Assembly (NCBI RefSeq): GCF_019857185.1 | Contig: NZ_JAHWXP010000003.1 | Span: forward strand, 649,501-713,500 | Reading direction: 5' to 3' | DNA: 64,000 nt | Origin: Alteriqipengyuania abyssalis | GTDB taxonomy: Bacteria; Pseudomonadota; Alphaproteobacteria; Sphingomonadales; Sphingomonadaceae | Shown: positions 1 to 64,000 of the stretch, in pieces | Layout: each line of letters starts with the position of its first letter | Numbering within the stretch: position 1 is the stretch's first letter | The notes under the pieces: generated by a model | The model's input: only the letters and a program-made list of their open reading frames with translations | The model's database searches: none | Told to the model about the DNA's origin: nothing | Program-made: the position numbers and the translations under genes

Positions 1-131
1 CCACCTCCCGCCTGCAGCGTGCGACGAAACAGCTGGATGGAAACATAGGAGCCGACCACGCACAGCAGCGCCGCCAGCAGAACGAGCATGAGATCATGCT
101 CATGGAAAAGACAGGTCAGAACGCGCAACAC
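1..131 (-). CDS. MHYT-domain membrane sensor protein, N-terminus only
   Basis: This gene runs off the left edge; only about 43 residues are visible. A GTG at 131 preceded by a GAAGG-like ribosome site opens a frame reading VLRVLTCLFHEHDL followed by a long hydrophobic helix (LVLLAALLCVVGSYVSIQLF). A short polar start with HEHDL followed at once by a transmembrane segment is typical of the first helix of MHYT integral membrane sensors, which usually carry cyclic-di-GMP or kinase output domains. The output domain lies outside the window, so signalling type is unknown. The start is uncertain: another in-frame GTG lies at 146. It points away from hemF, with a 153-base spacer in which I see nothing clear. 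Confidence 0.55.
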   Translation of the reverse strand, partial: MLRVLTCLFHEHDLMLVLLAALLCVVGSYVSIQLFRRTLQAGG

Positions 132-284
132 ACTACCTTCGAACACGTCGAAGGCTTCATCACCGATCGACAGCGTGCTCGGTAGAATTACTGAGGTTAA
201 TTTTGTGTAGGCAAAGCCTCGGTTCGCAGGCCCCTATCTGGCAAGCTGTCTGCCGGGGCGCCGAGCTCAGTGCCCCTTGCCCAA

Positions 285-1139
285 TCAGGTCCACACCGCT
301 TCGGGCGGCAGGCTCATCAGGATGGCGTCGACATTGCCGCCGGTCTTGAGGCCGAACAGCGTGCCTCTGTCGTAGACGAGGTTGAACTCGGCATAGCGCC
401 CCCGCCATTCCAGCTGGGTGCGCTTGTCCGCCTCGGTCCACTCGCTCTCCATCCGGCGGCGGACCAGCTTGGGGAAAATCTCCAGAAAGGCGCGCCCGAC
501 ATCCTGCGTGAAATCGAGATTGCGCGCGAAGCCGCTCTCGTCATCGCATTCCAGATGGTCGTAGAAAATCCCGCCGACCCCGCGATGCACGCCGCGATGG
601 GGGATGTAGAAATACTCGTCCGCCCATTTGCTGAAGCGTTCGTAATAGGTCGGGTTGTGCTTCGCGCAGGCGGCGCGGAAGGCGGCGTGGAATTCCTGCG
701 TATCCTCCTCGTAGGGGATCGGCGGATTGAGGTCCGCGCCGCCGCCGAACCACGCCTTGCCGGTGACGAGGAAGCGCGTGTTCATGTGCACTGCCGGGAC
801 ATGCGGGTTGGCCATATGTGCGACCAGACTGATGCCGGTGGCGGAGAAGCTGGGATCGTCCTCGGCCCCGTTGATCGTCTTGGCGAACTCGGGCGCGAAT
901 GTGCCGTGCACGGTGGAAACGTTGACCCCGACCTTCTCGAACACTTTGCCCTTCATCAGGCCCTGCACCCCGCCGCCGGGGCTGTCGTTGCCCTCTTCCT
1001 CGCGCTCCCAGGGGGTGTACTGGAAGGTCGCGTCGGAACCAGCCTCGCGCTCGATCGCCTCGAACTCGGCGCAGATCTGATCGCGCAGGGATTCGAACCA
1101 GGTACGCGCTTGTTGCGTTTGGGCAGACCAGTCGGGCAT
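285..1139 (-). CDS. hemF: Oxygen-dependent coproporphyrinogen III oxidase
   Basis: HemF oxidatively decarboxylates two propionates of coproporphyrinogen III to give protoporphyrinogen IX in aerobic heme synthesis; it is a soluble cytoplasmic homodimer. The 284-residue product has the usual family length and its signature stretches: PGGGVQGLMKGKVFEKVGVN near residue 53, VPAVHMNTRFLV near 114, WFGGGADLNPP near 131, and the C-terminal WRGRYAEFNLVYDRGTLFGL followed by ESILMSLPP-like sequence. It stands alone and is divergent from pdeM (69 bases between the starts). The short intergenic region shows no obvious Anr/FNR box. The anaerobic HemN alternative is excluded by the sequence. Confidence 0.96.
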   Translation of the reverse strand: MPDWSAQTQQARTWFESLRDQICAEFEAIEREAGSDATFQYTPWEREEEGNDSPGGGVQGLMKGKVFEKVGVNVSTVHGTFAPEFAKTINGAEDDPSFSATGISLVAHMANPHVPAVHMNTRFLVTGKAWFGGGADLNPPIPYEEDTQEFHAAFRAACAKHNPTYYERFSKWADEYFYIPHRGVHRGVGGIFYDHLECDDESGFARNLDFTQDVGRAFLEIFPKLVRRRMESEWTEADKRTQLEWRGRYAEFNLVYDRGTLFGLKTGGNVDAILMSLPPEAVWT

Positions 1140-1208
1140 TGTCTTCGCATCCTTGCGTGGCGTCGTGCATCCCTTGCCAATCCTGCCAGCCTAGGGCAAG
1201 TGGACCCC

Positions 1209-1925
1209 ATGGTTCCCCTTTCGTTCGGCACGGCGGAGCTGCTTCTGCGCAGCGACGGTGCGGTCTACTGGCCGCGCGAGGCGACGCTGTTCGTCGCCGA
1301 CCTGCACCTCGAAAAGGCAAGTTTCTTCGCGAGTCACGGCCAGCCGCTGCCGCCCTACGACAGCCGCGCCACGCTCGAACGGGTGGCGCAGGCGGTGGAC
1401 GAGACCGGTGCGCACAAGGTCGTGACGCTGGGCGACAATTTCCACGACGCGGATGGCGCAGCCCGCCTGGAAGAGGGCGCGTGCAACATGCTGCGCGCGC
1501 TCACCTCGCGGATCGACTGGGTCTGGATCACAGGCAACCACGACGGCCCGCCCGACGCCGCCGGGGCAGCCGCGCAGTGCGGCGGGTCTCTGCATGAAGA
1601 GCTGGAAATTGGCGGAGTGATCTGCCGCCACGAGGCGCGAGCCGGCGAAACGCAGGCAGAGCTTTCCGGTCACTGGCACCCCAAGCTTTCCGTCACCCTG
1701 CGCGGTCGCCACATACGCCGCCCGTGCGCGGTGATCGCCCGGCGCAGCGATGGTCCTCCGCGCATGGTACTGCCCGCATTCGGCGCACTGACCGGTGGAA
1801 TGGCGGCCGACGATCCGGCGATTCGCAAGAGCCTGAGCCCGGCCGAAACGATCGAGGCGCTGTGCGCGGTGCGCGGGCAACTGGTCCGTCTGCCGCTGTG
1901 GCGGGCCGAAAAACGCGCGGCCTGA
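1209..1925 (+). CDS. pdeM: Ligase-associated DNA damage response endonuclease PdeM
   Basis: A 238-residue calcineurin-like metallophosphoesterase. Visible metal-binding motifs in order are FVADLHLEK (DxH), VTLGDNFHD (GD), WITGNHDG (GNHD) and SGHWHPK (GHxH), the layout of the PdeM family, which elsewhere is encoded with an ATP-dependent ligase, an exonuclease and an Lhr-like helicase. None of those partners is next to it here, so the functional link is inference from family. The frame stays open far upstream but that part is antisense to hemF; ATG 1209 is preferred, with an in-frame GTG at 1200 closer to an AGGG box as alternative. Confidence 0.85.
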   Translation: MVPLSFGTAELLLRSDGAVYWPREATLFVADLHLEKASFFASHGQPLPPYDSRATLERVAQAVDETGAHKVVTLGDNFHDADGAARLEEGACNMLRALTSRIDWVWITGNHDGPPDAAGAAAQCGGSLHEELEIGGVICRHEARAGETQAELSGHWHPKLSVTLRGRHIRRPCAVIARRSDGPPRMVLPAFGALTGGMAADDPAIRKSLSPAETIEALCAVRGQLVRLPLWRAEKRAA

Positions 1926-2034
1926 CGCGATCTACCCGCTGCAAAGCGCGGTTCCTCGCGCAGCCCCCTTTCGCATTGCGGCGAAAACACCTAAATAGCG
2001 CGGACATCTGTTCATTACTCTAGGAGAGCATCCC

Positions 2035-2577
2035 ATAGCACGTCCCCCCCGTCGTTCCCTTCAGCCGCCGATCAAGAGCGGCCCGCGCTACGACAATTTT
2101 ATCCAGTCGCCCAAGGTCCGCGTTATCGACGAGACCGGGGAAAACATCGGTGTCCTCAACACGCGTGACGCGATCGAACGCGCTGCGGAAGTTGGCCTGA
2201 ACCTCGTCGAGGTGTCGCCGAACGCAGATCCGCCCGTGTGCAAGTTCCTCGATGTCGGCAAGCACCGCTACGAAGCGCAGAAGAAGGCGAACCTCGCGCG
2301 CAAGACGCAGAAGACGCAGGACATCAAGGAAGTCAAAATGCGTCCGAACATCGACACGCACGATTACGACGTGAAGATGCGCAATGTGGTGAAGTTCATC
2401 GAGAACGGCGACAAGGTGAAGTGCACGCTGCGCTTCCGTGGCCGCGAAATGGCGCACCAGCAGCTGGGCATGGACCTGCTCAACCGGGTTCGCGACGATG
2501 TGGAAGAGATCGCCAAGGTCGAAAGCTTCCCGCGCCTCGAAGGCCGTCAGATGCTGATGGTCCTCGCGCCCAAGTAA
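2035..2577 (+). CDS. infC: Translation initiation factor IF-3, AUA start codon
   Basis: IF-3 binds the 30S subunit, prevents premature 50S joining and proofreads the start codon. The product has the N-terminal domain (PPIKSGPRYDNFI, then VRVIDETGENIGVL), linker and C-terminal domain (EVKMRPNIDTHDYDVKM, ending QMLMVLAPK). No ATG, GTG or TTG fits the full N-terminus; the frame begins ATA GCA CGT CCC, 6 bases after a strong AGGAGAG box (2022-2028). infC typically uses a rare AUU/AUC/AUA start so that IF-3 represses its own synthesis, so ATA at 2035 gives a 180-residue protein. The downstream ATG at 2212 would lose the N-terminal domain. rpmI and rplT are not adjacent. Confidence 0.93.
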   Translation: MARPPRRSLQPPIKSGPRYDNFIQSPKVRVIDETGENIGVLNTRDAIERAAEVGLNLVEVSPNADPPVCKFLDVGKHRYEAQKKANLARKTQKTQDIKEVKMRPNIDTHDYDVKMRNVVKFIENGDKVKCTLRFRGREMAHQQLGMDLLNRVRDDVEEIAKVESFPRLEGRQMLMVLAPK

Positions 2578-2613
2578 CTGCCTCTTCTACCCCTGCAGCC
2601 CAAGGCTCTCCCC

Positions 2614-3165
2614 ATGCGCATAGTCTCCCTTGCCGGAATCGCCGTCGCGACCCTCGCTCTGGTCGCCTGCAATTCGGGAGGGGAGACGCAGCCGAACCAG
2701 GCCGCAAGCAGTGGCGAGAATACGCAGCAGGCGGGCAGCGATGCCGAGCAGCCGGCGGGCGTAAACGACGGGATTCCCGACCTCACACCCGCCACGCTCA
2801 CTCCCGAGGCGCAGAAAGGGGAAAAGGGCGCGCGCAACGTGCTGCTGTCCTTCACCCGTGCGATCGAGCTCAAGGAGTTCGATCAGGCCTGGAACCTGAT
2901 GGTGCCGGAACTGCGTGCGAATCTTTCGCGCGAGCAGTTTACGCAGACCTTTGCCGGTCTCGGCGACCTGACGGTCTCGGCTCCGGCCGGCACCATGGAA
3001 GGTGCGGCAGGGACGAGTTACTACGAGGTCCCGATCACCATCCGGGGCGCGACCGGGCAGACCCTGACCGGGGAGATCGTGCTCAGCCGGGTCAACGATG
3101 TCCCCGGCGCAACCGAAGAACAGCTGCAGTGGCGCGTGCGCCGCTTCTCTGTTTCGTCGAGCTAG
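2614..3165 (+). CDS. Hypothetical lipoprotein
   Basis: A 183-residue protein with a clear lipoprotein signal peptide: MRIVSLAGIAVATLALVACN, lipobox LVAC with Cys19. A low-complexity Q/N/E/A linker (residues 20-50) follows, then a compact domain beginning GARNVLLSFTRAIE and ending RRFSVSSS. A helix-rich start followed by beta-rich sequence with conserved-looking Trp residues could be an NTF2-like or DUF4019-like fold, but this is a guess. It lies 36 bases after infC on the same strand and may be cotranscribed. Function unknown; expected location is the periplasmic face of a membrane. Confidence 0.7.
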   Translation: MRIVSLAGIAVATLALVACNSGGETQPNQAASSGENTQQAGSDAEQPAGVNDGIPDLTPATLTPEAQKGEKGARNVLLSFTRAIELKEFDQAWNLMVPELRANLSREQFTQTFAGLGDLTVSAPAGTMEGAAGTSYYEVPITIRGATGQTLTGEIVLSRVNDVPGATEEQLQWRVRRFSVSSS

Positions 3166-3178
3166 CCCACCCTGCGGA

Positions 3179-3838
3179 TCACTCGATCCGGAAATCCAGC
3201 AGAGTGAACCGCGCCGGGCCGGTGGCATAGACGCCGTGCCCGCGCAGCGCGGGCGAACCGAACACGAAGCCGACCTGCGCAGTCCGATCCAGCGCGCGAT
3301 CGAACGCCTCGGGCAGCGTGTAGCTGGTGCCCCCGACCATCGCGATCCACTCCTCGTCCAGATCGATGCTGACCTCGTGCGTGCCGCGGCTCAGCGGGAT
3401 GACCTTGTCGTTCGGCGCGTACCAGCGGTGGTGCGGCGTGCGCATCGTCCAGCGGTCGCCTGCGCGCTGGAAATAGAGCGACAGGGTCGCAGTGTTCTGC
3501 GGGTCTTCCTCCGGCACGAAGCGCACTCCGCGTGCGGCATCGATCCGGTAACGCATGGTAATCCGCTTCGCGCCTGCTAGCGGCCGGGTTGCCGTGGTCA
3601 CATAGTGCACATGGCCCGCCGCCGGGCTGGGATAGGGGAAATCGAACACCGCACCGCGCGCGGTATCCTGCATGGTCGCGGGCATCCGGTATGAAGAGTT
3701 CTTGCCGCGCACGACCGGGCCGATCGACCAGGTCGAACGCGCGGACTGCGCCGCCGCCGGTGCCGATGGCACCACGGCGATGCCGGTGCCGAGCAATGCG
3801 ACAGATGCAGCGGCGAGGATCAGGGATCGCTTCAACAT
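3179..3838 (-). CDS. Secreted hypothetical protein
   Basis: Starting at ATG 3838 the product has 219 residues and a typical Sec signal peptide (MLKRSLILAAASVALLGTGI, cleavage probably after SAPAAAQS). The mature part is beta-rich with many aromatic residues (YHVHYVTTATRPL, HHRWYAPNDKVIPL, DLDEEWIAMVGG) and looks like a jelly-roll or lectin-like fold; I do not recognise the family. The frame is open upstream to 3910, but starting at 3838 places the signal peptide at the N-terminus. It converges on the lipoprotein gene with only 13 bases between stops. Confidence 0.65.
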   Translation of the reverse strand: MLKRSLILAAASVALLGTGIAVVPSAPAAAQSARSTWSIGPVVRGKNSSYRMPATMQDTARGAVFDFPYPSPAAGHVHYVTTATRPLAGAKRITMRYRIDAARGVRFVPEEDPQNTATLSLYFQRAGDRWTMRTPHHRWYAPNDKVIPLSRGTHEVSIDLDEEWIAMVGGTSYTLPEAFDRALDRTAQVGFVFGSPALRGHGVYATGPARFTLLDFRIE

Positions 3839-4080
3839 GCCCCGGACACTGCTCCAGCGCCAATGGATCGACGCTGAACGGGCCGTTGTGCGACCAGCCC
3901 GCCGCCCCATGTACTCAGGGTCGCTTGATCGCGGAAACTCCCGGCGGTACTGGCGCGTTCGAAAACCGGCAGCTGGTGGAGATGCGTTCCTGCGGAGGTT
4001 AGGAGCGGGCCCGCCACCGGCACAGCCTCCAGCCCAAGCCCCCGCCTTCCTGGGGGTATAGTTGAGGAAGGCCGTTCCCC

Positions 4081-5397
4081 ATGACCGACGCCGTCGACGC
4101 AGTCGAAACCCCCACCCCCCGCCGCAAGCCCAAGCCCGAAGTCACCAAGATCGACGGGCGCAAGATGAAGCCGTCCACCCTGATGATGGGCCACGGCTAC
4201 GACCCCGCGCTGTCCGAAGGATCGCTGAAGGCCCCGATTTTTCTGACCAGCACCTTCGCCTTCGAAAGCGCGGCTGCGGGCAAGCGCCACTTCGAAGGCA
4301 TCACCGGCCTGCGTGAAGGCGGCGCGGAAGGCCTCGTCTATTCGCGCTTCAACGGCCCGAACCAGGAAATCCTCGAAGACCGCCTCGCCATCTGGGACGG
4401 CGCGGAAGATTCGCTGTGCTTCTCCAGCGGGATGACCGCCATCTGCGTGATGATGATGGCCTATTGCAGCGCAGGCGACGTGATCGTCCACTCGGGCCCG
4501 CTCTATGCCGCGTCCGAAGGCTTCGTCGCCAAGATCCTCGCCAAGTTCGGGGTGAAGTATATCGACTTCCCCGCCGGTGCGACGCGTGAGCAGTTCGACG
4601 ATGTGCTCGCCAAGGCCAAGGCGATGGCCGAGGAGAACGGCGGCAAGGTCGCGATGATCTACCTCGAAAGCCCCGGCAACCCGACCAACGCGCTGGTCGA
4701 TATCGAGATGGTCCGCGATGCGCGCGACGCGGCGCTTCCCGCCGACTGCCCGATCGCGATCGACAACACCTTCCTCGGCCCGCTGTGGCAGCGTCCGCTG
4801 GAACATGGCGCGGATATCGTGTGCTATTCGCTGACCAAATATGTCGGCGGCCACTCGGACCTCGTCGCAGGCAGTATCGCCGGCGACAAGAAGTGGATGA
4901 ACCCGGTCCGCATGATCCGCAACACGATGGGCGGCATCGCCGACCCGAACACCGCGTGGATGTTGCTGCGCAGCCTCGAAACCGTCGAGTTGCGGATGCA
5001 GCGCGCGGGCGAGAACGCGGCGAAGGTCTGCGAATTCCTGAAGAAGCACCCCAAGGTCGATGGGCTCGGCTACCTCGGCATGATCGAGGATGAGCGCCAG
5101 CAGGACATCTACGACCGCCACTGCCTTGGCGCCGGGTCGACCTTCTCGCTGTTCCTCAAGGGCGGTGAAGAGGAGTGCTTCCGCTTCCTCGACGCGCTCA
5201 AGGTCGCCAAGCTTGCGGTCAGCCTCGGCGGCACCGAAACGCTCGCCAGCCACCCGGCCAGCATGACGCACCTCTCCGTGCCCCATGCACGCCGCCAGCA
5301 GCTCGGCATTTCGGACGCGCTGGTGCGGATCAGCATCGGGATCGAAGACCCCGAGGATCTGATCGCCGACTTCGATCAGGCGCTCGACGCGGTCTGA
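4081..5397 (+). CDS. PLP-dependent cystathionine gamma-synthase family enzyme
   Basis: A 438-residue fold-type I PLP enzyme of the Cys/Met metabolism family. Visible: FSSGMTAI (phosphate-binding region), YLESPGNPTN, AIDNTFLGPLWQRPLEHGAD, and the Schiff-base lysine in YSLTKYVGGHSD; the C-terminus has SLGGTETLASHPASMTH, typical of cystathionine gamma-synthase, beta/gamma-lyase and methionine gamma-lyase. An N-terminal extension of about 30 residues rich in K/P (RRKPKPEV) precedes GHGYDP. The exact reaction cannot be decided from sequence alone. ATG 4081 follows a GAGGAAG box. A bidirectional terminator follows the gene. Confidence 0.88.
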   Translation: MTDAVDAVETPTPRRKPKPEVTKIDGRKMKPSTLMMGHGYDPALSEGSLKAPIFLTSTFAFESAAAGKRHFEGITGLREGGAEGLVYSRFNGPNQEILEDRLAIWDGAEDSLCFSSGMTAICVMMMAYCSAGDVIVHSGPLYAASEGFVAKILAKFGVKYIDFPAGATREQFDDVLAKAKAMAEENGGKVAMIYLESPGNPTNALVDIEMVRDARDAALPADCPIAIDNTFLGPLWQRPLEHGADIVCYSLTKYVGGHSDLVAGSIAGDKKWMNPVRMIRNTMGGIADPNTAWMLLRSLETVELRMQRAGENAAKVCEFLKKHPKVDGLGYLGMIEDERQQDIYDRHCLGAGSTFSLFLKGGEEECFRFLDALKVAKLAVSLGGTETLASHPASMTHLSVPHARRQQLGISDALVRISIGIEDPEDLIADFDQALDAV

Positions 5398-5422
5398 TCG
5401 GCCGGTTCACCGGAAAAATGCG

Positions 5423-5458
5423 AATGGGCGGAGGCTGCAAGGCCCCCGCCCATTTTTG
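5423..5458. terminator. Bidirectional intrinsic terminator
   Basis: A perfect 9-bp stem pairs AATGGGCGG (5423-5431) with CCGCCCATT (5446-5454) and runs into a T tract on the + strand. The AA/TT flanks also give a weaker T run on the - strand. It separates the convergent PLP enzyme and TonB receptor genes. Confidence 0.85.
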
Positions 5459-5460
5459 TA

Positions 5461-7818
5461 TCAGCGCCCGAAACGCGCAGTCAGTTCGACCCCGAACAGG
5501 CGCGGTTCTGCGGGGATGAAGGTCGGCACGCGGAACGAACCGCCCGTGTTGCCGGCGTCGAGCAGATAATCCTCGTCGAAAGCGTTGCGAATGAAGCCTG
5601 CGATCTCGAACCGGTCGTTGGCGAAGGAAACGCCCGCCCGCGCGTTGACCAGCGTTACCGGCCCCTGCGAGATCAGCGGATCGTTCGGCACTTCGAAGAA
5701 GATCCGGCTGCGGTAGGTGATGCTCGGCGTGGCGAACAGACGCGCACCATTGCCCAGCGGATAGTCGACCGTGAAGCCGCCCGCCGCCTGCCACTCGGGC
5801 TGAAGGCGGAAACGCGCACCCGAATATTCGGGCGAGTACGCGCCGTCCTCGTCGATCCCGCCGCTGATGTAGCCGACATTGCCGAACACGCTCAGCCAGT
5901 CGGTCGCCTGCACCGCCAGCTCCGCCTCGACACCCAGGTTCGATGCCGAACCCGCGCTGGCGGTGATGAAGGAGCCGAGGTTGTCGGGGTCTGCGATCGA
6001 CACCTGGAAGTTGTCGTACTTCTGGTAATAGACGCCCAGCGAGCCCGACACGATGCCGGTCGCCAGCTTCACCCCGGCTTCGTAGTTCCACACGGTTTCT
6101 TCGGGGATCAGGTCCTGCGCCCCGCCCGCATTCACCGGGACCACCGGCGAACGGCGGCCCTTGGAGATCGTGGCGAAGACGTTCACGTCGGGGCTGATGC
6201 GATACAGGACGTTGAAGCGGGGCAGCCATGCATCGAAGCTGTCTTCGGCGGTCAGCGTCTGCCCGCCGGTATCCACCTGCCCCGGAATCAGCGGCGCACC
6301 GCTGAGGACCGAGTTGGGCACCACCGCCCGGAACCCCGAGCTGCGGTCTTCCCACAGGTAACGCACGCCTGCGGTCAGCTCCACCGATTCGACAGGGATG
6401 AACGTTACATCGGCGAAGACCGAATAGCTGTCGTTCTGGCCCTGGTTCTCGAACACGGAGGTGTACGGGATGGCCTGCGCCGCCCCGCTTGTCGCAAGAC
6501 CGGTGACAGCGGCCGCGGGCACACTGCCGTCAGGTGCCACGCAGGCGATCCCGGGAACGAGCGGGGCGCCGAACAGCGAGGTGAGGCACTGGAGGAAGAT
6601 GCCTTCCTCGGTCGAGAAGGGCACGTTCTGGATGCCGTCTTCGCTGAACACGTTCCAGCCGAAGGAGCCGCGCAGCCGGTCGCCCGCGTAGCTGAAGCGG
6701 CCTTCGTGGCTGAACTGGTCGCCCTTCGCGATCTCGGCGAATTCGAGGAACGGCGCGGCCGAACCGTCGGCGTCGAACACCTCCGCGCTGTCGAAATTGC
6801 GGTATCCGTTGACCGTGGTGAAGGTCCAGCCGGGCGCGAAGTCCCACGCGGCGGTCAGGTTCACATCGTAGACTTCGCGGTTCAGGCCCAGCTGGTCATC
6901 GCCCAGCGCCTGCGCCGAGTAAGGCGATCCGCCCAGGTTCGCATCGACGAAGGCATTGGCCGGACCGCCCGGCGCACCGGCGAAGGCGGGGAACGTGCCC
7001 GAGATGAAGGGCGTGCCGCCGTTGCGCTGCTGGTCGTAGGTGCCGATCAGGTCGATCGTGATGTCGCTCGACGGGGTGAAGCGCAGCGATCCGCGAACCC
7101 CGAACTGGTCCTTCGCGTAGAGATCGTCCGTCTGGCTGGTCGCGAGGTTCTTTACATAGCCGTCACGCGTGCGCCATTCGAAGGCGACCCGTCCCGCGAT
7201 CACATCCGATCCTGCATTGACGAAGCCCGAGAGCAGCGTGGCGTCGTAGTTGCCGTAGCCGCCGGTCATCTCGGCGGAGAAGCCGGGCTTCGGCTTGGCG
7301 GAGACGAGGCTGATCGCGCCGACCGCGCTGGCGGTGCCGAACAGGGTCGCCTGCGGGCCCTTGATGACTTCGACACGCTCCAGATCGTAGATCGCCTGAT
7401 ACGATCCGCGCGAACGCGAGATGTCGACTCCGTTGTAATACAGCGTGACACGCGGGCCCTGCTGCGCCGAGCCGCTGTCCGAGGTGATGCCGCGGATGAC
7501 GATGCCCGGGTTGTTGGCGCTCTGCTCCTGAATGTTGAGGCCGGGGACATAGTTCGACAGCTCGTCGAGATCGGTGACGCCCAGATTGGCGATCTGATCT
7601 CCGCTCAGGGCACTGATCGTGATCGGCACGTCGAGCGCGCGCTGTTCGATCTTCTGCGCAGTGACAACGATCATGTTGCCGGTTTCTTCGGTGATTTCCT
7701 CCTCGCCGGCGGCATCATCGGCAGGCTCGACCGGAGCCTGCGCGAGGGCGGCGACAGGCGACAGCGCGGCGGTGCCGAGCAAGACGAGACGGAGGATGGA
7801 AACGGAAGACGAACGCAT
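5461..7818 (-). CDS. TonB-dependent outer membrane receptor
   Basis: A 785-residue outer membrane receptor. Start ATG 7818 follows a GGGG box and gives a signal peptide (MRSSSVSILRLVLLG to AALAQ). It has a TonB box region (GNMIVVTAQKIEQRALDVPIT), a plug domain (NPGIVIRGITSDSG, GPQATLFGTASAVGAISLVS) and a 22-strand-type beta barrel ending in an aromatic residue (ELTARFGR), where F lies third from the end. The plug type resembles sphingomonad receptors for uptake of iron complexes or organic compounds; the ligand cannot be told. It is transcribed alone, with an inverted repeat in its upstream region. Confidence 0.9.
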   Translation of the reverse strand: MRSSSVSILRLVLLGTAALSPVAALAQAPVEPADDAAGEEEITEETGNMIVVTAQKIEQRALDVPITISALSGDQIANLGVTDLDELSNYVPGLNIQEQSANNPGIVIRGITSDSGSAQQGPRVTLYYNGVDISRSRGSYQAIYDLERVEVIKGPQATLFGTASAVGAISLVSAKPKPGFSAEMTGGYGNYDATLLSGFVNAGSDVIAGRVAFEWRTRDGYVKNLATSQTDDLYAKDQFGVRGSLRFTPSSDITIDLIGTYDQQRNGGTPFISGTFPAFAGAPGGPANAFVDANLGGSPYSAQALGDDQLGLNREVYDVNLTAAWDFAPGWTFTTVNGYRNFDSAEVFDADGSAAPFLEFAEIAKGDQFSHEGRFSYAGDRLRGSFGWNVFSEDGIQNVPFSTEEGIFLQCLTSLFGAPLVPGIACVAPDGSVPAAAVTGLATSGAAQAIPYTSVFENQGQNDSYSVFADVTFIPVESVELTAGVRYLWEDRSSGFRAVVPNSVLSGAPLIPGQVDTGGQTLTAEDSFDAWLPRFNVLYRISPDVNVFATISKGRRSPVVPVNAGGAQDLIPEETVWNYEAGVKLATGIVSGSLGVYYQKYDNFQVSIADPDNLGSFITASAGSASNLGVEAELAVQATDWLSVFGNVGYISGGIDEDGAYSPEYSGARFRLQPEWQAAGGFTVDYPLGNGARLFATPSITYRSRIFFEVPNDPLISQGPVTLVNARAGVSFANDRFEIAGFIRNAFDEDYLLDAGNTGGSFRVPTFIPAEPRLFGVELTARFGR

Positions 7819-7869
7819 GGTGAGACCCCTTATGCTGCGATTGCGAAGGGTCGTTAGGGACGCCACGTG

Positions 7870-7890
7870 ACCGATCAAGGTCCGATCGGT
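7870..7890. promoter_or_regulatory. Inverted repeat upstream of TonB receptor gene
   Basis: ACCGATC (7870-7876) and its exact reverse complement GATCGGT (7884-7890) are separated by 7 bases, about 50-70 bases upstream of the receptor start. Size and position suit a dimeric repressor operator. No regulator gene is adjacent, so this is only a candidate. Confidence 0.35.
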
Positions 7891-7921
7891 GACGCTTTGA
7901 TGACGATATGCGTTTGTCTTT

Positions 7922-8455
7922 CTAACCGTGCCATTCGCGCCGCGCTTCGGCAGCTTTCAGCACCTCGTAGGAGACCTGCAGCTTCTGAAACTCGGCGGCG
8001 GCTTCCTTGTCGCCCGGCTTCACGTCGGGATGGACGGTCTTCGCCTTTTCGCGCCAGGCGCGTTTGATCGTGGCGAAATCGGCATCGGATTCCAGACCCA
8101 GCACGTCGAGCGCGCGCATCTCGTCCGCCGAGCGGGATCCATCGCCCGATCCGCCCCAACTGTAATGCGAGGCTTCGGCATAGCCTGCATTGTCGCGCTG
8201 TTCGGTCCGCGCGCGCTCGGCCGCCTCGGCCTTTTCCAGGCCTTCGAAATAGTCCCACTTGGAATTATACTCCGCCGCATGTTTCTGGCAGAAATACCAG
8301 CGATCCGGGTTGTTGGGGGATTTTGGTGCGGGGCAGTCGCCACGCTCGTCGCAGCCGTGGCGATCGCACAGGCGCACGGTCGCGGCCTCGCGACTTTCCT
8401 CGTAGCCGCGCCAGCGCGGGAAACCCCAATCGTTCGATCTGCGCGGTTTTGCCAT
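7922..8455 (-). CDS. J-domain protein with Cys-rich N-terminus
   Basis: A 177-residue protein. The C-terminal 70 residues are a J domain: ALDVLGLESDADFATIKRAWRE, then the diagnostic HPD tripeptide (KTVHPDVKPG) and a helix IV-like end, so it should stimulate a DnaK-type ATPase. The N-terminal half has a Cys/His-rich patch (CDRHGCDERGDCPAP, then FCQKHAAEYN) that could bind zinc, followed by a charged helical linker. This layout occurs in small alphaproteobacterial J proteins of unknown client. It lies downstream of, and may not be part of, the Tol-Pal operon (137 bases and a terminator between). Confidence 0.85.
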   Translation of the reverse strand: MAKPRRSNDWGFPRWRGYEESREAATVRLCDRHGCDERGDCPAPKSPNNPDRWYFCQKHAAEYNSKWDYFEGLEKAEAAERARTEQRDNAGYAEASHYSWGGSGDGSRSADEMRALDVLGLESDADFATIKRAWREKAKTVHPDVKPGDKEAAAEFQKLQVSYEVLKAAEARREWHG

Positions 8456-8532
8456 TGGTTCAATCTAGAGCGATCGACCGCGCCCGCAACCTCGCAAACC
8501 GGTCTTTGAGGCCCCTCGCGCCACCACAGCGC

Positions 8533-8570
8533 AAAAGAAAAGGCGGACGGCCCGCAAGCCACCCGCCCTT
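8533..8570 (-). terminator. Terminator of the Tol-Pal operon
   Basis: On the - strand a hairpin with GGGCGG paired to CCGCC is followed by TTTTCTTTT, starting about 23 bases after the pal stop codon. It fits an intrinsic terminator for the operon. Confidence 0.65.
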
Positions 8571-8592
8571 CCCGCACTACGGCGCTTGCCGC

Positions 8593-9099
8593 CTAGTTGA
8601 CGACGACGGTCACCGCGCGGCGGTTCTTGGCCCATGCCTCGGGCGTGGAAGCGGTCGCGACCGGGCGTTCCTCGCCATAGCTCACCGTGCGGATGCGGTT
8701 GGCGGCAATGCCCAGGCTGACGAGATAGTTCTTCGCCGCGTTGGCCCGCCGCTCACCCAGCGCGAGGTTGTATTCGCGCGTGCCGCGTTCGTCCGCGTGG
8801 CCTTCGATGGTCACGGTGATGTTGGGGTACTGCGACATGTACTGCGCCTGCGTCTGCAGCGCAGCCGCATCGGCGGTGTCGATATTGTAGCGGTCGGTGT
8901 CGAAATAGATCACGTTCTGACCATTCACCGCGCGCACGAAGTGCTCCTGCGTGCCGACGCCGGGCCCGCCAGTATTGCCGCCAGTGGTCGGCTGACTCAC
9001 CCCCGGTTCGGGCGGGAGCTGTTCGGGTGCGGGCGACTTGCACGCCGCCAGCGACACGGTGGCCGAAAGGACGATCGCTGCTGCAATACGAGAATTCAT
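8593..9099 (-). CDS. pal: Peptidoglycan-associated lipoprotein Pal
   Basis: The outer membrane lipoprotein of the Tol-Pal system, 168 residues. The signal peptide ends in lipobox LAAC (Cys20), then a P/G-rich linker, then the OmpA-like domain: VIYFDTDRYNID, TIEGHADERGTREYNLALGE and RANAAKNYLVSLGI, with the Asp and Arg residues that hold diaminopimelate of peptidoglycan. Start ATG 9099 is fixed by a GGAGAG box; upstream in-frame codons would put 19 residues before the signal peptide. Last gene of ybgC-tolQRAB-pal; 74 bases after tolB. Confidence 0.95.
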   Translation of the reverse strand: MNSRIAAAIVLSATVSLAACKSPAPEQLPPEPGVSQPTTGGNTGGPGVGTQEHFVRAVNGQNVIYFDTDRYNIDTADAAALQTQAQYMSQYPNITVTIEGHADERGTREYNLALGERRANAAKNYLVSLGIAANRIRTVSYGEERPVATASTPEAWAKNRRAVTVVVN

Positions 9100-9173
9100 T
9101 TGGTCTCTCCTCACATAATTGCCTTCATTCGTCGGTGCGACCCCACGAAAAAGCATCTGTATTTCCTAACGCC

Positions 9174-10577
9174 TCACGGCAGGATCGGGCCCCATGCCGG
9201 GTCCGACGCGTCGACCGGAGTGGGCAGACGGCGCAGATTCTCGCCGGTCAGATCCACCTGATAGATCGCGGTGCGGCCCGTGTTCCGCTCGGTGCGGAAG
9301 AACTGCAGGATGCGGCCATTGGGGGCCCAGGTGGGGGCTTCGTCCTGCCAGCCGTCTGTGAGCTTGCGGAAGTTCTTCCCGTCGGGGCTCATGGTCGCGA
9401 TGTTGAAGTCGCCCGGGATGTAGGTGAACGCGATCTGGTCGCCGCGCGGGCTCCATTCGGGTGTGGCGGCGCGGCCACCGAAGAAGGTGATCCGCCGCTG
9501 GTTCGATCCGTCGGCATTCATCATGTAGATCTGCTGCGCGCCCGAACGGTCGCTTTCGAACACGATCCGCGTGCCGTCGGGCGAGTAGGATCCGCCCACG
9601 TCGATGCCCGGCGCATCGGTCAGCCGCTCGCTCGGCCCGCCATTGGCGGAGACGCGGTAGATATCCGTATTGCCGTTGACCGCCATCGAATAGAGCACCC
9701 AGCGCCCGTCCGGGCTCCAGCGCGGAGCGAAGGTCGGGTTGCTGCTTTCGGTGACCAGCGTCTGCCGCCCGGTGCCGATGTCGTAGATGTAGATGCGCGG
9801 ATTGCCGTCGACATAGCTGAGATACATCAGCTTGCGGTAGTCGGGCGAGTAACGCGGGGTCAGCGCGGTCGCACGGCCGGTGGTGATGAAGCGGTGGTTG
9901 GCCCCGTCGCTGTCCATGATCGCGAGCCGCTTGGTCCGGTTATCCTTCGGGCCGGTTTCGGCGATGTAGGCGATCCGGCTGTCGAAGAACGGGCTTTCGC
10001 CGGTCAGGCGCGAATAGACGAGGTCGGCACATTTGTGGGCCGCACGCCGCCAGTCGGACGGCGGGACGACCCAGCCTGAGCGGGCCAGTTCGTCGTTCAG
10101 GGCGACGTCGTAGAGATAGCAGCCGACCACCAGCTTGCCGTCGGCGCGCGGGCGGACATAGCCCTGCACCAGCATTTCCGCGCCGCGCATGCGCCACATG
10201 TTCCACACGGGATCGGTAATCTGCGGGTAGTTCGGCTTGGGCAGCGCGTCCGGCCCGGTGGGGGCGAACAGGCCATTGTTCTGCAGATCGGCGGTAATCA
10301 CCCGCGCGAGTTCCGCACCCAGCGCAGCGGTGCCCTGCGCATTGGCTGCGGTCGCCACGTCACGCTCCGCAGCGAAGGCGGGGATCGCGAGCTGCAGGTC
10401 GTCGAGGCTGCCTTCGAAGGAGACATTGACCGACAGGCCCCCGTCTTCATCGCCATCGCCGGGCGTCGGCACGGTTTCGACCTCGCCGCCCACCGGCGGG
10501 GCAGTGCCCAGGTCTTCGTTCTGCGCGAGGACCGGCGAAGCAATCAGCAGGGCCAGGCTAGCCAGCAAGAATCTCAT
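9174..10577 (-). CDS. tolB: Tol-Pal system beta-propeller protein TolB
   Basis: Periplasmic TolB links Pal to the inner membrane TolA/Q/R complex. The 467-residue product has a signal peptide (MRFLLASLALLIASPVLAQ), an N-terminal alpha/beta domain (VITADLQNNGLFAP) and a six-bladed propeller with repeated WSPDG/YSPDG motifs (APRWSPDGRWVLY, GSYSPDGTRIVFESDR, PEWSPRGDQIAF). An unusual acidic, Gly-rich insert (about residues 28-48) lies after the signal peptide. ATG 10577 overlaps the tolA stop by four bases (ATGA), so the two are translationally coupled. Confidence 0.95.
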   Translation of the reverse strand: MRFLLASLALLIASPVLAQNEDLGTAPPVGGEVETVPTPGDGDEDGGLSVNVSFEGSLDDLQLAIPAFAAERDVATAANAQGTAALGAELARVITADLQNNGLFAPTGPDALPKPNYPQITDPVWNMWRMRGAEMLVQGYVRPRADGKLVVGCYLYDVALNDELARSGWVVPPSDWRRAAHKCADLVYSRLTGESPFFDSRIAYIAETGPKDNRTKRLAIMDSDGANHRFITTGRATALTPRYSPDYRKLMYLSYVDGNPRIYIYDIGTGRQTLVTESSNPTFAPRWSPDGRWVLYSMAVNGNTDIYRVSANGGPSERLTDAPGIDVGGSYSPDGTRIVFESDRSGAQQIYMMNADGSNQRRITFFGGRAATPEWSPRGDQIAFTYIPGDFNIATMSPDGKNFRKLTDGWQDEAPTWAPNGRILQFFRTERNTGRTAIYQVDLTGENLRRLPTPVDASDPAWGPILP

Positions 10578-11389
10578 TGAGCGAGTCTCCAATCGAGGTT
10601 GGCAGTCACCGACTTCCAAGCATTATAATATTCGGGCGGCAAATCGAAGGGGGCGGCCAGTTGCACCGCGCGGATGGCCTGTTCGGCATGGCGTTCTGCC
10701 TGCGCGCGGTTGGTTTCGTTGACCCCGGTCTGGCGCACCAGACGCGGACGCCCCTTCAGCGATCCGTCTTCGTTGAGCTGGAAAGAGATGTAGCTGACGA
10801 TTTGTTCCACGTCGGGCCCGCTAGGCGGCTGCCAGTGCGGCTTGATCTGACGCGAGATCGCCGCAGCGATACTGGCTTTCGCGCTGTTCCCGATCTGCGA
10901 AGCGGGAATGCGTGTGTCGGTCGAGGTCGACGAACTGCCCGATCCGGCGAGAAAATCGTCGCCCACGCGGCTGCCGCCAGAGCGGCTCGGCTCGGCACTG
11001 GGCCGCGGCTGCGGGCGTGGGCGCGGTTGCGCGGTCGCTCGCGGGCTCGGCCGGGGCTGCGGGCGGCTGGTCGCGCGCGCGGTCGGTTGCGGACGCGGGG
11101 CGGGGGCGGTGGTGGGTTGCGGCAGCGGCGGCGGAGGTACGTATTCGATCGGCGGGGAAACCTGCTCGCCCAGCTCCGGCGCGACCGAGGCCTGCGCTTC
11201 CTGAACGGGGTCTGGCGAGGTCGAGGTGGTCCCGACATCTTCCGCGAAATTAACCGTGATGCGTTGCGGCTCGGGCAGCTTTTCGCGCGTCGCACCCTGC
11301 ACCAGCAGCACCGCGATCAGCGCGGCGTGCAGCGCGATCGCGACGATCAGCGCAATGGCATCGAGGCCGGTATGCTGTTTCGCGTCCAT
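10574..11389 (-). CDS. tolA: TolA-like energy-transducing envelope protein
   Basis: A 271-residue inner membrane protein: cytoplasmic N-terminus, one transmembrane helix (about residues 10-31), a periplasmic linker very rich in Pro, Arg, Ala and Gln (about 85-140), and a C-terminal domain with WQPPSGPDVEQIVSYI and GSLKGRPRLVRQTG. In Tol systems TolA transmits proton-motive force from TolQR to TolB/Pal at the division site. The linker is a P/R-rich extended type rather than the long Ala/Lys helix of enterobacteria, common in alphaproteobacteria. Position between tolR and tolB supports the call. Confidence 0.9.
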   Translation of the reverse strand: MDAKQHTGLDAIALIVAIALHAALIAVLLVQGATREKLPEPQRITVNFAEDVGTTSTSPDPVQEAQASVAPELGEQVSPPIEYVPPPPLPQPTTAPAPRPQPTARATSRPQPRPSPRATAQPRPRPQPRPSAEPSRSGGSRVGDDFLAGSGSSSTSTDTRIPASQIGNSAKASIAAAISRQIKPHWQPPSGPDVEQIVSYISFQLNEDGSLKGRPRLVRQTGVNETNRAQAERHAEQAIRAVQLAAPFDLPPEYYNAWKSVTANLDWRLAQ

Positions 11390-11402
11390 CGAGCCCTGGG
11401 AG

Positions 11403-11846
<444 letters not shown>

Positions 11847-11847
11847 A

Positions 11848-12561
11848 TCAGACGCGCTCCAGTTCGCGGCCGAGGTTCGCATTGAACCGGTCGGCGAAGC
11901 GCTGAAGGATCGCTTCGTAGCTGTTCACGCTGGCCGAGAAGCGGTTGTAGGCGATGACCGCGGGGATCGCGGCGAACAGGCCGATCGCGGTTGCGAACAG
12001 CGCTTCGGAAATGCCAGGCGCGACCACCGCGAGCGAGGAATTGTTCTGCGCACCGATCTGGAAGAAGCTGTTCATGATGCCCCAAACGGTGCCGAACAGG
12101 CCCACGAAGGGCGCAACCGAACCCAGCGTGGCGAGGAAGGTCAGCCGGTTGGCCATCCGGTCAGCCTCTTCGGCCACATGGCTGTCCATCACGGCGGCGA
12201 TGCGGCCCTGCGCACCGCGCACGTCCTTCACCCCACCCTTGGTCGACTTCTTCCACTCGGTGATCGCACCCCATGCGATGCGCGCGGGCGCGACATCCTG
12301 GTTGCGATAGGCATCCAGCGTCTCCTCGTAGTTTTCCGAGGCCCAGAAATCCCGTTCGAACTTGCGCGCACGCTTCTTCGCGCCGCCGATCTTCATCGCG
12401 ACCGAGATGATGATCATCCAGCTCCAGATCGAGGCGAGCAGCAACGCCGCCATCACCGCCTTGACCACGATATCGGCGTCCATGAACAGCTTCACCGGCT
12501 CCAGCCGGGTCGGCGGAACGGGCATTGTCGCGGCGGCGGCAAGCAGGTCGGAAAGAATCAT
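11848..12561 (-). CDS. tolQ: Tol-Pal system protein TolQ (ExbB family)
   Basis: A 237-residue, three-helix inner membrane protein of the MotA/TolQ/ExbB family. Helix 1 is about residues 33-57; the family signature appears as LATLGSVAPFVGLFGTVWGI and GISEALFATAIGLFAAIPAV, including the Thr/Ala-lined helices of the proton path. It starts directly after the ybgC stop with no gap, and tolR follows at one base, a tightly coupled operon. Confidence 0.96.
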   Translation of the reverse strand: MILSDLLAAAATMPVPPTRLEPVKLFMDADIVVKAVMAALLLASIWSWMIIISVAMKIGGAKKRARKFERDFWASENYEETLDAYRNQDVAPARIAWGAITEWKKSTKGGVKDVRGAQGRIAAVMDSHVAEEADRMANRLTFLATLGSVAPFVGLFGTVWGIMNSFFQIGAQNNSSLAVVAPGISEALFATAIGLFAAIPAVIAYNRFSASVNSYEAILQRFADRFNANLGRELERV

Positions 12562-13056
12562 TCAGGCATGCTCCCCAAGAGAACTGGTATCGGAACTGGT
12601 ATCGAGAATTCGGGTGAAGGCTTGGCGCCATACATCGGGCTGGCGACGCGGGCGGCCATTGGGCGCGACGAAGCCGACCCGGAAGGTCGCGCTGCAAATC
12701 GTCTCCCCATCGCGTTTCGCCTCCTGCACCATACGCACGCTCGCTGCCTTGAGTTCGCTGCACCGCGTATGAATGACGATGTCGTCGTCGAGCAGCGCGG
12801 GCCGAAGATAGCGCATCTGCACATCGGCCACCGCATAGGCACCCTCGCCCGCTTCGATCGCGGCGCGCTGGTCGATCTCGAGCATCCGCAGCACGTCGGA
12901 ACGCGCCCGTTCGAACCAGCGCAGGTAGTTGGCGTGATAGACGATGCCGGAGAGGTCGGTGTCCTCGTAATAGACCCGCACCGCGTACAGGTGCAGCGAG
13001 CCGTCGAACACGCCTCCGGGCGGCGTCGGGCGGACAGGATCGGGTGCGTCGGTCAT
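12562..13056 (-). CDS. ybgC: Tol-Pal-associated acyl-CoA thioesterase YbgC
   Basis: A hot-dog-fold thioesterase of 164 residues. The signature YYEDTDLSGIVYHANYLRWFERAR has the catalytic Asp of the 4-hydroxybenzoyl-CoA thioesterase type. An N-terminal Pro-rich extension (about 15 residues) precedes the fold. In many proteobacteria ybgC opens the tol-pal operon and is thought to act on acyl-CoA or acyl-ACP at the membrane; here too it is the first gene. Confidence 0.92.
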   Translation of the reverse strand: MTDAPDPVRPTPPGGVFDGSLHLYAVRVYYEDTDLSGIVYHANYLRWFERARSDVLRMLEIDQRAAIEAGEGAYAVADVQMRYLRPALLDDDIVIHTRCSELKAASVRMVQEAKRDGETICSATFRVGFVAPNGRPRRQPDVWRQAFTRILDTSSDTSSLGEHA

Positions 13057-13162
13057 GCAGGGCGCGCCTTTACCGGAAAGCTGTTCGCAGCGGCAATCAC
13101 ATTCGGGCGGACTGTCGCACGGTGGGAGCGGTTCGCCCGCCGCGCCAGAAGAAGCGCTGCGA

Positions 13163-13537
13163 TCAGGCGATCATCCGCCCCAGCTTCTGCCCGCCGAAGA
13201 TGTGGACGTGGAAATGCGGCACTTCCTGCCCGCCATTCTCGCCCACATTGGCGAGCAGGCGATAGCCGGGCTCGACCAGCCCCTTCGCGCGCGCCACGGT
13301 GCCGACCGCGCGAACCAGCCCGGCGATTTCCTCGTCCGATGCTTTCTGCGCAAAATCGTCCCAGCTGACGTACTTGCCCTTGGGGATCACCAGTGTGTGG
13401 ATTTCGGCCTGCGGAGCAATATCCTCGAACGCGAAGGCCCAGTCGTCCTCGTACACCTTGGTGCAGGGAATCTCGCCGCGCAGGATCTTGGCGAAGATAT
13501 TGTCGTCGTCATAGGGCGCGGTCGGGTCAATCGGCAT
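13163..13537 (-). CDS. HIT family protein (HinT-like nucleotide hydrolase)
   Basis: A 124-residue histidine triad protein with the active-site motif HFHVHIFGG near the C-terminus and the FAKILRGEIPCTKVYED start typical of HinT, which hydrolyses purine nucleoside phosphoramidates and aminoacyl-adenylates. Its start overlaps the end of hisE by 11 bases, so it is the last gene of the his operon and translationally coupled. Confidence 0.93.
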   Translation of the reverse strand: MPIDPTAPYDDDNIFAKILRGEIPCTKVYEDDWAFAFEDIAPQAEIHTLVIPKGKYVSWDDFAQKASDEEIAGLVRAVGTVARAKGLVEPGYRLLANVGENGGQEVPHFHVHIFGGQKLGRMIA

Positions 13538-13865
13538 TGCTCGTCTCCTCCTGGCTCTCGCGGCTGGCCTTCTCCTCGATCCCCGAGATGCCTTCGCGCC
13601 GGTCGAGTTCGGCGAGCACGTCGTCCAGCGCGATCTCGCGGTCGGCCAGCAGGACCATCAGGTGGAACAGCACGTCGGCGGCTTCGCCGACCAGTTCCTC
13701 GTCACTGCCCGAAAGCCCGGCGACCACCGCCTCGACCGCTTCCTCGCCCAGCTTGCGCGCCATCCTGGGCCGCCCGTCACGCTTGAGCAGCGCGACATAG
13801 CTGGTTTCGGGATCGCAATTGCGACGTTCAAGGATCACCTTTTCCAGGCGAGCGAGAGTTTCCAT
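13527..13865 (-). CDS. hisE: Phosphoribosyl-ATP pyrophosphatase
   Basis: HisE hydrolyses phosphoribosyl-ATP to phosphoribosyl-AMP in histidine synthesis. The 112-residue all-alpha MazG-like protein shows SYVALLKRDGRPRMARKLGEE (the EExxE metal site continues as EEAVEAV) and GEAADVLFHLMVLL. ATG 13865 gives normal length; the longer open frame upstream is antisense-like and rejected. It lies 34 bases after hisF and overlaps the HIT gene. Confidence 0.95.
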   Translation of the reverse strand: METLARLEKVILERRNCDPETSYVALLKRDGRPRMARKLGEEAVEAVVAGLSGSDEELVGEAADVLFHLMVLLADREIALDDVLAELDRREGISGIEEKASRESQEETSNAD

Positions 13866-13899
13866 CCAGACGGTCCTCTTTCTGGTTATGCGTGACGCC

Positions 13900-14688
13900 T
13901 CAACCGTGCGTCCCTGCGTAGGGTTCCGGGTGGCGCGCAGGCAAGCCCGCCGCGCGCAGCGCGTCCTGCGCCTCAGCGACCGTATGCTGCCCGAAGTGGA
14001 AGATGCTCGCTGCCAGCACCGCGCTTGCACGGCCTTCGCGAACCCCCGCCACCATGTGGTCGAGCGTGCCGACCCCGCCACTGGCGATCACCGGCACATC
14101 GACCGCATCGGCGATCATCCGCGTCAGTTCGAGGTCGTAGCCGTCCTTGGTCCCGTCGCGGTCCATTGAGGTGACGAGCAGTTCGCCCGCGCCCAGCTGC
14201 GCCAGCTTCGTCGCATGTTCGAGCGCATCGATCCCGGTCGCGCGGCGGCCGCCGTGGGTGAAGATTTCGTAGCGCCCGCTCTCGCCACGCCGCGCATCCA
14301 CGCTCGCCACGACGCACTGGCTGCCCATGCGCTGCGCGATATCGTCGACCAGTTCGGGCCGCGCCACGGCGGCGGAGTTGATCGCGACCTTGTCTGCGCC
14401 TGCCAGCAACAGCGTGCGCGCATCCTCGACGCTACGCACGCCCCCGCCCACGGTCAGCGGCATGAAGCAGACTTCAGCGGTACGCCGCACGATATCGGCC
14501 AGCGTCGCGCGCCCTTCGTGGCTGGCGGAAATGTCGAGGAAGCACAGCTCGTCCGCGCCCGCGAGGTCGTAGGCATGCGCCTGCTCGACCGGATCGCCCG
14601 CATCGCGCAGGTCGACGAAATTGACGCCCTTGACCACGCGGCCCTCGGCCACGTCGAGACAGGGGATGACACGGATACGGACGGTCAT
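13900..14688 (-). CDS. hisF: Imidazole glycerol phosphate synthase, cyclase subunit HisF
   Basis: A 262-residue (beta/alpha)8 barrel. Catalytic aspartates are seen in [16 protein letters not shown] (Asp12) and [14 protein letters not shown]; phosphate-binding loops are SGGVGT and [12 protein letters not shown]. With HisH it converts PRFAR and ammonia to IGP and AICAR. Its start overlaps the stop of a small membrane protein gene by four bases, so HisF synthesis is coupled to that gene. Confidence 0.97.
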
Positions 14689-14885
14689 AGCGTCACCATC
14701 CGATAAGCGAAGTACGCGATCACCAAAGTCCAGAAAGCGATCACAGACCAGAAGATGTTAGGGTCATCGGCCCTTGTACGCCGACGGCCCCCGAACACGT
14801 AACCGACCTTGCCCGTCTTCAGAGCTTGAACGATCTGGTATGCGCTCAGAATGATCGCGGCGATGGATACGAGATAGGCAATCAT
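14685..14885 (-). CDS. Small two-helix membrane protein inside the his operon
   Basis: A 66-residue protein with two predicted transmembrane helices (about 2-22 and 44-64) and a basic, Gly/Arg-rich loop between them ([17 protein letters not shown]), so the loop is probably cytoplasmic. I do not recognise a family. It overlaps hisA upstream and hisF downstream by four bases each (ATGA at both ends), which argues strongly that it is translated. Its ATG/stop fit and its lack of a competing reading frame support a real gene; why a membrane protein sits between hisA and hisF is not known. Confidence 0.75.
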
Positions 14886-15613
14886 CTCGCCCCTGTCCCC
14901 ACACGCAGCGCCTCTGCCAGATCGAGCCGCCCGTCGTAGAGCGCGCGGCCGGTAATCACGCCCTCGATCCCGTCAGCCGTATGCGGCGCGAGCGCGCGGA
15001 TATCCTCGATGTCGGCGACGCCTCCGCTGGCGATGACGGGCAGCGATTGCGCCCTGGCCAGCGCCAGCGTCGCCTCGACATTGCAGCCCTTGAGCAGCCC
15101 GTCGCGCCCGATATCGGTGAACAGCAGTGCGGCGACGCCCGCATCCTCGAACCGGCGCGCCAGGTCTTCGACGGGCAGGTCGGAAACGCTCGCCCAGCCC
15201 TCGGTCGCGACCATCCCGTCGCGCGCGTCGACCGCGACCACCACGCGGCCCGGATGATCCGCCGCCAGAGCCTTGACCAGTTCGGGGTCCTTCAGCGCAG
15301 CCGTGCCGATCACCACCCGCGCCACGCCGAGCTCCAGCCAGCGCTCCGCACCCTCGCGCGTGCGGATGCCGCCGCCGAGCTGCACCTTGCCGGGGAAGCG
15401 TTGGAGGATGCTCTCAACCGCGTGGGCATTGACCGGCTCGCCCGCGACGGCTCCGTCGAGGTCGACCACGTGCAGCCAGCTCGCGCCTGCTTCGGCAAAG
15501 CGCGCGGCCTGTTCGCCGGGATTATTGCCGTAGATTGTCGCGCGGTCCATATCGCCTTCGGCGAGGCGGACGACATTGCCGCCCTTGAGGTCGATAGCTG
15601 GGAAGATGATCAT
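14882..15613 (-). CDS. hisA: Phosphoribosylformimino-AICAR ribotide isomerase
   Basis: HisA (243 residues) is the barrel paralogue of HisF and opens the ProFAR ribose by an Amadori rearrangement. The catalytic Asp8 appears in MIIFPAIDLKGGNVVRL; LFTDIGRDGLLKGCN carries the second catalytic Asp, and phosphate loops LGGGIRT and ASGGV are present. ATG 15613 gives the family N-terminus. A repeat-bearing 163-base gap separates it from hisH. Confidence 0.97.
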   Translation of the reverse strand: MIIFPAIDLKGGNVVRLAEGDMDRATIYGNNPGEQAARFAEAGASWLHVVDLDGAVAGEPVNAHAVESILQRFPGKVQLGGGIRTREGAERWLELGVARVVIGTAALKDPELVKALAADHPGRVVVAVDARDGMVATEGWASVSDLPVEDLARRFEDAGVAALLFTDIGRDGLLKGCNVEATLALARAQSLPVIASGGVADIEDIRALAPHTADGIEGVITGRALYDGRLDLAEALRVGTGAR

Positions 15614-15666
15614 ACTGCGTGCCCCTCTCCAATTGCGGCTAGGCTCCTGCGTCGCCAAGCCTCCAT

Positions 15667-15728
15667 ATCCTCTCCCGCGAGGGGAGAGGAACGCGGCGCA
15701 CTCGTCCTCTCCCCTTGCGGGAGAGGAT
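15667..15728. repeat. Intergenic REP-like palindrome between hisH and hisA
   Basis: ATCCTCTCCCGC (15667-15678) pairs with GCGGGAGAGGAT (15717-15728), and each arm is itself part of a smaller hairpin, giving a nested stem-loop pair like a bacterial interspersed mosaic element. The core resembles the palindromes near 19.7, 20.9, 21.0 and 62.3 kb. It may protect or attenuate the his mRNA; that is inference. Confidence 0.75.
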
Positions 15729-15776
15729 AGCGCAGCTTGCCGCGCCAGCGGCTAGCGGAGCTTGGTGAGGGGCGCA

Positions 15777-16394
15777 TCACGGCTTCCACTTCAAAAACCT
15801 TTCCAGCAGCGCCAGCCCGTAGGCCTGGCTCTTCTCCGGGTGGAATTGCACGCCGAGGATATTGTCGCGCGCGACCGCCGCCGTCACTGCCCCGCCATGG
15901 TCGGTGCGCGCAGCAACATGCGCATTGTTGGCGACATCGAAGGCGTAGGAATGGAGGAAATAGGCCTCGCCCGGATGGATCAGCGCGCTGGCATCGTCGG
16001 CCACCACCACATCGTTCCAACCCATGTGCGGCACCTTTACGTGTTCGGACGGCTCGAGCGCGCGGACCTCGCCGCCAATCCAGCCGAGCCCCGGCGTCTC
16101 GCCATGCTCCAGCCCCTTGTCAGCGAGCAGTTGCATGCCGACGCAGATGCCGAGGAAGGGCACGCCGTCCTTAAGCACGCGGCCCTCCAGCGCCTCGATC
16201 ATGCCGGGCAGGCTGGCAAGGCCGTTGTAACACGCGCCGAACGCACCCACGCCGGGCAGTACGATCCGCTCCGCCTGCGCCAGCGCATCGCCATCCGAGA
16301 CCAGCGCGACATCCGCGCCGACCCGCTGGAGCGCGTTCTCGACCGAATGCAGGTTCCCGGCGCCGTAATCGATCAGCGCGACACGATCAGCCAC
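15777..16394 (-). CDS. hisH: Imidazole glycerol phosphate synthase, glutamine amidotransferase subunit HisH
   Basis: HisH (205 residues) supplies ammonia to HisF. It is a class I glutamine amidotransferase: nucleophile Cys84 in [10 protein letters not shown], and the His/Glu pair in [10 protein letters not shown] near residue 188. The start [15 protein letters not shown] is typical. Its first codons overlap the end of hisB by 8 bases. Confidence 0.96.
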
Positions 16395-16980
16395 CCAGGA
16401 TGCCCTTGGTCGAGGGAATGGCCCCGCCCTTGCGCGGGTCGATCTCCACCGCCTGCCGCATCGCGCGGGCGAAGCCCTTGTAGATCGCCTCGCAGATATG
16501 GTGGTTGTTGGAACCGTACAGCAGCTCGACGTGGAGCGTCAGCCCGGCGGTCTGCGCGACCGACTGGAACCAGTGCTCGATCAGCTCGGTGTCCCACTCG
16601 CCCAGCTTGGCCTGGCTGAAGCCCGCACGCCACACGCACCAGGGCCGCCCGGAAATATCCAGCGCGACCCGCGCCAAAGTCTCGTCCATCGGCGAATAGG
16701 CAGTGCCGTAGCGCGCGATCCCGCCCTTGTCGCCGAGCGCCTGCGCCAGCGCCTGGCCCAGCGCGATCGCGCTGTCTTCGGTGGTATGATGCTGGTCGAC
16801 ATGCAGGTCGCCATCGACCTTCATCTCCACATCGATCAGCGAATGGCGGGAGAACTGTTCGACCATATGGTCGAGAAAGCCGATCCCCGTCGCCACCTCG
16901 TAGGTGCCGGTGCCATCAAGGTTCACCGCCACGCGGATGCGCGTTTCCTTGGTATCGCGCTCTATCAGACCGGTTCGCAT
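16387..16980 (-). CDS. hisB: Imidazoleglycerol-phosphate dehydratase
   Basis: A 197-residue monofunctional HisB that dehydrates IGP to imidazole acetol phosphate. Both manganese-binding His-rich motifs are present ([16 protein letters not shown] and [14 protein letters not shown]), as is [16 protein letters not shown] 16980 ([14 protein letters not shown]) is chosen; an upstream in-frame ATG would add 11 basic residues. First gene of the his cluster, with 85 bases to the divergent sspB. Confidence 0.96.
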
Positions 16981-17065
16981 GGGGACGCGCGCTATCCGTG
17001 ACCGGGGCTGCACGCAAGCATTCTGCGCTTGACCATACGCGCGCTCGCCGCCACCTAGCCACGTG

Positions 17066-17578
17066 ATGAGTGACGATGCGCCCGATAGCCTGATCCCCTA
17101 CGACCAGATCGTGCAGGAGGCCCTGCGCGCCGTGGTCGGCAGCGTGCTTGGTGAAATCGAGGCGGGCGGCGGTACGCTGCCCGGCAACCACCATTTCTAC
17201 ATTACGTTCAAGACCGGCGTCCCCGGGGTCGAGATACCCGACCATCTGCGGGAGCGTTTTCCGGACGAGATGACGATCGTCCTGCAGAACAAGTTCTGGG
17301 ATCTGAACGTGACCGAAGTGGGCTTTTCGGTCGGGCTGAGCTTCAATCAGCGATCCTCGCATCTGGTGGTGCCGTTTTCCGCGATCACCGCCTTCGTCGA
17401 TCCGGCGGTCGATTTCGGCCTGCAGTTCCAGGCGACCGAGGTGGAGGACTACCCCACCCCGACCGATGCCGCAGGAAACGACGGGTCGGACGATGCGGAA
17501 CGCGATCCGCGCGAGGCCGTTACCAAGAACGAAGACGGCTCGAACGTCGTCACGGTCGATTTCGGCCGCAAAAAGTAA
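17066..17578 (+). CDS. sspB: ClpXP adaptor protein SspB family
   Basis: A 170-residue protein of the alphaproteobacterial SspB family. The substrate-binding domain is visible ([37 protein letters not shown], then [23 protein letters not shown]). An acidic linker follows, and a short basic C-terminal tail ([10 protein letters not shown]) is of the kind that docks on the ClpX N-domain. It delivers ssrA-tagged and other substrates to ClpXP. GTG 17063 directly precedes the chosen ATG and cannot be excluded. Confidence 0.9.
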
Positions 17579-17635
17579 CGCTCCGCACACACTCGTCAGC
17601 GCGTCCGGAGCCTGCAAGCCAGGGGGCCTGACCAG

Positions 17636-18034
17636 ATGAGCAAACGCCGCGAGGAACTGCGCCGCAAGGTCGCCCGCGGACAGGCGCGCGCACGTGGTGA
17701 AGCCGTGCCCGGCCTCTCCCCCAACCCGGCGGCCAACCTGATCATGGCCAACGCGATCGTGCGCACCGGATCGATCCTGCTGCGCCGGGCGGTCGACAAG
17801 CGCATGCTGCGCGGGCGTTATGGCAAGGATACCGCCGAAGCCGCGGCAGAGAACCAGGGGCTGGGATCGACGCTGACCGCGCTCGCTCTGTCCAAGGTCG
17901 CCGCGCGGTCGTCCACCGGCGCGGTAGTCGTCGGCGGCGGAATGCTGGCCAAGGCGCTGTACGACCGGCGGCAGGCCAAGAAGGCGCGGGCCAAGGGCGA
18001 CGCGAAGATTCTGGAAGACGCCGCCGACGCGTAA
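17636..18034 (+). CDS. Hypothetical protein, basic helical
   Basis: A 132-residue protein that I cannot assign. It is strongly basic at the N-terminus (MSKRREELRRKVARGQARARG), has a mid section (LIMANAIVRTGSILLRRAVDKRML) that looks amphipathic, a Gly/Ala-rich weakly hydrophobic stretch (VVVGGGMLAKALYD) and a basic end. It lies 57 bases after sspB and 66 before gmk on the same strand and may be cotranscribed with either. A membrane-associated helical protein is possible. Confidence 0.7.
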   Translation: MSKRREELRRKVARGQARARGEAVPGLSPNPAANLIMANAIVRTGSILLRRAVDKRMLRGRYGKDTAEAAAENQGLGSTLTALALSKVAARSSTGAVVVGGGMLAKALYDRRQAKKARAKGDAKILEDAADA

Positions 18035-18100
18035 GCGCGCACGCACCCATTACGGATTTAGCCGACGCGAAGGGTTGATCTGACCCGCCCGGACGGGCCA

Positions 18101-18766
18101 ATGGCGGATATGCCCGACTCCTCCTCCCATTCGCACGATACCGACACGCTGCACCGGCGCGGCCTGATGTTCATCCTCTCCTCCCCCTCGGGCGCAGGCA
18201 AGACGACGCTGTCGCGGATGCTGCTCGCCTCGGAGGAGGAAATCATGCTGTCGGTATCCGCCACCACGCGCCCCCCGCGCGAAGGCGAGGTCGATGGCAA
18301 GGACTATCACTTCGTCAGCAACGAAGAGTTCGACCGGCTGGTGGAAGAGGACGGGTTCTACGAATGGGCACCCGTCTTCGGCAATCGCTACGGCACGCCC
18401 AAGGGCCACATCCGCGAAGGACTGAAGCGCGGGCAGGATTACCTGTTCGACATCGACTGGCAGGGCACGCAGCAGCTTTACCAGAAAGACCAGCAGGACA
18501 CGGTCAGCGTGTTCATTCTGCCGCCCAGCCTCGACGAACTGCACCGCCGCCTGACCGCACGCGCGCTCGACAGCGAAGAAGTGGTCAACAGCCGGATGGA
18601 ACGCGCGCGCGCGGAAATCAGCCACTGGGCCGAATACGATTACGTCGTGATCAACGACAATGTAGATGCGTGCTTCACCAAGGTGCGCGAGATCCTGCAC
18701 GCCGAACGCATGAAGCGTACGCGCCAGACCGGGCTGATCCCCTTCGTGCGCGAATTGATGGGGTGA
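18101..18766 (+). CDS. gmk: Guanylate kinase
   Basis: Gmk phosphorylates GMP to GDP with ATP. The P-loop reads SSPSGAGKTT (about residues 27-36); SVSATTRPPREGEVDGKDYHFV is the GMP-binding region, and FDIDWQGTQQL follows. 221 residues with a 20-residue His/Asp-rich N-terminal extension (SSSHSHDTDTLHRRG). ATG 18101 or the later ATG 18110 could be used. Confidence 0.96.
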   Translation: MADMPDSSSHSHDTDTLHRRGLMFILSSPSGAGKTTLSRMLLASEEEIMLSVSATTRPPREGEVDGKDYHFVSNEEFDRLVEEDGFYEWAPVFGNRYGTPKGHIREGLKRGQDYLFDIDWQGTQQLYQKDQQDTVSVFILPPSLDELHRRLTARALDSEEVVNSRMERARAEISHWAEYDYVVINDNVDACFTKVREILHAERMKRTRQTGLIPFVRELMG

Positions 18767-18820
18767 AGCGAACCCCGGGGAGCAAGCGCGCCCCGAGGCT
18801 CGACGATAGTACCCGGGGCC

Positions 18821-19627
18821 TTAGTCGCCCGAAGGATCGACGAAGCTGGTCGACATATTGGCGTTGACCACGCCGCCGTCGATCGGGATCGTCGTGCCGA
18901 CCACGTAGTCGCCCGCGCGGCTGAGCAGGTAGATCGCGCCGGCGGCCATATCCTCGGTCACGCCCACGCGCCTGCTCGGGATGCCGCGCTTGACCGTCTC
19001 TTCATTGTCGCGCGCCGCGCGGTTCATCGCGCTGGGGAAAGCGCCCGGGCCGATTCCGTTCACGACGATGTTGTGCTGGATCAGCTCTGCAGCCATCCGC
19101 CGCGTAAGGTGGATCAGCCCGGCCTTGCTCGCCTGATAGGGATAGGTCGGCCACGGGTTGGTCTTCATCCCGTCGATGCTTGCGATCATCAGGACCTTGG
19201 CCGGACGCTCCGCCGTGCCCGCCTTCTTGAGCAGCGGGAGCAGCTTCTGGGTGAGGAAGAACGGCGTCTTCAGGTTGAGGTCCATCGTGCGGTGCCAGCC
19301 GGCTTCGCTGAACTCCTCGAAGGGTTCGCCCCAGGCCGCGCCTGCATTATTGACCAGCAGGTCGAGCTTGTCCTCGCGCGATGCCAGCTCGTCGGCCAGC
19401 GCCTTGATCCCGTCCATCTGGCTGAGGTCGCCGACCAGGCCGATGACCTTGTCGCCCAGTTCGGCGGCGGTCTCGTCGACCTGCTCCTTCTTGCGCGCGA
19501 CGATATAAACCTTGGCGCAGCCCGCTTCGAGCAGGCCTTCGACGATCATGCGCCCGATCCCGCGGCTGCCGCCGGTGACCAGCGCGATCTTGCCTTCGAG
19601 ACCGAAAAGGTCGGTGAGTTTCATCAT
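18821..19627 (-). CDS. SDR family NAD(P)-dependent oxidoreductase
   Basis: A 268-residue classical short-chain dehydrogenase: cofactor motif TGGSRGIG near residue 18, NNAG near 92, and the Ser...Tyr-x3-Lys catalytic set as IASIDGM followed by YPYQASKAG. The C-terminus (DGGVVNANMSTSF) is typical of acyl or steroid dehydrogenases. It is the last gene of the minus-strand arm of an acyl-CoA cluster, so it probably acts on a hydroxyacyl or related intermediate; the substrate is unknown. Confidence 0.9.
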   Translation of the reverse strand: MMKLTDLFGLEGKIALVTGGSRGIGRMIVEGLLEAGCAKVYIVARKKEQVDETAAELGDKVIGLVGDLSQMDGIKALADELASREDKLDLLVNNAGAAWGEPFEEFSEAGWHRTMDLNLKTPFFLTQKLLPLLKKAGTAERPAKVLMIASIDGMKTNPWPTYPYQASKAGLIHLTRRMAAELIQHNIVVNGIGPGAFPSAMNRAARDNEETVKRGIPSRRVGVTEDMAAGAIYLLSRAGDYVVGTTIPIDGGVVNANMSTSFVDPSGD

Positions 19628-19639
19628 GTCCGTATGCTC

Positions 19640-19709
19640 CGTTCGTCCTGAGCCTGTCGAAGGGCGAACCCTGCGCGACGTTCGCGGTTCGACAGGCTCA
19701 CCACGAACG
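19640..19709. repeat. Long inverted repeat, GTCCTGAGCCTGTC family
   Basis: The 22-base segment at 19640-19661 and its near-complement at 19688-19709 form a large stem-loop (arms read CGTTCGTCCTGAGCCTGTCG and the mirror ending CACGAACG). The core CCTGAGCCTGTC also occurs, inverted, at 25334-25364. Such palindromes are common between genes in sphingomonads. Confidence 0.8.
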
Positions 19710-19733
19710 GGGGGGCGCTATCCTGGCCCCCCG

Positions 19734-19755
19734 CCCCTCCCGCGAACGGGAGGGG
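19734..19755. repeat. CCCCTCCCG palindrome
   Basis: CCCCTCCCG (19734-19742) pairs with CGGGAGGGG (19747-19755) around a 4-base loop, 10 bases after the stop of the acyl-CoA dehydrogenase gene on the - strand. It is one of several copies in the window and may also act as an mRNA 3' stabiliser. Confidence 0.8.
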
Positions 19756-19764
19756 AGGCTTGAA

Positions 19765-20904
19765 TCAATACCCGCTGAGTTCGGCAACCCGGCCCGCGTG
19801 GTAGTACATGTCGCCGAGGAACTCCTGCAGCGCGCGATCGCGCTTCATGTAGAGGCCGATGTCATATTCGTCGGTCATCCCGATGCCGCCGTGCATCTGC
19901 ACGCCTTCCTTGACCGCGAGGCCCGCCGCCTTGGCGACCTTGGCCTTGGCGACCGAGGTCATCAGTTCGGCCTGCTCGCTGCCCGCATCAATGAGCTGCG
20001 CAGCCTTGATGGTCACCGCGCGGGCGATCTCGACCTCGGAATAGAGGTGCGCGGCGCGGTGCTGGAGGGCCTGGAATTCGCCGATCAGCTTGCCGAACTG
20101 CTTGCGCTGCTTGAGGTAGTCGACCGTCATGTCCATCGCGCCGCGCGCGACCCCGACGCCTTCCGCCGCCGCGCCGACACGGCCTGCGCGCAGCATGGCG
20201 TTGAGGATTTCGCGCCCACCGTCGACTTCGCCGATCACCGCATCACCGTCCAGTTCGACCGCGTCGAAGGTGATGTGGCTCGCCATCGAAGAATCGACCA
20301 GCCGCACGCTGTCGTGGCTCATGCCCGATGCGTCCTGCGGAACCGCGAACAGGGTGATCCCGTCGGCATCGCTTTCGCTGCCCGAGGTGCGCGCGGCGAC
20401 CACGATCATCTCGGCGCTGGCGCCGTAGACCACGAAGTCCTTCTTGCCGGTGAGCTTGAAGCCGTTGCCCGACTTCTCCGCCTTGCAGGCGATCTTTTCG
20501 GGCCGGTGCTTCGCGCCCTCGTCGATCGCGACGGCGTAGACGTTCTTGCCTGCGACCAGATCGGGCAGCCAGCGGCCGCGCGTGTCGTCGCTGCCGTGCT
20601 TGAGCGCGGTGGCGGCGAGCACGGAGCTGCTGAGGAACGGCGACGGGGTAAGGTTCGCGCCGATTTCTTCGAGCACGATGTTCGCCTCGACCTGGCCCAT
20701 GCCCAGCCCGCCGTCGTCTTCGGGCAGCAGGATGCCGGTGAAGCCCATTTCGCCGAACTGTTCCCACAGCCCGTGGCCGAAGCCGTCCTTGCAGTCGCGG
20801 TCGCGCCAGTGGCGCAGCTGCTTGGCAATGCTGCCTTCTTCGCGGATGAAATCGCTGGCGCTGTCGGCCAGCATCGCCTGATCGTCGTCGTAGTAAAGTG
20901 GCAT
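19765..20904 (-). CDS. Acyl-CoA dehydrogenase family protein
   Basis: A 379-residue FAD-dependent acyl-CoA dehydrogenase. Seen: the N-terminal helical domain, FTGILLPEDDGGLGMG, ARTSGSESDADGITLF in the middle domain, and in the C-terminal domain VDYLKQRKQFGKLIGEFQALQH and VQMHGGIGMTDEYDIGLYMKR, a typical FAD-binding end. The middle domain lacks the usual TEP motif. With the next ACAD gene it may form a heterotetramer like steroid side-chain (FadE) pairs; this is inference. Start ATG 20904 (MPLYYDDDQAML). Confidence 0.92.
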   Translation of the reverse strand: MPLYYDDDQAMLADSASDFIREEGSIAKQLRHWRDRDCKDGFGHGLWEQFGEMGFTGILLPEDDGGLGMGQVEANIVLEEIGANLTPSPFLSSSVLAATALKHGSDDTRGRWLPDLVAGKNVYAVAIDEGAKHRPEKIACKAEKSGNGFKLTGKKDFVVYGASAEMIVVAARTSGSESDADGITLFAVPQDASGMSHDSVRLVDSSMASHITFDAVELDGDAVIGEVDGGREILNAMLRAGRVGAAAEGVGVARGAMDMTVDYLKQRKQFGKLIGEFQALQHRAAHLYSEVEIARAVTIKAAQLIDAGSEQAELMTSVAKAKVAKAAGLAVKEGVQMHGGIGMTDEYDIGLYMKRDRALQEFLGDMYYHAGRVAELSGY

Positions 20905-20921
20905 CTGTTCTCTCTCCAAAT

Positions 20922-20943
20922 CCCCTCCCGCCTGCGGGAGGGG
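20922..20943. repeat. CCCCTCCCGC palindrome, copy a
   Basis: CCCCTCCCGC (20922-20931) with GCGGGAGGGG (20934-20943): 10-bp perfect stem, 2-base loop, in the 148-base gap between two acyl-CoA dehydrogenase genes. Confidence 0.85.
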
Positions 20944-21022
20944 CAGTGAGACTTGGTCGCGTCGGCGACCTAGTCGCAACGGGGTGGGAGGCAGTGCGGC
21001 GCAAGGCCTCGCCCACCCCCGG

Positions 21023-21044
21023 CCCCTCCCGCGAGCGGGAGGGG
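21023..21044. repeat. CCCCTCCCGC palindrome, copy b
   Basis: CCCCTCCCGC (21023-21032) with GCGGGAGGGG (21035-21044): the same 10-bp stem as copy a, about 100 bases away. The two together form a pair like a BIME, with an unpaired spacer between. Confidence 0.85.
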
Positions 21045-21052
21045 AGAATGAT

Positions 21053-22231
21053 TTACGCGCCCGGCAGTTCGAGGATGCGCTTGGCGACCACGTTGAGCAT
21101 CACCTCGCTGGTGCCGCCCTCGATCGAGTTCGCCTTGGTGCGCAGCCAGCTGCGGGCAGGCTTGCCGTGCTCGGTCTCGTCGCTTTCCCATTCGAGGGTA
21201 CGCGAACCGCCGGCTGCCATCAGCAGCTCGTGCCGGCGCTTGTTGAGCTCGGTCCCGGCATATTTGAGCATGTTGGGCTGCGCAGGGTGGCCCTTGCCGA
21301 CCTTGACCTCGTCGAGGAACTTCTCGCTCATCGCGGTAAACGCCAGCGCATCGACATCGAACAGCGCCATTTCCGCGCGCAGCACAGGGTCGAGCTCGCC
21401 CTGGCGGCTGGTGACAGCGCCCAGCGAAGAAGCACGGTCGCCGCCGCCGGTCGCGGAGATCATCTCGCGCTCGTGGCCCAGCAGGTACTTGGCGACATCC
21501 CACCCGCGATTGATCTCGCCGACATAGGCCGGGATATCCTCGCCGTAGGACTTGGGCACCTTCACATCGTCCATGAAGGTTTCGCAGAACGGGCTGTTGC
21601 CGCTGATCAGCTTGATCGGCTTGGTGGAGACGCCGTCGCCCGCCATGTCGAACAGCATGAAGGTGATGCCCTGGTACTTGTTGTCCTTGTCCGTGCGGAC
21701 GAGGCAGAAGATCCAGTCGGCTTCATCGGCGTAGGAGGTCCAGATCTTCTGGCCGTTGACGATCCAGTGGTCGCCCTTGTCCTCGCCAAAAGTCTGCATC
21801 GAGACGAGGTCCGATCCGCTGCCCGGCTCGCTATAGCCCTGGCACCAGCGAATCTCGCCGCGCGCGATCTCGTTGAGGAAGCGCTGCTTCTGGCCTTCGG
21901 TGCCGAAGTGCAGCAGCGCCGGGCCGAGCATCCAGATGCCGAAGCTGCTGAGCGGCGGGCGCGCGTTGATCCGCGCCATTTCCTCGCGCAGCACTTTCGC
22001 CTCCGCAGGCGAGAGGCCCGCGCCGCCATAGGCCTTGGGCCATGCGGGTACGGTGTAGCCCTTGTCGCGGCATGCCTCGAACCACGCCTTCTGCGCGTCG
22101 TTCTTGAACGTGGCGTTGCGCCCGCCCCAGTAGACGTCGTTTTCGTCTTCGGCGGGCTTGCGCATTTCGGGGGGGCAGTTGGCTTCGAGCCAGCTGCGCG
22201 TTTCCGCGCGGAATTGCTCCAGATCGGCCAT
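21053..22231 (-). CDS. Acyl-CoA dehydrogenase family protein
   Basis: A 392-residue acyl-CoA dehydrogenase. Seen: VPAWPKAYGGAGLSPAEAKVL, WCQGYSEPGSGSDLVSMQT (substrate/FAD loop), WTSYADEADWIFCLVRTD, and the C-terminal TKANSIEGGTSEVMLNVVAKRIL, where the EGGTSE motif holds FAD. This is the long-chain or steroid-type (FadE-like) branch. It is the first gene of the minus-strand arm and diverges from the MFS transporter gene across an operator-bearing region. Confidence 0.93.
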   Translation of the reverse strand: MADLEQFRAETRSWLEANCPPEMRKPAEDENDVYWGGRNATFKNDAQKAWFEACRDKGYTVPAWPKAYGGAGLSPAEAKVLREEMARINARPPLSSFGIWMLGPALLHFGTEGQKQRFLNEIARGEIRWCQGYSEPGSGSDLVSMQTFGEDKGDHWIVNGQKIWTSYADEADWIFCLVRTDKDNKYQGITFMLFDMAGDGVSTKPIKLISGNSPFCETFMDDVKVPKSYGEDIPAYVGEINRGWDVAKYLLGHEREMISATGGGDRASSLGAVTSRQGELDPVLRAEMALFDVDALAFTAMSEKFLDEVKVGKGHPAQPNMLKYAGTELNKRRHELLMAAGGSRTLEWESDETEHGKPARSWLRTKANSIEGGTSEVMLNVVAKRILELPGA

Positions 22232-22291
22232 GTATCTCTCTCCTCGGGATGCGGCGGAGCGGTGTGAGACTCTCGCCGCCGGTGCTTTTGC

Positions 22292-22306
22292 TGACGCCTA
22301 CGTAAG
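22292..22306. promoter_or_regulatory. ACGT-type operator candidate near acyl-CoA dehydrogenase
   Basis: TGACGCCTACGTAAG lies 61 bases upstream of the 22231 start. It matches the second site at 22403 in most positions (pattern T-x-ACG-x-x-x-ACGTAAG). The form resembles sites of MerR/LiuR-type regulators of acyl-CoA and branched-chain catabolism; no such regulator is encoded in the window. Confidence 0.4.
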
Positions 22307-22402
22307 GCCAAGCGAGGGCCCGCCGCAAGCGTACTTTCGTAAAACCGGTATGCCGTAGCGGCAGGCCGATTGCGCTTGCACGCCACCGCACAACCCGTAG
22401 TG

Positions 22403-22416
22403 TTACGTGAACGTAA
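22403..22416. promoter_or_regulatory. ACGT-type operator candidate near MFS gene
   Basis: TTACGTGAACGTAA is a near-perfect palindrome (12 of 14 positions symmetric), 42 bases upstream of the transporter start at 22458. Together with the site at 22292 it would let one regulator control both divergent arms. Confidence 0.45.
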
Positions 22417-22457
22417 GACGCGGCCAGCAAAGCGCCGCCGGGAGAGATTTTCACACC

Positions 22458-23924
22458 ATGGCTTTCACTCAAGGCCCGCTGCCGATCCGCCTGCGGCTAA
22501 CCCAGGGGCTTGGCGCGATGGCCTTCGGCGTGAAGGACAACGGCTTTTCGTTCTTCCTGCTGATCTTCTACAACCAGGTGCTGGGAATGGACGCGGGGCT
22601 GGTCGGCCTGGCGCTGATGCTGGCGCTGGTGTTCGACGCGGTGCTCGATCCGCTGATCGGCTATTTCTCCGACCGGACCTATACCCGCTGGGGCCGCCGC
22701 TTGCCGTGGCTGTACATCGCGCCGTGGCCGCTGGCGATCATGTGGATCCTGCTGTGGTCGCCGCCGGGCGGTGAAGCGCCCAGCTTCCTCGGCCTGCTCG
22801 GGATCGCGGTGGGCGTGCGCGTGCTGCTGTCGGCATGCGAGGTGCCGCAGGTCAGCCTGCTGCCCGAAATCACCGCCGATTATGACGAGCGAACCACGCT
22901 GTTCCGCTATCGTTACCTGATGGGCTGGGGCGGCGGCATCCTGATGATGGTGCTGGCCTATACCGTGTTCATGCGCGGGCCGGACGGGATTCTGGAGCCG
23001 GAAGGCTATGTCGGCTTCGGCATTGCAGGCGCGGCGATCATGGCGCTCTCCGTCGTCGGATCGGCGCTGGGCCTGCACAAACTGGTCGCGCATCCGCCGG
23101 CCAAGCGCCCGCCTCCGTTCCGCTGGCGCGATGCCTTTGCGGAGATCAAGGAGGCGTTCAGCGAGAAGGCGTTCCTGATCTTCGCCGCCGGGGCGATGGC
23201 GGCCTATGTCAGCCAGGGGACGACCTTTTCGATCTCCAACTATCTCAACGTGTTCGTCTGGCAGCTCGACCAGGTGGAGATTCCCGGCCTGCCGATCCGG
23301 CTGACCGGACTGACCGCCTATCCGCTGGTGCTGTTCCTTAGCGCGGTGCTGATGTTCATCGTGGTCAGCCCGCTGCACCGCCGCTTCGGCAAGGCCTATA
23401 CCGCCGCAGGTGGCGCGCTGGCGGCCTTCGTGCTCGCATTCATCCCTTATATGCTGTTCCTGCTCGGCGCATGGCCGCAGGTCGGTACGCTGGGTTCGAC
23501 CATGCTGTTCTACCTGTTCCTGGTCTTCGCCAACGCATCGGGCATCGTCTCGATGATCTCCGCATCCTCGATGGTCGCCGAAATCATCGAGCTGTTCGAG
23601 GAACGCACCGGAGAGCGGGCGGAGGGCAAGTTCTACGCGGGCAACTGGCTGGTCCAGAAATGCGCGACCGGCGCGGGGATCTTCATCTCCGGCCAGATCA
23701 TCGCGCTCGCCCAGATGCCCGCAAAGGCCAAGGCCGGCGAGGTCGGGATGGACGTGCTGAGCCCGATGATCCTGCTTTACGCAGGGGTATCGCTGATCCT
23801 CGCGGTGATTGCGGCCTACTGGCTCGCCCGCTTCCCGATCACCCGCGAAAGCCACGAGGCGCGGCTCGCTCTCCTCGACGATGCGGCACGGGCCGACGCG
23901 GAAGGCGAAGTGCTGCCGCCATAA
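22458..23924 (+). CDS. GPH-type MFS transporter
   Basis: A 488-residue, 12-helix transporter of the glycoside-pentoside-hexuronide:cation symporter branch of the MFS. Seen: KDNGFSFFLLIFYNQVLGM in helix 1, the loop 2-3 motif DPLIGYFSDRTYTRWGRRLPWL, and EERTGERAEGKFYAGNWLVQK near helix 11. Its place within an acyl-CoA catabolic cluster suggests uptake of a compound degraded there, rather than a sugar; this is inference. ATG 22458 follows a GGGAGAG box. Confidence 0.88.
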   Translation: MAFTQGPLPIRLRLTQGLGAMAFGVKDNGFSFFLLIFYNQVLGMDAGLVGLALMLALVFDAVLDPLIGYFSDRTYTRWGRRLPWLYIAPWPLAIMWILLWSPPGGEAPSFLGLLGIAVGVRVLLSACEVPQVSLLPEITADYDERTTLFRYRYLMGWGGGILMMVLAYTVFMRGPDGILEPEGYVGFGIAGAAIMALSVVGSALGLHKLVAHPPAKRPPPFRWRDAFAEIKEAFSEKAFLIFAAGAMAAYVSQGTTFSISNYLNVFVWQLDQVEIPGLPIRLTGLTAYPLVLFLSAVLMFIVVSPLHRRFGKAYTAAGGALAAFVLAFIPYMLFLLGAWPQVGTLGSTMLFYLFLVFANASGIVSMISASSMVAEIIELFEERTGERAEGKFYAGNWLVQKCATGAGIFISGQIIALAQMPAKAKAGEVGMDVLSPMILLYAGVSLILAVIAAYWLARFPITRESHEARLALLDDAARADAEGEVLPP

Positions 23925-24023
23925 TTGACGCAACAGGGTTGGCGCAGCCGCGCCGCTCTGCCACGAGACGTTTCAACCGCATACCTGATATTCGAAGACA
24001 GACCGAAGCAAGAGAGGCAAGAC

Positions 24024-25316
24024 ATGGATTTCCAACCGACCGAACGGCAAAGCCACTGGCGCGACCGGGTGCGCGACTTCATCGAGAAGGAAGTGCGCCC
24101 CGCCGTCCCCACCTACAAGGCCCAGGACGCCGAGGGTGATCGCTGGAAGGTCATCCCCGTGGTCGAGGAGCTGAAGGAAAAGGCCAAGGCCAAGGGCCTG
24201 TGGAACATGTTCATGCCCCCGCGCAACGACAGCCACCACCATGTCGATGAAAGCTTCGAGTTCGAAGGCCCCGGCCTCACCAACCTCGAATACGCGATGG
24301 TCGCCGAAGAGCTGGGCCGCATCGGTTTCGCCAGCGAAACGATGAACTGCTCCGCACCCGACACGGGCAATATGGAAGTGCTCCACCGGTATGGCACGCG
24401 CGAGCAGAAGGAGCAGTGGCTTGCTCCGCTGATGGCCGGCGAGATCCGCAGCGCCTTCCTGATGACCGAACCGCAGGTCGCCAGCTCGGATGCAACCAAC
24501 ATCGAAACCTCGATCATCCGAGAAGGTGACGAATACGTCATCAACGGGCGCAAGTGGTGGTCCAGCGGTGCGGGCGATCCGCGCTGCAAGGTCGCGATCG
24601 TGATGGGCAAGAGCGATACTTCGGCGCAGCGTCACCAGCAGCAGTCGATGATCCTGATGCCGCTCGACGCGGAAGGCGTCACCATCGAGCGTCACCTGCC
24701 CGTGTTCGGCTACGACGATGCGCCGCACGGCCACATGGAAATCAGCCTCAACAACGTGCGCGTGCCCGCTTCGGCGATGCTGCTGGGCGAAGGGCGCGGG
24801 TTCGAGATCGCGCAAGGCCGCCTCGGGCCGGGCCGCATCCACCACTGCATGCGCACCATCGGGGTCGCGGAAGAGGCGCTGGAGAAGATGTGCAAGCGGC
24901 TGCAGGCGCGCGAAGCCTTCGGCAAGCCGATCTACAAGCATTCGATCTGGGAACAGCGCGTCGCGCAGGCCCGTATCGACATCGAGATGACGCGCCTCCT
25001 TTGCCTCAAGGCCGCCGACATGATGGACAAGGTCGGCAACAAGGCAGCCAAGCAGGAAATCGCGATGATCAAGGTCGCCGCGCCGACCATGGCTCTGAAG
25101 ATCATCGACGATGCGATCCAGGCGCATGGCGGTGCCGGCGTGTCCGACGATTTCGGCCTCGCGCAGGCCTACGCGCATCAACGTACTCTCCGGCTGGCGG
25201 ACGGCCCGGACGAGGTCCACGCACGCTCGATCGCGCGCATGGAATTCGCCCGGCACGCGCCGACCGAGGACGAGATGGAAACCTACAGCTCGGGCGACAT
25301 GGGCGCCACGCGCTAA
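24024..25316 (+). CDS. Acyl-CoA dehydrogenase family protein
   Basis: A 430-residue acyl-CoA dehydrogenase of the ACAD10/11-like branch. Seen: [38 protein letters not shown] (the TEP loop), [17 protein letters not shown], and [19 protein letters not shown] near the C-terminus. ACAD10/11 in animals is fused to an APH-like kinase that phosphorylates hydroxyacyl-CoAs; here a separate APH-like kinase gene lies at 26701, which suggests 4-hydroxyacyl-CoA catabolism. ATG 24024 follows AGAGAGG. Confidence 0.92.
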
Positions 25317-25333
25317 CGCCCAAGGCAACACTA

Positions 25334-25364
25334 CCGCTCGCCCTGACAGGCTCAGGGCGAGCGG
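25334..25364. repeat. Inverted repeat, GTCCTGAGCCTGTC family
   Basis: CCGCTCGCCCTGA (25334-25346) pairs perfectly over 13 bp with its complement at 25352-25364 around the loop CAGGC. No T tract follows on either strand, so it is not a standard terminator. It shares the CTGAGCCTGTC core with the repeat at 19640. Confidence 0.8.
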
Positions 25365-25385
25365 AAAAATTAGACGGAGTTGAGA

Positions 25386-26471
25386 ATGGCGAAGGCTGCA
25401 ATCCTTGAAAAGCCCGGCGAACCGATGGTGATCGGCGAGATCGAACTTGCCGAACCCGCCCCGCACGAGGTTCTGATCGACACCAAGGCGTGCGGCCTGT
25501 GCCATTCGGACCTGCACTTCATCGACGGTGCCTATCCGCATGCGCTGCCGCTGGTGCCTGGGCACGAAGCGGCGGGCGTGGTCCGCGCGGTGGGCAGCGA
25601 AGTGACGATGGTGAAGCCGGGCGACCATGTCGTCTCGTGCCTCAGCGCGTTCTGCGGCCAGTGCGAATTCTGCGTCACCGGGCGCATGGCGCTGTGCCTT
25701 GGTCAGGGTACGCGGCGCGGCAAGGATGCGGCCCCGCGCCTCTCCCGCAATGGCGAGCCGGTCAACCAGCTGCTCAATCTGTCAGCCTTTGCCGAACAGA
25801 TGCTGATCCACGAACACGCCTGTGTCGCGATCGACAAGGATATGCCGTTCGACCGGGCCGCCGTGCTCGGCTGCGCGGTGACCACCGGTGCAGGCACGAT
25901 CTTCAACGCGATCAAGCTGACGCCGGGTGAGAGCGTGGCGGTGATCGGCTGCGGCGGCGTCGGCCTCGCGGCGATCAACGCGGCCAGGATCGCGGGCGCA
26001 GGCATGATCATCGCAGCCGACCCGCTCCCCGAAAAGCGCGCGCTGGCGGAAACGCTGGGCGCGACACACACGGTGGATGCCCTGGCGGAAGATGCCGCTT
26101 CGCAGATCGTCAAGCTGTCGGGTGGCGGCGTGCATTACGGCATCGAAGCGGTCGGACGGCAGGCGAGCGCGGATCTCGCGGTCGCATCGCTGCGGCGCGG
26201 CGGCACTGCAGTGGTCCTCGGCATGATGCCGCTCGACTGCAAGGTGGGCCTGGGCGCGATGGACCTGCTTGGCGGCAAGAAGCTGATGGGCGCGATCATG
26301 GGGATGAACCACTTCCCGGTCGATCTGCCGCGCCTCGTCGACTTCTACCTGCGTGGCCTGCTCGACCTCGACACGATCATTGCCGAACGGATCGCACTGG
26401 AAGACATCAACGCCGGGTTCGACAAGCTTCGCGAAGGGCACAGCGCCCGCAGCATCGTGGTGTTCGACTGA
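25386..26471 (+). CDS. Zinc-dependent alcohol dehydrogenase
   Basis: A 361-residue medium-chain dehydrogenase of the class III/AdhC type. Catalytic zinc ligands are in KACGLCHSDLHF and PLVPGHEAAG; structural zinc ligands are in CLSAFCGQCEFCVTGRMALC; the NAD Rossmann motif is VIGCGGVGLAAI. It probably oxidises an alcohol intermediate of the same pathway as the acyl-CoA genes. ATG 25386 follows ACGGAG; an in-frame TTG lies 6 bases before it. Confidence 0.92.
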   Translation: MAKAAILEKPGEPMVIGEIELAEPAPHEVLIDTKACGLCHSDLHFIDGAYPHALPLVPGHEAAGVVRAVGSEVTMVKPGDHVVSCLSAFCGQCEFCVTGRMALCLGQGTRRGKDAAPRLSRNGEPVNQLLNLSAFAEQMLIHEHACVAIDKDMPFDRAAVLGCAVTTGAGTIFNAIKLTPGESVAVIGCGGVGLAAINAARIAGAGMIIAADPLPEKRALAETLGATHTVDALAEDAASQIVKLSGGGVHYGIEAVGRQASADLAVASLRRGGTAVVLGMMPLDCKVGLGAMDLLGGKKLMGAIMGMNHFPVDLPRLVDFYLRGLLDLDTIIAERIALEDINAGFDKLREGHSARSIVVFD

Positions 26472-26700
26472 CGGTTACGGGACCGCGCCTGTCCTACACC
26501 GGGCTGGCGCGCTAAAACCTGCGTCGGACAGATCATTCGGCGCAGGGTGATGAATTTTGAAAGGTGACACTTGCCGCTCTCGTTTGCGGTCCGGCCCGGC
26601 GGAATAGTGCGACTGCACGCCATGACCGGAATTTCGCGAACGGGCGCGGTACAGGTGCCAGCATAGAGACTGGCCGCCATTGGTTTAGGAGAGGAAGTTC

Positions 26701-27771
26701 GTGGCAGCTATCGACTACGAGAAGGAAATGGTCGGCACGGTCGACGTGCCAGAGGCGGACAAGCTGGACGAAGCGGCTCTGACCGCGTGGTTCGAGGCGA
26801 ATGTGGAGGACTTCGAAGGGCCCCTCACCCTCTCGAAGTTCAAGGGCGGACAGTCCAACCCAACCTACAAGGTGGCGACTTCCAGCCGCAATTACGTGCT
26901 GCGCCGCCAGCCTTTCGGCAAGCTGCTGCCATCGGCCCACGCGGTCGATCGCGAATATACCGTGATGAGCGCGCTTGCGCCCACCGGCTTCCCCGTGCCG
27001 CGCACCTTCGGGCTGTGCGAAGACGCCGACGTGATCGGCTCGAAATTCTTCGTCATGGAACTGATCCAGGGCCGCAACCTGTGGAACGGCGCGCTGCCCG
27101 ATTACCAGCCGGACGAGCGGCGCGAGATCTACCACGCGATGGTCGACACGCTCGCCGATCTGCACACCACCGATCCGCAAAAGATCGGGCTGGGCGACTA
27201 CGGCAAGCCGCAGGATTACTGCGCGCGCCAGATCGCGCGCTGGACCAAGCAGTACAAGCTTTCCGAAACCGAAGAGATTCCGGAGATGGAGGCGCTGATC
27301 GCGTGGCTGCCCGAGACGGTGCCCGAACAGCACGCCAGCGGGATCGTCCACGGCGACTACCGGCTCGACAACATGATCTTCCATGCCGAGGAGAACCGCG
27401 TTGCCGCGGTGCTCGACTGGGAGCTGTCGACGCTGGGCGATCCGATCGCAGATTTCAGCTATTTCGTGCTCAACTGGCACAACCCGTCCGACGGCCGGGC
27501 TGGGCTCGGCGGGAAAGACCTGAAGGCGCTGGGCATCCCCACCGCCGAGGAAGTCACCCAGCGCTATGTCGAACGCACCGGCTACCCCGTGCCCGACATG
27601 GACTGGTACTTCGCGTTCAACCTGTTCAAGTTCGCCGGGATCATCCAGGGCATCAAGAAGCGGGTAATCGACGGCACTGCCTCGTCAGCGCATGCCAAGC
27701 AGATGAGCGAGCGGGTGCGCCCGCTGGTGCAGTCCGCCTACGACTTCGCCAAGCGCGCCGGGCTCGACTGA
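26701..27771 (+). CDS. APH-like phosphotransferase family protein
   Basis: A 356-residue aminoglycoside phosphotransferase-fold kinase. Seen: [13 protein letters not shown] (P-loop analogue), [18 protein letters not shown] with the ATP-binding Lys, the catalytic loop [14 protein letters not shown], and the metal Asp in [16 protein letters not shown]. This is the ACAD10/11 N-terminal type, a likely hydroxyacyl-CoA kinase, not an antibiotic resistance gene. GTG 26701 follows a strong AGGAGAGG box. The 229-base gap upstream shows no clear signal apart from a GGTGACAC at about 26566. Confidence 0.88.
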
Positions 27772-27856
27772 GCGGGCGCGCTTCACAACCGCGCAGGGGC
27801 TCGCTAGCAGGCATGGCGAAGACGGGGCCGATACCCGGTGCAGGAGTGATTTGAGG

Positions 27857-28678
27857 ATGAGCGACGAACACCGGCAGGTGATCGAACAGGCATGGGAGAA
27901 CCGCGATTCTCTCGATACCGGCGATGTGGACCTGCGCGAAGCGGTCGAAAGTGCGATTACCAGCCTCGACGAAGGCAGCGCACGGGTGGCGGAGCCTGAC
28001 GGCAATGGCGGCTGGCAGGTCAACCAGTGGCTGAAGAAGGCCGTGCTGCTCTCTTTCCGCCTGTCGGACAACCGGGTGATGGACGGCGCGGTCGGCTCGC
28101 CTGCGTTCGACAAGGTGCCCAGCAAGTTCGCCGGCTGGGGCGAAGCGCGCTTCCGCGAAGCCGGCTTTCGCGTGGTCCCCGGCGCGATCGCGCGGCGCGG
28201 CAGCTTCATCGGCAAGAACTGCGTGCTGATGCCCAGCTTCACCAATATCGGTGCCTATGTGGGCGAAAACACCATGCTGGACACCTGGGCCAGCGTCGGC
28301 AGCTGCGCGCAGGTCGGCGCGAACTGCCACATCTCTGCCGGCGCAGGGATCGGCGGCGTGCTGGAGCCCTTGCAGGCCAACCCGACGATCATCGGCGACA
28401 ACTGCTTCATCGGCGCGCGTTCGGAGATCGTAGAGGGCGTGATCGTGGGCGAAGGCTGCGTGGTCGCGATGGGCGTGTTCATTACCCAGTCGACCAAGAT
28501 CGTGGTGCGCGACACGGGCGAAGTGCTGCGCGGACACATCCCGCCTTATTCGGTGGTGGTGCCGGGCAGCCTGCCGGGCAAGGATGGCGGCCCCTCGCTC
28601 GCCTGTGCGGTGATCGTCAAGACGGTCGACGCGCAGACCCGTGAGAAGACGGGCATCAACGAATTGCTGCGCGACTGA
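27857..28678 (+). CDS. dapD: Tetrahydropyridine-2,6-dicarboxylate N-succinyltransferase
   Basis: DapD (273 residues) succinylates tetrahydrodipicolinate in lysine and diaminopimelate synthesis. It has a helical N-terminal domain and a left-handed beta-helix of hexapeptide repeats ([53 protein letters not shown]). Gly/Cys placement and ending GINELLRD fit the family. ATG 27857 follows a GGAGTG box; an in-frame TTG lies 6 bases upstream. Confidence 0.96.
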
Positions 28679-28689
28679 TCGGCATTCAA

Positions 28690-28714
28690 GGAACCGCGCG
28701 GCAGACGAGCCGTT
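28690..28714 (+). promoter_or_regulatory. EcfG-type general stress promoter
   Basis: GGAAC (28690-28694), 16 bases, CGTT (28711-28714), 34 bases upstream of the first gene of a three-gene operon. It exactly matches the GGAAC-N16/17-CGTT consensus of EcfG-family sigma factors in alphaproteobacteria. Confidence 0.7.
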
Positions 28715-28747
28715 GGTTATTTTCGATGGACGGAAAGGGTATTTCAC

Positions 28748-29062
28748 ATGGTTGATAACGACGACGGCAAGATTCACATCGATGAGGAAAAGGTCAGCGG
28801 CGGCAGCAAGGAAGGCGTCGTGCGCTGGGTGCTGGGCATCGGCCTGCTGCTCGCGATCGTGCTGCTGTCGATCATCTGGATCATCCCCGCGCTGACGCAG
28901 GGTGACGCAGAGGAAGAAGCGACGATGACGGGCACGATGGAAGCACGCGGCGCGCCGATCGGCACCGATACGGACGGCATCATCGAAGAGGCTCCGGGCG
29001 ACGAAGGCGTTGCCGAGGAACCGGCGGCCAATGACGAGGTTGTTTCTACCGAACAGGAATAA
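28748..29062 (+). CDS. Small membrane-anchored acidic protein
   Basis: A 104-residue protein with one transmembrane helix (about residues 25-48, VLGIGLLLAIVLLSIIWIIPAL). The short N-terminus is polar and charged (VDNDDGKIHIDEEKVSGG); the C-terminal 50 residues are very acidic, with repeated EE and GTDTDG, and probably disordered. No family recognised. It is the first gene behind the EcfG-type promoter at 28690, so a stress role is inferred. Confidence 0.75.
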   Translation: MVDNDDGKIHIDEEKVSGGSKEGVVRWVLGIGLLLAIVLLSIIWIIPALTQGDAEEEATMTGTMEARGAPIGTDTDGIIEEAPGDEGVAEEPAANDEVVSTEQE

Positions 29063-29083
29063 CCGGCCAGGAGCCCCAATTTC

Positions 29084-29314
29084 ATGAGCAATACGAACAG
29101 CTTCCAGAGCGATCAGTATGTGCAGTGGGATTGGGGCGACGGCACTGCCAAGGGCCAGATCAAGGAGCGTTTCGAGCGCGAAGTGACCCGCACCCTGCAG
29201 GGCAGCGAGATCACCAGGAAGGGCTCCGAAGACGACCCCGCCTACCTCATCAAACAGGATGATGGCGACGAAGTGCTCAAGCTGGGTTCCGAAATCGAAG
29301 CCCAGAACAGCTGA
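29084..29314 (+). CDS. DUF2945 / hypervirulence-associated Tudor-like protein
   Basis: A 76-residue protein of the DUF2945 type: QYVQWDWGDGTAKGQIKERF at the start and ITRKGSEDDPAYLIKQDDGDEVLKLGSE at the end, a small SH3/Tudor-like barrel. Members are often annotated as hypervirulence-associated but are mostly known as stress-regulated proteins of unknown function. Second gene of the operon, 22 bases after the first. Confidence 0.85.
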   Translation: MSNTNSFQSDQYVQWDWGDGTAKGQIKERFEREVTRTLQGSEITRKGSEDDPAYLIKQDDGDEVLKLGSEIEAQNS

Positions 29315-29324
29315 GGATCACGCC

Positions 29325-29516
29325 ATGCCCAAGGCCAAATCGAAGAAGCAGCAACAGGCGGCAGGCGCCGCCCTCTCCGCCAAGCGCGGCGAGACGGACA
29401 AGTCCGATCTTCAGGGCGCGTCCGTCGGCATGTACGAGAGCATGACCGAGGACGAGCTGGAGGAAATGGCCTCCACCGACCGCGAAGACCTCCCCGAGGA
29501 AGTCGACGGAGACTGA
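29325..29516 (+). CDS. DUF3008 family small protein
   Basis: A 63-residue protein matching the DUF3008 layout: KSKKQQQAAGAALSAKRGE at the N-terminus, then GASVGMYESMTEDELEEMAS, a helix with acidic face, and an acidic tail. Typical partner of DUF2945-like genes in stress regulons. ATG 29325 is 11 bases after the DUF2945 stop. Confidence 0.85.
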   Translation: MPKAKSKKQQQAAGAALSAKRGETDKSDLQGASVGMYESMTEDELEEMASTDREDLPEEVDGD

Positions 29517-29542
29517 ACGGGCCGGGCGTCAGCCCGCCCTCC

Positions 29543-30802
29543 TCACTCGCCGCCGCCTGCCGGGTACTGATAGGGCGGCACATCGACCATCGCGGCGCTG
29601 GTCGCCTCGACCCCGCGCATCACCCGCATCATGTTGCGGAAGCTGATCTTCTCCAGATCCTCCTGCGAGTATCCGCGCCGCGCCAGTTCGGTGAACAGAG
29701 CGGGGTATGTCGAGACATCCTCCAGCCCCTCAGGCGCAAAAGGAATGCCGTCGTAGTCGCCGCCGATCCCGATCGCGTCGATCCCGGCAATCTTGCGGAC
29801 ATGATCGATATGGTCGGCCATGTCGGCAATATTGGCGGGCGGATAGGGGTTGGCCTCGTCCCAAGCAGACATGCCTGCCGCAACCGCCTCGGGCTGGCCC
29901 TGCCAGAGCGCCTTGAGCCGCGCCTCCTCGGCATCGCGCTGCGCGTTCCACACCCGCGCGTCCTCGCTGATGAAGCCGGGCACTGCGGTGACCATGATGA
30001 TCCCGCCGTTCTCGCGCAGTCGGCGCAGCACCGCATCGGGCACGTTACGCGCGTGGCCATTGATCGCGCGGGCGGAGGAGTGGCTGAAGATCACCGGCGC
30101 GCGGCTCACATCCAGCGCGTCCATCATCGTCTTCTCGGCCACGTGGCTGAGGTCGACCACCATCCCGATCCGGTTCATCTCGCGCACCAGGTCCTTGCCG
30201 AAATCGGTCAGCCCGCCATGCTCGGGATCATCGGTCGCGCTGTCCGCCCACGGCGTGTTGCGGCTGTGCGTCAGCGTCATGTAGCGCGCGCCCAGATCGT
30301 ACATCTGCCGCAGCACGGCGAGGCTCGACCCGATCGAATGGCCGCCCTCCATCCCGATAAGACCGGCGATCCTGCCTTGCGCCCGCGCCGCCTCGACATC
30401 GTCGGCACTCAGCGCCAGCGTCATGTCGTCCGGGTAACGCGCGATCAGCCGCTTGGCGACGTCGATCTGCTCCAGCGTCATCTGCACCGCTTCGGGCTCG
30501 TCGAGCGAGGCGGGAACGTAGACCGACCACCATTGCGCACCGACATGCCCGGCCCGCAACCGCGCAAGATCGGTGTGCATGCCATTACGCGTCTCGGTCT
30601 TCGTCGCGCGGGTATCGGTGAAGTCGAACTCGCCGAGCTCGTTGCCGAAGCGGCTGCGCAGCTGGATCGGCACGTCGTTGTGCCCGTCCCACACCGGCGC
30701 GGCTTTAAGGGCGGCCTGCGCGATCTCTTCGGGCGTCTGCGCCAGCGCGGGTGCGCACAAAAGCGCTGCGAGAGCGGAAGCGGTGGCGAAACGGCGCAGC
30801 AT
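29543..30802 (-). CDS. Membrane dipeptidase-like (renal dipeptidase family) peptidase
   Basis: A 419-residue M19 peptidase with a signal peptide ([22 protein letters not shown]). Metal-binding motifs appear as [12 protein letters not shown] (HxD), [11 protein letters not shown] (Glu) and [12 protein letters not shown] plus [11 protein letters not shown] (His residues). It hydrolyses dipeptides, possibly with D-residues, in the periplasm. Start ATG 30802 sits 7 bases from GGGGAG. It is transcribed alone and diverges from the cupin gene. Confidence 0.92.
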
Positions 30803-30871
30803 GTGGTGACTCCCCTGCATCTGTCGGCCTAGGCATACCGACGCAGCAGCAAAAAGGAAGATGGACGCCCC

Positions 30872-31303
30872 ATGACCAGTGCCCGCGACATGATCGAGCG
30901 CCACAGCCTCGAACCCCATCCCGAAGGCGGCTGGTACCGCGAGACCTTTCGCGCAGGCGAGAAGGATGGCCGGTCGAGCGCGACCATGATCCACTTCCTG
31001 CTGGAGGCCGGACAGGCATCGCACTGGCACCGCGTCGATGCGGACGAGCTATGGCTGTGGCATGCGGGCGACCCGCTGGCGCTCAGGGTCGCGGAAACCG
31101 AGGATGCAGCGGTCGAGACGATCGTGCTGGGCGACGCCAACGCGCCGCAGTGGCAGGGCGTGGTGCCGCAAGGCCAGTGGCAGGCGGCGCTGCCCCTGCC
31201 CGGGTCGCACGGCTACGCGTTCGTCTCATGCGTCGTCGCGCCGGGCTTCTCCTTCGACGGGTTCGAACTCGCACCGCCCGGCTGGGCGCCGAAGCGGGCC
31301 TGA
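30872..31303 (+). CDS. Cupin superfamily protein (DUF985)
   Basis: A 143-residue cupin of the DUF985 type. Diagnostic: [48 protein letters not shown], and [12 protein letters not shown]. The cupin barrel could bind a metal via HWHR but the reaction is unknown. It is 4 bases upstream of the DoxX-like gene, so the two form an operon. Confidence 0.88.
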
Positions 31304-31307
31304 GGCG

Positions 31308-31709
31308 ATGGCCCGCACCGCAACCCGCTGGTTCCTCACGCTCGCCTACCTCGCCGCGGGCATCCTGCACGTCACAGTGCCCGGCCCGTTCCTCTCGATC
31401 ATGCCCGGCTTCGTGCCGCTGCCCGAGGCGGTGGTGTTCGCCACCGGAGTTGCCGAAATCCTCGGCGCCATCGCGCTTGCGCAGCCCGTCTCGCCTGCGC
31501 TGAGAGCGGCCGGAGGCATCGGCCTCGCGCTCTACGCGCTGTGCGTATGGCCGGCGAACGTCCAGCACATGATGATCGACCTCGCCAGCGCCGATGGCGG
31601 CCTCGGCCTCGGCTATCACATCCCGCGCATGTTCGCGCAGCCGGTCATCATCTGGGCCGCGCTGTGGGCCAGCCGGGTGATCGACTGGCCCTTCGCGAAG
31701 CGGGTCTAG
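31308..31709 (+). CDS. DoxX-like membrane protein
   Basis: A 133-residue protein with four predicted membrane helices. Motifs: AYLAAGILHVTVPGPFLSIMPGFVP, VFATGVAEILGAIAL, and WPANVQHMM, typical of the small DoxX/DUF417-like family. Its TAG stop overlaps the TAG stop of the convergent PEBP gene inside CTAG (31706-31709). Confidence 0.85.
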   Translation: MARTATRWFLTLAYLAAGILHVTVPGPFLSIMPGFVPLPEAVVFATGVAEILGAIALAQPVSPALRAAGGIGLALYALCVWPANVQHMMIDLASADGGLGLGYHIPRMFAQPVIIWAALWASRVIDWPFAKRV

Positions 31710-32284
31710 GCGTCGTCTTCGAGGTCGCCCAGATCCTCTTCATTCGAACCGCTGTAGCTCGCTGAGAGCACGCAGGCAGCGATCACGTGGCCTTCCATCG
31801 CGGCGAACAGCTCCGCCTTGCCCGCGCCGGGCATCAGCGCGATCGGCAGGTCGAGCGCGAACAGCTGGAACACGAAGCAGTGCGGCGCGCCATCGGGATC
31901 GACCTTGGGCAGCAGCCATTCCGAATTGCCCTGGTCGTTCTTGCCCGTGCGCGGCGGGGTCTCGCCCTCCAGCAGCTTGCCGTGCTGCGCGGGCAGGCCC
32001 CAGACCAGCCAGTGGCAGGTCGGATCGGCCTGGCTCGCATTCTCGACCACAAGAACCAATTCCTCCGCGCCCTTGGGCGGTGCAGTCCATTCCATCGGCG
32101 GCGCAACCGCGTCTTCTTCATCCGCGGTGAAGCACGGGTCGAGCTCCTCGCCTTGCCCGAAGGCGGGGCTGGAGAGGGAAAAGCCGTTGCGCCCGATCGT
32201 CTCGCGCTTCGCGAATCGCGCGATCGCAAGCTTGGCATTGGCAGGGCAAGACGAGGGCAGAACTGCGGAAAGCCAGTCGGTCAT
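31706..32284 (-). CDS. YbhB/YbcL Raf kinase inhibitor-like (PEBP) protein
   Basis: A 192-residue phosphatidylethanolamine-binding-like protein. The ligand pocket signatures are seen as FTADEEDAVAPPMEWTAPPKGAEELVLVVEN (DxxxxPPxxW type) and CHWLVWGLPAQ; GAPHCFVFQLFALD is the C-terminal motif. It is of the cytoplasmic type (no signal peptide), with unknown ligand. ATG 32284 is chosen at MTDWLSAVLP; the open frame upstream has poor start sites. Confidence 0.87.
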   Translation of the reverse strand: MTDWLSAVLPSSCPANAKLAIARFAKRETIGRNGFSLSSPAFGQGEELDPCFTADEEDAVAPPMEWTAPPKGAEELVLVVENASQADPTCHWLVWGLPAQHGKLLEGETPPRTGKNDQGNSEWLLPKVDPDGAPHCFVFQLFALDLPIALMPGAGKAELFAAMEGHVIAACVLSASYSGSNEEDLGDLEDDA

Positions 32285-32458
32285 GGGTCGGTGAATCTCC
32301 TTTGTCCCCCCCCGGGTAGGCGTTTGCGGCGATCGATGTAAGGCCCCGGCGCTCGCTGCCCGGTGGAGGGCGCCGCCTGCGCGGGGCTTTTCGCGATAGA
32401 CAAGCAAGGGCGCTGGGGAATATCCCGTGGATACGGGAAGTTGAGAGGGAAATCAGCA

Positions 32459-33883
32459 ATGTCGATCGGTCGCACCTCGCTTGCACTGGCACTCGCCGGG
32501 ACGCTTGTTGCCTGCGGAGGCGGCGGCGGCAATTCGTCGCCCTCGACCGGAGGCACGCCTACACCCAGCCCTGCGACCTCGGCCTGCTCGCTCGAGAACC
32601 GCAAGGCATGGGTGCTCGACCAGCTGCGCACCTATTACCTGTTCCCCGACCTGCTCGATACCGGCGTGAACCCGGCCGCATACGCCACCGTGCAGGACTA
32701 TATCGACGCGCTCGTCGCTCCCGCCCGCGCGCTGGGGCGCGACCGCTACTTCACCTACATCACGTCGATCGAAGAAGAGAACCAGCTCATCAATTCGGGT
32801 GCCTCGGCAGGCTTCGGGATCCGTCTGGCCTACGACACCTCAGCGAGACGGGTGTTCGTGCTGGAGGCGTTCGAAAATGCGCCAGCCTTCGCGCAAGGTT
32901 TTGACCGTGGGACCGAGATCCTCTCGGTCAACGGCACCTCTACCGCCAGCCTGCTGGCCTCTGGCGGGCCGCAGGCATTCAGCGACGCGCTGGGGTCGAG
33001 CAACCCGGGCGTCACTCGCACCTTCACCATCCGCCAGCCCGACCAGACCGAGGCAACGGTCAGCGTGATCAAGAGCGAGTACGAGCTCGATCCAATCTCC
33101 GACCGATACGGTGTGAAGGTGATCGACAATGGCGGCACCCCGGTCGGCTATATCAACCTGCGCACCTTCATCGTGGAAGATGCAGGTACGCAGTTGCGCG
33201 CGGCGATCGACGGGTTCCGCCAGCAGGGGATCAGCGAGGTGATCCTCGATTTCCGCTATAATGGCGGCGGGCTCGTCTCGGTGGCGGAAACGCTCGGCGA
33301 TCTGCTCGGCGCGGACAAGGTAGGCCAGCAATTCAGCCGCACGATCTTCCGCGATTCGCTCTCCAGCAACAACGCGACCAGACTGTTCGAAACCCGGCCT
33401 CAGGCCATCGCTGCGACCAAGATCGCGCTGATCGGCACCGGCTCTACCGCTTCGGCGAGCGAACTGGTCGGCAACGCGTTCATTCCCTACCTGGGCAACA
33501 ACACCGCGCTGGTCGGCAGCAACACCTATGGCAAGCCGGTCGGCCAGATCGCGCGCGACAAGGCCGAGTGTGACGACCGCCTGCGCGTGGTCGCGTTCCG
33601 CACGGTCAATGCCGCTGGCGGTGGCGATTATTACAATGGCCTCGCGAGCGTCTATCCGCAGACCTGCGCAGCCACGGACGACATCTTCGATCCACTGGGG
33701 TCGGTCGACGAAGCTTCGACCGGTGCGGCGCTAGGCTTCCTGCGCGGAGCAGCGTGCAGTGCCATCGGTCAGGCTGGCGCGGCAGGCCAGAGCCAGCGCG
33801 GACAGATCAAGCAGGTCGAATATCAGGCGATCAGGCCGACCGAGCCGAGCGCGGCCCAATACCGCATTCCCGGGCTGTTCTAG
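32459..33883 (+). CDS. S41 family C-terminal processing peptidase, lipoprotein
   Basis: A 474-residue peptidase with a lipobox (TLVACGGGGG, Cys18) and a Ser/Pro/Thr-rich linker. A helical N-terminal part and a PDZ-like region (DRGTEILSVNGTSTASLLASG) precede the S41 protease domain: GYINLRTFIVED, VILDFRYNGGGLVSVAETLGD, the catalytic Ser in TGSTASASELVGNA, and a Lys in TYGKPVGQ. It should act on envelope proteins from an anchored position. ATG 32459 follows GAGAGGGAAA. Confidence 0.9.
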   Translation: MSIGRTSLALALAGTLVACGGGGGNSSPSTGGTPTPSPATSACSLENRKAWVLDQLRTYYLFPDLLDTGVNPAAYATVQDYIDALVAPARALGRDRYFTYITSIEEENQLINSGASAGFGIRLAYDTSARRVFVLEAFENAPAFAQGFDRGTEILSVNGTSTASLLASGGPQAFSDALGSSNPGVTRTFTIRQPDQTEATVSVIKSEYELDPISDRYGVKVIDNGGTPVGYINLRTFIVEDAGTQLRAAIDGFRQQGISEVILDFRYNGGGLVSVAETLGDLLGADKVGQQFSRTIFRDSLSSNNATRLFETRPQAIAATKIALIGTGSTASASELVGNAFIPYLGNNTALVGSNTYGKPVGQIARDKAECDDRLRVVAFRTVNAAGGGDYYNGLASVYPQTCAATDDIFDPLGSVDEASTGAALGFLRGAACSAIGQAGAAGQSQRGQIKQVEYQAIRPTEPSAAQYRIPGLF

Positions 33884-33895
33884 TCCGGGCAGTCT

Positions 33896-34279
33896 TCAGG
33901 ATGCCTGGCGGGTTGCCGCAGGCTCGGCGAGTGCGAGCGCCGCATCGACGACCTTGCTGGAGCAAGCCGGCTTGGCAATCAAACGCGCGTTGAGCGCGGC
34001 AAGCGTGCCTTCCTGCCGATTGAGGTCGCCCGAGTGCAGGATGTAGGGAATGTCGCGCCGCTCAAGCTCGCGGGCGACCGGCATGCAGGTTTCTCCATCG
34101 CGCAGCGTCACGTCGAGCACGGCGCACGAGACACTGCCCTGCGCTTCTATATGCGCCAGCGCCTCGCGCACATTGGTCGCGGTCAGCGGACGGCATTCAC
34201 GGTCTTCCGCCGCGAATTCGAGATCCATCAGGATCAGCGGTTCGTCATCCAGCAACAGGATGCGGCATCCATCGATCAC
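33896..34279 (-). CDS. Single-domain response regulator coupled to LOV kinase
   Basis: A 127-residue stand-alone receiver domain. Acidic pocket: LLLDDEP (Asp11-Asp12), phosphoacceptor Asp56 in CAVLDVTLRDGE, Ser in YILHSGD and Lys103 in LIAKPACS. No output domain. GTG 34279 overlaps the kinase stop by four bases (GTGA), so kinase and receiver are translationally coupled. It probably acts as the phosphate acceptor or sink for the LOV-HWE kinase, as LovR does with LovK in Caulobacter. Confidence 0.87.
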   Translation of the reverse strand: MIDGCRILLLDDEPLILMDLEFAAEDRECRPLTATNVREALAHIEAQGSVSCAVLDVTLRDGETCMPVARELERRDIPYILHSGDLNRQEGTLAALNARLIAKPACSSKVVDAALALAEPAATRQAS

Positions 34280-35352
34280 GTATTGCCCCCTTCGATCGGC
34301 ACGGTCAGGACTGCGTGCAGCCCCTCCGGCTTCCATTCTCTCTCAATCGTGCCTCGCGCCGCAGCTACCATACGATTCATAATAGTCGCTCCGGTGCCAC
34401 TATGCGCCGGCGCACCGGAAATTGGTGCCCCGCCGGTCTCGATCCAGGTCAGCACCGCGTTGCCATCGCGCCGCTGCCAGTCGACCGACACCTGCCCGTC
34501 ATATCCCTCGGCCCAGGCGCCGTAGCGCGTGGCATTGGCCGCCAGCTCATGAAGCACAAGGCCGATCAGCGACATGGCCGAAAATGGCACCTGTGCGCCG
34601 TTACCCAGAAACTTCACCCGCTCGTCGACCGCGTAGGGTTCCAGGATCGCCTTCACCGCAGGGCCAAGATCGATCACCCCGACCGATGCTTCGTCGAGGG
34701 TAGTCTCGTATGCCCGGCCCAGCGCATGGATGCGGCTGTTTATCTCCGACGCGGTGTCTTCGACCCCGCGCACCCGGCCCATCACGTTGACGATGCCCGA
34801 GATGACCGAGAACATGTTCTTGATCCGGTGCGACAATTCGCGCGCCATCGCCCGGGCGTGGCGTTCTTCCTCGCGCGCCGCGCGCACGTCCGACACGTCC
34901 CACTGGCTCCCGAAGAAATAGAGCAGCTTGCCCTGCGCATCGTAAATCGGGCCCAGATGCAGCGCATTCCAGAACTCGGTGCCGTCCTTGCGGTAGTTGA
35001 GCAGTTCGACCACCACCACGTCTTCGTTCTCAATCGCCTCGCGCACCCGGCTGACCTCTGCGCGGTCGGTCTTGGGGCCTTGCAGGAAGCGGCAGTTGCG
35101 GCCGAGAATTTCGTCTTCGTCGTAACCGGTCAGCCGCCGGAACGCGCGGTTCGCGAACACGATCGGCTGGTCGGGCAGGTTCGGATCGCTCAGGCACACC
35201 GCCATCCGCGTTTGCGCCATTGCCTGTTCGAACAGAACTCCCGAGGTGTCGGAGAACCGGTCTTCGCTGCCGACATCCTTCATGTCGCGCCGCGGTCGGG
35301 CATTGGGATCGCGTTGCGATGCCTGACTATGTACTTCGGGTCGGTCGGCCAT
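34276..35352 (-). CDS. LOV-domain HWE-family histidine kinase (blue-light sensor)
   Basis: A 358-residue soluble protein. The N-terminal PAS domain carries the LOV flavin motif GRNCRFLQG with the adduct-forming Cys87, followed by Asn119, Asn129 and Gln150 (LLNYRKDGTEFWN, YFFGSQ), so it should bind FMN and form a photo-adduct in blue light. The kinase part is of the HWE type: H175 in RELSHRIKNM, N-box HELAANATRYGA (268-279) and the WxE motif WIE (303-305). Length and order match the Erythrobacter litoralis LOV kinases EL346/EL368. It has an EcfG-type promoter upstream and a coupled receiver gene downstream. Confidence 0.93.
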   Translation of the reverse strand: MADRPEVHSQASQRDPNARPRRDMKDVGSEDRFSDTSGVLFEQAMAQTRMAVCLSDPNLPDQPIVFANRAFRRLTGYDEDEILGRNCRFLQGPKTDRAEVSRVREAIENEDVVVVELLNYRKDGTEFWNALHLGPIYDAQGKLLYFFGSQWDVSDVRAAREEERHARAMARELSHRIKNMFSVISGIVNVMGRVRGVEDTASEINSRIHALGRAYETTLDEASVGVIDLGPAVKAILEPYAVDERVKFLGNGAQVPFSAMSLIGLVLHELAANATRYGAWAEGYDGQVSVDWQRRDGNAVLTWIETGGAPISGAPAHSGTGATIMNRMVAAARGTIEREWKPEGLHAVLTVPIEGGNT

Positions 35353-35407
35353 AGGTGTCCGTTAAGCTGGTGCCCGAAGGCTGCGCGCTATTAACATTGA
35401 TCGCTTG

Positions 35408-35432
35408 AACGAGCATATTCCCCGCTCGTTCC
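35408..35432 (-). promoter_or_regulatory. EcfG-type promoter of the LOV kinase gene
   Basis: On the - strand: GGAAC (35432-35428), 16 bases, CGTT (35411-35408), ending 56 bases before the kinase ATG at 35352. It fits the EcfG consensus exactly and implies feedback of the general stress response on its own light-sensing kinase. Confidence 0.7.
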
Positions 35433-35509
35433 TGCATTTTCTTCGCGCGCATCCCTTTTTTGGGCATCTGCGCGCGTCGATGGTTCGGAAGCATCTCGGG
35501 GAGGCATTG

Positions 35510-35854
35510 ATGGGCGAGCGCACCTACACCACTTTTGCGGAGTTCTGGCCCTTCTACCTGCGCGAACACAGTCGCCCCGCAACGCGCCGGCTGCACTATG
35601 TCGGCACCGGGCTGGTCATCGCGCTTGCGGTGGTCGCGCTGGCGAGCCGCAACTGGTGGGTGCTGCTTGCGCTGCCCGTGGCGGGCTATTTCTTTGCCTG
35701 GATCGCGCATTTCCGGGTCGAACGGAACCGCCCCGCGACCTTCACCTATCCGCTGTGGAGCCTGATCGCCGATTTCCGGATGTTCTTCCTGTGGATCACC
35801 GGGCGGCTCGGCCCCGAGCTCGATCGCGCAGGCGTGAACCGACCGCAAGGCTAG
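35510..35854 (+). CDS. DUF962 / Mpo1-like membrane protein
   Basis: A 114-residue protein with two or three membrane helices. FAEFWPFYLREHSRPATRRLHYVGTGLVI is the DUF962 N-terminal signature, and FFAWIAHFRVERNRPATFTYPLWSL the second. Yeast Mpo1 of this family is an iron-dependent dioxygenase of 2-hydroxy fatty acids, which gives a possible but unproven role. ATG 35510 follows GGGGAGG. Its TAG overlaps the TAG of the convergent lipoprotein gene (CTAG at 35851-35854). Confidence 0.85.
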   Translation: MGERTYTTFAEFWPFYLREHSRPATRRLHYVGTGLVIALAVVALASRNWWVLLALPVAGYFFAWIAHFRVERNRPATFTYPLWSLIADFRMFFLWITGRLGPELDRAGVNRPQG

Positions 35855-36276
35855 GGCGCCTCCGGGCCTTCGAAGGGTTGCGCATCGGTCCACGCGCAGC
35901 CTTCGCGCGTGTCGTCGCCGATCTTCAGCGTGACCGTGTAGGGATACGTCCGGTCGCTCATCCCGTCGGAGCAGGCGCCCGGCGTCACCGTCATGTCGAA
36001 CGCCGCCCCGTCGAGCGTGCCGGAAAAGCCGAGCCCGCCCTGCCCGCTGAACCGACGGACGGCAAACCTGATACCATCGGTATTTTCGGGCGTCTTGTAG
36101 GTCAGGCTCTCGCCGCTGACCTTGCCGCTCCAGAAAGGCTCGGTGCCGGTGAAGCGGATCGTCTCGCTTTTGCCGATGGCGTCGAAACCTTCGGGCGAAG
36201 TACCGGGCGCACCCGCTCCGTTCTCGGTCTGGCACGCAGCGAGCAGCAGAGGAATGGCAACAACCAGCAGGCGCAT
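35851..36276 (-). CDS. Lipoprotein with COG3650-like domain
   Basis: A 141-residue protein; signal peptide MRLLVVAIPLLLAACQ with lipobox (Cys15). The body (FTGTEPFWSGKVSGESLTYKT and DMTVTPGACSDGMSDRTYPYTV) has the TEPFW motif seen in COG3650-type lipoproteins of unknown function. The two Cys after the lipobox (ACSDG, GCAWTD) could form a disulfide. Confidence 0.8.
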   Translation of the reverse strand: MRLLVVAIPLLLAACQTENGAGAPGTSPEGFDAIGKSETIRFTGTEPFWSGKVSGESLTYKTPENTDGIRFAVRRFSGQGGLGFSGTLDGAAFDMTVTPGACSDGMSDRTYPYTVTLKIGDDTREGCAWTDAQPFEGPEAP

Positions 36277-36447
36277 GGGGGTTCCTTTCGGCGAACGAGA
36301 ATGCTTTGTTAGGGTCGCGTTATCTATCCTGTCCCGCAGGAAGCGCAAAGCGCGGCCGACCGCAAGACCTCCCGGGAACCGCGCACGGCGCTTGCGTATT
36401 GTGATGGCAAGGAATTCGACGCAAGATTTGGCTGGGAGTACAACAAG

Positions 36448-36966
36448 ATGCGCGCCTTACCCGGGATCGTTGGAGCAGTCGCGGTGGTCGCAATCGGCGG
36501 TGCGGTAGCCGGTGCCGCGATTGATACGACCCCGCGCCAGATCCACGCCGAGACGCCGCTGCCCGGCCCCGGACCGATCGCGATCGACGACAAGCGTCGT
36601 GCCCTCGGCGCCGCAGATCACTACCCGCTGAAGGCGAACGGCAAGACCTACGAGGTCGCCGAACTGCGCGAACGCGGGCTCTACAGCCAGGATCGGTTCG
36701 CGCCCCGTTTCGCGTATAGTGAGGCAGAGTCCGGGCTTGGCGAGTTCGACTTCGAGGCCGCGCAGGCCGAGTCCCTGCGGTGGGAAGCTGAACAGCGCCG
36801 CGCGATCGATCGGCAACGCGGATACACCCGGCAGGCATCGAGCCGCCCGCCCCCCCGCCGTCCGCTGGAGCTCGAGCAGCCCGCGAACATTTCCCTGCCT
36901 CCGCGAAGCGAAAGCATCACCTACGTCTCGCGCCCGGTGGTGCAGGGAGCATCGACAGCACGCTGA
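36448..36966 (+). CDS. Exported or membrane-anchored hypothetical protein
   Basis: A 172-residue protein with an N-terminal hydrophobic helix (PGIVGAVAVVAIGGAVAGAAI), then a largely hydrophilic, Arg/Pro/Glu-rich part (EAEQRRAIDRQRGYTRQASS, RPPPRRPLELE). The mid segment (HYPLKANGKTYEVAELRERGLYSQDRFAPRF) is the only part that looks folded. No family recognised. An imperfect GGAAC-N15-CGTA lies upstream at 36375 and is not called. Confidence 0.65.
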   Translation: MRALPGIVGAVAVVAIGGAVAGAAIDTTPRQIHAETPLPGPGPIAIDDKRRALGAADHYPLKANGKTYEVAELRERGLYSQDRFAPRFAYSEAESGLGEFDFEAAQAESLRWEAEQRRAIDRQRGYTRQASSRPPPRRPLELEQPANISLPPRSESITYVSRPVVQGASTAR

Positions 36967-36993
36967 GCGAGCATGCATTGCACCTCACACGAA

Positions 36994-37019
36994 AAGGGCT
37001 CCCGCATCCGGGAGCCCTT
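36994..37019. terminator. Bidirectional terminator
   Basis: AAGGGCTCCCG (36994-37004) and its exact complement (37009-37019) form an 11-bp stem with loop CATC, between convergent genes. A TTTT tract follows on the - strand, so it mainly ends the fasciclin gene; the + side is weaker. Confidence 0.85.
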
Positions 37020-37043
37020 CGTCGTTTAGAGGTACAGAAGCGC

Positions 37044-37628
37044 TTACTGCGGCATCAGGACCGTATCGATCACGTGGACCACACCGTTCGAGGCGTCGAT
37101 ATCGGTCATCGTGACGGTTGCGGTATTGCCCGCGGCATCGCGCAGGACAACGTTGTTGCCATCCATCATCGCGGTGAGTTCCGCACCATTGACCGTGGTC
37201 AGCTTGTAACCGTCTTCACCCGCAGCTTCGATCGCCGCGGTCAGCGCGGCTGCATCGGTCGTGCCTTCGACGACGTGGTAGGTGAGAATGTTGGTCAGGT
37301 CTTCCTTGCCCGCTTCGCTCATCAGCTCGTCACGGGTCGCCTGCGGCACCTTGTCGAACGCGGCGTTGGTCGGCGCGAAGACGGTGTACTCGCCGCTCGA
37401 TAGCGTCTCGCCCAAGCCGGCTGCGGTCACCGCTTCGACCAGAGTCGAAAGCTGCGGGTCAGCCTGCGCGACTTCGACGATTGTACCGCTGGCCGCGTCA
37501 TCGACCGCCATCTGGTCGGCGGCGGTATCGTCGGTCATCGCAGTGTCGTCGTTCGCAGTGTCGGATTCGGCACACGCGGCGAGCGAGAGCGCAGCGACCG
37601 AGGCGAGCGTCAGGGCTAGCTTGTTCAT
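37044..37628 (-). CDS. Fasciclin (FAS1) domain lipoprotein
   Basis: A 194-residue protein with lipobox (LSLAACAE, Cys19), an acidic Asp/Thr-rich linker (about 22-47), and one FAS1 domain: LSTLVEAVTAAGLGETLSSG, YTVFAPTNAAFDKVP (H1 motif), NILTYHVVEG and the C-terminal GVVHVIDTVLMP (H2 motif). FAS1 domains mediate adhesion. It has its own upstream region and the terminator at 36994. Confidence 0.92.
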   Translation of the reverse strand: MNKLALTLASVAALSLAACAESDTANDDTAMTDDTAADQMAVDDAASGTIVEVAQADPQLSTLVEAVTAAGLGETLSSGEYTVFAPTNAAFDKVPQATRDELMSEAGKEDLTNILTYHVVEGTTDAAALTAAIEAAGEDGYKLTTVNGAELTAMMDGNNVVLRDAAGNTATVTMTDIDASNGVVHVIDTVLMPQ

Positions 37629-37770
37629 GAGGTTATCGTCCTTTCGGGGGCTTCGTAGACACGTCGCAGCCGGTTGGCCGCTCCGTTCACCCCATCAACG
37701 GACCGGGGCGCGCGATGTTCCGAATTTGGCGAAAATGAGGCATCCGGCCGCGATCCCGCGCCAGACGCGG

Positions 37771-38178
37771 TTAGTCCTCGATCCGGCCGATCACGCGAAC
37801 CATGCAGCTGTCAGTGCCGCTCGGCGAGGGGACCAGCAGGTTCGCGGTGTCTCCGGTGCACAGGTTCGACCCGAAGCGGTTGTCGAGCGCGACCTCGTAG
37901 GCGAAGTCGATGTCCCGGCAGTTGCTCAGCGTTTCGAGCACGAACCGCTCATTGGCGCGGGTCTTCACGAAGATCCGCTCATTCCCGTTGGGGGCATCGG
38001 GTGCCTCGGAATAGCGATCCGCGTTGCGCATGAAGAAGCACTGATTGCTGGTGTCGAGCCCGGCAAGCGTCTCCTCCGCAGTATCGCCTTGCGCGCTCGC
38101 GGGTTCGGGAACGGGTGCGCAGGATGCAAGGACGGTTGCCCCGGCCAGGGCCGTCAAACAGGCGATCGGATTGTTCAC
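37771..38178 (-). CDS. DUF6491-like lipoprotein
   Basis: A 135-residue protein. GTG 38178 lies 6 bases after AGGAGA and gives signal peptide VNNPIACLTALAGATVLASC with lipobox (Cys20). The body (NQCFFMRNADRYSEAPDAPNGNERIFVKTRANERF, then SNCRDIDFAYEVALDNRFGSN, then CMVRVIGRI) matches the DUF6491 pattern known from sphingomonads. It lies behind an EcfG-type promoter at 38222-38247. Confidence 0.78.
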   Translation of the reverse strand: MNNPIACLTALAGATVLASCAPVPEPASAQGDTAEETLAGLDTSNQCFFMRNADRYSEAPDAPNGNERIFVKTRANERFVLETLSNCRDIDFAYEVALDNRFGSNLCTGDTANLLVPSPSGTDSCMVRVIGRIED

Positions 38179-38221
38179 AACGAATCTCCTATGCGGTGCG
38201 TAAGCGCGGTTATGCTCTGAA

Positions 38222-38247
38222 AACGGAAAACCGGGGGCGCGCGTTCC
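38222..38247 (-). promoter_or_regulatory. EcfG-type promoter of the DUF6491 gene
   Basis: On the - strand: GGAAC (38247-38243), 17 bases, CGTT (38225-38222), 44 bases upstream of the GTG start at 38178. Spacing and distance agree with EcfG promoters. Confidence 0.65.
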
Positions 38248-38402
38248 CGTCCGGCTCATTGCCGCTTCCCGCCCAGGCGCCGAGGCCAGGCTGGCGCATG
38301 CGGCTCATGCCGAACGGCAAAAGCTGCGCACAGAAGGATAGATAGTGGGCACTGGCTCATCCCTCGGAACGAACCATATTTTGGATGCGTAGAAAAGCGG
38401 GC

Positions 38403-38603
38403 TCAGGCCGCGTCGGCTTCCGCCTGCTTGTCACGCACCAGCTTGGCGCGTTCCTCGGCCACGGCGCGGGCGTGTTCGGCGAGGCCGCGCCAGGTCTTCT
38501 CGGCGCGCAGTTCGCGGTCGCGCACATTGGCGAGTTCGGCATTGTCCGCGGCAGCGGCGGCCTGGTCCGCGCGGGCGCAATAGAATTCGTAGCTCTGACT
38601 CAT
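38403..38603 (-). CDS. Small Ala-rich helical protein
   Basis: A 66-residue protein, likely a single long helical hairpin: MSQSYEFYCARADQAAAAAD then LRAEKTWRGLAEHARAVAEERAKLVRD. Very high Ala/Glu/Arg; the FYCARADQAAAAA motif with one Cys recurs in small alphaproteobacterial proteins of unknown function. It starts after a GGAGGAC box and lies 74 bases after csp beyond a terminator. Real because of ribosome site and composition, but no function is offered. Confidence 0.7.
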   Translation of the reverse strand: MSQSYEFYCARADQAAAAADNAELANVRDRELRAEKTWRGLAEHARAVAEERAKLVRDKQAEADAA

Positions 38604-38630
38604 GGGGCGTCCTCCGGCGGGGGGTGGGTG

Positions 38631-38668
38631 AAAGAGAAAGGGCGCCGCTTCGATGTGAAGCGACGCCC
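38631..38668 (-). terminator. Terminator of the cold-shock gene
   Basis: GGGCGTCGCTTC (- strand, 38668-38657) pairs over 11 of 12 positions with the segment at 38651-38640, loop ACATC, followed by TTTCTCTTT. Strong intrinsic terminator 10 bases after csp. Confidence 0.88.
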
Positions 38669-38677
38669 TCGCGATGA

Positions 38678-38890
38678 TCAGTCGGCGGCCGAGAGGTTCA
38701 CGGCGCTTTCCTTGCCATTACGGCCCTGCTCGACTTCGTAGTTGAGACGCTGGTCCTTATCGAGGCCCTGCATCCCGGCCGCCTGGACGGCGGTGATGTG
38801 CACGAAGCTGTCGGCCGAGCCGTCATCCGGCTGGATGAAGCCGAAGCCCTTGTCGGCATTGAAGAATTTTACGGTGCCAGTCTTGGCCAT
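38678..38890 (-). CDS. Cold-shock family protein
   Basis: A 70-residue CSD protein: TGTVKFFNADKGFGFIQPDDG (RNP1), DSFVHITAVQAAG (RNP2), LNYEVEQGRNGKESAVNL. It is a single-strand nucleic acid chaperone. ATG 38890 follows AAAGGAACATCAC. The 5' leader holds a GC-rich hairpin (38920-38944). Confidence 0.95.
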   Translation of the reverse strand: MAKTGTVKFFNADKGFGFIQPDDGSADSFVHITAVQAAGMQGLDKDQRLNYEVEQGRNGKESAVNLSAAD

Positions 38891-38919
38891 GTGATGTTCC
38901 TTTCAAGAACAATGAAGGC

Positions 38920-38944
38920 CCCTCGCGCGAAATTGCGCGCAGGG
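38920..38944 (-). other. Hairpin in csp mRNA leader
   Basis: On the - strand CCCT-GCGCG pairs with CGCGC-AGGG with a one-base bulge and an AATTT-containing loop, just upstream of the ribosome site. It could influence csp translation or stability, as leader structures do in other csp mRNAs; not proven. Confidence 0.4.
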
Positions 38945-39241
38945 TTTTGCGTCAAATCGTCCGATGAAAGGAAAACGTCGTCTGGTTTACGCCGGGGCCC
39001 AGGCGGGTAAGCAGGGGCAAGCGGCGAGGCAAATTCCGAAGTCCGTCGCAAATTTCGACGTCAGCGAGGCTTATGTAGCACCGATCGGCGCAATTACCTA
39101 ATCCTCGCTGCCTCGCTTCTCTCCGCCGCCGCATATTGCCCTGCCCTGCCCTGCGCCCGGCGGAAGGCGATCCGCAGCGGGCCGACCTTCTCGTGGCCGA
39201 CATTCGCACGGCCGGGCGTTGGCAAAAGCCCGGCGGCGACA

Positions 39242-39259
39242 GGGTGACACGTGTCACCC
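39242..39259. promoter_or_regulatory. 18-bp perfect palindrome GGGTGACACGTGTCACCC
   Basis: GGGTGACACGTGTCACCC is fully self-complementary. Two more half-sites flank it (GTCACCC at 39264-39270, GGGTGACAC at 39343-39351). The arrangement suits a dimeric DNA-binding protein; the nearby HTH gene at 39374 is an obvious candidate but unproven. Confidence 0.55.
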
Positions 39260-39373
39260 ACCTGTCACCCCCACGCCCACCGCATCTTGCGCGGCATAAC
39301 CCCCTGTGGCCCCGCGATTCTCACCCGCGGCCATCGCGCCCCGGGTGACACATTGCGCAAATCGCCCGCCATT

Positions 39374-39970
39374 TTATCGCGAGCCGTTCCGCGCGCGATC
39401 TTCGCTCGCGTCGAGCATGTGGCGCGCCTCGATATCCTTCGCCCGCTTGGTATCATCGTCGAGCAGCCGCGTGCCGTCCTCGTCCTGCCACACGATCGGC
39501 CCGTGCTCGATCCGGTCGAGCATTTTCTCCCACCGTTCGGACCAGAACTCCGCCGCCACGCCATAGCGCGACAGCCGCTGCGCGCCGAGCGCGTTGCGGC
39601 GTGCGAGGAGGAAGACGGTCAGCCGCTCGTCATAGCGCCGCCGCGTGCCGACCTGCTCCCCGCCGTGAAACACCGGTTCCTCCACCCCATGCAATGCGCG
39701 TTCGAGCGCGGCCTGATGGAGCGCGTCGTAGCCGTGCTGGAACGCCGCCTCCCACGCGATATCGAACGGCTCGCCTTTCTGCCGGTTTCGCAAGCGGTAC
39801 GCCGACTGGCGCGACATGCCGACCGCCTTCGCCGCCGCCGTCACCTGCTGCGTCGCCGCGAGCACGCGCAGGAACTCCGCCATCTTGCGCCTGTCCCAGC
39901 GGTCTTCCGGCGGGACGTCGGGGACTTGCGAGGAAACGGCGGACGGGCGGGGTTTGTCGGAGGCGCTCAT
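39374..39970 (-). CDS. Helix-turn-helix DNA-binding protein, terminase-small-subunit-like
   Basis: A 198-residue protein with an HTH near residues 30-60 (MAEFLRVLAATQQVTAAAKAVGMSRQSAYRLRNRQ), the AAxAVGMSRQSAYRL pattern of homeodomain-like HTHs. An all-alpha body (AWEAAFQHGYDALHQAALERAL, VEEPVFHGGEQVGTRRRYDERLTVFLLARR) and a charged tail follow. Such proteins are common in sphingomonads and resemble phage terminase small subunits in the N-terminal half, but no phage genes are near. Function unknown; regulator is possible. Confidence 0.72.
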   Translation of the reverse strand: MSASDKPRPSAVSSQVPDVPPEDRWDRRKMAEFLRVLAATQQVTAAAKAVGMSRQSAYRLRNRQKGEPFDIAWEAAFQHGYDALHQAALERALHGVEEPVFHGGEQVGTRRRYDERLTVFLLARRNALGAQRLSRYGVAAEFWSERWEKMLDRIEHGPIVWQDEDGTRLLDDDTKRAKDIEARHMLDASEDRARNGSR

Positions 39971-40044
39971 CGGAGAGGTTAAGGCAGATTTGCGCGGAGT
40001 AGGAAAGTTTTGGCGATGCCGCGATCTTCGCTAGGAGACCCCGC

Positions 40045-40515
40045 GTGAGCGAACCCACCACCATCCCGCACCCCGCCATTCTGGTCGATGCCGACGCCTG
40101 CCCGGTGAAGGAGGAAATCTACCGCGTGGCCGCGCGCCACAAGGCGCATGTCCGCGTGGTCAGCAACAGCCCCTTCCGCGTGCCGGTGAACGAACGGGTC
40201 AAGCGCGTGGTGGTCTCGGATGGCTTCGACGCGGCGGACGACTGGATCGCGGAGAACGCAGGGCCACGCACCGTAGTGATCACCGCCGACATCCTGCTGG
40301 CCGAGCGCTGCCTCAAGGCGGGCGCGTTAGTGCTGCGCCACGACGGCAAGAGCTTCGACGCCGCCAGCATCGGCAGCGCGATCGCCACCCGCGCCATCAT
40401 GGAAGACCTGCGCGCCGGGATGGACGGGGTTGGTGGCGGGCCGCCGCCGTTCGGGAAGACGGACCGTTCGCGGTTTTTGCAGGCGCTCGACCGGGTGCTG
40501 GTGGGAATGGGATGA
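40045..40515 (+). CDS. YaiI/YqxD family protein (UPF0178, DUF188)
   Basis: A 156-residue protein of the DUF188 family, thought to have a PIN-like nuclease fold. Conserved acidic sites: ILVDADACPVKEEIYRVA, VVSDGFDAADDWI, VITADILLAERCL. The KGALVLRHDGKSF and RSRFLQALDRVL motifs complete the family pattern. GTG 40045 follows AGGAGAC. Target unknown. Confidence 0.92.
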   Translation: MSEPTTIPHPAILVDADACPVKEEIYRVAARHKAHVRVVSNSPFRVPVNERVKRVVVSDGFDAADDWIAENAGPRTVVITADILLAERCLKAGALVLRHDGKSFDAASIGSAIATRAIMEDLRAGMDGVGGGPPPFGKTDRSRFLQALDRVLVGMG

Positions 40516-40558
40516 GCGGGGCCTTTCGGCACCCCGGAGGAGTGTATTTGTCGAGAGG

Positions 40559-41215
40559 TCAATCTGCGAGTAGGTCTCGAATGTTTCGCGCTAAACCAAC
40601 GGCCTGTTCGGGAAAGTTTTCACACCCAATTACGATGTCATCGGAAAACAAGTTTTGACCGATGACGTTCTTAAGCTGGTTGAAAACGAACTTACCTTTG
40701 GCCCCTCTCAACCGCCGATGCTGCATCGAATCCCATACGTCGTCATTAGTGGGGCTGCCTCCAGCGGCCCACAATTCTTGGTTATGAGCCCTCCGTTGAT
40801 TCTCAAATTGCTCTCGGATGGGTCCGGTATTTCGATTCAAAGCTCTTTCGATGAAATCGTCAGCCTCTTGCCGTGAAATACCGAGAAGCGACATCAAAAA
40901 ATCGGCACTACAGAATTCTGCTTCTAGGTCAGACTGTTCAGTAAACCAAAGTCGAATGCTTTCATCATCATATTCATTTTTGAGACGCTCCACCTCATTA
41001 TCAGTTAAAGAGTCCCGATCCCTGTGAACCAGGAGTTTGAACTTATTACCCAAAGATGACCTCAGTTCCTCAGCCTCCGACTTTGATAACAGATGTTTGT
41101 ATCCGCGCCCCGGCAGAACGGTCACTTGTCGATCAAGCTCCGGCCATTGCGACACCAATTTCTTGAGAAACTTTGTTTCTTTATCTTCGCTCACAATAAT
41201 GAGTTTTTTTGCCAA
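40559..41215 (-). CDS. TOPRIM-like domain, partner of or fused to the ATPase
   Basis: Open frame in an AT-rich insert. The core starts KKLIIVSEDKETKFLKKLV (first strand plus Glu/Asp), followed by LLVHRDRDSLTDNE (the DxD pair) and FTEQSDLEAEFCS, matching the Glu...DxD...order of TOPRIM nucleases of OLD, AriB/DUF4435 and related defence systems. The start is unclear: TTG 41215 is the first plausible codon, overlapping the ATPase by 35 bases. Alternatively it is the C-terminal half of one protein joined by slippage at the A7 run (41204-41210), giving 549 residues. No function is shown beyond this. Confidence 0.65.
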   Translation of the reverse strand: MAKKLIIVSEDKETKFLKKLVSQWPELDRQVTVLPGRGYKHLLSKSEAEELRSSLGNKFKLLVHRDRDSLTDNEVERLKNEYDDESIRLWFTEQSDLEAEFCSADFLMSLLGISRQEADDFIERALNRNTGPIREQFENQRRAHNQELWAAGGSPTNDDVWDSMQHRRLRGAKGKFVFNQLKNVIGQNLFSDDIVIGCENFPEQAVGLARNIRDLLAD

Positions 41216-42209
41216 AGGCGCCCCAACCCAAAGCCAGTTCAACGGTTGAGCGATCGTCAGTGACCACCTCACCTTCGGCGAGCCACGTAACATTGGCCTC
41301 GGCGGGAGCCCCTCGAACAATAAAAGGAGAATGCGTCGTCAACAAAATCTTTAGATTTTTCGTACGAGCAATTGTTAGCAATAATCGCGGAAGCCTTTCT
41401 TGGACATCAGGGTGCAAGTGAATATCCGGCTCGTCAATTAGAAGGACCGTTGGCTTGAAGAGAAGTATATAACAGAAAATTTGTATTAGCTGCAAATACC
41501 CAGTTCCCAACAATTCCAGAGGATGATCCTGGCCATTCAATGTGACGTTGGCAGAAATCTCGAAGTCTTCGAGTTCATTAAATCGGATATCCAACCTAAC
41601 CTCGCCCAAAAGGGGCTCGAGCCAATTTTCAATTTGACGAACATCCGCTTGCGAGAGAAGGTCCAATGCATTCCGCAAATAGACATTCGAATCACCAAAC
41701 GAACAGGCCTTCAAAACGACTCGTTTAGATTTTTTCTGCTCGACATTGGGGATGCCAGATATGCCGGGAATAAAGCCACTAAAGAAGACTTCTTGGCCAC
41801 GGAAAAGGCCTCGAACCTCTTCTGGAAGTTCGCCCCTAACAGAGATTCCAGCATTCCTAGCCGAACGCATTTCGCACTCGGTGGCAACTTCGTCGCCTTT
41901 ACCATCAACGAAGTAAAATAGAACTTTCGAAGAAGGACTGCTAGACGCATTCCCCCAGTCAACGCCATGACCTAATCGCCAATATTCGTCAGATGGCAGA
42001 TAATCCAAGTCACTAATTCTAACCATTGCAGTCGAAGTCGTTCGAACACGATCAACTTGCCTTATCAAACAAGAAGCCAAGTGAGCAGCTTGCAAGATAG
42101 ATGATTTTCCGCTCCCATTGGCGCCAACTAAAATATTGACTGACTTTAGCGGAATTTCAATCTCATCAATACGTTTGAAGCGCTCCACCCTAAGTTTCGT
42201 GAGTTCCAA
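41181..42209 (-). CDS. ABC/AAA-type ATPase of an OLD-like defence system
   Basis: A 342-residue ATPase from TTG 42209, 5 bases after a strong GGGAGG box. Walker A GANGSGKSS (30-38) follows the RecF/SMC-like start LTKLRVERFKRIDEIEI; signature-like region ELLGTGYLQLIQI; Walker B VLLIDEPDIHLHP (255-267); and switch His in LLTTHSPFIVRG. This is the AAA_15/21 type used in OLD, PARIS AriA, Septu and retron-linked ATPases. The frame ends 7 codons after the A7 run. Local base composition is far more AT-rich than its flanks. Confidence 0.88.
   Translation of the reverse strand: MELTKLRVERFKRIDEIEIPLKSVNILVGANGSGKSSILQAAHLASCLIRQVDRVRTTSTAMVRISDLDYLPSDEYWRLGHGVDWGNASSSPSSKVLFYFVDGKGDEVATECEMRSARNAGISVRGELPEEVRGLFRGQEVFFSGFIPGISGIPNVEQKKSKRVVLKACSFGDSNVYLRNALDLLSQADVRQIENWLEPLLGEVRLDIRFNELEDFEISANVTLNGQDHPLELLGTGYLQLIQIFCYILLFKPTVLLIDEPDIHLHPDVQERLPRLLLTIARTKNLKILLTTHSPFIVRGAPAEANVTWLAEGEVVTDDRSTVELALGWGAFGKKTHYCERR
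41204..41210 (-). other. A7 slippage-prone run at ATPase/TOPRIM junction
   Basis: Seven consecutive A on the mRNA strand (T7 on +). In the ATPase frame it reads GGC AAA AAA ACT; with one A fewer it reads GGC AAA AAA CTC and continues unbroken into the TOPRIM frame. It could be a transcriptional slippage site, a real frameshift mutation, or a sequencing error. Confidence 0.6.
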
Positions 42210-42242
42210 ATCAGCCTCCCCTGCACGCTTCGGTTCGTTGCA

Positions 42243-42402
42243 TCACTCTTCCGGCAAATACAACTTCCCTCCCTTCTCCCGGTAAACCTTCCTCATCTCA
42301 TCCATACCCCGCGCGCTTCCGCCGCCTCTCCAGCTGAGGTCTCGCCCCTGATGCTCTCGCTCGCCAGATAGCTGTCCGAGCTGTGCTTCGCCGAGAAGCC
42401 CG
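42243..42402 (-). pseudogene. Frameshifted remnant of the thiC 3' end
   Basis: Reads [20 protein letters not shown], then after a one-base frameshift GMDEMRKVYREKGGKLYLPEE and stop. This matches the end of intact ThiC ([20 protein letters not shown], then [21 protein letters not shown]). A 28-base stretch is identical at 42353-42380 and 44332-44359. In the first frame a stop follows (GTA TGG ATG AGA TGA). It lies 10 bases downstream of the NTF2-like gene stop and 34 bases upstream of the ATPase gene. Confidence 0.88.
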
Positions 42403-42412
42403 CCCCCCAGAC

Positions 42413-42967
42413 CTACCCCCCAGCCCGTACCTCGCGCACCGCCTCCAGAAACGGCGCGTAGTCGACGTAGTCGCGGTGCTCGATCACCTTGCCGTCCGAC
42501 AGGATCAGCACGATCACCATCGGCGTCACGCTGTCCACCGCCTTGCCCTCGCCGAGGTCGAGGCCCCAGTGGAGCGCGCCTTCGGCCACCGCGACCTCGC
42601 CCGAGACGATCTGGCGGAAAGGCGTGAACTCCATGTGCGTGATCCCCGCGTAGCCGACGCGAAACCGCTCCATGATCGCGGCGCGGCCCTGCGATTCTAC
42701 CCCGCCGAACACCAGCGTGGCGGTCGGGTCGCGGAAGCTGGCTTCCTCTGCCAGCAGCGGTTCCAGCGCGTCCCAGTCGCGCGAGGTGTAGGCGGCGATA
42801 TAGGCCTCTGCGAGCGGAGTGTTGGCGGCGGTCACCTCGCCATAATCGCGCGGCGGAGCCTCCTGCGCGGAGAGCGGGACGGCCCCGCACAGCAGCGCCG
42901 CAGCCAGCGCGAGACAGGCGGTGCGCGCAGGGTTAGACCGCGCGGAATTCAGGCGATTGGATTTCAT
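42413..42967 (-). CDS. Secreted NTF2/SnoaL-like protein
   Basis: A 184-residue protein with a signal peptide (ARTACLALAAALLCGAVPLSAQ after a basic start) and an NTF2-like domain: EAYIAAYTSRDWDALEPLLAEEASFRDP, GRAAIMERFRVGYAG, VVEHRDYVDYAPFLEAVREV-like end. Fold suggests a small ligand-binding or isomerase-like role; substrate unknown. It is the last gene of a minus-strand set after thiC and is followed at once by the thiC remnant. Confidence 0.83.
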   Translation of the reverse strand: MKSNRLNSARSNPARTACLALAAALLCGAVPLSAQEAPPRDYGEVTAANTPLAEAYIAAYTSRDWDALEPLLAEEASFRDPTATLVFGGVESQGRAAIMERFRVGYAGITHMEFTPFRQIVSGEVAVAEGALHWGLDLGEGKAVDSVTPMVIVLILSDGKVIEHRDYVDYAPFLEAVREVRAGG

Positions 42968-43077
42968 CGGACAGCCCCCTCTCTATCAGGTGGCCGATGC
43001 AACCGCGCGCGGGCGCGAAGGTCAAGCGGCGGTTCTGCGAGAGCCGCTCCCCGGCGGACCGGCGGCGCGGCGCGCGC

Positions 43078-43659
43078 TCAGCCTTCGGGCGCGTCTCCTC
43101 CGCCCAGCCGCTTGCGCCAGTCGATCCGGGTCAGCGCGACGATCCCCGCCAGCATCGCCACCTGCAGCGCGATGCCCCACGGGCTGGTGAGGCCGCTGCG
43201 GATGACCTCGCCCAGGCTGGTCGCGCGGATGGTGTGCGCGGTGACGCCGTAGATCGTGTAGGAAACGAACCGGCCGGCGAAGAACGCCGCGGTGAAGGGC
43301 AGCAGGCGCATCCGGGCGAGGCCCGCGGCCATGAACAATTGCGCCGATGGCAGCGGGGAGAGCGCGAACAGCCCGAGCCCGAGCAGCGTGCTGCCGCGCC
43401 GCTGCTCGAGCGCTTCGCGCGCCGCCGCCAGATTGTCCTGCGTGCGCGCAGAGAGGAACCTTGCGCCCAGATACCGCGTGGCGAGGCCGAGCAGCAAGCG
43501 CCCCGACGCCGCCGCCAGCGCGCCCACGGGGACGAGGATCGGCAGCGCCAGATCTCCGCCCAGCGTGTAGAGCGCTATGATCGACCAGGTCGGCGGCCCG
43601 AACGCGGGCAGCAGGTTCACGCCGAACACGATGGCGAAGAAGATCAGGTATTCGGTCAT
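43078..43659 (-). CDS. VTT/DedA-like small membrane protein
   Basis: A 193-residue protein with about five hydrophobic helices. Start MTEYLIFFAIVFGVNLLPAFGPPTWSII, mid region GLGLFALSPLPSAQLFMAAGLARMRLLPFTAAFFAGRFVSY, typical of the VTT (SNARE-associated/DedA-like) family with the Pro/Gly-rich re-entrant loop. Substrate unknown; DedA-like proteins affect lipid scrambling or envelope stress. It lies 31 bases after the secreted protein gene. Confidence 0.78.
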   Translation of the reverse strand: MTEYLIFFAIVFGVNLLPAFGPPTWSIIALYTLGGDLALPILVPVGALAAASGRLLLGLATRYLGARFLSARTQDNLAAAREALEQRRGSTLLGLGLFALSPLPSAQLFMAAGLARMRLLPFTAAFFAGRFVSYTIYGVTAHTIRATSLGEVIRSGLTSPWGIALQVAMLAGIVALTRIDWRKRLGGGDAPEG

Positions 43660-43690
43660 TCGTCGCCCCGCCTCCTATCGTCGCCGCCGG

Positions 43691-46308
<2,618 letters not shown>

Positions 46309-46494
46309 TCAGTCGAGCGCGTCGCTCGCCTTTTTGCCCGCGAAAATGCCGAGCAGCAGGAAGACCACGAACAGCACCACCGCAATGATCGCGATCCAGA
46401 CCGCGATATCGACGAAAGCGCCTGCAACTCCGCCGAAACCCAGGATCGCGGCGATAGCGGCGACGACGAGACACATGATGGCGAGTTTGATCAT
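46309..46494 (-). CDS. DUF1328 (YtjA-like) small membrane protein
   Basis: A 61-residue protein with two hydrophobic helices (about 2-22 and 28-52) and the family pattern AAILGFGGVAGAFVDIAVWIAI. Members are often part of the general stress regulon but have no known function. ATG 46494 has no ribosome site; an EcfG-like GGAAC-N16-GGTT lies immediately upstream, which might give a nearly leaderless mRNA. Confidence 0.87.
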   Translation of the reverse strand: MIKLAIMCLVVAAIAAILGFGGVAGAFVDIAVWIAIIAVVLFVVFLLLGIFAGKKASDALD

Positions 46495-46503
46495 GCTGGT
46501 GAG

Positions 46504-46528
46504 AACCGTTGACGCGACCCGGGGTTCC
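46504..46528 (-). promoter_or_regulatory. Imperfect EcfG-like promoter upstream of DUF1328 gene
   Basis: On the - strand GGAAC (46528-46524), 16 bases, GGTT (46507-46504). One base off consensus and only 9 bases before the start codon, so it is only a candidate. Confidence 0.35.
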
Positions 46529-46674
46529 CCTCGCCTCTCCAGGCCGAGACCCGTTCTGCCGAGGTTCAGGCGCACTCGGGCCTGTTCAGCTTTGCGCATC
46601 ACCGACTTGCGCTTTTCGAGCCATTCGGGCCACAGCGCCCGCACGACCCCGCCGCCAATCCCGACGGAGCCATA

Positions 46675-48291
46675 ATGACCGAATTTCCCCCGCCCGCAGA
46701 CGATGGCCAGCCCGAAGCCGGGGTGCCCAGGAAGCGCAACGCCTTCACCCGCTTCCTCGACGGCGTCGAATGGCTGGGCAACCTCCTCCCCCACCCCGTC
46801 ACCTTGTTCGCGCTGCTGGCGGTGGGCATCGTGCTGCTGTCGGGCCTGTTCGGCGCGCTGGGCGTTGCGGTGGTCGATCCGAGACCCGCAGGCGCGTCCG
46901 GTGTGGCCGATGACGGGATGATCCGCGCGGTCAGCCTGATGAACGTGGAGGGGCTGCAACGCATCTTCACCGGGCTGGTCGACAACTTCACTTCGTTTGC
47001 GCCGCTCGGCGTGGTGCTGGTCGCGATGCTGGGCGTGGGCGTGGCGGAGAAATCGGGGCTGCTGAGCGCGGCGGTGCGCAGTCTGGTGCTGGGCGCGCCG
47101 CCCAAGCTGGTGACCGTGGCGATCGTGTTCGCCGGGATCATCTCCAACACCGCGAGCGAGGTCGGCTATGTCGTGCTGATCCCGCTGGGCGGCGCGATCT
47201 ACTACGCGCTCGGCCGTCATCCGCTGGCGGGCATGGCCGCCGCCTTTGCGGGCGTTTCGGGCGGCTATTCCGCCAACCTGCTGATCGGCACGATCGACCC
47301 GCTGCTGGCCGGGATTACCGAGGAAGCGGCGCAGCTGATCGACCCCGACTACACCGTGCTGGCGACCGCCAACTGGTATTTCATGGTCGCGAGCACCTTC
47401 CTGATCACCGCAATCGGCAGCCTCGTTTCGATCTACATCGTCGAGCCGCAGCTGGGGAAGTTCGATGCCTCCAAGGCCGATCCCGAGATTCTCGACGAAG
47501 GAATGATGCAGCCGCTCCAGAGCGAGGAGAAGAAGGGCCTGCGCTGGGCGGGCATCGCAATGCTCGGCGTCTTCGCGCTGATGGCGCTGACGCTGTGGCC
47601 CGAGTGGGGCGTTCTGCGCAATCTGGAGACGGGCGAGCGGATGGATTCGCCCTTCTTCGACGGGTTCGTGGTGTGGATCCTGATCTTCTTCGTCGTCATC
47701 GGCTATGCCTATGGGCGCGCGGCGAAGACGATGAAGACCGACCGCGACGTGATCGACGCGATGGCGGGCGCGCTCAGCTCACTGGGCCTCTACATCGTGC
47801 TGGTGTTCTTCGCCGCGCAGTTCGTCGCCTTCTTCGGGTGGACGCATCTGGGCGGGATCACCGCCGTCACCGGCGCGCAATTCCTCAAGGACACCGGGAT
47901 GACCGGCCCGGCGATGTTCTTCGCCTTCATCGGCATCTGCGCGCTGATCAACCTGTCGCTTGGCTCGGCATCCGCGCAGTGGGCGGTCACCGCGCCGATC
48001 TTCGTGCCGATGCTGATGCTGATCGGCTATTCGCCCGAAGCGATCCAGGCGGCCTACAGGATCGGCGATTCCACCACCAACATCATCACCCCGATGATGA
48101 GCTATTTCGGGCTGATCCTGGCGTGGGCGACGCGATATCAGAAGGATCTGGGCGTGGGCACGCTGATCGCGATGATGCTGCCCTATTCGATCTGCTTCTT
48201 CATCGCGTGGTCGGTCTTCTTCTACCTGTGGACCTTCGCGCTCGGCCTGCCGGTGGGTCCGGGTTCACCGACCTATTACCCGGCGGACTAG
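46675..48291 (+). CDS. AbgT family transporter
   Basis: A 538-residue membrane protein of the AbgT/MtrF family, with about 11-13 helices. Family motifs: RFLDGVEWLGNLLPHPVTLFALL, LVAMLGVGVAEKSGLLSAA, IIPLGGAIYYALGRHPLAGMAAAFAGVSGGYSANLLIGTIDPLLAG and YRIGDSTTNIITPMMSYFGLI. Relatives import p-aminobenzoyl-glutamate or export sulfonamides. The substrate here is unknown. ATG 46675. Confidence 0.93.
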   Translation: MTEFPPPADDGQPEAGVPRKRNAFTRFLDGVEWLGNLLPHPVTLFALLAVGIVLLSGLFGALGVAVVDPRPAGASGVADDGMIRAVSLMNVEGLQRIFTGLVDNFTSFAPLGVVLVAMLGVGVAEKSGLLSAAVRSLVLGAPPKLVTVAIVFAGIISNTASEVGYVVLIPLGGAIYYALGRHPLAGMAAAFAGVSGGYSANLLIGTIDPLLAGITEEAAQLIDPDYTVLATANWYFMVASTFLITAIGSLVSIYIVEPQLGKFDASKADPEILDEGMMQPLQSEEKKGLRWAGIAMLGVFALMALTLWPEWGVLRNLETGERMDSPFFDGFVVWILIFFVVIGYAYGRAAKTMKTDRDVIDAMAGALSSLGLYIVLVFFAAQFVAFFGWTHLGGITAVTGAQFLKDTGMTGPAMFFAFIGICALINLSLGSASAQWAVTAPIFVPMLMLIGYSPEAIQAAYRIGDSTTNIITPMMSYFGLILAWATRYQKDLGVGTLIAMMLPYSICFFIAWSVFFYLWTFALGLPVGPGSPTYYPAD

Positions 48292-48295
48292 CGGC

Positions 48296-48703
48296 TCAGA
48301 ACGTGCCCAGCCGCGACAGCGCGATGAAGATGCACCCTGCGCCAAGGATCGCGGAAAGACCCGCCCACACCTCGCTCGCGCTCGCCATCAGCCAGCGACC
48401 GAAGGTGACGAAGCGTTCGCCCGCCGCCAGCAGCACGATGCCTTCCAGCACCAGCAGCCCGCCCAGCGCGGAGACCGCGATGAACAGCCAGTCGTCCGGC
48501 CGCCACGGCACCACGAGATAGATCACCGCGCCCAGCGTCAGCGTGAGAATCCCGGCGATGAAGCGCATGCCCGGCGACTGCTCGAAATCCTGCATCATCG
48601 CCTTCCACGTACCCGGCAGCCGCAGCTCGCCCATAGCGGCGGCGAAGGCGTAGATGCCGATGAACATGGCGATCCAGGCGGGAATGGTGTCGGCGGTGGC
48701 CAT
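48296..48703 (-). CDS. Small multi-helix membrane protein
   Basis: A 135-residue protein with four hydrophobic helices (about 9-28, 48-65, 72-93, 112-131): IPAWIAMFIGIYAFAAAMGEL, IAGILTLTLGAVIYLVVP, LFIAVSALGGLLVLEGIVLL, SAILGAGCIFIALS. No family recognised; it resembles DUF2065-like small membrane proteins. It converges on the AbgT gene with 4 bases between stops. Confidence 0.75.
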   Translation of the reverse strand: MATADTIPAWIAMFIGIYAFAAAMGELRLPGTWKAMMQDFEQSPGMRFIAGILTLTLGAVIYLVVPWRPDDWLFIAVSALGGLLVLEGIVLLAAGERFVTFGRWLMASASEVWAGLSAILGAGCIFIALSRLGTF

Positions 48704-49017
48704 CTGCGGCGATTGCTCCTGTGATAATCGTGCCAAGCATCGCAAGAACCGGTCGCGATGCTGATGCGCCGCGCAGCGGGCAACGGGCCCGCGCGGCAGC
48801 TCGCCGCTCCGGTACCGCGCCCGGCCAGGTGCCACCGCCACATGATGCGCGTGTGACTCACCGCCGGAAATTGCGTAGTTAACAATTGTTTCTTGGCCGA
48901 TGGCACACGCGTTCGCAAGCGGGCCGCTCCACCGCCGCACGACCGCCCCGTTATGCGACAGCCGCAGCCCGGTTTCTTATCAGGCGCAGGGAGGGTCAGT
49001 GCCCGCCCGGCGCGCGG
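48704..49017. other. 314-base intergenic region
   Basis: No gene, repeat or strong promoter motif seen. A short A/T-rich segment (GTTAACAATTG, around 48880) may hold promoter elements for the - strand gene at 48703. Confidence 0.5.
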
Positions 49018-50835
49018 TCAGCCGCCGCCGTTCGCGATCCAGCGGTCGATCTTTTCCTCCAGCACCGGCAGCGGCAGGCCGCCGGTGTTGAGCACCTGCG
49101 CGTGGAAATCCTTGATGTCGAACGCATCGCCCAGCTTGGCCTGCGCGCGCTCGCGCAGTTCCTGGATCTTCAGCGCGCCGATCTTGTAGGCCAGCGCCTG
49201 GCTCGGGATCGCGATATAGCGCTCCACCTCGGCGACCACTTCGGTGCGGGTCATGCCTGAATTTTCGAGCATGAAGTCGATCGCCTGCTCGCGGGTCCAG
49301 CCCTTGGAGTGGATGCCGGTGTCGACCACCAGCCGCATCGCGCGCAGCTGTTCGTCCTGCAACGTGCCGTACCGCGCCCACGGGTCTTCATAAAAGCCCA
49401 TCTCGTTGCCCAGCGTCTCGGCATAGAGCGCCCAGCCTTCGACGAAGGAGGTCGTCCCGCCGAAGCGCATGAAGGCGGGCAGATCCTCGTTCTCCTGCGC
49501 CAGACTGATCTGGAAATGGTGCCCCGGCGCGCCTTCGTGGAGGTAGAGCGTCACATTGCCCGTCGTCAGGCGACTGGGCAGGTCGTAGGCGTTGAAGAAG
49601 AACGTGCCCGGGCGCGATCCGTCGGGGGTGCCCGACTGGTAGGAGCCGCCCGCGCTGAACTGCTCGATCGAGGGGTCGTAGGGTTCGATCTTGAGTTCGG
49701 ACTTGGGGACCAGGCTGAACAGTTCGCCGATCTTCGCATCGACCTGCTTGCCGATATCGTAATAGGTCTGGGTCAGCGCCTCGCGGCTCTCCGGCTTGAA
49801 CTGCTCGTCGGTGCGCACGTAGTCGAAGAACTCGCCCAGCGTGCCTTCGAAGCCGACCTCTTCCTTCAGCGCCTCCAGCTCACCCTTGATCCGCTCGACC
49901 TCGGAAAGGCCCAGCTGGTGGATGTAGTCGGCTTTGAGCGGCAGGGTCGTAGTGCTCTCGATCAGCTGTTCGTACAGCTTCGCCCCTCCCTTCATCTGGC
50001 TCAGGCCGACCTCCTCACGCGCGGCGGCAAGATATTCGTCGCGCAGGAAATCGCGCAGCCGTTCGTGCGCGGCGTAGATTTCGCGGGTCTTGGCCTCATA
50101 GGCGGCGGTTAGCCGGGCCTTGTCCGCGTCCGAGAAATCCTCGGGGAACATCGTGGTCGGGCCCATGAACTGCGATTCCGCGATCGGGATCGCCAGCTGC
50201 GTGTCGAGCTGCGAAATCACGTTGCCGATTGTCAGCTTGGTTTCGACCACGCCCGTTTCCATCCCTTCACGGAACTTCTCGATCGAGCGGTCGGTGATAG
50301 CGATATAGTCGTCGTGGCGGCTGAGGTTGTCTTCGTAGTTCGCGATGGTCTTGAACGGCGCCGCGCCGGTCCCGCTCGCGAAATTGGGGTAGAAGGTGTG
50401 GAAGCCGCTGAAGTGGTTGACCGGGCGCACCTCGGTCAGCGCGCGGATTTCCGGGGTTGCACCTTTGAGCGATTCATCCTGGTTGTACTTGAACACGTCG
50501 TAGGCGAGCTGGTCGGTCGGCGAGAGCTTGGCACGGTCGATCTGGTCGAGCAGCGCAACGTTGAGCTGCGTATCGCGCAGCGAGGCATAATAGCTCGCAT
50601 CGGTCAGGTAGTCGCCCAGCCGGTCCGCATTGGTATCGTCGCCGCGGAACAGGCGGCTGAGCGGGTTGAGTTCGAGGCTGCGCGCATCGGAATCGGCGAA
50701 CAGCGCGAACAGCTTGTCGTGTTCGGACTGCTGCGCGGCGACGGGCGCTTCCTCGTGATGATCGGCCAGCGCCACCCCGGGCGAGGCAAGCAGGGCGAGC
50801 GCGGCGGCTCCGGTCAGCAAGCGGCGGATGGTCAT
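49018..50835 (-). CDS. DUF885 family secreted peptidase-like protein
   Basis: A 605-residue protein with a signal peptide (MTIRRLLTGAAALALLASPGVALA). DUF885 features: YLHEGAPGHHFQISLAQEN with the HExxxHH-like zinc motif, SFVEGWALYAETLGNEMGFY and LVVDTGIHSKGWTREQAIDFM. The fold is of the gluzincin M32/M3-like type and members are probable periplasmic carboxypeptidases. Transcribed alone. ATG 50835. Confidence 0.9.
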   Translation of the reverse strand: MTIRRLLTGAAALALLASPGVALADHHEEAPVAAQQSEHDKLFALFADSDARSLELNPLSRLFRGDDTNADRLGDYLTDASYYASLRDTQLNVALLDQIDRAKLSPTDQLAYDVFKYNQDESLKGATPEIRALTEVRPVNHFSGFHTFYPNFASGTGAAPFKTIANYEDNLSRHDDYIAITDRSIEKFREGMETGVVETKLTIGNVISQLDTQLAIPIAESQFMGPTTMFPEDFSDADKARLTAAYEAKTREIYAAHERLRDFLRDEYLAAAREEVGLSQMKGGAKLYEQLIESTTTLPLKADYIHQLGLSEVERIKGELEALKEEVGFEGTLGEFFDYVRTDEQFKPESREALTQTYYDIGKQVDAKIGELFSLVPKSELKIEPYDPSIEQFSAGGSYQSGTPDGSRPGTFFFNAYDLPSRLTTGNVTLYLHEGAPGHHFQISLAQENEDLPAFMRFGGTTSFVEGWALYAETLGNEMGFYEDPWARYGTLQDEQLRAMRLVVDTGIHSKGWTREQAIDFMLENSGMTRTEVVAEVERYIAIPSQALAYKIGALKIQELRERAQAKLGDAFDIKDFHAQVLNTGGLPLPVLEEKIDRWIANGGG

Positions 50836-50971
50836 GTCGGTAGTCTCCCCCGGAATATAATCGCGCACGAGCCTAGGCTCTGGCGGCCCTTCCACCAAGC
50901 GCCTTCGATCAGCCGCATTGTGGCATCGACGGGCGGCGGCTATCACGATCCCACTTTCGCCCCGTCATCGC

Positions 50972-51490
50972 CTAGGCTGCGAGATGATGACCGAAGAGAT
51001 GGGGGATCAGTTGGACGGTGCTCTCCACCTTTTCGAACGCGCCCAGCGGAACGTTGCGCAAAGCGGGGCGAACCGCTTTCTGCCCGAGCGCGTTGCCCTT
51101 GGTATGCCTGACCTCGCGATCGCCGAGATCGGGCAGGCCCTCCCCCGGCGCTCCCCCGAAAAAGCGATAGTGGTCGATTTCGAGCGTTCTGGGATCGTGC
51201 ACCATCACGACCACACAGGCCGAAGGCTTGCGGGTCAACGCGGTCTGGATCGCATAGCGCGCGGCCCGCCCATCAATGTGCTTGGCCTTCAGCTGCACAT
51301 GCCGAATCAGGTCGCCGACCTCGAAAACAACGTCGAAGCCGCCGTCATCCACCTCGCCGCGTGCCACGCTGAAATCGAAGCATTGCAGACGCCACAGCTC
51401 GCTGCACACTTCGGCCAGGAAGCGATGTTCCAGAACCTTTTCCCGCGTGGAGGAGCGCAGCGAGAGGGCCTCGACCCAGGGGTCGCTCAC
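50972..51490 (-). CDS. PD-(D/E)XK nuclease-like protein
   Basis: A 172-residue protein. EKVLEHRFLAEVCSELWRL, then VARGEVDDGGFDVVFEVGDLIRHVQLKAKHIDGR shows the D...(V)QLKA order of a PD-(D/E)XK nuclease core; DDGGFD supplies the first acids and QLK the last. No Cys motif or known target. Its ATG overlaps the amidohydrolase stop by four bases, so it is coupled to it. Function unknown; DNA repair, restriction or structural remnant are options. Confidence 0.65.
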   Translation of the reverse strand: MSDPWVEALSLRSSTREKVLEHRFLAEVCSELWRLQCFDFSVARGEVDDGGFDVVFEVGDLIRHVQLKAKHIDGRAARYAIQTALTRKPSACVVVMVHDPRTLEIDHYRFFGGAPGEGLPDLGDREVRHTKGNALGQKAVRPALRNVPLGAFEKVESTVQLIPHLFGHHLAA

Positions 51491-52758
51491 TCGATCACCC
51501 GGCCACGGACCATCGCGAAATCGACCTTCTCCAGCACCGTCACATCTTCCAGCGGATTGCCGTCGACCGCGATGATGTCCGCCGAATAGCCGGGCGCGAG
51601 GCGGCCGATCTGGTCGTCCATCTCCAGCACCTTCGCGGCGACGGTGGTGGCGCTGGCGAGCGCCTGCCGGTCGGTCATGCCCTGTGCGCGCATCAGCGCG
51701 AATTCGCCGGCATTGCGGCCATGCGCGAACACGCCCGCATCGGTGCCGAAGGCGATCGGCACGTTCCAGCGCAGCGCCTTGCCCATGAAGACGCGCGCGG
51801 TATCGGCCACGGCGCGGATCTTGTCCTCCACCACGGGGGTGTAGATGCCCTTGCCCAGCCGCTCGGTCACGCCCTGGAACGCCATCAGCGTGGGGACCAG
51901 CACGGTGCCGTTCTCGCGCATCGCGCGCGCCGCCGCCTCATCAAGATAGGTGCCGTGCTCGATCGTATCGATCCCGGCGCGGCTCGCCGCCTCGATCCCG
52001 CGCGCGCCGTGCGCATGGGCCATGACCTTGAGGCCGAGCGAGTGGGCGGTGTCGGCAATCGCCTTCATTTCCGCATCGCTGAAATGCGCCTCCAGCCCGC
52101 GCCCCTGCTGGCTGAGCACGCCGCCGGTGGCGGTGATCTTGATCACGTCGGAGCCGTTCTGGCTCGCCAGCCGCACCTTGGCGGCGCATTCGACCGGGCC
52201 GGTGCAGGTGAAGCCCGTGTCGAGCAGTTCGTTGACCTCGGGCCGGAAACCGTTGACGTCGCCGTGCCCGCCGATGATCGCCAACGGCACGCCCGCCGCA
52301 ACGATCCGCGGGCCGGGAATCAGCCCCTCGGCCGTTCCGCGCCGCAGGGCGAAGGCGGTTTCGGGCCCGCTGCCCGCCTCGCGCACGGTGGTGAAGCCCG
52401 CCAGCGCGGTAAGCCGCGCGTTCTTCGCGCCCACGACCACGCCCCACTCGTCCGGCTCGACCGCTTCCTTCCAGAAATCGCCGCCGGGATCGCCGGTAAG
52501 GTGAACATGCAGGTCGATCAGGCCGGGCAGCACGGTCTTGTCGGCGAGGTCGATCACCTGCGCCTCGCCACCCGGCGTCTGGAGCCCGTCGACGATCGAA
52601 ACGATCCGGCCATCCTCGATCGTGATGGTGGCAGGGCCGCTCGGCTCGCCATCGGCATCGCGGATCACCGATCCGGCATGGATCACCGTCACCTGCGCCA
52701 GCGAAGGCGTGCCCAGCAGCGCAGCAAACGCCGCCATCACCCAGACCAGTACCCGCAT
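51487..52758 (-). CDS. Secreted amidohydrolase (imidazolonepropionase/Xaa-Pro type)
   Basis: A 423-residue amidohydrolase with signal peptide MRVLVWVMAAFAALLGTPSLAQ. Metal ligands: LIDLHVHLTGD (HxH), VIKITATGG (Lys, site bridging), LKVMAHAHGARGI (His), EHGTYLDEAA, and PIAFGTDAGVFAHG (Asp). Relatives hydrolyse Xaa-Pro dipeptides or cyclic imides. A PD-(D/E)XK-like gene overlaps its end; the S9 peptidase gene is divergent, so both may serve peptide use. Confidence 0.9.
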   Translation of the reverse strand: MRVLVWVMAAFAALLGTPSLAQVTVIHAGSVIRDADGEPSGPATITIEDGRIVSIVDGLQTPGGEAQVIDLADKTVLPGLIDLHVHLTGDPGGDFWKEAVEPDEWGVVVGAKNARLTALAGFTTVREAGSGPETAFALRRGTAEGLIPGPRIVAAGVPLAIIGGHGDVNGFRPEVNELLDTGFTCTGPVECAAKVRLASQNGSDVIKITATGGVLSQQGRGLEAHFSDAEMKAIADTAHSLGLKVMAHAHGARGIEAASRAGIDTIEHGTYLDEAAARAMRENGTVLVPTLMAFQGVTERLGKGIYTPVVEDKIRAVADTARVFMGKALRWNVPIAFGTDAGVFAHGRNAGEFALMRAQGMTDRQALASATTVAAKVLEMDDQIGRLAPGYSADIIAVDGNPLEDVTVLEKVDFAMVRGRVIE

Positions 52759-52872
52759 CGTCCTATTCCCCCTTTTGACCGGCCGCACGTTTGCGCACGC
52801 CGGATGGCTGGCTATAGCCTGCCGCACAGTTTGGCAAAAACAACCCAAGCAATACGAGAGGACCACCACAAG

Positions 52873-54927
52873 ATGCACCACGCCACCCGCACTGCCCTGA
52901 CCGCCGCCAGCCTGCTCGCCGGGGTGTCGCTCGCCGCGACCGCCCAGGCGCGCCCGATGACGCCGCAGGATGTGGCACAGCTGGAAAGCGTGGGCGCAAT
53001 CGCCGTCTCGCCCGATGGCAGCCGCGTCGCCTACACCACCGCCAGCCTGCCCGACGTGGTTGCGGGCGAGGATAATGGCAGCACGCAGCAGCAGCTGAAA
53101 ATGGCCTACGGGCCGGACAACACCCGGGTCTTCCTGCCCGAGGATGTCTCCGTCTCGACGGTCGAATTCTCGCCCGACGGGCGGATGGTCAGCTTCCTGT
53201 GGAGCAAGGACGACGAAGATCGCGCGGTCTGGGGCATCCCCGTCGATGGTGGCGCGCAGATGAAGCTCGCCGCGATCGAGGACGCCTCGGTCCGCAGCTA
53301 CGCATGGGCGCCCGATGGCGCGACGCTCTATCTGCTGGCGAGCGCCGCCCCCGACACAGACCGCAAGGCAGAGGCCAAGAAAGGCTTCAACGCGGTGGTC
53401 TATGAAGAGGAAGAGCGGTTCAACCGCCTGTTCGCCGCGCAGGCCGGTGGCGAGGAGATCGACGCGAAGCCGCGCGAGATCGCCGTGTCCGGCTACGTCA
53501 CCTCGTTCAAGCTGACGCCCGACGGCAAGCTCGGCATTGTCGAAAGCCAGCCGACCCCGCGGATCGACGACACCTATACCGCCAGCCGGGTCAACATCAT
53601 CGATCTGGGCACGGGCCGCGTGCTGCGGACGGTCGAAACGCCGGGCAAGCTGGGCGATCTGGAAGTCTCGCCCGACGGCAGGCAGCTCTCGCTGGTCGCC
53701 GGTATCGACCAGCACGATCCCGCCGCGACGACGCTGCATCTGGTGGATGTCGCCAGCGGTGCATACCGCGCGCTCAACGAGGGCGCGGCGGAAGCGGTCG
53801 GCGATACCGAATGGCTCGCCAATGGCCAGCTTGCCGCGATCGTGGACAAGGGCGCGGACACGATCCTGCGCATGTACAATGCCGATGGCAGCGTGGCGCA
53901 GGAAATCGACCCGGGCGAGCTGGTCCCGACTGCCCTCGAAAACGGCGGCAGCGATTCTCTGTTCGTGCGTGCCGACAGCCCGCGCCACCCCGGCGAACTG
54001 TTCGCGCTGAACGGCACCACCCTGACCCGCTGGACCAGCCACAACCCGTGGCTCGCCGAGATCGACTTCGGCACGCAGCGCACGATGACCTACACCGCGC
54101 GCGACGGACAGCAGATCGAGGGCATTCTGATCGAGCCGGTCGGCGGTGTGCCCAAGGGCGGCGCGCCGACGATCATGATGGTCCATGGCGGGCCGGAATC
54201 GCATTACACCAATGGCTGGCTGACCGGCTATTCGATGCCCGGACAGGTCGGCGCGGGTCAGGGCTATGCCGTGTTCCACCCGAACTATCGCGGCTCGACC
54301 GGCTACGGCACCGCGTTCTCCAAGCAGCACCAGGGCGACTATGCTGGCAAGGAATTCGACGACATCGTCGATGCGAAGCGTGCGCTGGTTGCCGAAGGCG
54401 TGACCGATGCGGACCGCACCGGGATCACCGGCGGGTCCTACGGCGGGTTCGCCAGCGCCTGGGGCGCGACCTATTATTCCAGCGAGTATGCCGCGAGCGT
54501 GATGTTCGTCGGCATCTCCAACAATATCAGCAAGTTTGGCACCACCGACATCCCGAACGAGATGTATCTGGTGCACGAGCGCAAGTGGCCGTGGGAGGAA
54601 TGGGATCACCTGCTCGAACGCAGCCCGATCTACCACGTCGACAAGGCGGAAACCCCGATCCTGATCATGCACGGGGCAGAAGACACGCGCGTTTCGCCGA
54701 CGCAAAGCTACGAGCTGTATCGCAACATCAAGGTGCGCAAGCCCGATACCCCGGTCCGCCTCGTGCTGTTCCCGGGCGAAGGCCACGGCAACCGGCGCGC
54801 GGCCAGCCGCTACGATTACAACCTGCGCATGATGCAGTGGTTCGACACCTATCTGAAGACCGGCGACCGCGATGCGCAGATGCCCGCTCCGCGCCCCGAC
54901 CTGATGATCGAGGACACAAGCGAGTAA
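52873..54927 (+). CDS. S9 family prolyl oligopeptidase-like peptidase
   Basis: A 684-residue protein with a signal peptide (MHHATRTALTAASLLAGVSL, cleavage near TAQA), an N-terminal beta-propeller with WD40-like SPDG repeats (EFSPDGRMVSFLW, YAWAPDGATLYLL), and a C-terminal alpha/beta hydrolase: PTIMMVHGGPESH, nucleophile Ser in GITGGSYGGFASA, Asp in LIMHGAEDTRV and His in FPGEGHGNRR. It degrades peptides in the periplasm or outside. ATG 52873. Confidence 0.95.
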   Translation: MHHATRTALTAASLLAGVSLAATAQARPMTPQDVAQLESVGAIAVSPDGSRVAYTTASLPDVVAGEDNGSTQQQLKMAYGPDNTRVFLPEDVSVSTVEFSPDGRMVSFLWSKDDEDRAVWGIPVDGGAQMKLAAIEDASVRSYAWAPDGATLYLLASAAPDTDRKAEAKKGFNAVVYEEEERFNRLFAAQAGGEEIDAKPREIAVSGYVTSFKLTPDGKLGIVESQPTPRIDDTYTASRVNIIDLGTGRVLRTVETPGKLGDLEVSPDGRQLSLVAGIDQHDPAATTLHLVDVASGAYRALNEGAAEAVGDTEWLANGQLAAIVDKGADTILRMYNADGSVAQEIDPGELVPTALENGGSDSLFVRADSPRHPGELFALNGTTLTRWTSHNPWLAEIDFGTQRTMTYTARDGQQIEGILIEPVGGVPKGGAPTIMMVHGGPESHYTNGWLTGYSMPGQVGAGQGYAVFHPNYRGSTGYGTAFSKQHQGDYAGKEFDDIVDAKRALVAEGVTDADRTGITGGSYGGFASAWGATYYSSEYAASVMFVGISNNISKFGTTDIPNEMYLVHERKWPWEEWDHLLERSPIYHVDKAETPILIMHGAEDTRVSPTQSYELYRNIKVRKPDTPVRLVLFPGEGHGNRRAASRYDYNLRMMQWFDTYLKTGDRDAQMPAPRPDLMIEDTSE

Positions 54928-54942
54928 CGCTGCCTACCAATT

Positions 54943-54981
54943 AAAAGGGGCGCGGAGGTTCAAGCCTCCGCGCCCCTTTTT
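54943..54981. terminator. Strong bidirectional terminator
   Basis: AAAAGGGGCGCGGAGG (54943-54958) pairs over 16 bp with its complement (54965-54980), loop TTCAAG, and TTTTT follows on both strands. It ends the S9 peptidase and MipA genes. Confidence 0.95.
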
Positions 54982-55015
54982 CATGCGTTTGCGATGGTCA
55001 GCTCATCAGCTGGCG

Positions 55016-55900
55016 TCAGAAGGTGTAGCCGATCCCGCCGCCGATCAAGAACTGGTCGGCATCGCCGCGAAGCGCAACGAAGGGCGAATCCTTCGCATCG
55101 CCGATCATCCGCGAATAGCCGCCGATCGCGAACAGCGCGAGGCCACCATTGGTGAGGTCGCCGTCCAGATCATACCCGACCAGCAGGTTCGCGCTGAGCT
55201 TGTTGAAACCGGAACCGGCATCGTAGACCGGCAGGCCACTGGCGGTCGCCTGCGCAGGGGCGACCGAATAGTAGTATTCGTTGAACGCCTCGTCCCCGTG
55301 CTCCGCACTGAGCGACAGGCTGACCGCCGCGCCGCGGCTCACGGGCGTAAAATAGGTCACCGTTGGGTTGATAACCATCCCCTCGTGCGCGCCCGCGACA
55401 TCCCACCGCACGTCGACATTGGCCGACAGGCTGTCGTACGGGTTGAGCACGCCCGAAACGCCGATGCTGGCGCTCGGCCCGACCTCGACTGCGGTATCCA
55501 GCTCGCCTGCTGCGGCGACCACCGGATCTTCGATATCGCCGGTCCGCGAGGTACGCAGGCGCACTGCAGGTCCGAACCCGAAATTGACCTTGCTGTCAGC
55601 GCCGTCGGGAATGAAATCGAGTGCGAAACCGGCCGCACGCGGGTTGATATCGATCCCCCCGAGGCTGCCCTGGATGATCGGCAACGGGAAGACCTCGTAA
55701 TCGTCCGAGCCGTCGTAATCGGGCGCGAAACCGGCACCTACGCCGATCTGGACCCAGTCGCCGTCGAACACCGTACCCTCGGCAGAGCGGGCCGGAGCAT
55801 CATCGTCCGGGCCGTCTTGCGCGAGCGCTGGCGTGGCCACCCCGGCACAGGCGAACGCGACCGCAGCGAACGTTGCGGGGGCGGGAAGAATTGAACGCAT
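55016..55900 (-). CDS. MipA/OmpV family outer membrane protein
   Basis: A 294-residue beta-barrel protein with signal peptide (MRSILPAPATFAAVAFACAGVATPALA). Typical features: WVQIGVGAGFAPDYDGSDDYEVFPLP, VNFGFGPAVRLRT, LLVGYDLDG and the end GGGIGYTF with C-terminal Phe. MipA-like proteins scaffold murein synthesis; OmpV-like ones respond to salt. Location outer membrane. Confidence 0.92.
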   Translation of the reverse strand: MRSILPAPATFAAVAFACAGVATPALAQDGPDDDAPARSAEGTVFDGDWVQIGVGAGFAPDYDGSDDYEVFPLPIIQGSLGGIDINPRAAGFALDFIPDGADSKVNFGFGPAVRLRTSRTGDIEDPVVAAAGELDTAVEVGPSASIGVSGVLNPYDSLSANVDVRWDVAGAHEGMVINPTVTYFTPVSRGAAVSLSLSAEHGDEAFNEYYYSVAPAQATASGLPVYDAGSGFNKLSANLLVGYDLDGDLTNGGLALFAIGGYSRMIGDAKDSPFVALRGDADQFLIGGGIGYTF

Positions 55901-56030
55901 GGATTATCCCTCATGTTGCGCCCCATTGAACGGCGATGGAGAGGCATAGTTCCACGCAAAAGCGCATGATTGCGCGGACAACCGCAAGTTCAATTGCACC
56001 TTTTTCCCCAGCGCCCTACGAGCATTGGCG

Positions 56031-57242
56031 ATGACACCGGCAACATCAGGGGCACGTGCCGACATCGCGATCCTTGGCGGCGGCCTCGCCGGCGGCCTGA
56101 TTGCGCTCGCCCTGCGCCGGGCAGATCCGTCGATGGCGGTGGTGCTGATCGAGGCGGGCGAGACGCTGGGCGGCAACCACCGCTGGAGCTGGTTCGAAAG
56201 CGACCTGCCGCAAGGCGGCGCGGCGCTGCTCGCGCCCTTTCGCAAGATCCATTGGCCCGCGGGCTACGACGTGCATTTTCCCGAGCACTCGCGGCGGCTG
56301 GAGAGCACCTATTTGTCGCTCGCCTCGGCCGATTTCGACGCGGCGCTGCGGCGTGAGCTGGCGCAGTCGACCATTCACACGGGCCGCAACGTCGCCTCGG
56401 TCGATGCGCGCGGAGCCACACTGGAGGGGGGCGAGCGGATCGAGGCGCGCTGCGTGATCGACGCGCGCGGCTTCATCCTGTCGGACGCGTTCGAGGGTGG
56501 CTGGCAGGTGTTCATGGGCCGCCATCTGCGCACCGACGCCCCGCACGATGTCGACCGCCCGATCGTAATGGACGCGAAGGTCCGCCAGCACGACGCCTTC
56601 CGCTTCGTCTACACCCTGCCGCTCGCCGCGGACGAGCTGTTCGTCGAGGATACCTATTATCAGGACAGTCCGGTGCTCGACCGCGCGGCGCTCTCCAGCC
56701 GGATAGAGCGCTATTGCGATGCGATGGGCTGGCAGGGCGAGCCGATCGGGTTCGAGACCGGAGTGCTGCCGGTGATCACCGGCGGCGACCTTGCCCGGTA
56801 CCAGCGGCAGGTTCGCGTGCCCGGCGTGACCATTGCGGGCGCGAGGGCGATGATCGCCCACCCGCTGACCAGCTACACCCTGCCCTTCGCGGTCGAGACC
56901 GCCCTGCTGGTGGCCGAGAACCGCGATCTTCCCGGCGAACAGATGGCCGCGCTGCTGGAGGCGCATGCACGCCGCGTGTGGCAGCGGACCGGTTTTTACC
57001 GGATGCTCGGCAAAATGCTGTTTGGCGCGGCGAAACCTGAGGAACGATATCGCATCTTCTCGCGCTTCTATCGCCTGTCGCCGGGATTGATCGAGCGGTT
57101 CTACGCCGCTCGGTCGACCACCCCCGACAAGCTCAGGGTCTTGACCGGCAAGCCGCCGGTCCCGATCCCCCATGCCCTGCGCGCGCTGGCATCGCATCGC
57201 CCGCCGCTCGCCCCACCAGAAGGAACTGCCGACAATGGCTGA
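56031..57242 (+). CDS. crtY: Lycopene beta-cyclase CrtY
   Basis: CrtY (403 residues) cyclises the ends of lycopene to give beta-carotene. The N-terminal dinucleotide site is DIAILGGGLAGGLIALALRR; LGGNHRWSWFESDLP, DARGF and FVEDTYYQDSPVLD and GVLPVITGGD are family motifs. ATG 56031 is preferred; an in-frame TTG lies 6 bases before. The 3' end overlaps crtI by 8 bases, so it is coupled to crtI. First gene of the cluster. Confidence 0.95.
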   Translation: MTPATSGARADIAILGGGLAGGLIALALRRADPSMAVVLIEAGETLGGNHRWSWFESDLPQGGAALLAPFRKIHWPAGYDVHFPEHSRRLESTYLSLASADFDAALRRELAQSTIHTGRNVASVDARGATLEGGERIEARCVIDARGFILSDAFEGGWQVFMGRHLRTDAPHDVDRPIVMDAKVRQHDAFRFVYTLPLAADELFVEDTYYQDSPVLDRAALSSRIERYCDAMGWQGEPIGFETGVLPVITGGDLARYQRQVRVPGVTIAGARAMIAHPLTSYTLPFAVETALLVAENRDLPGEQMAALLEAHARRVWQRTGFYRMLGKMLFGAAKPEERYRIFSRFYRLSPGLIERFYAARSTTPDKLRVLTGKPPVPIPHALRALASHRPPLAPPEGTADNG

Positions 57243-58734
57243 AGGCCGTACAGCATGCGTTATCGGGGCCGGTTTCGGCGGCCTCGCGCTCGCCATCAGA
57301 TTGCAGAGCGCGGGGATCGCCACGACCGTGATCGAGGGGCGCGACAAGCCCGGCGGGCGCGCCTATTACTGGGAGAAGGACGCCGATGCAGGCACCTTCA
57401 CCTTCGACGGCGGGCCCACGGTCGTCACAGATCCCGACTGCCTCAAGGAACTCTGGGCACTCTCGGGCCACGACATCGCGCAGGATGTCGAACTGGTCCC
57501 GGTAAAACCGTTCTACCGCCTCAACTGGCCCGACGGCACGAATTTCGACTACTCGAACGACCATGAAGAGCTGTTCGCGGAAATCGCCAAGCTCAACCCC
57601 AAGGACGTCGAAGGCTACCAGCGCTTCCTCGAATACTCGGCGGGCGTGTATGAGGAAGGCTACGTCAAGCTGGGCACCGTGCCCTTCCTCGACTTCAAGT
57701 CGATGCTCAAGGCCGCGCCCGCGCTCGCCAAGAAGCAGGCCTATCGCAGCGTCTATTCGATGGTCTCCAGCTTCGTCGAGAACGAGAAGCTGCGCGAAGC
57801 GCTGAGCTTCCACACGCTGCTGGTCGGCGGCAATCCGATGAAGACGTCGAGCATCTACGCGCTGATCCACAAGCTGGAGATGGATGGCGGCGTGTGGTGG
57901 ACCAAGGGCGGCACCAACCGACTGATCGCCGGAATGGTCCGCCATTTCGAGCGGATCAGCGGGACGATCCGGCTGGGCGACCCGGTGGTCGGGATCGAAG
58001 TCGACGACAAGCGCGCGAAGAGCGTGATGACGCAAAGCGGCTTCGTCCAGCGTTTCGACGCGGTCGCCAGCAATGCCGACATCATGCACTCCTACCGCGA
58101 CCTGCTGGGCCGCTCGCAGCGCGGGTGGAGCATGGGTCGCCGTCTTGCCCGCAAGAGCTACAGCCCCGGGCTGTTCGTGGTCCATTTCGGCCTCGAAGGG
58201 ACATGGCCGGGCATCGCGCATCACATGATCCTGTTCGGGCCGCGCTACAAAGGGCTGCTCGACGATATCTATTCCAACGGCGTGCTGCCGGAAGATTTCT
58301 CGATCTACCTCCACCACCCGAGCAAGAGCGATCCGAGCATGGCCCCGCCGGGGATGAGCACGTTCTACGCGCTGGTCCCGGTGGCGCACCAGGGCAAGCT
58401 GCCGGTCGACTGGGACGAGGTCGGCCCGCTGCTCGAAAAGCGCATCCTCGACGAGGTCGGCAAGCGGCTGGTGCCCGACATTCACAAGCGGATCGTGACC
58501 AAGTTCCACTACGCGCCGAGCGACTTCTCCGCCGATCTCAACGCGCACCTCGGCAGCGCCTTCAGCCTCGAACCCGTGCTGACCCAGAGCGCCTATTTCC
58601 GCGGCCACAACCGCGACGATGTGATCCGCAACTTCTACCTCGTCGGCGCAGGCACCCACCCGGGCGCGGGCATCCCCGGCGTGGTCGGCAGCGCCAAGGC
58701 GACCGCCGGACTGATGATCGAGGATCTCGCGTGA
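57235..58734 (+). CDS. crtI: Phytoene desaturase CrtI
   Basis: CrtI (499 residues) desaturates phytoene stepwise to lycopene. The N-terminal FAD motif is CVIGAGFGGLALAIRL, GRDKPGGRAYYWEKD follows, and the C-terminal signature is FYLVGAGTHPGAGIPGVVGSAKATAGLMI. Membrane-associated, flavin-dependent. An AAGGAAC box precedes ATG 57235 inside crtY. Confidence 0.97.
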   Translation: MAEGRTACVIGAGFGGLALAIRLQSAGIATTVIEGRDKPGGRAYYWEKDADAGTFTFDGGPTVVTDPDCLKELWALSGHDIAQDVELVPVKPFYRLNWPDGTNFDYSNDHEELFAEIAKLNPKDVEGYQRFLEYSAGVYEEGYVKLGTVPFLDFKSMLKAAPALAKKQAYRSVYSMVSSFVENEKLREALSFHTLLVGGNPMKTSSIYALIHKLEMDGGVWWTKGGTNRLIAGMVRHFERISGTIRLGDPVVGIEVDDKRAKSVMTQSGFVQRFDAVASNADIMHSYRDLLGRSQRGWSMGRRLARKSYSPGLFVVHFGLEGTWPGIAHHMILFGPRYKGLLDDIYSNGVLPEDFSIYLHHPSKSDPSMAPPGMSTFYALVPVAHQGKLPVDWDEVGPLLEKRILDEVGKRLVPDIHKRIVTKFHYAPSDFSADLNAHLGSAFSLEPVLTQSAYFRGHNRDDVIRNFYLVGAGTHPGAGIPGVVGSAKATAGLMIEDLA

Positions 58735-59324
58735 AGCCCAGCCTTCGCAGATTGGCGATCTATTGCGGTGCGGCCACACCGCCCGATCCGCGCTATATCG
58801 AGCTGGCACGCGACGTCGGTAGCGAGTTGGCGCGGCGTGATATTGGCGTCGTCTATGGCGGCGGTCGGCTCGGTCTGATGGGGGCGCTGGCGCAGGGTGC
58901 GCTCGATCAAGGGGGCGAAGTGATCGGGGTAATCCCGCACGCGATGGTGGAGCGTGAGTTCGCCAACCACGACTGCACGCAGCTGATCACGGTCGACACG
59001 ATGCACCAGCGCAAGGCGCATTTCACCGACCTCGCCGATGGTTTCATCACCCTGCCCGGCGGCATGGGCACGATGGACGAGTTGTTCGAAGCCTTGAGCT
59101 GGGCGCAGATCGGATATCACGAAAATCCGGTCGGCCTGCTCAACGCCTTCGGTTTTTACGATGATCTTGTGCAGTTCGTAAACCGGATGGCGGATACGGG
59201 TTTCGTGCGTGCAACACATCGCGAGATCCTGCAGGTTGCGGACAATTTGCCGGAACTGCTCGACAAGCTTGCGTCTTATACGCCTAATACCCCGATCTAT
59301 CGCATGAGCGCAGACCAGCTTTGA
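58731..59324 (+). CDS. LOG/TIGR00730 family Rossmann-fold protein
   Basis: A 197-residue protein of the lysine decarboxylase-like (LOG) family. Diagnostic: IYCGAATPPDPRYIELA, VVYGGGRLGLMGALAQGAL and ITLPGGMGTMDELFEALSWAQ (PGGxGTxxE). Relatives are cytokinin nucleoside 5'-monophosphate phosphoribohydrolases. GTG 58731 overlaps the crtI stop by four bases, and the crtB TTG overlaps its own stop. Why such a gene is within the crt operon is unclear. Confidence 0.9.
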   Translation: MKPSLRRLAIYCGAATPPDPRYIELARDVGSELARRDIGVVYGGGRLGLMGALAQGALDQGGEVIGVIPHAMVEREFANHDCTQLITVDTMHQRKAHFTDLADGFITLPGGMGTMDELFEALSWAQIGYHENPVGLLNAFGFYDDLVQFVNRMADTGFVRATHREILQVADNLPELLDKLASYTPNTPIYRMSADQL

Positions 59325-60331
59325 ACCAGGCCCGCCCCCTCGTCCCTTCGCGTTTCGTGCGCCCCTCCATCCCCCGTCCCGGCGGCGGGCGCGATCGTGC
59401 GGGCCTCGTGCGCCAGTCGTACGAGGCGATCTCGGAAGGCTCGCGCAGCTTCGCCTTCGCTTCCAAGCTGTTCGACCAGGCCACGCGCGAGCGGGTGTGG
59501 ATGCTCTACGCCTGGTGCCGCCGGTGCGACGATCTGGCCGACGCGCAGGAAAAGGGCGGCGAGCTTGGCGACCAGGCGGGGATCGAGGACCGGCTGCAGG
59601 CAATCAAGGTGCTGACCCGCCGCGCGCTGGCCGGCGAGCCGACCGCCGATGTCGCGTTCGATGCGCTGGGCCAGGTCGCGGGCGAGGCGGGCATCACGCT
59701 CGACATGGCGAACGAGGTGATCGCAGGCTTCGCGATGGACGCGAACGGCTTCAGCCCGCACAGCGAGAAGGAGCTGATGCGCTATTGCTACCACGTCGCG
59801 GGCGCGGTCGGCGTGCTGATGGCGCGGGTGATGTTCGCCCCCAACGATAGCTTCATCTACGACCGCGCGTGCGACCTCGGCCTTGCCTTCCAGCTAGCCA
59901 ACGTGGCGCGCGACGTGATCGAGGATGCGGCAGCCGGGCGCTGCTACCTGCCCGACGAGTGGCTGGAGGACGCCGGGCTGACCCGCGAGAACTATGCCGA
60001 CGAGGATAACCGCTTCGCGCTCGCGGCGGTCTCCGCACGGCTGGTCGACCGGATGGAAATGTACGAGGTCGCGTCCCGGCTGGGCGCGAAACACCTGCGT
60101 TTCCGCCAGCGTTGGGCGGTGCTCTCCGCCGCGCGCATCTACGGCGCGATCGGGCGCAAGGTCCGCGCACGCGGCCAGCTGGCATGGGATACCCGCACCT
60201 ATGTGCCGTGGTACGAAAAGCTCGTCCATGTGATCGCCGCCTTTGGTGAGGCCGTCACGAAGCACGCGCCCGAGCCCGAGCACTGGCCGCCCTATACCCG
60301 CGACGATCTGCGCCCGGTTGCCGGGTGGTAG
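59321..60331 (+). CDS. crtB: Phytoene synthase CrtB
   Basis: CrtB (336 residues) joins two geranylgeranyl diphosphates to phytoene. The two Asp-rich motifs are YAWCRRCDDLADAQ and ANVARDVIEDAAAGRCYLP; the Arg at SRSFAFASKLFD marks the substrate site. TTG 59321 overlaps the LOG gene stop (TTGA); no good ATG exists near, so a TTG start is called. Third crt gene of the operon. Confidence 0.93.
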   Translation: MNQARPLVPSRFVRPSIPRPGGGRDRAGLVRQSYEAISEGSRSFAFASKLFDQATRERVWMLYAWCRRCDDLADAQEKGGELGDQAGIEDRLQAIKVLTRRALAGEPTADVAFDALGQVAGEAGITLDMANEVIAGFAMDANGFSPHSEKELMRYCYHVAGAVGVLMARVMFAPNDSFIYDRACDLGLAFQLANVARDVIEDAAAGRCYLPDEWLEDAGLTRENYADEDNRFALAAVSARLVDRMEMYEVASRLGAKHLRFRQRWAVLSAARIYGAIGRKVRARGQLAWDTRTYVPWYEKLVHVIAAFGEAVTKHAPEPEHWPPYTRDDLRPVAGW

Positions 60332-60364
60332 ACCTGCCGCCCTCTTGGCGTTAGCGCTGCGGGC

Positions 60365-62257
60365 ATGATCCAGAAGCTCCTGATCGCCAATCGCGGCGAA
60401 ATCGCCTGCCGCATCATCCGCACCGCGCGCGAGATGGGCATTGCCACCGCCGCGGTCTATTCCGATGCCGACGCCAAGGCGCTGCATGTGCGCAGTGCCG
60501 ACGAGGCTGTGCATATCGGCCCCTCGCCCGCTGCCGAAAGCTATTTGGTGGGCGAGAAGATCATCGCCGCCGCGAAGCAGACCGGCGCGGAGGCGATCCA
60601 CCCGGGCTATGGCTTCCTGTCGGAGAATGCCGATTTTGCGCAGGCGGTGCAGGACGCCGGGCTGATCTGGGTCGGCGCGCCGCCCTCCTCGATCCGCGCG
60701 ATGGGGCTTAAGGACGCGGCCAAGAAGCTGATGCGCGAGGCGGGCGTGCCCGTGACGCCGGGCTACGATGGCGACGACCAGAGCCCCGAGCGGCTGAAGC
60801 AGGAGGCCGACGCGATCGGCTATCCCGTGCTGATCAAGGCGGTCGCGGGCGGCGGCGGCAAGGGCATGCGCAAGGTCGACGCGGAGGGCGATTTCCTCTC
60901 CTCGCTCGAATCCTGCCGCCGCGAGGCGAAGGCCAGCTTCGGCAATGACGATGTGATCTTAGAAAAATGGATCACCTCGCCCCGCCATATCGAGGTGCAG
61001 GTCTTCGGCGACAGTCACGGCAACCACGTCCACCTGTTCGAACGCGACTGTTCCTTGCAACGCCGCCACCAGAAGGTGATCGAGGAAGCGCCCGCCCCCG
61101 GCATGGACGAGGCCACGCGCGAGGAAATCTGCGCCGCCGCCGTGCGCGCCGCCAAGGCGGTCGATTACGAAGGCGCGGGCACGATCGAATTCATCGCCGA
61201 CGCGAGCGAAGGCCTGCGCGCGGATCGCATCTTCTTCATGGAGATGAACACCCGCCTGCAGGTCGAGCATCCGGTGACGGAAGAGATCACCGGGGTCGAT
61301 CTGGTGGAGTGGCAGCTGCGCGTGGCGGCGGGCGAGCCGATCCCCAAAGAGCAGGACGAGCTGAGCATCGCCGGTTGGGCGATCGAGGCGCGGCTCTATG
61401 CGGAGGACCCCGCCAAGGGGTTTTTGCCGAGCACGGGCCGGTTGGAGTATCTTGACCTACCCGCTTTCAGGTCGAGGGTCGAAACGGGTGTGGAGCAGGG
61501 GTCGGAAGTCTCGCCCTTTTATGACCCCATGATTGCCAAGATCGTGTGCAAGGGGGACAACCGCGAGGACGCTATCTCCAATCTCCGCGAAGCAACGGCT
61601 AACACAAATGTGTGGCCGGTCCGGCAAAATGCGTGGTTTCTTGTTAGGTTGCTCGAACTGGACGAATTCAAGTCCGGGCAGATGACTACGGGCACCATCG
61701 GCGATCACATTGAGGAACTGACAGAAGAACCCCAGCTACGTAAATTAACACTTGCTCTACGAGTACGAGACCATCTCTACGAAGACCAATTCGGAAATGA
61801 TCTCGCAAGGTTGGAAGGTATCGGTGGCTTCCGGCTCAATGCCGAACGAAAAGAAAGCATTCGCCTTTTGGTCAATGGCGAGGCTGTAGAAGTCACACCC
61901 CATGATGGTTGGGGTGATCCGCTACCTAGCGGCGGAGTAGGAACCTATCAGGCAGGCGACCTGGTTTTTGAGAACGGCGCAGCATTTCGGGTTCAACCTT
62001 ATCGCCATGATGCCGGCGGATCGGCCTCCGCCGCGGATGGCGCGATCCTCGCGCCCATGCCGGGCAAGGTCATCGCGCTCGACGTGGCCGAGGGCGACAG
62101 CGTCACCGCAGGCCAGCGGCTGATGGTGCTCGAGGCGATGAAGATGGAGCATTCGCTCACCGCGCCGTTCGATGGCACCGTGACACAGCTTTCCGCCAGC
62201 GAGGGCGGTCAGGTGCAGGTCGAAGCGGTGCTGTGCGTGGTGGAGCCTGCGGAATAG
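60365..62257 (+). CDS. Biotin-dependent acyl-CoA carboxylase alpha subunit
   Basis: A 630-residue protein: biotin carboxylase (LIANRGEIACRIIRTAREMG; ATP loop VAGGGGKGMRKV; EMNTRLQVEHPVTE), BT/linker region, then BCCP with the biotinyl Lys in LEAMKMEHSLTAP. The length and linker fit propionyl-CoA or methylcrotonyl-CoA carboxylase alpha subunits. The segment at about 61440-62010, between BC and BCCP, is much less GC-rich than both flanks (one 60-base line near 61741 is about 40% GC by count) and uses rare codons, so it may be a recombined block. Its beta subunit is not in the window. Confidence 0.92.
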   Translation: MIQKLLIANRGEIACRIIRTAREMGIATAAVYSDADAKALHVRSADEAVHIGPSPAAESYLVGEKIIAAAKQTGAEAIHPGYGFLSENADFAQAVQDAGLIWVGAPPSSIRAMGLKDAAKKLMREAGVPVTPGYDGDDQSPERLKQEADAIGYPVLIKAVAGGGGKGMRKVDAEGDFLSSLESCRREAKASFGNDDVILEKWITSPRHIEVQVFGDSHGNHVHLFERDCSLQRRHQKVIEEAPAPGMDEATREEICAAAVRAAKAVDYEGAGTIEFIADASEGLRADRIFFMEMNTRLQVEHPVTEEITGVDLVEWQLRVAAGEPIPKEQDELSIAGWAIEARLYAEDPAKGFLPSTGRLEYLDLPAFRSRVETGVEQGSEVSPFYDPMIAKIVCKGDNREDAISNLREATANTNVWPVRQNAWFLVRLLELDEFKSGQMTTGTIGDHIEELTEEPQLRKLTLALRVRDHLYEDQFGNDLARLEGIGGFRLNAERKESIRLLVNGEAVEVTPHDGWGDPLPSGGVGTYQAGDLVFENGAAFRVQPYRHDAGGSASAADGAILAPMPGKVIALDVAEGDSVTAGQRLMVLEAMKMEHSLTAPFDGTVTQLSASEGGQVQVEAVLCVVEPAE

Positions 62258-62268
62258 GCCTCCAACCT

Positions 62269-62379
62269 CCCCTCCCCATGGGGAGGGGATCGAGGGGTGG
62301 GGGTTCTGAACTCTCGGGCTAGGGCAACACCCGCAACCCTGGCACACCCCTCCCCAACCCCTCCCCTCAAGGGGAGGGG
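62269..62379. repeat. Two CCCCTCCCC palindromes
   Basis: A perfect 20-base palindrome (CCCCTCCCCATGGGGAGGGG, 62269-62288) and a second stem, CCCCTCCCCT with AGGGGAGGGG (62358-62379), flank the end of the carboxylase and transporter genes. Members of the same family as those near 15.7 and 19.7-21.0 kb. Confidence 0.85.
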
Positions 62380-62390
62380 CTTTAGATCGA

Positions 62391-63683
62391 TCAATCCTCG
62401 CCCACCGGTGGGCCGAACAGCTTGCCGCGCTCCGCGAACAGCACCAGGCCGATGCAGATCAGCGCGCCGCCGAACAGCGCGGTCGCCAGCGGGATCGCGG
62501 TTCCATTATAGGCATAGCCGATGCTCGCGCCGATCACCGCTGCGGTAACCATCCGCAAGAAGGTCTGCACGCTTGCCGCCGCTCCCGCCGTCTCGCGGAA
62601 AGGCTGCATCGCGATCGAGCCGAAATTGGCACCGATAAAGCCGAGCAGCATCATGTTTGCCGCCATCAGCGGGACGAAGGTCCACAGCGTTTCCTCGGTC
62701 ATGGTCGCGACGAACAGCTGCACCGCGGCCACGATCAGGAACAGGAACAGCCCGGTGTGGCTGACCCGGCGGGCACCGAAACGCTCGACGATCCGTGAGT
62801 TGGTCCAGCTGGCGACCGCCATCGCGCCCGCGCAGCAGGCGAAGATCGCGGGGAACCAGGGCCCCGCGCCGAATGCCTCTCCCACCAGCTGCTGCGCCGA
62901 GTTGATGAAACCGAACAGCGCACCGAAAATCACCGCACTGCCCAGCGTGTAGCCCAGCGCCTGCCGCATGGTCAGCGTGGCGCGCATGTTGCGCGCGATC
63001 ACGCGCGGCTGGATCGGCTGCTTGTCTTCGGGATGCAGCGTCTCGGGCAGGTTGCGCCATGCCCATGCGCCCATCGCCACGCCCGCGACCGCAGTGAACA
63101 CGAAGATCCAGCGCCAGTCGCCCATCACCATCAGCACGCCCTGCCCGATGCTCGGCGCGATCGCGGGCACCATCAGGAAGATGACGAAGATCAGGCTCAT
63201 CATCCGGGCCATCTTGTCGCCGCCCACCCGGTCGCGGATGATCGCGGGCGGAAGCGCCACGATCCCCGCCGCGCCGAAGCCCTGCAGGAAGCGCAGTGTC
63301 AGCAGCGATTCGAAATTCCACGCCAACGCGCACAGCAGCGAGAAGGCGATGTAGAGCCCCAGCGCGGAGAACAGCACCGGTCGGCGGCCGTATCGGTCCG
63401 CCAGCGATCCGGGCACCAGCGCGCCCAGACCCGCCGCAAGCAGGTAGGCGCCGACCACGAACTGACGCGAATTGCCGCTTGCACCCAGATCGGTGGCAAG
63501 GTTGTCGAGCGCGGGGAGAACGGCGTCGATGCCCAGCGCGTTGAGCGCCATCAGCAGCGCCATCATCGCGATCAGCTGGCGCTCGCCGATCCGCTGGCCC
63601 GACGGCGGCAGCGCCGCAGGCGCGCGAGCATCTACGCTCTGCCGGTCGATCGACTCGCCGGGAGAAAATTGTTCATTTCGCAT
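62391..63683 (-). CDS. Bcr/CflA-type MFS drug efflux transporter
   Basis: A 430-residue, 12-helix MFS protein. The loop 2-3 motif is [18 protein letters not shown], with the helix 1 start [22 protein letters not shown] and the motif [19 protein letters not shown] in the 4-5 region, as in Bcr/CflA family exporters. Substrate unknown; proton-coupled drug efflux is inferred. ATG 63683 has no clear ribosome site. Confidence 0.9.
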
Positions 63684-63691
63684 CTGCACAA

Positions 63692-63716
63692 AACCGCAGA
63701 TGGCGTCGTCGGTTCC
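63692..63716 (-). promoter_or_regulatory. Imperfect EcfG-like promoter upstream of transporter
   Basis: GGAAC (63716-63712), 16 bases, GGTT (63695-63692) on the - strand. The -10 element is 8 bases before the start codon, so transcription would begin at or near the ATG. Weak candidate. Confidence 0.3.
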
Positions 63717-63749
63717 GCTTGGCAACCTGTGTGCTATCGCAGGCCCGCG

Positions 63750-64000
63750 ATGAGCGAAGGCGCCACCACACCGGAAGATCGCGGCGAAGCGCCGCCGACG
63801 CGCAAGATCATCCATGTCGACATGGATGCCTTCTTCGCCAGCGTGGAGCAGCGCGACAACCCGGAATTGCGGGGCAAGCCGGTCGCGGTCGGCGGGGCGA
63901 GCGGGCGCGGCGTGGTCGCTGCCGCCAGTTACGAGGCGCGCAGGTTCGGCGTAAAATCCGCCATGCCATCGGTCACCGCCAAACGGCTTTGCCCGGACCT
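63750..64000 (+). CDS. dinB: DNA polymerase IV, N-terminus only
   Basis: The first 83 codons of a Y-family polymerase run off the right edge. [21 protein letters not shown] contains the first catalytic Asp pair; [32 protein letters not shown] is the steric-gate and fingers region. Error-prone lesion bypass polymerase. ATG 63750, divergent from the MFS gene. Confidence 0.95.

Follow-up and report, generated by a model that had tools for sequence, protein, structure and literature searches.

A LOV kinase–LovR operon with a predicted EcfG-type promoter and its probable feedback on the general stress response in Alteriqipengyuania abyssalis

A blue-light kinase that is itself made by the general stress response sigma factor EcfG could act back on that response, and the locus described here raises the question of whether it does so and with which sign. 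The locus lies in a stretch of 64,000 nucleotides of the A. abyssalis genome (contig NZ_JAHWXP010000003.1, positions 649,501 to 713,500), which we call the window and whose own numbering is used throughout. Its features are as follows.

34276–35352, minus strand: lovK-type LOV–HWE histidine kinase of 358 aa, predicted EL362 counterpart (open reading frame, Pfam and NCBIfam matches, 58% identity to the LovR-adjacent 362-aa kinase and, with caveats, the tree)
34864–35232, minus strand: LOV domain spanning roughly residues 41–163, including the predicted photoactive Cys87 (PDB LOV matches over residues 41–163; position of Cys87)
34828–34830, minus strand: codon of the predicted phosphoacceptor His175 (residue position; His in 111 of 111 aligned kinases)
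34276–34279, minus strand: GTGA shared by the end of the kinase gene and the start of the receiver gene (sequence)
33896–34279, minus strand: lovR-type single-domain receiver of 127 aa with GTG start and predicted phosphoacceptor Asp56 (PDB 2msw, LovR match, conserved pairing)
35408–35432, minus strand: predicted EcfG-type promoter GGAAC-N16-CGTT (sequence; conserved upstream of relatives)

The kinase, its receiver and their closest known counterpart

The LOV and HWE signatures named in the original prediction were all found in the window kinase, where Cys87 lies within GRNCRFLQG and His175 within LSHRIKN, and where both HELAANATRYG and WIE are present. Pfam searches matched PAS_9 (2.1e-20) and HWE_HK (8.6e-10, 39.7 bits against a cut-off of 22.8), and the NCBIfam model NF010077/PRK13559 matched residues 9–355 with 449.8 bits, passing its cut-off of 361. 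Membership of NF052306, the NCBIfam equivalog for blue-light-activated histidine kinases, was rejected, given that the score of 284.7 bits is under the curated cut-off of 450. The best solved-structure match, over both the LOV and the kinase parts, was 6ph4, which we take to be the Brucella blue-light kinase, and the protein is 99% identical to the kinase of Citromicrobium bathyomarinum IOP_28.

For comparison we used 109 loci, made up of the best 80 of 249 matches and 29 of 30 family-genome loci, with the window's own locus excluded; together with the window and EL362 these gave 111 aligned rows. The loci were chosen by kinase similarity and some are near-copies, so the counts describe this kinase family only. 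The LOV Cys and three residues that presumably contact the flavin (Asn119, Asn129 and Gln150) occur in all 111 rows, as do the HWE residues His175, His268 and Trp303, and Glu305 occurs in 110. In seven relatives the LOV Cys sits in GRSC or GQNC variants of the motif, and its absence from these proteins was rejected on that ground. Judged by its residues and by the PDB LOV matches, the window kinase is a LOV photoreceptor, for which formation of the FMN adduct is expected from the family; by its HWE_HK score above cut-off and its phosphoacceptor His, N-box His and WxE motif, it is also an HWE histidine kinase.

The receiver gene begins with a GTG at 34279 and overlaps the kinase gene by GTGA, just as had been noted from the sequence. 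Its product scored 23.8 bits with the Pfam model Response_reg, below the cut-off of 30.2, and its best solved-structure match was the receiver 2msw (E 1.6e-20, 47 identities in 112 aligned columns, 42%), presumably the E. litoralis LovR (EL_LovR). The domain search gave no further domain in its 127 aa. Asp56 and Lys103 are present in 110 of the 111 rows, and a LovR-type receiver lies directly downstream of the kinase at every one of the 109 loci, with projected gaps between −22 and 42 and a median of 0. A LOV kinase with an adjacent single-domain LovR receiver, the arrangement that defines the EL362 and LovK–LovR systems, is therefore found in the window as well as at 109 of 109 loci.

As relatives in Erythrobacter litoralis the original prediction had named EL346 and EL368, which turned out to be the wrong ones, the counterpart being EL362 with EL_LovR. 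When the receiver stretch of 2msw was compared with 397 family genomes at E up to 1e-40, one genome (G208) was matched, with 100% identity, and its LOV kinases measure 362, 368 and 346 aa from the chosen starts. The LOV kinases of E. litoralis are named EL362, EL368 and EL346 in a passage of PMC10359499, and from the LovR match and the three kinase lengths we took G208 to be E. litoralis HTCC2594. The 362-aa kinase adjoins LovR in G208, as EL362 is reported to do in E. litoralis (PMC4438053). The window kinase is 58% identical to EL362, 43% to EL368 and 31% to EL346, and a search of the window's genome with EL_LovR gave nine matches, the best of them the window receiver.

The kinase tree bears on this assignment only in part. 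EL362 falls among relatives in a supported set of 23 rows, outside which the window kinase lies, and EL346 and EL368 stand near the unresolved base on very long branches (10 and 4.65). The tree has no supported fork that would separate EL368 from the kinase family as a whole, and the exclusion of EL346 and EL368 as counterparts is thus based on identity and branch length instead. Both are, like the window kinase, soluble LOV–HWE kinases, but besides their lower identity they are described, in a passage of PMC4438053, as orphans without a predicted adjacent receiver. The EL362–EL_LovR pair of HTCC2594, on the other hand, resembles the window pair in its two-gene order, in the sequence of its kinase (58% identity) and receiver (42%), and in an EcfG-like upstream motif, GGAAC-N16-GGTT, which begins 108 bases before the ATG and differs by its GGTT box from the exact CGTT of the window. 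Taken together, these features make it almost certain that the predicted window pair constitutes an EL362-type LovK–LovR operon, encoding a two-component system.

The predicted EcfG-type promoter

The motif GGAAC-N16-CGTT is present upstream of the kinase at 35408–35432, as originally predicted, with the small correction that 55 bases, not 56, separate it from the ATG. Across the genome (3.1 Mb) it is not in excess, its 36 matches being fewer than the 41 of the reversed control, and genome-wide enrichment was therefore rejected as support for a promoter, which was judged instead by conservation of position across relatives. To this end the window and the 109 loci were pooled, one locus with a short upstream region was dropped, and the rest were merged when more than 75% alike, leaving 89 upstream regions.

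The exact motif occurs in 26 of these 89 regions, which places it first of 360 letter permutations (mean 0.36, real motif included); the runners-up, with 9 and 8, largely share its letters. When spacings of 10–23 were tried, it was found only at 16 (21 regions) and 17 (5 regions), and on the opposite strand it was present in a single region of the 89. Allowing C/G-GTT raised the count to 34, and allowing up to one mismatch within the 180 bases starting at −200 raised it to 72 of 89, against a permutation mean of 4.26 and 35 for the next best permutation. In 64 long loci the kinase position gave 20 exact hits, whereas 37 control positions gave 0.27 on average and 2 at most. Because the spacers differ widely between relatives, the promoter boxes themselves appear to be kept by selection. 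Consistent with the one-mismatch forms seen upstream of the kinases, the −35 box GGAAC is reported to be mostly conserved and the −10 box flexible in a Sphingopyxis (PMC7083833).

The motif is not uniform in the family, given that the exact form is absent from 63 of the 89 regions, two or more mismatches are found in 17, and the C/G-GTT label needs 15 changes on the kinase tree; the last two figures suggest that some relatives have lost or modified EcfG control. For the window, the prediction of an EcfG-type promoter belonging to the kinase itself is borne out by the conservation of position and spacing across relatives and not by the genome count, and it is very probable that EcfG transcribes the operon from 35408–35432.

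The promoter boxes are enclosed by an inverted repeat, GAACGAGC-N9-GCTCGTTC, at 35407-35431, whose fold as single-stranded DNA has a z of −3.8. This repeat is shared with the 99% relative, C. bathyomarinum IOP_28, and is not present in the 83% relatives. A bidirectional promoter was rejected as a general feature, since only one of the 26 exact sites has the motif on both strands.

Stress-response core, other EcfG sites and LOV proteins of the genome

The window's genome (G000) contains a single NepR match, followed by an ECF-like sigma factor gene; PhyR, a single-domain receiver and a CHASE–HWE kinase are encoded at the same locus (L150). NepR and PhyR were called by their own Pfam models, and the sigma factor by region 2 and 4 models together with its place after nepR; by these assignments, the genome encodes EcfG, NepR and PhyR. 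At this core locus exact motifs stand before phyR, nepR–ecfG and the gene of the receiver, and for the divergent CHASE–HWE kinase a GGTT form can be read on the opposite strand at the nepR site. The nepR–ecfG genes and the neighbouring CHASE–HWE kinase appear to share one self-complementary EcfG site (L150:10069-10095) that is used in both directions. Among the eight HWE matches in the genome, only the CHASE–HWE kinase and the window kinase have the exact motif within 5 kb. The match of the core-locus receiver to SdrG was no better than that of another receiver. A further single-domain receiver (G000:C2:789794-790196, minus strand) with an exact EcfG motif upstream is a candidate relay partner.

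Six exact EcfG motifs occur in the 64-kb window, versus none for the reversed control, and five of the six stand 28-68 bases before an open reading frame on the same strand (one start chosen by eye). Those at 28690 and 55929 precede, as judged by eye, a small membrane protein and an outer-membrane-like protein, and the one at 17497 falls inside an open reading frame. Near lovK, a fasciclin-domain gene (37044-37628, minus strand) has the exact motif 68 bases upstream (37697-37721, minus strand). A fasciclin relative is present in 31 of the 109 kinase loci, and in 16 of these 31 GGAAC-N16/17-C/GGTT occurs within 200 bases upstream (one faulty row being counted as lacking it). Another exact motif (38222-38247, minus strand) lies 43 bases before the GTG, chosen by eye, of a gene for a small putative lipoprotein at about 37771-38178 on the minus strand; among the 109 loci this gene was found, motif included, only in the 99% relative C. 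bathyomarinum IOP_28.

The search for other LOV proteins comprised seven whole-kinase matches (E up to 0.001), eight HWE_HK and eight PAS_9 matches, with the Cys motif checked on 22 loci (one of the seven, on contig C5, through its HWE locus), and would miss a LOV protein outside these matches. Within this scope, no second LOV protein was found in the window's genome, the window kinase being the only one with the LOV Cys motif, whereas the HTCC2594-type genome G208 holds, besides its EL362 counterpart, the LOV kinases of 368 and 346 aa as well as another protein carrying GRNCRFLAG. In 18 of 30 family genomes whose kinase is 54% identical or more, a second match at E up to 1e-30 was lacking. 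The genome also gave four Photo_RC matches, and on account of these reaction-centre genes the organism is probably an aerobic phototroph. The genes form two separate pairs (G000:C1:236488-238160 and G000:C3:510289-511953); double puf sets are known in Citromicrobium.

Feedback on the stress response and its sign

By analogy with the family, FMN in the LOV domain would sense blue light through an adduct with Cys87, which would shift the balance of kinase and phosphatase activities at His175. Phosphoryl groups would then be exchanged with Asp56 of the co-transcribed LovR, as the behavior of EL362, LovK and Brucella LOVHK suggests. If EcfG transcribes the operon from 35408–35432, as the comparison of upstream regions supports, LovK and LovR would build up after the general stress response has been switched on. 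Because an EcfG-type promoter is conserved at promoter distance in many relatives, EcfG transcription and hence some feedback is to be expected, and the sequence thus lends support to the earlier suggestion that the kinase is an EcfG target within a feedback loop; we consider it likely that LovK–LovR feed back on the stress response.

The sign of this feedback is harder to assign. The claim that light input feeds into EcfG activation lacks support in that form, since in vitro EL362 is reported to transfer phosphate only to LovR, EL346 and EL368 phosphorylating both LovR and PhyR (PMC4438053), and since Caulobacter LovK–LovR are reported to restrain the general stress response (PMC5964349). According to a passage of PMC5964349, the Caulobacter proteins withdraw phosphate from MrrA in vitro, and a negative feedback loop is proposed there. 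This draining and the restriction of EL362 to LovR favor a brake, and a negative sign is our best guess, at about even chances. LovK–LovR would most likely serve as a phosphate sink, adjusted by light, into which the relay to PhyR is drained and by which the response is dampened, as in Caulobacter. The explanation as a whole, an EL362-type LovK–LovR operon that is made by EcfG and acts as a light-adjusted sink damping the stress response, is the one we moderately favor.

Two further known systems are close to the window pair. Caulobacter crescentus LovK–LovR, likened here from its published description, likewise combines a LOV–HWE kinase and a single receiver at one locus under sigma-T/EcfG control (PMC5964349, PMC4438053), but dampening of the stress response is reported there and only supposed for the window pair. 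Brucella LOVHK is also a LOV–HWE kinase, that of the best solved-structure match above if our identification of 6ph4 is right. It differs in that kinase and lovR are on different chromosomes and, in the account of PMC4438053, lovhk is outside stress-response control.

A positive loop, in which LovK would phosphorylate PhyR directly or via a relay and so reinforce EcfG, most strongly in the dark, with light inactivating the activator, appears possible although we would not bet on it. In the study of E. litoralis DSM 8509, lovK is said to be an activator, stronger in the dark. Genetic work on that strain also suggests a dark-activated response partly under a LOV-HK (PMC12148442), and Brucella LOVHK is reported to phosphorylate PhyR and to contribute to activation (PMC4438053); the LovR-only transfer of the counterpart EL362 nevertheless argues against this arrangement. 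It is rather unlikely that the operon is induced by EcfG but has its output elsewhere, on adhesion, motility or photosynthesis genes, with no real effect on EcfG and no loop, since reports on the LOV-HKs of Caulobacter, Brucella and E. litoralis connect each of them with the stress response or PhyR (PMC5964349, PMC10359499, PMC4438053), even though Caulobacter LovK–LovR also acts on attachment via hfiA (PMC5964349) and the domain search gave nothing beyond one receiver in the window LovR. That GGAAC-N16-CGTT is a chance match and the operon constitutive, as the lack of genome-wide excess would allow, is highly improbable in view of how strongly its position and spacing are conserved while the spacers diverge.

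Returning to the light-adjusted brake, the idea of such a feedback loop is already known from Caulobacter, where lovK and lovR are reported to be under sigma-T control (PMC5964349, PMC4438053), and what is added here is the EL362-type assignment, the conservation of the promoter over this group and the genome search for other LOV proteins. More tentatively, we can picture a lineage of aerobic phototrophs whose sole LOV photoreceptor would be a LovK signalling to LovR but not to PhyR. In it, blue light would set the strength of a self-induced brake instead of triggering the stress response; the sink would be built only after EcfG fires, the length of a stress episode would depend on light, and by retaining a single EcfG promoter much of the Erythrobacteraceae and Novosphingobium would have preserved this wiring.

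The arrangement is conserved and related to the one already described from Caulobacter and Erythrobacter. Since the searches gave one LOV protein and one NepR match, this genome would lend itself to simple tests of the light effect, whose sign is disputed. EcfG-type control of LOV kinase–LovR operons appears to be common in this group, in line with reports from Caulobacter, and the sensing of light is therefore probably integral to how the stress response feeds back in these bacteria. In this probably phototrophic marine bacterium, light may thus adjust how the general stress response feeds back on itself.
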